DNA from: Desulfobacteraceae bacterium
GTDB lineage: Bacteria > Desulfobacterota > DSM-4660 > Desulfatiglandales > HGW-15
DNA length: 19,680 bases
NCBI GenBank assembly: GCA_003819975.1
Contig: RPPU01000013.1
Coordinates: 1-19,680, forward strand
Direction of reading: 5' to 3'
Shown here: piece by piece, positions 1 through 19,680 of the stretch
How the letters are laid out: the number at the start of each line of letters is the position of its first letter
Position numbering within the stretch: the stretch's first letter is position 1
Translations under genes and position numbers: made by a program
Notes under the pieces: model-generated
Databases searched by the model: none
Told to the model about the DNA's origin: nothing
The model's input: only the letters and a program-made list of their open reading frames with translations

Positions 1-228
1 ATCTTTTGTTTTTTGCGAAAGAGCTTCCAGGCAGAGTTTGATGACTTTATCCCAATCCGCAGTTTTGATTTCGCGTTGCAATTCGCCGCGGTTCAGGTCA
101 TCGTCGGCGCGCCGCGCTTCGGCAATGGCGTCATAAACAGGGTCATAGCGTAGATAGACTCCGGCCGGGGTTTCGCCGGGAATAGGAGTCAAAATGAGAT
201 TAAGATCGATTTCTTGGGTTATGGTCAT
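1..228 (-). CDS. tssA: TssA (ImpA N-terminal domain), 5' part only
   Basis: The reading frame opens with ATG at 228 and stays open to the window edge, giving the first 76 residues. Visible motifs are LTPIPGETPAG (about residues 13-23), LRYDPVYDAIAEARRADDD, then GEL-Q-REIKTADWDKVIKLCLEALS. This is the conserved start of the ImpA_N domain found in TssA proteins, which cap the baseplate or sheath and guide tail assembly in the T6SS. It follows tagJ on the same strand after a roughly 500-bp gap containing repeats, so it may be transcribed from the tagJ promoter or its own. The ribosome-binding site is weak (GAGTGA about 13 bases upstream). The C-terminal region, which decides the TssA subclass, lies outside the window. 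Confidence 0.9.
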   Translation of the reverse strand, partial: MTITQEIDLNLILTPIPGETPAGVYLRYDPVYDAIAEARRADDDLNRGELQREIKTADWDKVIKLCLEALSQKTKD

Positions 229-300
229 AGGCTTTTTTGTTCACTCTAACCTGTCGAGGAAAAAGAATTTAACCACGAAACAGTTTTAAGCAGCACAAAA

Positions 301-314
301 TTGTGTATACACAA
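301..314. promoter_or_regulatory. Perfect 14-bp palindrome upstream of tssA
   Basis: TTGTGTATACACAA reads identically on both strands. It lies 73 bases upstream of the tssA start and outside the repeat array. A dimeric regulator could bind it, but no convincing -35/-10 pair was found beside it, so the role is open. Confidence 0.3.
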
Positions 315-345
315 CTCAAGTTATTAGGTTCACGGTTGATTCCTT

Positions 346-716
346 TACGATTTTTCACGTTCGTTCGAAATGACGGAGAAAGCGAATGAGTGTAGATACG
401 ATTTCTCACTGCGTTCGAAATGACGGAAGAACCATTCGAAATGACAGAAGGACCGTTCGGAATGGCGGAAGGAGAGGTCGAAATGACAGACGGAGAAAGC
501 GAATGAGTGCAGGTACGATTTCTCACTGCGTTCGAAATGACAGAAGGAGCGTTCGAAATGACAGAAGGAGCGTTCGAAATGACAGAAGGAGTATTCGAAA
601 TGCCGGCTTTTGTCATATCGAGCGAAGCGAGATATCGTATATTCCTATCATTCATTTGTGTTGCTCCTTATAATGAAAACACCTGTACGATTTCTCCCTG
701 GGGTCGAAATGACATA
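346..716. repeat. Five copies of a ~31-bp dispersed intergenic element
   Basis: Copies resemble TACGATTTCTCACTGCG followed by TTCGAAATGACAGA. Plus-strand copies lie at 346-377, 397-427, 514-544 and 686-716; an inverted copy lies at 611-639. The core (ATTTCTCnCTGCGnTCGAAATGACA) matches, from memory, a short repeat scattered between genes in many bacterial genomes. The 21-bp minisatellite unit is the right half of this element plus a few bases, so the array seems to have grown by slippage from one element. No transposase is present nearby. Confidence 0.75.
361..611. repeat. Composite minisatellite: 21-bp units in blocks of four
   Basis: Units of 21 bp (consensus GCGTTCGAAATGACAGAAGGA) start at 411, 432, 453, 474 and again at 528, 549, 570, 591. 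The two blocks of four are each preceded by the same 33-bp segment (378-410 and 495-527, two mismatches), so the higher-order period is 117 bp. A partial unit sits at 361-377. The last unit decays after its first half and runs straight into an inverted copy of the dispersed element. The array lies between tagJ and tssA, so it is probably transcribed within the T6SS operon. The 21-bp length keeps all frames open, which explains the spurious frames crossing it. Confidence 0.9.
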
Positions 717-725
717 AAATTCGGC

Positions 726-1541
726 TTACTGCTTATTTTCCAAAGGAACCCTATTATTAAAAACCATTTCCCGGATTTCCAATAGGCCGATTTCTTCTTC
801 ACCTACCTGGAATACATGTTGACCCATCCCCCTGCAGAAACCATTGCCCAACGGCAACCACTCGGTCGAATGGCCTAATTTTAAAAGATCGTTTTCCTGC
901 AGCCAGGATTCCGCGTAAAGAACCGGCAGAAAACCATTCAGGGTCAATCCTTCCCAGGTTGTGATCCGTCCCGGTATCCACAAGAGGTCCAGGAGCGTTT
1001 TGGGTGTCTCGATCGATAATTCCCGGATACATTCGAACGGAACGCGCAGATAACGGGTGTGGGCAAAAACCTCCAGAAAATAGGCCAAGCAGGAGTCCGT
1101 ATCTCTTATGCCGGAAAAGGTCTGACCGTTTAATGTTCCGGAGATAAGGGGGCGTTGCGCCTCAACTTGAGAAAATAGGGTTTCGGCTTGTTCCCATTCG
1201 GCGTGTTCCATTTTTTTACGAGCGTTTTCGTAAGTGTCAAAATAAGCAGGAAGTTCCGGGACAAAAGAGGGCTGTTTTTTGCCTTGATAGGCCTCAAGCC
1301 GTTCTTTTTCAGCCTGGACCAGGTTGAGGTAAACTTGAGCGCCCAGATCTTTTTCCATATCCTGTCCGGCGACAAGCTCTAATTGGCGCCGGGCCTTATC
1401 CCATTCTCCATAAAGGGCCAGGACTTGAAACAATAATGTTCTGGCTTTAAAGTCGGAAGGGCTCGATTTGACTTTATCGTTCAGGCATTTTCGGGCCTCG
1501 GCCAGATTACCGGCTTTGATCATTTCCCGAACATTATCCAT
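726..1541 (-). CDS. tagJ: TagJ/ImpE-family T6SS accessory protein
   Basis: This 271-residue protein matches the ImpE/SciE (TagJ) family in length and layout. Its N-terminal half is helical and TPR-like (AGNLAEARKCLNDKVKSSPSD). The C-terminal half has the family signatures: SGTLNGQTFSGIRDTD at about 134, LLWIPGRI at about 186, TEWLPLGNGF at about 226 and GMGQHVFQVGEEE at about 238. In studied systems TagJ contacts the sheath protein TssB and assists ClpV-driven recycling. The start at 1541 is chosen over the upstream ATG at 1592 because AAGGAG sits five to six bases before it; the extra 17 residues would overlap the predicted promoter. It lies between tagF and tssA, a usual position. It has its own -10 box and direct-repeat array upstream. 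Confidence 0.9.
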   Translation of the reverse strand: MDNVREMIKAGNLAEARKCLNDKVKSSPSDFKARTLLFQVLALYGEWDKARRQLELVAGQDMEKDLGAQVYLNLVQAEKERLEAYQGKKQPSFVPELPAYFDTYENARKKMEHAEWEQAETLFSQVEAQRPLISGTLNGQTFSGIRDTDSCLAYFLEVFAHTRYLRVPFECIRELSIETPKTLLDLLWIPGRITTWEGLTLNGFLPVLYAESWLQENDLLKLGHSTEWLPLGNGFCRGMGQHVFQVGEEEIGLLEIREMVFNNRVPLENKQ

Positions 1542-1574
1542 TTCAACTCCTTTTTTTGTGCAGCTATAATGTAA

Positions 1575-1642
1575 ATTATAGTGACATGCCATATCAGATC
1601 ATTCGTACAAATTCGTCACATAAGCGTCACGCCGATGTCTCA
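1575..1642 (-). promoter_or_regulatory. tagJ promoter with 11-bp direct repeats
   Basis: Read on the minus strand, consecutive 11-bp units are TGAGACATCGG (1642-1632), CGTGACGCTTA (1631-1621), TGTGACGAATT (1620-1610), TGTACGAATGA (1609-1599) and a weaker TCTGATATGGC (1598-1588). They are followed by a perfect TATAAT at 1580-1575. The hexamer 17 bp upstream of it (AATGAT) is a poor -35, so the promoter probably needs an activator. The -10 lies in an inverted repeat, CTATAAT-GTAA-ATTATAG (1564-1581). Predicted leader to the tagJ ATG is about 27 nt. The repeat cores match the array at 11686-11751. Confidence 0.5.
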
Positions 1643-1746
1643 GAATGATAATTGTGCAAATAAAGTCACATTTTTATTCTTCTTTTTTACACTCTGATGG
1701 CAGGATTAAGAAAAGGCTTTTCCCATTAAGGAAGATAGCCTTAATG

Positions 1747-2508
1747 TCAAAATCTTCCAATCAGAGATGTTGTCTCCGGAGACCATAATTTAACGAAATC
1801 TTCCGGCGCTAAAGCCCGACCGAAGATGCCGATCCGGGTGGTTTCCGGAACGCCTCCCATAAAAACGGTATTGGGCACGATGGGCAGGCGATCTTTTAAA
1901 AGAGCATGATACGTTTCGGTTATTTTAAGTGGCTCGGATAGAAAATGGTTATTCAAGGCAATCAGACAATCCGAGCTTTTCCAAAAATCGTTCAAGCCTT
2001 TTGACAAGGTTTCATATAAATGACCGTGCATCATGGGGTAGCTCTGTTCCTGGAGGGCCTTCCAAGCGGGCCAATCGTTCGAAGGGCCTTGGAGTTGCAG
2101 TATTTCTTCTTCCAGTTGCTTGAGATTGCTTAACCTTCTGTTAATCGATAGGTATTCCATTTTTTCCCAGATATTGTCCAAGGCCAAAGGCAATAAATCC
2201 CACTGCGATTCCCAGTCCTTGAGCGAGCCTGAGCCCATGATGAGCAGGGGGTAAAGCCTGCCGAACTGGTCGCCGCTGTCTTTGACAATACCGCAAATCA
2301 GTTGGTTTTTTTTCGAGCCTTTAGCCCAAAAGCGCCAAGAGTTGCGGCTTACTCCCCGGTTCGACTGCGTAAGCCATTTCATATAACCGTTTCCGGCCCA
2401 ATCGGAGAAGGCTTTGAACAGGGGGTTTTCGGCACCGAGACTGAAATAGTCCTTGGCCACCGGGTGTTTTCCGGAGATGCACCAGAGCCATTCCTCGTTA
2501 TGGTTCAT
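1747..2508 (-). CDS. tagF: TagF/ImpM-family T6SS-associated protein
   Basis: The N-terminus carries SGKHPVAKDYFSLG, the typical opening of TagF/ImpM proteins, followed by FGRLYPLLI near residue 82, also a family hallmark. In Pseudomonas aeruginosa TagF is a post-translational repressor acting on the Fha side of the T6SS. Length (253 residues) suits the stand-alone form; no PppA-type phosphatase domain is fused to it. I prefer the ATG at 2508, which overlaps the tssM stop as TAATG, exactly as at the tssK/tssL junction. An in-frame ATG at 2520 would add MLGI and lacks a ribosome-binding site. Translation is probably coupled to tssM. A 205-bp spacer separates it from tagJ. Confidence 0.85.
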   Translation of the reverse strand: MNHNEEWLWCISGKHPVAKDYFSLGAENPLFKAFSDWAGNGYMKWLTQSNRGVSRNSWRFWAKGSKKNQLICGIVKDSGDQFGRLYPLLIMGSGSLKDWESQWDLLPLALDNIWEKMEYLSINRRLSNLKQLEEEILQLQGPSNDWPAWKALQEQSYPMMHGHLYETLSKGLNDFWKSSDCLIALNNHFLSEPLKITETYHALLKDRLPIVPNTVFMGGVPETTRIGIFGRALAPEDFVKLWSPETTSLIGRF

Positions 2509-5500
2509 TATTCCCAGCATTTGGCTATGATCCAGGGTACTTTTTCAGGAGTCGATCGCGACAATTCCAGAATGGGTTGATGGCCTGAAAATTCGTACCT
2601 GACTTGAATGGTTTTGACGTTTAAATTTTTTAAAGCGAGTGCTTGTTCCGGAAAATCTTCAGCCCGAAAAATACGTTCGCCTCTGGCGAAATCGCCCAAG
2701 AATTTGGCAAAAGCCATGGGGTTCGTATATTTGCGGGTGCAAACCAGATTGCTTATCTCGATCTCGAATAGGACATCTCCGCAATTTTGAGGCGACCAGG
2801 CGATGGTTTTTTTCAAAGGATAGTTGCGATTGATCACTTGTTGCGTTTCGGTCGCGCATTGCAGTTTCAAATTCACGGCATGGGGTTGAGCCAAAGCATT
2901 GGGGTTGGCGGAGGTCGGGAGCGGGGTGACGGTCACGCTATAATTTTCTTTAAGAGGAGCGCCGGCTCGGGCTCTGGCTCCCTGGGTTAAAAAGGACATA
3001 AAACCGCCCTCAAAAGCGATAAACTTACCAAGGTTGTTTTTGGCATAAAAACCCCGGCCGGGATCGGTGCCGATAAAGGGCGCAGCCGGTCCTTTTACGA
3101 ATTTAAGGGCGGAACCTTCTTCTCCCAGAATCACTTTATTGAGGTTCATCTGGTTGGCCGGACCCTGGGCTTCGACCAGCACATCTTTTTCCCACATGAG
3201 TTGCAGATGGCAAGCGGTCTCTTTGGAGAAATAGGACCAATAGAAATCCAGGGGGCCGGTCACCAATTGCCAAAATATTTTTTGTTCGGCGGACGTGCCG
3301 GTAAGGGAATTCTTGACTTTATTAATACCGTTATGAGCTTTGAAGAAAGGCGATTCGCCCGTAGCCGCATCTTGATTAAAGGTATCGGTCAGCATTTGAA
3401 AAACCGTTGCCCGCGACTTGGCGGCGGTCATAATTTGCGCCAGGGCGTTTTGATAATCCAGTAGGCTTTTCCCGGCCGTTTCAAGGGCTGCCAGGCTTTT
3501 TTGTTTTTCTTTATCTATTTTTCCGATGATTTCTTTGCCTTTTTGAACGGTTTTTCCCAAGGCACCGGCCTTTAGAAGGTTTTCCTGAATAGCGGCATTC
3601 AAACGGGCATTCTCGTATTTGAAAACGACCTTGATCCATTCCGGGGTTAGCGAATTATTTTGAGAAGAGTCGTCAAAAACCTTTAAATGTTCCGGCATGG
3701 TTTTCAACAGCATAAAATAGGGTCCCTGGTCGGTTGCCATTTTCATGGCGATTTGCTGCCAGGTGTCTTTTTTGTTTTGCAGAAGGTTAATACCTTGCGG
3801 AAAGGCGATGACAAAGTTTTCCCAGGCTTTGTAATAACTATTACGATAGCCATCGTAAAAAGCTTTCTTGCGATCGGCCAGGATCAGAGGCTCATAAAGC
3901 GCGCCTTCAATTTCTTTCAAAAAGGAGTCGATCTCTTCTTTGCCCTTGAGGGTAAACGCCGGTTCAATGAAAACCTGGGCCGCATTGGTCGATTCCGTTC
4001 CCCAAAAATCTTCCAGGTTGATTTTTTCGAGGTTTGGGTTCTGATTGACCCAAGTGACCAGCCATTTCAAGTCTGCTCCCTCGACCATCAGGGCATGCTT
4101 GAGCCAGGTATGCAGTTGGTTCATTTCTTCGTTCAGGATTGTTTTATCGGGCTGCCAAGCCAGATAGGAAACATAAAGGGCCTCAAAGCGTTGGCGCAGT
4201 TCAGGCACCAAACGTTGGGCCGCAACCGTTGCGACCGGTTCGTAAGAAGGTTGGGGCATTTCTTGGAGCTTTTCCAGGGGTTCATTTTTCAGGCAGGCGC
4301 GCAGTAAGTTGATGCGCCGTACCAAGTGGCTGATATGGTAACCGTTCTCTTCATCCGAAGTTCGATTCGAGAACATACCGACTCGGTCGGCAATCTGCCG
4401 GTCGAATTTGATTAAAAAGCCGGTTTTGAACTGTTTGCAAAATTTCTCTTTCAATTCCGTTTCGACATTGCGGCTTTCATGCAAACCCAGGCGGGGTATC
4501 CACCAATTGCGGTTTTGGGCATGGGCGTTTTCAATGGATTGACGAAAGCGATCCATAATGGAAACATCGGTGAGGATTTCGCCTTGCAGGACCGGCGGGT
4601 TGGAGAGATCCCTGGAAATATCCCGTAAGGTCTTAAGGTTTTTAGCAAAAGAATAGCTCAAGATTCCGCAGAGAGCGATGCCGATGGCGATCCAGGCCGT
4701 CAAACCCAGATGCCGGGTAATGCGATTCCAATTTAGAGCCCGCTGAGTCGGAACGAAGAGCGTGCGGTCTTTAGGTAAAATTCCGGAGAAGAAATCATGC
4801 AGAAAAAGGCCTTTGCCCGTGCCGGGTAAAACCTCACGAGCCTCGATTAATCCCAACTCCTTGAGAAAATGGGAATAAGGCGTTCCTTCCTGACGGCCGC
4901 TGCTGAAAAAGATGCCGCGTAAAATAGGGGTTTCCTGATAGGGGTTTTCCAGAAAAGCGCCTTTAAAGAAAGCTTCCAGACCGGGTTTGAGTCGTTCGAA
5001 TTCTTCCGGGAAAAGAAATAGTTCCGGGTCAAGGTCCCGGTCGGTTTTTTTGGAACCAATGGGCTGGCTGAGTTTGTGAAAAAGACGCAAGCGGATGTCT
5101 TTCAAACGCTCTCCAACCGTATGAAAAGCAGGGCCGAGGAATGCGGAAATAGAGGCGGTCGATTTCGGATTGATGACGCCCATGGCCTGATTAAGCGATT
5201 TTTCCGGAAGGTGATTGCAAAACTGATTCATGCCCTGGATCAAATCGCATTTGGTCACCAGAATATAAACCGGGAACTTGGCGCCCAAGACCCGCATCAG
5301 CTCATCCGTGCGCAAGCGGATATTACGGCCGTCCTGTTCGAGGTTTTCCGGAGCGGAGTCAAGCAGTTTATCGACCGCCAGCGTAATGACCAACCCGTTC
5401 AGGGGTTCCCGCTTGCGGAATTTGGTAAGCAGCACCAGGAAATGATGCCATTCATCCTTGTCGGGGACCTCATTGATGGGAATCGTATAGCGGCCGGCCG

Positions 5501-6023
5501 TATCGATCAGGATGGCTTGTTCAAAAAACCACCAATCGCAGTTGCGCGTGCCGGAAATGCCGGCAGCATGCATGACTTCCGCGAAAGGCGAAGAAAGACG
5601 CGCGCTTTTAATGGCCGTCGTTTTTCCGGAACCGCTTTCGCCGATGACCATATACCAAGGCAGAACATAAAGAGGATTTCCATGTTTTTTCAAATGAGAA
5701 TGTTTAAGGGTGTCGATCGCTTCTTTCCAACGGGTTTGGAGTTCTTTGGATCGGCTGCTCTCTTCGGTGTCTCCCATGTGTTGGATGGCTGCGCTGTCTT
5801 GTTCGATCACCTGGCTGACAAAACGTTCTTCGCGGTATTTGATCCAGCGTTTGCGGAGATATACAAAACCCAGCCAAAAGCCGATAAACCCGAAAAGAAA
5901 GAAAAAGCCGAGCCACCAGGGGAAACCCAGAAGCAGGGTGGCTCCGAATATCAGACCGATTACCGTCAGGATAATAACGATGACGAGCATCACTTTTAAC
6001 GCTTTGATAAATTGATCTTTCAC
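2508..6023 (-). CDS. tssM: TssM/IcmF inner-membrane T6SS ATPase-like protein
   Basis: At 1171 residues this has the usual TssM size and order. Two transmembrane helices lie at about 10-32 and 36-56 and a third at about 441-460. The cytoplasmic loop has Walker A GESGSGKT (128-135), ILIDTAGRY (171-179) as the DxxG switch and VTKCD (256-260) as the NKxD-like base motif. The long remainder is periplasmic in the family and contacts the TssJ lipoprotein. TssM, TssL and TssJ form the membrane complex through which the tube is fired. The start codon is GTG at 6023, one base after the tssL stop; no ATG is better placed and the Shine-Dalgarno is poor, so coupling to tssL is likely. The complete G-motif set suggests nucleotide binding is retained; some TssM proteins have lost it. 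Confidence 0.95.
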   Translation of the reverse strand: MKDQFIKALKVMLVIVIILTVIGLIFGATLLLGFPWWLGFFFLFGFIGFWLGFVYLRKRWIKYREERFVSQVIEQDSAAIQHMGDTEESSRSKELQTRWKEAIDTLKHSHLKKHGNPLYVLPWYMVIGESGSGKTTAIKSARLSSPFAEVMHAAGISGTRNCDWWFFEQAILIDTAGRYTIPINEVPDKDEWHHFLVLLTKFRKREPLNGLVITLAVDKLLDSAPENLEQDGRNIRLRTDELMRVLGAKFPVYILVTKCDLIQGMNQFCNHLPEKSLNQAMGVINPKSTASISAFLGPAFHTVGERLKDIRLRLFHKLSQPIGSKKTDRDLDPELFLFPEEFERLKPGLEAFFKGAFLENPYQETPILRGIFFSSGRQEGTPYSHFLKELGLIEAREVLPGTGKGLFLHDFFSGILPKDRTLFVPTQRALNWNRITRHLGLTAWIAIGIALCGILSYSFAKNLKTLRDISRDLSNPPVLQGEILTDVSIMDRFRQSIENAHAQNRNWWIPRLGLHESRNVETELKEKFCKQFKTGFLIKFDRQIADRVGMFSNRTSDEENGYHISHLVRRINLLRACLKNEPLEKLQEMPQPSYEPVATVAAQRLVPELRQRFEALYVSYLAWQPDKTILNEEMNQLHTWLKHALMVEGADLKWLVTWVNQNPNLEKINLEDFWGTESTNAAQVFIEPAFTLKGKEEIDSFLKEIEGALYEPLILADRKKAFYDGYRNSYYKAWENFVIAFPQGINLLQNKKDTWQQIAMKMATDQGPYFMLLKTMPEHLKVFDDSSQNNSLTPEWIKVVFKYENARLNAAIQENLLKAGALGKTVQKGKEIIGKIDKEKQKSLAALETAGKSLLDYQNALAQIMTAAKSRATVFQMLTDTFNQDAATGESPFFKAHNGINKVKNSLTGTSAEQKIFWQLVTGPLDFYWSYFSKETACHLQLMWEKDVLVEAQGPANQMNLNKVILGEEGSALKFVKGPAAPFIGTDPGRGFYAKNNLGKFIAFEGGFMSFLTQGARARAGAPLKENYSVTVTPLPTSANPNALAQPHAVNLKLQCATETQQVINRNYPLKKTIAWSPQNCGDVLFEIEISNLVCTRKYTNPMAFAKFLGDFARGERIFRAEDFPEQALALKNLNVKTIQVRYEFSGHQPILELSRSTPEKVPWIIAKCWE

Positions 6024-6024
6024 C

Positions 6025-6702
6025 TTAGGGCACCATGCTTAAAATTTTTTCACCGATACTGTCGAGAATAAAAAAGTATATCAAAAGCAATCCGACAAAG
6101 AAAACAACCGGCAGGCCCAGCGCGACCATTGTGACCGTGGAAAAAAAACCGATATTTTTCGGAGGCGGAATTATTCCGGATTCGGAAGGATAAGCCTCGG
6201 GGAAAAGGCTGTCGACATCCAAAGAAGGAATGCCGACTGAACTGCCCATCAAAAGCTTCAGATTGGAGGTTTTTAATTGCTCTAACAGAAATTCATCGCC
6301 CGGATTGCAATAACGGCCGCTGAATCCCAGGGCCAGACATAGGTAATAAACCTCCCGGACGTCTCTCTGATGGGGTCCTATATTGTTCAAGCGTTCGAAA
6401 AAGAGATCGCCGGCATTGCTCAGCTGGTAATAGACTCTTTGCAACAATTCTTTTTGCCATTTCCCTTTTTCTTTCCAGGAACTGTTCATGATGGTTTCGT
6501 CCACCCAGGCCACCACGGCGAAACGCGCTAAGTCGTAATCCTCCTGCGAAAAAGAAGTTTGCGCCAGTTTGTTTTGACTTTGAACCATCAGCCGGTGAAG
6601 GTCGGCCTTGACTTGATCGAAAGGCGGTTGCTTAACCGCCGCCCTCTTGAGGAAGTAAGAAACATAGGCCATGATTTCGACAAAACACGATAATAGATGC
6701 AT
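6025..6702 (-). CDS. tssL: TssL/DotU inner-membrane T6SS protein
   Basis: A 225-residue DotU-family protein. Family motifs are AVVAWVDETIMNSSW (about 62-76), AGDLFFERLNNI (97-108) and LCLALGFSGRY (121-131). A single C-terminal transmembrane helix spans about 189-213, so most of the protein is cytoplasmic, as in known TssL. No C-terminal OmpA/peptidoglycan-binding domain is fused, so anchoring to the wall must come from another protein. The start overlaps the tssK stop (TAATG), with GGGAGG eight bases upstream. TssL connects TssM to the baseplate through TssK. Confidence 0.93.
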   Translation of the reverse strand: MHLLSCFVEIMAYVSYFLKRAAVKQPPFDQVKADLHRLMVQSQNKLAQTSFSQEDYDLARFAVVAWVDETIMNSSWKEKGKWQKELLQRVYYQLSNAGDLFFERLNNIGPHQRDVREVYYLCLALGFSGRYCNPGDEFLLEQLKTSNLKLLMGSSVGIPSLDVDSLFPEAYPSESGIIPPPKNIGFFSTVTMVALGLPVVFFVGLLLIYFFILDSIGEKILSMVP

Positions 6703-8096
6703 TAGGCGGACCTCCCGATAATCATCATTTGCACTTTTAAATCACGGGGAGCCGAATCCCAATATAGGGCAATATTGTTGTTTTTTTGCACTTCGGCCCA
6801 TTGCGTGCCGTGATGATCGATCTCGAAATAAAGCGCCCGCGTTCTGCGCGGTAATTCCTGAGGAGGAAAGGGTAAATGCTGGAATTTGATGCCCGGCAAA
6901 GCACGGGCGATGAGCAACGGCAGGGTTTCGCGGGAACTCAATTTGGCGATGGTCGTCAGAGGTTTCAAAATAGATTGGGGGTCTTCCTCGGATTCGATGA
7001 CGAGATAAAAACGGTTGCGGCTGTCGAAAACCGCGGGGGTCATCTCGACGACAAAATAGGTGCTGTCAAAAAGCAGGTCCAAAATATAGTCGGGACCGGA
7101 TGTGATTTCTTCCATCAGTCTTGAAATCAACGTTCTGGCCTTGGAAAAGCAGTTCCATAAATGCTCATGATCGTATTTGGGCAACAGGCGTGAACCGTCT
7201 TTTTCTTCACCGGCGACATTTATATTTTCAGAGAAAGAAGAAAGTTCGCCGACCAGTTGCCGGATCAAGGCATAGAGCGTCCAGGGATGCGCGTCTTTTT
7301 TCTCGGTATAATGGAAAAACAGAGGAATATACCGGTTCAGGGACCGCAGGGCCAACAGATAGACCATGTCGCGCGCGCCGAATTCGGCGGTATGGACGCC
7401 GCGTTCTTTTTTGTAGGCTTCCATTTGCCGTCCGCGCGAGCCGATTTCGTCCCTTATTTCATTGACCAGTTTCCAAAGCACATGGGAAGCGGCAATGCTC
7501 AGGCAGGGCTGAATAAAGCGTGGGGAAAGAATAATATCTTCACCGGCCCATTCCAGTTGAGCGACCGGTATCAGAAGATAGTCGCTTAACTTTTCGATTT
7601 CGGTCTCCCAAAAAACTTTCAGCACATAATACAGTTTTTTAACCTGAGCAGGCGGGCCGGCTTGATATAAATCCGGCAGTTCTTCGTCTTCGGTTATGGT
7701 CGCAAACCGCGTAGTGACTTCGGAAAGATTATCCGGATCGGACAACACCGTAACATTCGGACCGAATTCGTTTAATTTGCGGATGCCCACATAAACAGTG
7801 AAGGGTTTGCCGCCCTCCGTCCAGGCCTCATCGAAAGAGCGGTGTTCGACCAGAGTGTTATCGGGACAGACTAAATAACTCAGATCGGGAAAAAGGAATT
7901 CAGCCCGTTCGAGAATGAAAGCTCGGCTCCCCAAGGCGGATTCCTTGATTTCCAAATTTCCGATACCCCAAAAATGAGGTTGCAGAAACCGGTGATAGGG
8001 CGTCAGCAAGGATTGAGCGTGCAAATCCATTTGCTGAAAATGATGCGGCTGTAGAAACAAACCTTGATGCCAAAAAACGGGTCGGGAATTTTTCAT
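6702..8096 (-). CDS. tssK: TssK T6SS baseplate protein
   Basis: This 464-residue protein begins with WHQGLFLQPHHFQQ (about 9-22), the diagnostic N-terminus of the TssK/ImpJ family. It continues with FxWGIGNLEI and a central SxxxPxF-type beta-rich domain consistent with the family. TssK is a trimeric adaptor that joins the TssFG wedge to the cytoplasmic part of TssL/TssM. Its ATG overlaps the tssJ stop as ATGA (8093-8096), and its own stop overlaps the tssL start, so the three genes are translationally linked. Length is normal and no key region is missing. Confidence 0.94.
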   Translation of the reverse strand: MKNSRPVFWHQGLFLQPHHFQQMDLHAQSLLTPYHRFLQPHFWGIGNLEIKESALGSRAFILERAEFLFPDLSYLVCPDNTLVEHRSFDEAWTEGGKPFTVYVGIRKLNEFGPNVTVLSDPDNLSEVTTRFATITEDEELPDLYQAGPPAQVKKLYYVLKVFWETEIEKLSDYLLIPVAQLEWAGEDIILSPRFIQPCLSIAASHVLWKLVNEIRDEIGSRGRQMEAYKKERGVHTAEFGARDMVYLLALRSLNRYIPLFFHYTEKKDAHPWTLYALIRQLVGELSSFSENINVAGEEKDGSRLLPKYDHEHLWNCFSKARTLISRLMEEITSGPDYILDLLFDSTYFVVEMTPAVFDSRNRFYLVIESEEDPQSILKPLTTIAKLSSRETLPLLIARALPGIKFQHLPFPPQELPRRTRALYFEIDHHGTQWAEVQKNNNIALYWDSAPRDLKVQMMIIGRSA

Positions 8097-8680
8097 TTTA
8101 TAAGTTCTATCTTTTCAATTTGTTGCGGACCTAAAGTCAGTTCCAATTTCAAACGTTGCGGTACCGTATATTTATTCTTCCAAAAAAGACCGCTATGCTT
8201 GACGTCGACGGGAATTTCAAACAACCTTGTGATTCTGTCCTTTTCCAAAGAAAAGTAACCGGCCGCGATTGCGATATATTTTGAGCCTTCCGCCCGGTCA
8301 AAACTTAGGGTTTGATTTTCGCCGGGTTGAATAGTCAGGTGTTTAAACGCGGTTACGCTCGGATCGAAAAGGTTGCACTCCAGAATTTGATACAATCCGT
8401 TTTGATTTCCGGACAGTTGATTGAAACTATTGGGGTCCTTTAATTGGTACATACAAATCGATAGCGTATGCGATGCATTTTGGTAGTAGTTCAGTTTTGG
8501 GTCGACTTTGATCGATAGTTGAATGGCATCTTTTTCGAACAGCCATTGTTGTTCGGTCTTTTTGTCCGGGGGTGGTCTGAAATCCTTCACTTTGTCGATG
8601 GGAATTTTCTTTTCCGGAGCGGAAACACAGGAAGCCGTTAAAATCAAAAATAGCATAAAAAGAATTTTTCGATATCCCAT
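8093..8680 (-). CDS. tssJ: TssJ outer-membrane lipoprotein of the T6SS
   Basis: The 195-residue product has a basic start, a hydrophobic stretch (6-15) and a lipobox-like TASC with Cys18, so it is a probable lipoprotein; Thr at -3 is not the usual Leu. The mature part contains TssJ-type elements: LNYYQNASHTLSICMYQLKDPNSF, the LxPG turn (IQPGENQTLSF) and YIAIAAGYF. TssJ is the outer-membrane anchor that binds the periplasmic end of TssM. The start has AAGGAG six bases upstream. It follows the TagH-like gene after 66 bp and overlaps tssK by four bases. Confidence 0.9.
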   Translation of the reverse strand: MGYRKILFMLFLILTASCVSAPEKKIPIDKVKDFRPPPDKKTEQQWLFEKDAIQLSIKVDPKLNYYQNASHTLSICMYQLKDPNSFNQLSGNQNGLYQILECNLFDPSVTAFKHLTIQPGENQTLSFDRAEGSKYIAIAAGYFSLEKDRITRLFEIPVDVKHSGLFWKNKYTVPQRLKLELTLGPQQIEKIELIK

Positions 8681-8746
8681 GATAACTCCTTCTGATTTTT
8701 TGTCGCGCTGTCGGCGGATTTCGTTTCAAAAATGAACGAATATCGT

Positions 8747-9484
8747 TCAATTCAGCGTTATTTTTTGACAATTTTTTTCGAATTCCCGCAAAAAATCCCG
8801 GGTCAACCGTCCGGATTCAAACCATTTCCGAATTTTTTCGAATTGCTCTTCATAAAGTTTAAACGCTTCGGCTTTGCGGGAGACCTCAAATAAATGGCCG
8901 TTGCCGTTGTCATTTTTCAGACGGACCGGGTCCAGCTCCAGCAAAAGTTCCTCGATCATTTTATGAGTGGTTTTTATAAAAGTTTGCTGAACTTCCAGAA
9001 ACGCCTTTTTAATCTGCCCCAGATAAGTCTCCAAAGATTGCGATCGCTCCCGGTCTTCCAATTGAAACTCCATGACCTGACGAATCGTTTCCTGACTCGT
9101 TGCCTGCCCCGCAAACGTCTTATTAATGAGGCCGATCAATTGATTCAAGGCGTTAAAAATCGTATTGAGCGAGTCCGCCAGTTTTTGCAATAATTCATCG
9201 GACGAAAGCTCTTCTTTTGAAATTTTTTTTCCAAAAACCAAGGTAAACAAGCGGGCGATCACATCATCCCTTGCGGAAACGGAACCGTTAGCCTCGGGAT
9301 GGGTATGATCGAGTGAAAGAACCAATGCTTTGACATATTCCACTTTTTGCGCAGCCGAAAGGGCCTTTAACTCGGAAGACAGGAAATCTTCGATTCGTCG
9401 GTCGGCTTGTTCATGGTTCTCGATATAAAGCGTTCGAATTTCGTCAGTGGCCCGGTTAAGGGAAATGGGCTTAGGGGTGGTCAT
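8747..9484 (-). CDS. TagH C-terminal-domain-like protein, no FHA domain
   Basis: A soluble, helix-rich 245-residue protein without signal peptide or membrane segment. The C-terminal part, LLLELDPVRL (181-189), SRKAEAFKLYEEQFEKI (202-218) and LTRDFLREFEK (227-237), resembles the conserved C-terminal region of T6SS TagH/Fha proteins as I recall it (LLxxLDPxxL, RKAxLWxxYxxxY, FxxxFxxxY). The usual N-terminal FHA phosphothreonine-binding domain is absent: no GR, SR-H or N-x-T/S pattern is visible in the first 150 residues. Its position just before tssJ-tssK-tssL also suits tagH. The ATG at 9484 lies inside the end of the upstream gene (14-bp overlap), so translation is coupled. The family call is an inference; otherwise it is a T6SS-linked unknown. 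Confidence 0.5.
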   Translation of the reverse strand: MTTPKPISLNRATDEIRTLYIENHEQADRRIEDFLSSELKALSAAQKVEYVKALVLSLDHTHPEANGSVSARDDVIARLFTLVFGKKISKEELSSDELLQKLADSLNTIFNALNQLIGLINKTFAGQATSQETIRQVMEFQLEDRERSQSLETYLGQIKKAFLEVQQTFIKTTHKMIEELLLELDPVRLKNDNGNGHLFEVSRKAEAFKLYEEQFEKIRKWFESGRLTRDFLREFEKNCQKITLN

Positions 9485-11432
9485 AGTTTTTTATCTTTTT
9501 TTTTGAAGACGGCTGAATAATAACGGTTTCCGAAATATATTCGGAAACGACATTCGGTTCTTTTTTGGGCGAACCTTTCCGTAAGGGTGAAATAAGGGTT
9601 GTTTCCCGGATATATTCGTTGCCTGTATTCAGAGGAAAAGAACTAATTTTTTCATTTTTATCGGAAGCTGAAGTTTGATCCAAAAACTTCGGTCTTACGC
9701 TCGGTATCTTATCCGACGGTAGGGTATTCGGTTGCGCAGAGGCATGGTCGCCTTGCGGCACGGCGCCGGCCGACTGCCAGCGGCCTAGGATGCCGGATAG
9801 AATAGCGATGATCGCCGGATCATTCGTTTTTTGATTTTTTTCAATCGGCGGGTGTTCCTTTTCGAAAAGACTTTTTCTGGTTGCATCCTTTAACCCATCG
9901 AGTTCATGCAGAAAGCGTTCATTGGACCATTCTGTTTCACGATTCAGACTCGCAATCAACAGCGATCGACCCAGGTGCAACGCTTCTTCCCAAAGAGTGC
10001 GCCGGCTGAAATCCACGGAATGACCGGAAGGATCGCGGAAAATATTTTCCGGAGCAAAGATTTTATTTTTTCCGATGTTATCCATTTTGAAAAGGGCCAA
10101 TTCGTCCGGGGTGTCCATGCCCGGCAAAAGGAGATTGAGCCCGGACCGAATTTGATCGAACGACTGAACATTGTTTGCAAGCAATGTGTAAAACCAGACA
10201 TTGGCTATAAAATAAAGAGTGTCGATCGGCGGCGTCTTGGGGAGCCCGTTTAAGGAAAAATCATCTTCGCCCAGATCGAATATTTGAATGTGAAAGTTCC
10301 ACAAAACGGGCAATAAGCCCGCCTGCTCCGGAAATTTGACCCTAACTTGGTTCAAGGACCGGGGGAAAGAGGCGAAGGAAATCGGTTTTTCGGTCGCGAA
10401 AAGGACATGCGCTAATTCCGAGAGAAAAGAAAGTTTTAGATAGAAGATTTCAAGAAAATATTCGTCGCTCCCGGGCGGAAATAAGCTATGCGGAATTTTA
10501 GAGGCGTTAAGGATAGGATCGTTAGGCGAAGGCTTATTCGTTGCCGAATAATCCCGACGGGAGCCATTCCGCTGATTCTGCCCGGCTCCGGAGAGTAAAG
10601 TTAAAAATTGAACGGCATTCAGCGAATCGTCTTTGAACAGGAATAAATAAAACGGATAAAACGAATAAGGCGCGAGGTGTGATAAGGCCGGAAAATTCGG
10701 GCCGTAGCAGGTTTTATTTTCCGCGCATTCGCGACAGGGAAATCCGGGCGCCGGTTTTGAATTTTTAATAAGCCGGGTGAAGTCATGAATCAGAGCGGAA
10801 ACGTCTTTTAGATGGGAAGGCTCGGAGGGGTCCGGATGATGAATAAAAAACTCGACCGCTTCGGTTTCTTGGGCGCAAGAGGCGCAATAAAGATAGCGTT
10901 TTAAAGATGTTTCATAAGGTTGCAAATTCCATTTTTTCAGAAGTGCGTCATCTTGACAAAGAAGCAAAGGAGAACCGCAAATCGGGCAAGGCGGATGAAA
11001 ATATCTTTTTTTGAATGAACAAACGAAGAGAGGTTGAAAAGGCAATAATTGTTTTTTTTGGTCGATTTGTGTTTTCAGGAAGATTGGTGAAGGCGAATGA
11101 TTTTTTGAGCGATTTTCATTCAAAGATGCAAAGGCTTGTTGCCAGTATTGATCGATCGTTTTATTGGTGAGATTAAAGAGCGGATCGTTTGGAGCGCGAT
11201 AGGTATCCGATTGTTGCAAGATAACCGCTTTTATGATTTCACTGCCGCAATCAGTTGTGACGCGAGCTTTCAAAAGAGAAGTAAAACACGCTGTGCCGTT
11301 TAAAATCGGAAAAGGATACGGTTCGTTTTTTGATAAGCCTGAACCCGGTGCAAACACTTCCGGTTCTAATTTGAAACCGTTGGAAGATTCCAAATAGGGC
11401 AATAACGAAACATGTTGAATCATTTCTGTCAC
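9471..11432 (-). CDS. Cys-rich T6SS-operon protein with two ETx phospho-like motifs
   Basis: This is the first gene of the operon and encodes 653 residues I cannot assign to a named family. A zinc-ribbon-like set is visible: CPIC at 149-152, Cys159, CASC at 183-186, then CREC at 233-236 and Cys242. The middle (about 320-520) is helical without signal peptide or clear membrane segment. The C-terminal 110 residues are low-complexity and basic, and carry the same motif twice, 25 residues apart: EYIRETTLISP (606-616) and EYISETVIIQP (631-641). These resemble the ETT motif of GarA/OdhI that is phosphorylated by Ser/Thr kinases and then bound by FHA domains; this link is inference. The start is GTG at 11432 (AGGA six bases upstream); the ATG at 11423 is an alternative. 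It overlaps the next gene by 14 bp. Confidence 0.75.
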   Translation of the reverse strand: MTEMIQHVSLLPYLESSNGFKLEPEVFAPGSGLSKNEPYPFPILNGTACFTSLLKARVTTDCGSEIIKAVILQQSDTYRAPNDPLFNLTNKTIDQYWQQAFASLNENRSKNHSPSPIFLKTQIDQKKQLLPFQPLFVCSFKKRYFHPPCPICGSPLLLCQDDALLKKWNLQPYETSLKRYLYCASCAQETEAVEFFIHHPDPSEPSHLKDVSALIHDFTRLIKNSKPAPGFPCRECAENKTCYGPNFPALSHLAPYSFYPFYLFLFKDDSLNAVQFLTLLSGAGQNQRNGSRRDYSATNKPSPNDPILNASKIPHSLFPPGSDEYFLEIFYLKLSFLSELAHVLFATEKPISFASFPRSLNQVRVKFPEQAGLLPVLWNFHIQIFDLGEDDFSLNGLPKTPPIDTLYFIANVWFYTLLANNVQSFDQIRSGLNLLLPGMDTPDELALFKMDNIGKNKIFAPENIFRDPSGHSVDFSRRTLWEEALHLGRSLLIASLNRETEWSNERFLHELDGLKDATRKSLFEKEHPPIEKNQKTNDPAIIAILSGILGRWQSAGAVPQGDHASAQPNTLPSDKIPSVRPKFLDQTSASDKNEKISSFPLNTGNEYIRETTLISPLRKGSPKKEPNVVSEYISETVIIQPSSKKKIKNYDHP

Positions 11433-11524
11433 AAAGTATCCTGAAAATAAATGCTCTTTTTAGGAAGAGACTTTTTGAAAAGAACGTCGGACCGTTTAAG
11501 ATCATAAAGGTTAAAGCGAGAAAA

Positions 11525-11553
11525 TTTATAAGTAATTAAAGTTGTCCTGTCAA
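11525..11553 (-). promoter_or_regulatory. Sigma70-type promoter of the T6SS operon
   Basis: On the minus strand TTGACA (11553-11548), a 17-bp spacer and TATAAA (11530-11525) match the consensus in 11 of 12 positions. Transcription would begin near 11518, leaving a leader of about 85 nt before the GTG at 11432. This is the best promoter for the run of genes down to tagF. Confidence 0.7.
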
Positions 11554-11685
11554 GGAAGAATCTTAATATGTAAAAATTATATCGAGAAGAGTTTAGCGTA
11601 AGAAAATAAATTCAGACCAAATTGAGATAAAAAAAACCTATAATCGAATTCATGAAAAATAGTTGACGAAGCAAGGAGATTGTTT

Positions 11686-11760
11686 TGTGATCATCTCGTG
11701 ACGTTTGCGTTATGATTCCGTGACGATTGCGTGATGTCTGCATGATACGAGCTTTATAAA
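11686..11760 (+). promoter_or_regulatory. Six 11-bp direct repeats plus -10 box before the 131-residue orphan
   Basis: Consecutive 11-mers are TGTGATCATCT (11686), CGTGACGTTTG (11697), CGTTATGATTC (11708), CGTGACGATTG (11719), CGTGATGTCTG (11730) and CATGATACGAG (11741). Columns 3 (T) and 5 (A) are invariant and column 4 is G in five. Three bases later comes TATAAA (11755-11760). The hexamer 17 bp upstream of that box, TGATGT, is not a usable -35, so the array occupies the place where an activator would act. Eleven-bp direct repeats over the -35 are the known operator form of SARP regulators, and such a gene starts at 18563. Confidence 0.6.
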
Positions 11761-11829
11761 AATCGACTATACGGTAAAAATGTTTTCAATTAAAAATTAT
11801 TTCAAAGATGCATCAAAGGGAGGAATGAA

Positions 11830-12225
11830 ATGCAAAAACCGCTTAATGCTATTATTCAATTTGAGGGTCCCGAACGAATCTATCCCGGTAATGAATTACC
11901 GGATTATTATTCGAGTAATCCCGAATTGAAGAACGTAAAACGGATCGGATCGTTTCGCATTCCAACCTTTATTTTTTATCGAGGCAGGCGGTTTGATTTT
12001 GATAAATTATTGCGACAAATAGCAAAAGAAAACGGGGGCAGACCGGATTTTCCGCAGATCAGAAACGCCATCAACAACGCCTTGGCCTTTTTATTGGGCG
12101 CAGCCGAATCGTGGGTTCATCGACCTCACGAACCCGTTTATTTGGACGATTTAATGCAATTTCATTTAGAGCAAACATTAGGCCTCTTAGTAGGGCAGAT
12201 TAAGACCAGGTCGGTAAATATTTAA
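11830..12225 (+). CDS. Orphan 131-residue protein downstream of the 11-bp repeats
   Basis: I do not recognise this family. The product is soluble, with no signal peptide or membrane helix. It contains FRIPTFIFYRGRRFDFDKLLRQIAKE (about 44-69), a helical middle rich in Asn/Ala, and a C-terminal YLDDLMQFHLEQTLGLL helix. The ATG at 11830 has GGGAGG six bases upstream, a strong ribosome-binding site, and the predicted promoter gives a leader of about 63 nt, so the gene looks real and well expressed. It is divergent from the T6SS operon and convergent with the putative metallopeptidase, separated from that by only 34 bp. Sharing a repeat-type promoter with tagJ suggests a T6SS-linked role, for instance an accessory or secreted partner. 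That is inference. Confidence 0.75.
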   Translation: MQKPLNAIIQFEGPERIYPGNELPDYYSSNPELKNVKRIGSFRIPTFIFYRGRRFDFDKLLRQIAKENGGRPDFPQIRNAINNALAFLLGAAESWVHRPHEPVYLDDLMQFHLEQTLGLLVGQIKTRSVNI

Positions 12226-12259
12226 AAAGGCGCATGAATGGAAACGATTATCGTCATTT

Positions 12260-12895
12260 TCAACAAATCTCGGTAAGTAAGTTAAGGATGATATTCTCTT
12301 CCGTGATGGATTCATATTTTTTTCTATCCTTCAACTTAACAAAATCACGCAGCTCGTAAAACAAAGATCGATCATATAAAATTTTATCCGGAAAAGGAAG
12401 AGACCCTTTTTCCCGATAATGCAACATAAGCATATCCGTAAAAATATCGGTTTTGCAATTGGTATGAAATTTAAGCCATCGTACCTGACCTATTTTTTTA
12501 TCCATTTTTTTCGGATCCATCTTTTGATTTTTCATATTCATAATAGCTTTCTCGTAATCAAAAAGCACGCGTTGCGGCATTAAATAAATATAACGGAAAT
12601 GACATAATTCGTGAAGAGCGGTTGATAAAAGCAATTCAGGAGTTCCGATCAGCTCGGATTTATTGATGAGGATGGCATCATGGGTACGGCCAATCTTATC
12701 TATGAAGGTTTCAAAGACAAAGTTGAGTAAGTCCGGGTATTTTTTATACATGATTTTGCTGAAAAATATTCCGTCATCTTGATAAAATGAGCAAAAGGCA
12801 CCGGCGTCTTCCCCGTCAAAAATCTTGATACCCGTGGCGATGATTCTTGTTTTTAGTAATTCATATTCTTGGATGTAATACACATGAGTTGTCAT
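12260..12895 (-). CDS. Putative HEXXH metallopeptidase-like protein
   Basis: The 211-residue product carries HELCHF at 95-100 within a predicted helix (LLLSTALHELCHFRYIYL), the HExxH arrangement by which zinc peptidases bind metal (His95, His99) and place the catalytic Glu96. The third ligand is not certain; His144, Asp150 or Asp154 are candidates. No signal peptide or membrane helix is present, as would be expected for a T6SS-delivered effector or a cytoplasmic enzyme. AGAGGG lies five bases before the ATG. The gene is AT-rich compared with the T6SS genes and stands alone between two spacers. A single motif does not prove activity; it could also be an anti-sigma/ImmA-like protease. No partner immunity gene can be named, though the gene at 13203-13826 is the nearest co-oriented candidate. 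Confidence 0.55.
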   Translation of the reverse strand: MTTHVYYIQEYELLKTRIIATGIKIFDGEDAGAFCSFYQDDGIFFSKIMYKKYPDLLNFVFETFIDKIGRTHDAILINKSELIGTPELLLSTALHELCHFRYIYLMPQRVLFDYEKAIMNMKNQKMDPKKMDKKIGQVRWLKFHTNCKTDIFTDMLMLHYREKGSLPFPDKILYDRSLFYELRDFVKLKDRKKYESITEENIILNLLTEIC

Positions 12896-13202
12896 AAAAA
12901 CCCTCTTTTATTGTTCGATAGGCATTAGTAAAAAATTCAAGTCGTTAATTTTTATCAGGAGTATTAAATACTTTATGCCACTCTGATCATGCGTTGATTT
13001 TTTAAGGCATATGCTCTTATAAGAGAAATCATTTATGAAAGAACTTCATGAATTTCATATTAGCGCGATTCAATTCTTATAGTATCTATTGGCAAATACC
13101 ATCAAGGTTTATTTCGATTCGTTTTATACCATAAATGGAAATACGTTTAACAGATATTATGATATACCTATAATTCTTGGAAGAACCATTTGTCTTTAAA
13201 AA
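12896..13202. other. AT-rich spacer with palindrome and weak promoter
   Basis: No gene is seen in these 307 bases. A perfect 12-bp palindrome CTCTTATAAGAG lies at 13014-13025. On the minus strand, TTGATG (13105-13100), 18 bp and TATAAG (13081-13076) could serve the metallopeptidase gene, although the leader would be about 180 nt. No clear terminator for the gene ending at 13203 is visible. Confidence 0.35.
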
Positions 13203-13826
13203 TTATACGACATGAAAACAAAATAATTTCACATGAGGAACATGCCAACTGGCGCTGTAGCTAGTTATTTTTTCGGCATCTTTTTTGTCGATCAAATATT
13301 TTTTGACATTAATAAATCGGTTTTGAGTTTTAATACGCATTTCCAGGTCATAGTAACGATCATCAGGTTGTTCAGCCATTTCAGTCAAAATAAAAACATT
13401 GCAATTGGATTGAACCTTGTCATCAATATTTTCGAATAAATTCAACCAGCTCGGCGACAATATGAAAATGTCTGAATTTTGGATTGGCCAGAAAACAGGT
13501 TGCTCTTCTCCGTTTTTGTCTTTTACGGCGTCCCACGTATAACCCAATAGAGGTCGGATTTTACAAAAATCCGAATCCGGAATACTCCTGTAGGGATTAA
13601 GATGAATTTTGGCCGTTTTCATGTTTAATGTAGAACGATACGCCGGATCCGGGTTAATAACGTCAATTACTCTGACTTTTGCATAATTTTTTACCAAATT
13701 TGCCAAGGTAGCATTTGCAACAAAGGAATGCGGTCTCCCTCCAATAACGTAGCATTTATTTCTGTTCAGAATATGACCGGTTTCTTGAGTCCATTTAGTT
13801 ATCCATAAGTCCAATACATTCATCAT
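13203..13826 (-). CDS. Orphan 207-residue protein
   Basis: I do not recognise this protein. It has no signal peptide or membrane helix. The N-terminal third alternates beta and helix (NKCYVIGGRPHSFVANATLAN, then YAKVRVIDVINPDPAY), recalling a small alpha/beta nucleotide- or cofactor-binding fold, but no firm motif is present. The middle has PVFWPIQNSDIFILSPSWLNLF and a later NCNVFILTEMAEQPDD strand. Start: two ATGs at 13826 and 13823 follow GGAGG by five and eight bases; either is possible. A promoter candidate lies at 13890-13862. The gene is AT-rich and co-oriented with the HEXXH gene, 307 bp upstream of it. It may be an effector, an immunity factor or an unrelated cargo gene. Confidence 0.65.
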   Translation of the reverse strand: MMNVLDLWITKWTQETGHILNRNKCYVIGGRPHSFVANATLANLVKNYAKVRVIDVINPDPAYRSTLNMKTAKIHLNPYRSIPDSDFCKIRPLLGYTWDAVKDKNGEEQPVFWPIQNSDIFILSPSWLNLFENIDDKVQSNCNVFILTEMAEQPDDRYYDLEMRIKTQNRFINVKKYLIDKKDAEKITSYSASWHVPHVKLFCFHVV

Positions 13827-13861
13827 GCTATCCTCCCGTAAAATAGATGGAAAGAATTCAC

Positions 13862-13890
13862 TTTATAAAATAGATCAAATGATTATGCAA
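13862..13890 (-). promoter_or_regulatory. Candidate promoter of the 207-residue orphan
   Basis: On the minus strand TTGCAT (13890-13885), 17 bp and TATAAA (13867-13862) form an acceptable sigma70 pair with a weak -35. The start codon is about 36 bp downstream of the -10, after GGAGG. Confidence 0.4.
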
Positions 13891-14011
13891 ATATAAAATC
13901 TATCTTACGAGTTCTCTTTCGGTTTCCGGATAATAAAATCGACTGCGAATACTGAAAAATATATTGAAAAAGCCGGAAATAAAAGTATTCATTTTGGAAC
14001 CATTCAGCTAT

Positions 14012-16411
14012 TCAGTTCAAAGATATGATCTTTGGAGGACTATCGCCGGATTTGGTTTGGACGGTTTTCCGCCTTTCTTTGGAAAAATGAGTTTGCATGA
14101 ACGTAACGATATCGGATTCATCATAGTTGATATGCAGTTTGTTTTTTAGATGCGTAAGATCATCATGTAGTTCCTGCGCATGTTGATAACGATGCTCACG
14201 GTCTTTGGCCAGACATTTCATGACGATATCGTTCAGTTCCATGGGCAATTCCGGTTTGATTTCGTTGATGGGAGGGATGTCCATTTTGGGAATGGTTTTC
14301 AGAGCGTCCATTTCGCTTTTAAAATTTTGAGCGATTTTTCCCGTTAAAAGCGTATAGGAGACTAGGCCGAGCGAATAGAGATCGGTCTGATGGTTGATCG
14401 GTTTTCCCAATACTTGTTCCGGTGTAAGATAAGCGAGTTTTCCCTTGATCGTGTCGTCATGCGCCAAAGGTCGGGTTCCGCCGATGGCCGCCCGGGAAAT
14501 GCCGAAATCGCTGATTTTGACTTCACCCTGAAATGAAACCAGAATGTTCTCCAGGCTGATGTCGCAATGAACCACGTTTAACGGTTCGCCGGTGGTATCG
14601 TCCTTTTTTGAGTGGGAGTAGTCCAAGCCCCGGGCGATTTTTGATATAATGTACATCGATTGAGCCATGGACAAGCCCGTTCCGAATCGCGTCAAAATTT
14701 CGCCTAGGTTTTTTCCTTCCACATATTCCATGGCCATAAAATAAACGTTTTCGATGCTTCCAAAATCGATGGTTTGTACAATATTGGGATGCCGCAGCAG
14801 CGCCGCCACCCGGGCTTCATGGATGAACATTTTAATGAAATCCGGATGCTCCGCCAGGTGCGGTCGAATTTTTTTTATGGCCACTATTTTACGGAAACCG
14901 TCCTCGCGAAGGTAATCGGCCAGAAAAAGTTCGGCCATGCCGCCCTGTCCGATTTTATTAAGTAAAATATAGGGGCCGATTTTCGTCAACCCTTCCATTC
15001 GTTTTTGGGATTGCAAAGCCTTGGCTTTTGAAGTCCGAATAATCCAGGCTATGATTGCCGCCGACAACAGCATATTGAATAGGAACCCGATCATTAAAAA
15101 CAGGCGATAGCGACGAATAGGGCCATGCAATAATTCGGATGAAAAAACAAAATATACTTTTCCGATTTTTTCGTCTAAAAAGCGGATATCCCGGGAAATA
15201 TGAAAGACCGTGCGCTCATCGGGTCCTAGCCCGTATTCAAACAAAGTTCCTTCCATGATTTTTACGGTTTCGGCATTTTTTAAAGGGGGCAAGGAGTGCG
15301 TGATCATCGCGGGTTCGGTGTGGGCGACGATTTTACCTTGATGGTCCACTATGATCACGGATAATAATCGGGGTTCTCCGCCATAATCGCCGACAGCCAT
15401 GTTCATTCTCAACAGATCTTCTTGCAGTAGTGGCATTCCGATTTTGTCGGCCAACCCATAAGTCAGAGAATAACCTTTCCGATAAAAAGCGGAATAGAGA
15501 CCGGAAACCGATGTATGGTAAATGTAAAAGGCGCCCAGATTGATCAAAAACCAGACGGCCAGACAGAGGCTTATTTGTTTTTTGTTACGGCTTATAGCTT
15601 CCCGTTCAAGGATTTTTCGATAAAGGTGCAAAAAAGTGATGGTGGAAAATTGTTTAATCCACCAAATCGTTTTGGATAAGCGGTTATTTCCATTCGAATC
15701 CGTGATTTCCGCGGACGTTGAGATCGTCTTTTTTTGACGAAACAGTCTATTTTTCAGCAAAAAGAGAAAAGAAAAATTCGGTATTGGAATGCGATATCCA
15801 AATAAGGGCCATCTCAGGATCGTATGACGATTCACATAAACCCAAACGCCCACCGGCCATAACAGAATCATGACGCTGAAGAGATAAAGGGCTGTAAAAC
15901 CTGTTTCGATATGATTCAATTTCGACGCGTGCAGCGAGAAGTGCAACTGCCCGATCTGGGCGCCGGACGATCGGATTCCGCTGGAAAAACAGATCAGTTT
16001 CCGACTAGCGGAAGAGCGGATTTCTTTGGAAAAAACATCATCGAGGATGATCATCGACGGCATTTGCGTAAGAGAAAAACATAGACTATCTTTAGCGGCC
16101 GACGTGACGATTTTATTGTCGCTATCCAAAACGACATAGGCTGCGACATCCGCGCGTTTTATGAAATCGTCGATTAAAACGTGAACGTTTTGAAAGTCTT
16201 TTTTTAATAGAGGGGGGGTTATAAGGCTTGAGATTTGTTTGGATAGAAGCACTCCGGATCGATGGATATCATTTTGCGCATGGTTCCGATATAATTGCAA
16301 GCAACCATAGACAAGGAAAATAAAACTGACCCAAAAGGCCAAGTATTTGACAAGCCATTTTTTAAATCCTTTGAATTCAAACATCGCTTGGGTCATTTTC
16401 CGTTGCTTCAT
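14012..16411 (-). CDS. Transmembrane Ser/Thr kinase with duplicated sensor module, non-RD
   Basis: The 799-residue protein has two TM-sensor-TM modules followed by a cytoplasmic kinase. Helices lie at about 21-41, 170-193, 280-300 and 436-458, enclosing extracytoplasmic segments 42-169 and 301-435. The kinase domain (about 480-755) shows GQGGMAEL (488-495), VAIK with Lys513, Glu532 in helix C, HCD with catalytic Asp617, Asn622, DFG (635-637) and TPE (663-665). All catalytic residues are present, but Arg of HRD is Cys616, making it a non-RD kinase. A kinase beside a T6SS recalls the PpkA threonine-phosphorylation pathway, yet here the kinase is C-terminal, unlike PpkA, so the symbol is not used. 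No cognate phosphatase is seen. Start ATG 16411 has GGAAGA ten bases upstream; strong promoter at 16465-16437. It is divergent from the LysM/TPR lipoprotein. Confidence 0.9.
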   Translation of the reverse strand: MKQRKMTQAMFEFKGFKKWLVKYLAFWVSFIFLVYGCLQLYRNHAQNDIHRSGVLLSKQISSLITPPLLKKDFQNVHVLIDDFIKRADVAAYVVLDSDNKIVTSAAKDSLCFSLTQMPSMIILDDVFSKEIRSSASRKLICFSSGIRSSGAQIGQLHFSLHASKLNHIETGFTALYLFSVMILLWPVGVWVYVNRHTILRWPLFGYRIPIPNFSFLFLLKNRLFRQKKTISTSAEITDSNGNNRLSKTIWWIKQFSTITFLHLYRKILEREAISRNKKQISLCLAVWFLINLGAFYIYHTSVSGLYSAFYRKGYSLTYGLADKIGMPLLQEDLLRMNMAVGDYGGEPRLLSVIIVDHQGKIVAHTEPAMITHSLPPLKNAETVKIMEGTLFEYGLGPDERTVFHISRDIRFLDEKIGKVYFVFSSELLHGPIRRYRLFLMIGFLFNMLLSAAIIAWIIRTSKAKALQSQKRMEGLTKIGPYILLNKIGQGGMAELFLADYLREDGFRKIVAIKKIRPHLAEHPDFIKMFIHEARVAALLRHPNIVQTIDFGSIENVYFMAMEYVEGKNLGEILTRFGTGLSMAQSMYIISKIARGLDYSHSKKDDTTGEPLNVVHCDISLENILVSFQGEVKISDFGISRAAIGGTRPLAHDDTIKGKLAYLTPEQVLGKPINHQTDLYSLGLVSYTLLTGKIAQNFKSEMDALKTIPKMDIPPINEIKPELPMELNDIVMKCLAKDREHRYQHAQELHDDLTHLKNKLHINYDESDIVTFMQTHFSKERRKTVQTKSGDSPPKIISLN

Positions 16412-16436
16412 GAGTTATTTTTCTTCCGGGATGGAA

Positions 16437-16465
16437 AATTTATTGCGATCGTGCCGAATTGTCAA
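16437..16465 (-). promoter_or_regulatory. Kinase promoter
   Basis: On the minus strand TTGACA (16465-16460), 17 bp, TAAATT (16442-16437). The -35 is perfect and the -10 matches four of six. The leader to the ATG at 16411 would be only about 20 nt. Confidence 0.55.
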
Positions 16466-16489
16466 GATTCTTCTGAACGTTCTTTTCCA

Positions 16490-16518
16490 TTGACACAAAT
16501 AGGAGTTTCTCATATATT
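16490..16518 (+). promoter_or_regulatory. Promoter of the LysM/TPR lipoprotein gene
   Basis: TTGACA (16490-16495), 17 bp, TATATT (16513-16518): 11 of 12 positions match the sigma70 consensus. Its -35 is 24 bp from the -35 of the divergent kinase promoter, so both could respond to one regulator. Confidence 0.65.
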
Positions 16519-16553
16519 TTTCGAAAAGGATTGCAATAGGGGATCTTCTCGAA

Positions 16554-18245
16554 ATGATTGATCATTCCTTCATGATAACGGCCGTGAGGGCCGTCCGCTT
16601 TTTTTTATTGCCGGCTTATCTGTCTTTCTATCTCTGCGGATGCGTCACTTCTATCGATACGGAAAAGCTCAATACCGCGGCGGCTGTTGCCGGTACCCGC
16701 AATGAGAGTCCGATGTTTTTCAATGAAGGCAATCGTTTTGAAAAAAACGGGAAATGGCTCGAAGCGCGGAACCATTACCGAACGGCTTTATGGATGGACC
16801 CGGAAAATTCCATGACCCTATATGCCCTCGGCAGAACCGAGGCGATGCTATATATGCTGGCCGAAAAAGCCTATCAAGAGGGCTTGAAATACCGGCAAGC
16901 CGCCGTAGATATTCAGGCGGAGGAAAAATTTTCGGAAGCCTTGCGCTATTGGCCGCAGCACTTGGGGCTTCAAAAAGATTTTTTGCCGATTGTCCAGGCT
17001 GAAAAATCCTATCAAAAAGGTCTTGAAGATATCCTCCAAGGCAGAAAACAAGGGGCCGAACGCCATTTTATAGACGCGCTGGCGGCGTGGCCGCAGCATT
17101 TTGCAGCCTTGAAAATGCTTTCCTCAAAATTATCGAATGCTTCCTACGACCGGGAAATCCGGGAAGAAGCAGCCAGACAATATTTATTTCAGGCGTTCGG
17201 TGCGGACTTTCTGAACGAATATGCCTCGGATCAAGGCTATTTCTCCATTCCGGCGCTTCCCCGAAATTATATTTTACATTCCATCAGGCCAAAGCAAACC
17301 CCGCGGGACATTGTATTCGCCTTTTATGGCGATCTGAGCCATTATTCGTTGTTCATGAATGCCAATCCTTTTCTATCGGATTTGACCCGGGTGCGACCGG
17401 GGATGATCGTGCGCATACCCATGACGGAAAAAATGAGGTCGGCTGATCCGTTTGTTTTTCAGCCGGCATACGACGGGCTTGTCGATTCCCGGAAAGACGA
17501 AACAAGGGCCAAAACATCCGCAAGTGTCGAATTTTTTAACTCCGGTATGAATTTTTTTTATGACGGCGAGTATTCAAAAGCTTTATCCGCTTTTCAGGAA
17601 AGCTTGAAGGGCGGCTTAAACGAAAAGCTCTGTCGGGAATATGCGGCGGAGTGCAATTTTCGAATCGGACTCGAGCGTTTCGATAAAAAAGATTACGGCT
17701 CCGCTAAAAACGAATTTCGCGAAGCGCTGCGCTATGATCCGAATTGCAGAAAATGCAAGGATTATATTAAAAAGTGCGAAGAGAACGATTCAGTGGGTTA
17801 TTATTCCCAGGCTCTTGAGCTTTACGAAGCGGGAAAATACCCGGAAGCCATAGCCGTTCTTAAGAAGAGTATTAAAAATTATCCGAATGATAATAAGGCG
17901 CCGGGCTTGGCGGCCCTCTGCCACTTGCAACGAGGCAAGGGTCATTATGAAGCAAAAAATTTCCTTGCAGCCAAAAAAGAATTTGAAAATGCCTTGAGTT
18001 ACGATAAAACCTGCGAGGAGTGTTCGGTTTATTCCCAAAAGATCGATGACTATTTTGCCGGTTATAAACAGGAACATTATGATAAGGGCTTTTCCTTTTT
18101 ATCGAAAAGAGAATTATCCAAAGCTGTTCAAGAATGGGAACTGGTATACGCCATCGACCCGAATTATAAGCAAGTGGAAAAAAATCTGACCACAGCCAAA
18201 GAATTGTTAAAACGGCTTCAAAAAATCAAGAAGAACAAGTCGTAA
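16554..18245 (+). CDS. LysM and TPR lipoprotein
   Basis: The 563-residue product has a signal segment ending in a lipobox-like LCGC with Cys30, so it is a probable lipoprotein facing the periplasm. Residues 52-220 contain helical TPR-like repeats (FNEGNRFEKNGKWLEARNHY; paired AL-WPQH motifs at 129-136 and 175-182). A LysM-like domain follows at about 239-289 (YILHSI, DIVFAFYGD, NANPFL, VRPGMIVRIP), the peptidoglycan-binding fold. Then further TPRs run from about 327 to 550 (FYDGEYSKALSAF, DKKDYGSAKNEFREAL, EAGKYPEAIAVLKKSI, EAKNFLAAKKEFENAL), with CRKC and CEEC pairs. AGGGGA lies about ten bases before the ATG; a later ATG at 16572 is also possible. Since TssL here lacks a wall-binding domain, this protein could supply that anchoring. 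That is inference from position. Confidence 0.85.
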   Translation: MIDHSFMITAVRAVRFFLLPAYLSFYLCGCVTSIDTEKLNTAAAVAGTRNESPMFFNEGNRFEKNGKWLEARNHYRTALWMDPENSMTLYALGRTEAMLYMLAEKAYQEGLKYRQAAVDIQAEEKFSEALRYWPQHLGLQKDFLPIVQAEKSYQKGLEDILQGRKQGAERHFIDALAAWPQHFAALKMLSSKLSNASYDREIREEAARQYLFQAFGADFLNEYASDQGYFSIPALPRNYILHSIRPKQTPRDIVFAFYGDLSHYSLFMNANPFLSDLTRVRPGMIVRIPMTEKMRSADPFVFQPAYDGLVDSRKDETRAKTSASVEFFNSGMNFFYDGEYSKALSAFQESLKGGLNEKLCREYAAECNFRIGLERFDKKDYGSAKNEFREALRYDPNCRKCKDYIKKCEENDSVGYYSQALELYEAGKYPEAIAVLKKSIKNYPNDNKAPGLAALCHLQRGKGHYEAKNFLAAKKEFENALSYDKTCEECSVYSQKIDDYFAGYKQEHYDKGFSFLSKRELSKAVQEWELVYAIDPNYKQVEKNLTTAKELLKRLQKIKKNKS

Positions 18246-18258
18246 GCGACGTTTTTTT
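18239..18258 (+). terminator. Weak possible terminator after the lipoprotein gene
   Basis: GTCG-TAAG-CGAC (18239-18250) forms a four-base-pair stem followed by G and seven T. The stem overlaps the stop codon and is short, so this is only a weak intrinsic terminator candidate. Confidence 0.3.
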
Positions 18259-18562
18259 GTGTTGGAGTCAAGAAAGCCTGGACTCAAACTCCATGACGAC
18301 CCTTTAATCCGGACAAGTCGGAATCTCGCGTTCCGTAGGGATATCGGTAGCATCTTAATCGGTATAACGGCAGAAAAGATAACTTATTGATATCTAAGGT
18401 TTTATTGTTAGGAGAGGATTTTAATCGCAAAAGCCATGCCCAGTATCAAATTTGACATTCTTTTCATAATCTTCTATAGTCCCATTTTTAGAAAAGAACA
18501 TTCGAAATTGTAATAATGAACGTTTCTCATAATAACCTGCCTGAGATAAGATAGGGAGAGAC
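18246..18562. other. Spacer between lipoprotein and regulator genes
   Basis: These 317 bases contain no gene I can support. Besides the possible terminator at the left end, GAGTC/GACTC arms at about 18265-18285 could form a small hairpin without a T run. The regulator promoter lies at the right. No 11-bp GTGAC-type repeats are visible here, so there is no sign of self-regulation by that element. Confidence 0.5.
18452..18480 (+). promoter_or_regulatory. Promoter of the SARP-type regulator gene
   Basis: TTGACA (18452-18457), 17 bp, TATAGT (18475-18480): a close sigma70 match (11 of 12). Transcription would begin near 18487, about 76 nt before the ATG. Confidence 0.65.
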
Positions 18563-19680
18563 ATGTCCTATCTGAGATTTTTTTTATTCGGTCTACCCCG
18601 CATTGAGCGTGAAGGCCATCTTCTATCCATCAACCGCCGCAAATCCCTGGCGTTAGCCGCGTACCTGGCCTTGAACCGGGAACCCCAAAGCCGTGACACG
18701 CTGGCCACATTTCTTTGGCCGGAATTCGATCAAAACACGGCCCGCGCTTCTTTGAGGACTACGCTCTGGCAACTGCGAAAACTTTTTGGGCCCGATATTC
18801 TTAAAATTGAACGGGAACATGTTGTTTTTATTCGAAGCCCTCTTTTTTGGGTTGACGTTAATCAGTTTCAAGATCTCGCGGCGGGATATAAATCGTCTGA
18901 ACATCCTGAGAGCGCCATAGACCCCGCGGGCATCCATTCATTGGCCCAAGCCGTTGAATTATATCGGGCTGAATTTATGGCGGGTTTTTTTCTCCAGGAT
19001 TGTGAACCTTTTGAAGATTGGAAGAGATCCCAAATCGACGGTTTAACTCGTGCCTTGATCGGTGCTCTGGGAAGACTGGTTGATTTTCATGATTCAATGA
19101 AAGCTTATGAACAAGCGGCTCAATACGCCCGTCATTGGCTAAAAACAGACCCTTTGGATGAGTCGGCCCATGGGCGTCTGATGAAGCTTTATTTGAAAAT
19201 GAATCAACCGGCCTCTGCTTTGCGCCAATATGAAGAATGCGTTCAAGTCCTGGGCACGGAACTTAACACAGAACCTCAAGAATTCTTAAAAAAATTGTAT
19301 CAAGACATTAAAAAACAGCGTACCATTTCGCAAACGGATGTTTCTCGGAAAGATCAACCGATCGTGTCGGTACCGAATAGATCCATGCAAACGGGGTTTT
19401 GCATAGGCAGGAAAAAAGAGCGCACCGAAATTTCCAAACTTTTGGCCGACCCGAACTGTCGATTGCTTAGTTTAACCGGTTTAGGCGGGATCGGGAAGAC
19501 CGTTTTGGCCCAGCAGGCCTTAATGGATAGCGCCGGAGCATTTGCCGATGGGGTGTGTTTCATTTCTTTAACCCATGTGAAATCTTTCGATTGGATTTCT
19601 CCCGCCATTGCAGAGGCGCTGAAACTCTCTTTTCCAATGGAAGAGGACCCCCAAAAATTGCTGATTCACCATATGGGGCA
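18563..19680 (+). CDS. SARP/AfsR-type regulator (winged helix, BTAD, NB-ARC), 3' end outside window
   Basis: The frame is open from ATG 18563 (GGGAGAG about five bases upstream) to the window edge, giving 372 residues. Residues 4-100 are an OmpR-like winged helix: RFFLFGLPRIE, RRKSLALAAYLAL, SRDTLATFLWPE, ARASLRTTLWQLRKLFG, then VDVNQF. Residues about 100-255 form the all-helical BTAD (ELYRAEFMAGFF, LKTDPLDESAHGRLMKLYLKMNQPASALRQYEEC). A linker leads to IGRKKERTEI and Walker A GLGGIGKT (306-313), the start of an NB-ARC/STAND ATPase. This order is that of AfsR-like activators, which bind 11-bp direct repeats overlapping the -35. TPR or other sensor repeats probably follow outside. Its target is unknown; the two 11-bp repeat arrays in this window are candidates. 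Confidence 0.88.
   Translation, partial: MSYLRFFLFGLPRIEREGHLLSINRRKSLALAAYLALNREPQSRDTLATFLWPEFDQNTARASLRTTLWQLRKLFGPDILKIEREHVVFIRSPLFWVDVNQFQDLAAGYKSSEHPESAIDPAGIHSLAQAVELYRAEFMAGFFLQDCEPFEDWKRSQIDGLTRALIGALGRLVDFHDSMKAYEQAAQYARHWLKTDPLDESAHGRLMKLYLKMNQPASALRQYEECVQVLGTELNTEPQEFLKKLYQDIKKQRTISQTDVSRKDQPIVSVPNRSMQTGFCIGRKKERTEISKLLADPNCRLLSLTGLGGIGKTVLAQQALMDSAGAFADGVCFISLTHVKSFDWISPAIAEALKLSFPMEEDPQKLLIHHMG

What the first reader, a model, noticed from the sequence alone, without database searches (positions are those of the whole stretch)
11686..11760. Six-unit 11-bp direct repeat array at an activator-type promoter
Six consecutive 11-mers (consensus C-G-T-G-A-T/C-G-W-T-T-G) end three bases before TATAAA, with no acceptable -35. 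Period 11 places every unit on the same face of the helix, which is the operator architecture known for SARP (AfsR/DnrI-type) activators but not an expected element of T6SS loci. It suggests cooperative binding and control of the orphan gene at 11830. A competing reading is TTGACG (11663-11668), 17 bp, TGTGAT, which would place the array downstream and make it repressive.
Basis: partly seen in the sequence, partly recalled or inferred. Interest (0 to 1): 0.75.

Follow-up and report, generated by a model that had tools for sequence, protein, structure and literature searches.

The report
Six-repeat activator site near T6SS genes
A row of six 11-base repeats in front of an unknown gene beside a bacterial secretion system looks like a landing strip for a common kind of gene activator, and a weaker copy in front of a second gene suggests that both may be switched on together.

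Summary
The array is real: six 11-bp units at 11686-11751, three bases before TATAAA, no -35; none of 1000 intergenic or 200 window shuffles reached it. A weaker, less certain copy lies before impE (minus strand, 1653-1588), also before a -10 without a -35.

The SARP reading fits the layout, not the evidence on who binds. The five closest SARP homologues carry a different 11-bp repeat (CGTYCC) before their own genes; CGTGAY was found at 0 of 29. The window's SARP has a predicted TTGACA-17-TATAGT promoter.

The units fit YGTNAY (1 mismatch in 36), close to the published Desulfovibrio PhoB box (c/t)GT(n)AC (PMC3333781). Of 22 loci with CGTGA arrays, 9 have an OmpR/PhoB-family regulator nearby, against 3 of 80 T6SS loci.

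Best reading: a long OmpR/PhoB-type activator operator replacing the -35 of orf131 and, more weakly, of impE. The regulator is not in the window; its genome is not held. Against it: likeness to arrays elsewhere is almost confined to the core, and raw genome counts do not single out the 11-bp period.

The parts
11686..11751 (+). array 1: six 11-bp direct-repeat units starting at 11686, 11697, 11708, 11719, 11730, 11741; core YGTNAY
11755..11760 (+). -10 element TATAAA of the orf131 promoter; no -35 (predicted)
11818..11823 (+). ribosome-binding site GGGAGG of orf131 (read by eye)
11830..12225 (+). orf131: 131 aa orphan, no family, no homologue found; presumed target gene
   Evidence: single-sequence model mean pLDDT 45, uninformative
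1588..1653 (-). array 2 (weaker): minus-strand units starting at 1653, 1642, 1631, 1620, 1609, 1598; the three from 1642 to 1610 are the clear ones
1575..1580 (-). -10 element TATAAT upstream of impE; best -35 candidate 3 of 6 (predicted)
726..1592 (-). impE (ImpE family); true start probably ATG at 1541, behind GGAG at 1550-1547 (inferred)
18563..19680 (+).
18452..18480 (+). promoter of the SARP-like gene, TTGACA-17-TATAGT, without an array (predicted)

Best explanation
The array is an activator operator for an OmpR/PhoB-family winged-helix response regulator encoded elsewhere in the genome. Monomers would bind head to tail, one per 11-bp unit (core YGTNAY), all on one face of the helix; six units would take up to three dimers. 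The last unit starts 14 bp before TATAAA, where a -35 should be, so the bound regulator would recruit sigma-70 polymerase and transcription of orf131 would depend on it. The weaker array before impE would give the same signal a lower, graded hold on a T6SS accessory gene. Shown: array 1, its phase, the -10 elements without -35, and the linkage of CGTGA arrays to OmpR/PhoB-type systems in other genomes. Less certain: array 2. Inferred: binding, activation, the identity of the regulator, co-regulation.
For: Array 1 is non-random. Against YGTNAY, a degenerate form (last base C or T) of the Desulfovibrio vulgaris PhoB box (c/t)GT(n)AC (PMC3333781, passages), it has 0 mismatches in five units and 1 of 36 in six; the best at period 11 in 80 T6SS loci are 5 and 7. 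Array 2 has the same orientation towards its gene and also a -10 without a -35. Pattern search, 4 x CGTGA at 11 bp, up to 2 mismatches: 10 places in 8 of 192 genomes against 2 places for the reversed pattern; 23 places in 18 of 395 genomes against 3. Regulator near 9 of 22 such loci against 3 of 80 T6SS loci (8 against 3 and 8 against 4 with two other regulator queries); 6 of 19 without the loci that donated queries. msrA/msrB near 7 of 22 against 0 of 80. Regulator, kinase, array and msr genes occur together in L152, L153 and L155, in part in L151 and L154. Not chosen by pattern: the regulator homologue of G236 (L199) is followed by its kinase, two units (CGTGACACTTT TGTGAAATTTG, by eye), TATAAA, an ORF and msrAB; L204 (G398) has such arrays between a PhoB-like and a PstC-like gene. 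T6SS control by this regulator class is known: VxrB (PMC4441509, abstract), OmpR (PMC3686713, abstract).
Against: No such regulator in the window; genome not held. Period controls are mixed: 2 of 192 genomes at 10 bp, 14 of 192 at 12 bp (many visibly simple repeats, coding not checked), so raw counts do not single out 11 bp. Outside the core, on which the loci were selected, the window profile scores 19 of 22 arrays below zero. 13 of 22 array loci show no regulator match; 6 of 22 arrays lie inside a mechanically called ORF of 90 aa or more; L157 is a long repeat field. The loci were chosen: G016, G036 and G485, tandem or low-complexity hits, were not fetched at +/-5 kb, and the T6SS loci are a convenience control. 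In the 20 regulator-chosen regions the 11-bp excess is clear at 2 mismatches (3 places against 0) but not at 3 (8 against 1-5). Pst promoters lack the G-centred form YGTGAY x3 (0 of 29 with at most 1 mismatch), so PhoB itself is not indicated. Array 2: a three-unit place in L033 scores 18.3 against 17.5, and other periods reach 21.6 for four units. Unit-to--10 distance differs: 14 bp (array 1), 18 bp (array 2).
Confidence: 0.58

Rival explanations
1. The array is the operator of the SARP-like regulator at 18563, perhaps controlled by the Ser/Thr kinase at 14012-16411 as AfsK controls AfsR (the AfsK-AfsR link is recalled).
For: Only recognised DNA-binding regulator among the window ORFs scanned. 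SARP sites have 11- or 22-bp phase with the 3' repeat 8 bp from the -10 (PMC10936776, passages); here a heptamer core (11741-11747) ends 7 bp before TATAAA. The five closest of 29 SARP homologues have an 11-bp repeat before their gene, so this subfamily probably uses 11-bp repeats.
Against: Those repeats are CGTYCC; CGTGAY at 0 of 29. No array at the window SARP's own promoter. No SARP match in 22 array loci or 80 T6SS loci. The four genomes with the best SARP homologues have no 4 x CGTGA array.
Confidence: 0.15
2. The array is a repressor or dual-function operator: it lies inside or downstream of the promoter TTGACG(11663)-17-TGTGAT, or a regulator on it blocks the -10 at 11755.
For: TTGACG is 5 of 6 to consensus, TGTGAT 4 of 6. 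ArcA, of the same regulator family, has such repeats at repressed as well as activated operons (PMC3798270, passages).
Against: TGTGAT lacks the -10 A at position 2, and the promoter scan, which asks for it, does not list the pair. The better -10 (TATAAA) has no -35, as in activator-dependent promoters.
Confidence: 0.12
3. The array serves the leftward T6SS operon (orf653 and onward); GTNAC is its own reverse complement, so the site could be read in either direction.
For: It lies in the 397-bp region shared by orf653 (minus) and orf131 (plus). The reverse strand of the same place also scores well against YGTNAY (best of the minus strand, 2 mismatches in four units).
Against: No -10 at a fitting distance on the minus strand (by eye); about 254 bp to the orf653 start against 79 bp to orf131; array 2 has the same orientation towards its gene.
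Confidence: 0.08
4. The array is not a promoter element: iterons of a mobile element, or chance.
For: It lies in a block (orf131, orf211, orf207) between two genes that are neighbours in L002 and L013. L157 shows similar repeats in a long field (by eye).
Against: No replication or transposase family in the 15 ORFs scanned with Pfam; chance excluded for array 1; exact placement before a -10; a second copy before impE, outside the block.
Confidence: 0.05

Closest known systems
PhoB boxes (E. coli CTGTCAT; Desulfovibrio vulgaris DVU1083 (c/t)GT(n)AC)
   Same: Head-to-tail direct repeats of about one helical turn and a near-identical half-site YGTNA(C/T) (PMC4415409, PMC3333781, passages).
   Different: Six units; the variable base is mostly G; the D. 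vulgaris spacing is given as 6 bp + 4 bp; no phoB or pst gene recognised in the window.
ArcA-type multi-repeat sites (OmpR/PhoB family)
   Same: Two to five direct repeats, mostly at 11 bp (PMC3798270, passages).
   Different: Six units, other half-site.
SARP/AfsR boxes
   Same: 11-bp phase, poor -35, repeat close to the -10 (PMC10936776, passages).
   Different: The afs box has two repeats; the closest SARP homologues here carry CGTYCC.
OmpR and VxrB control of T6SS
   Same: A response regulator controlling T6SS genes (PMC3686713, PMC4441509, abstracts).
   Different: Here the presumed targets are an orphan gene and impE, in an unnamed lineage whose T6SS relatives are mostly uncultured, many of them Desulfobacterota.

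Membership tests
OmpR/PhoB-type operator | Tandem direct repeats at about 11 bp | tested here: met
   0 of 1000 and 0 of 200 shuffles
OmpR/PhoB-type operator | Half-site like a validated box of the family in a related lineage | tested here: met
   YGTNAY, 1 mismatch of 36; box from PMC3333781. YGTNAY relaxes the last base of the published box to C or T and was set after seeing the array
OmpR/PhoB-type operator | Site takes the place of the -35 before a -10 | tested here: met
   by sequence only
OmpR/PhoB-type operator | Similar arrays linked to regulator genes of the family elsewhere | tested here: met
   9 of 22 against 3 of 80; G236 and G398 not chosen by pattern. Against: period-12 control, likeness confined to the core
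OmpR/PhoB-type operator | Regulator in the same genome binds it | not testable with these tools
   genome not held
Pho box proper | Same form as pst promoters of related genomes | tested here: inconclusive
   5 of 29 pst promoters have YGTNAY x3 at 11 bp with at most 1 mismatch (0-1 at other periods); 0 of 29 have YGTGAY x3 with at most 1
SARP box | 11- or 22-bp repeats with the 3' repeat about 8 bp from the -10 | tested here: met
   7 bp for a heptamer core; rule from PMC10936776
SARP box | Repeat sequence shared with promoters of close SARP homologues | tested here: not met
   CGTYCC in the 5 closest, CGTGAY in 0 of 29
SARP box | Bound by the SARP | not testable with these tools
   needs protein

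The most novel reading that the evidence does not exclude
The array is a six-site operator of the NB-ARC SARP in the window, controlled through the neighbouring Ser/Thr kinase: an AfsK/AfsR-like switch adopted by a non-actinobacterial T6SS, acting on an orphan gene and impE.
Probability: 0.1. Interest if true: 0.65.

Novelty: new member of a known kind. Interest (0 to 1): 0.35.

Why it matters
It would place an orphan gene and a T6SS accessory gene of an unnamed bacterium under one two-component signal, with a strong and a weak operator, and it gives a concrete half-site to test. It also corrects the regulator assignment: the 11-bp phase alone does not identify a SARP. The CGTYCC repeats before the closest SARP homologues are a separate candidate for the operator of this non-actinobacterial SARP group.

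Tried and rejected
Conservation of the array in T6SS relatives: nothing comparable to array 1 in 80 loci, de novo or by profile. Homologues of orf131: only itself among 9 candidates; 0 of 80 T6SS loci. Single-sequence structure of orf131: mean pLDDT 45, not searched further. CGTGA arrays near SARP homologues: none within the 30 loci held, none reported in the four wider ones by the de novo scan, 0 of 29 in the upstream test (L090 could not be placed). PhoB itself as the binder: inconclusive (for minus-strand hits I assumed the full 1500-base flank). Excess of the 11-bp period by genome counts: not clean, because 12 bp gives more genomes. Match of the window profile to other arrays outside the core: poor. 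In one search I took the wrong side of loci with minus-strand hits; one search replaces it. Rfam and tRNA scans: nothing.

Full report
Observation. In this register 95 of 165 pairwise positions agree, reached by 0 of 1000 shuffles of the intergenic region and 0 of 200 of the window; the best six-unit register nearby starts at 11676 with 101. No hexamer 15-19 bp upstream of the -10 matches TTGACA at more than 3 of 6 positions. The units are degenerate; Tandem Repeats Finder sees 3.5 copies.

A second array. A profile of the six units, with array 1 masked, finds one outstanding place in the window: minus strand, 1653-1610, upstream of impE. For three units (17.5) and four units (20.6) no shuffle of 300 reached it, for two units (16.5) 5 of 300 did; periods 7-18 other than 11 score lower in the window. 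Among the 80 related T6SS loci one three-unit place scores as high (L033, 18.3), the best four-unit place at 11 bp scores 13.1, but other periods reach 21.6. Against YGTNAY it has 4 mismatches in five units and 6 in six, against 5 and 7 for the best of 80 loci at 11 bp; other periods there reach 3 and 5, and for three and four units it does not stand out. It lies before TATAAT (1580-1575), again without a -35. It is probable, not certain. The impE ORF start at 1592 is probably too early: GGAG at 1550-1547 precedes ATG at 1541 (by eye).

Surroundings. ImpE, TagF, TssM (IcmF), DotU, TssK and TssJ are recognised on the minus strand. Orf653 has matches in 55 of 80 related T6SS loci and the kinase in 7 of 80; in L002 and L013 the two are neighbours, whereas here about 2.6 kb with orf131, orf211 and orf207 lies between them. 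These three have no family and no match in the 80 loci; orf131 found only itself in the protein collection. Many of the T6SS relatives are titled Deltaproteobacteria or Desulfo-; the window's own genome is not held.

Is the SARP the binder? SARPs have an OmpR-type DNA-binding domain and sites of 11- or 22-bp phase, the 3' repeat 8 bp from the -10 (PMC10936776, passages), so the architecture fits. The sequence evidence does not. Of 192 genomes 58 have a homologue at E 0.001. Of 30 homologue loci 29 could be placed; upstream of these the five closest homologues have CGTYCC twice at 11 bp with at most one mismatch (periods 9, 10, 12 and 13: 1, 0, 2 and 1 loci), and none has CGTGAY at periods 9-13 (sequences). 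The window's SARP has TTGACA-17-TATAGT and no array. No SARP match lies in the 22 array loci or the 80 T6SS loci.

What carries such arrays elsewhere? Four CGTGA at 11 bp with up to 2 mismatches: 10 places in 8 of 192 genomes, reversed control 2 places; 23 places in 18 of 395, control 3 (the genome sets overlap, 25 genomes in all). Period controls are mixed: 10 bp 2 of 192 genomes, 12 bp 14 of 192, many of the latter visibly simple repeats; coding was not checked. The counts alone prove little. In 22 of the 25 genomes, fetched at up to +/-5 kb, an OmpR-type regulator matches in 9 of 22 loci against 3 of 80 T6SS loci (Fisher p 3e-5; 6 of 19 and p 0.0014 without loci that donated a query; L154 is a partial match), and msrA/msrB in 7 of 22 against 0 of 80. 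Domains were confirmed for examples: response regulator plus Trans_reg_C, histidine kinase, PMSR plus SelR. Against this: 13 of 22 show no regulator, 6 of 22 arrays lie inside a mechanically called ORF, and outside the core the window profile scores only 3 of 22 arrays above zero, so these sites share a class of half-site with the window, not necessarily one regulator.

Tests not chosen by pattern. Twenty regions taken by regulator homology (139 kb): three CGTGA with at most 2 mismatches gives 3 places at 11 bp and 0 at 9, 10, 12 and 13; one of three control cores gives 1 at 11 bp; at 3 mismatches the excess blurs (8 against 4, 4, 5 and 1). In G236 the order is regulator, kinase, CGTGACACTTT TGTGAAATTTG, TATAAA, another ORF, msrAB. 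In G398 the arrays lie between a PhoB-like gene (266 bits, cut-off 296) and a PstC-like gene (196.4, cut-off 196.45), one unit being TGTGACGTTTG against CGTGACGTTTG in the window.

Link to a validated box. In Desulfovibrio vulgaris the PhoB box is a direct repeat of (c/t)GT(n)AC (PMC3333781, passages). Taken as YGTNAY, array 1 has 0 mismatches in five units and 1 of 36 in six; the best of 80 T6SS loci at 11 bp have 5 and 7. In 29 pst promoters YGTNAY x3 with at most one mismatch occurs in 5 at 11 bp and in 0-1 at other periods, but the G-centred form of the window does not. I therefore file the array as an OmpR/PhoB-type operator, not as a Pho box.

Mechanism. Head-to-tail monomers on six units at the -35 position would recruit polymerase to TATAAA; multiple repeats at 11 bp are usual in this family (PMC3798270 and PMC4415409, passages). 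Binding, activation and the regulator's name are inferred. T6SS control by response regulators has precedents (PMC4441509, PMC3686713, abstracts). Paper searches on SARPs with T6SS and on OmpR-type direct repeats (listings only, 12 of 181, 3 of 3 and 10 of 17 papers shown) showed none that I recognised as describing this array.

Verdict. A real and well-formed activator operator, probably of a common kind, with one interesting addition (the probable impE copy) and a corrected assignment of the likely binder.

Noticed in passing
L082-L086 (wider: L122-L125), 86-103 bp upstream of the SARP start: The five closest homologues of the window's SARP carry CGTYCC direct repeats at 11 bp upstream of their own genes: a candidate autoregulatory box of this SARP group.
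   Followed up: partly
L152, L153, L155, L199: Order response regulator, histidine kinase, 11-bp repeat site, msrA/msrB: a probable two-component control of methionine sulfoxide reductase.
   Followed up: partly
window 12260-12895 (-): Orphan orf211 (211 aa) contains HELCH, a zinc-protease-like HExxH motif (by eye, motif recalled); no family found.
   Followed up: no
window 372-602: 117-bp and 21-bp tandem repeats with CGAAATGACAGAAGGA-like units next to the T6SS operon.
   Followed up: no
window 1564-1581 (-): Near-palindrome CTATAATTTACATTATAG over the impE -10, possibly a second operator (by eye).
   Followed up: no
L157 3062-3160: Long field of CGTGACA repeats of mixed spacing beside a primase-like ORF (by eye, recalled likeness), possibly iterons.
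   Followed up: no
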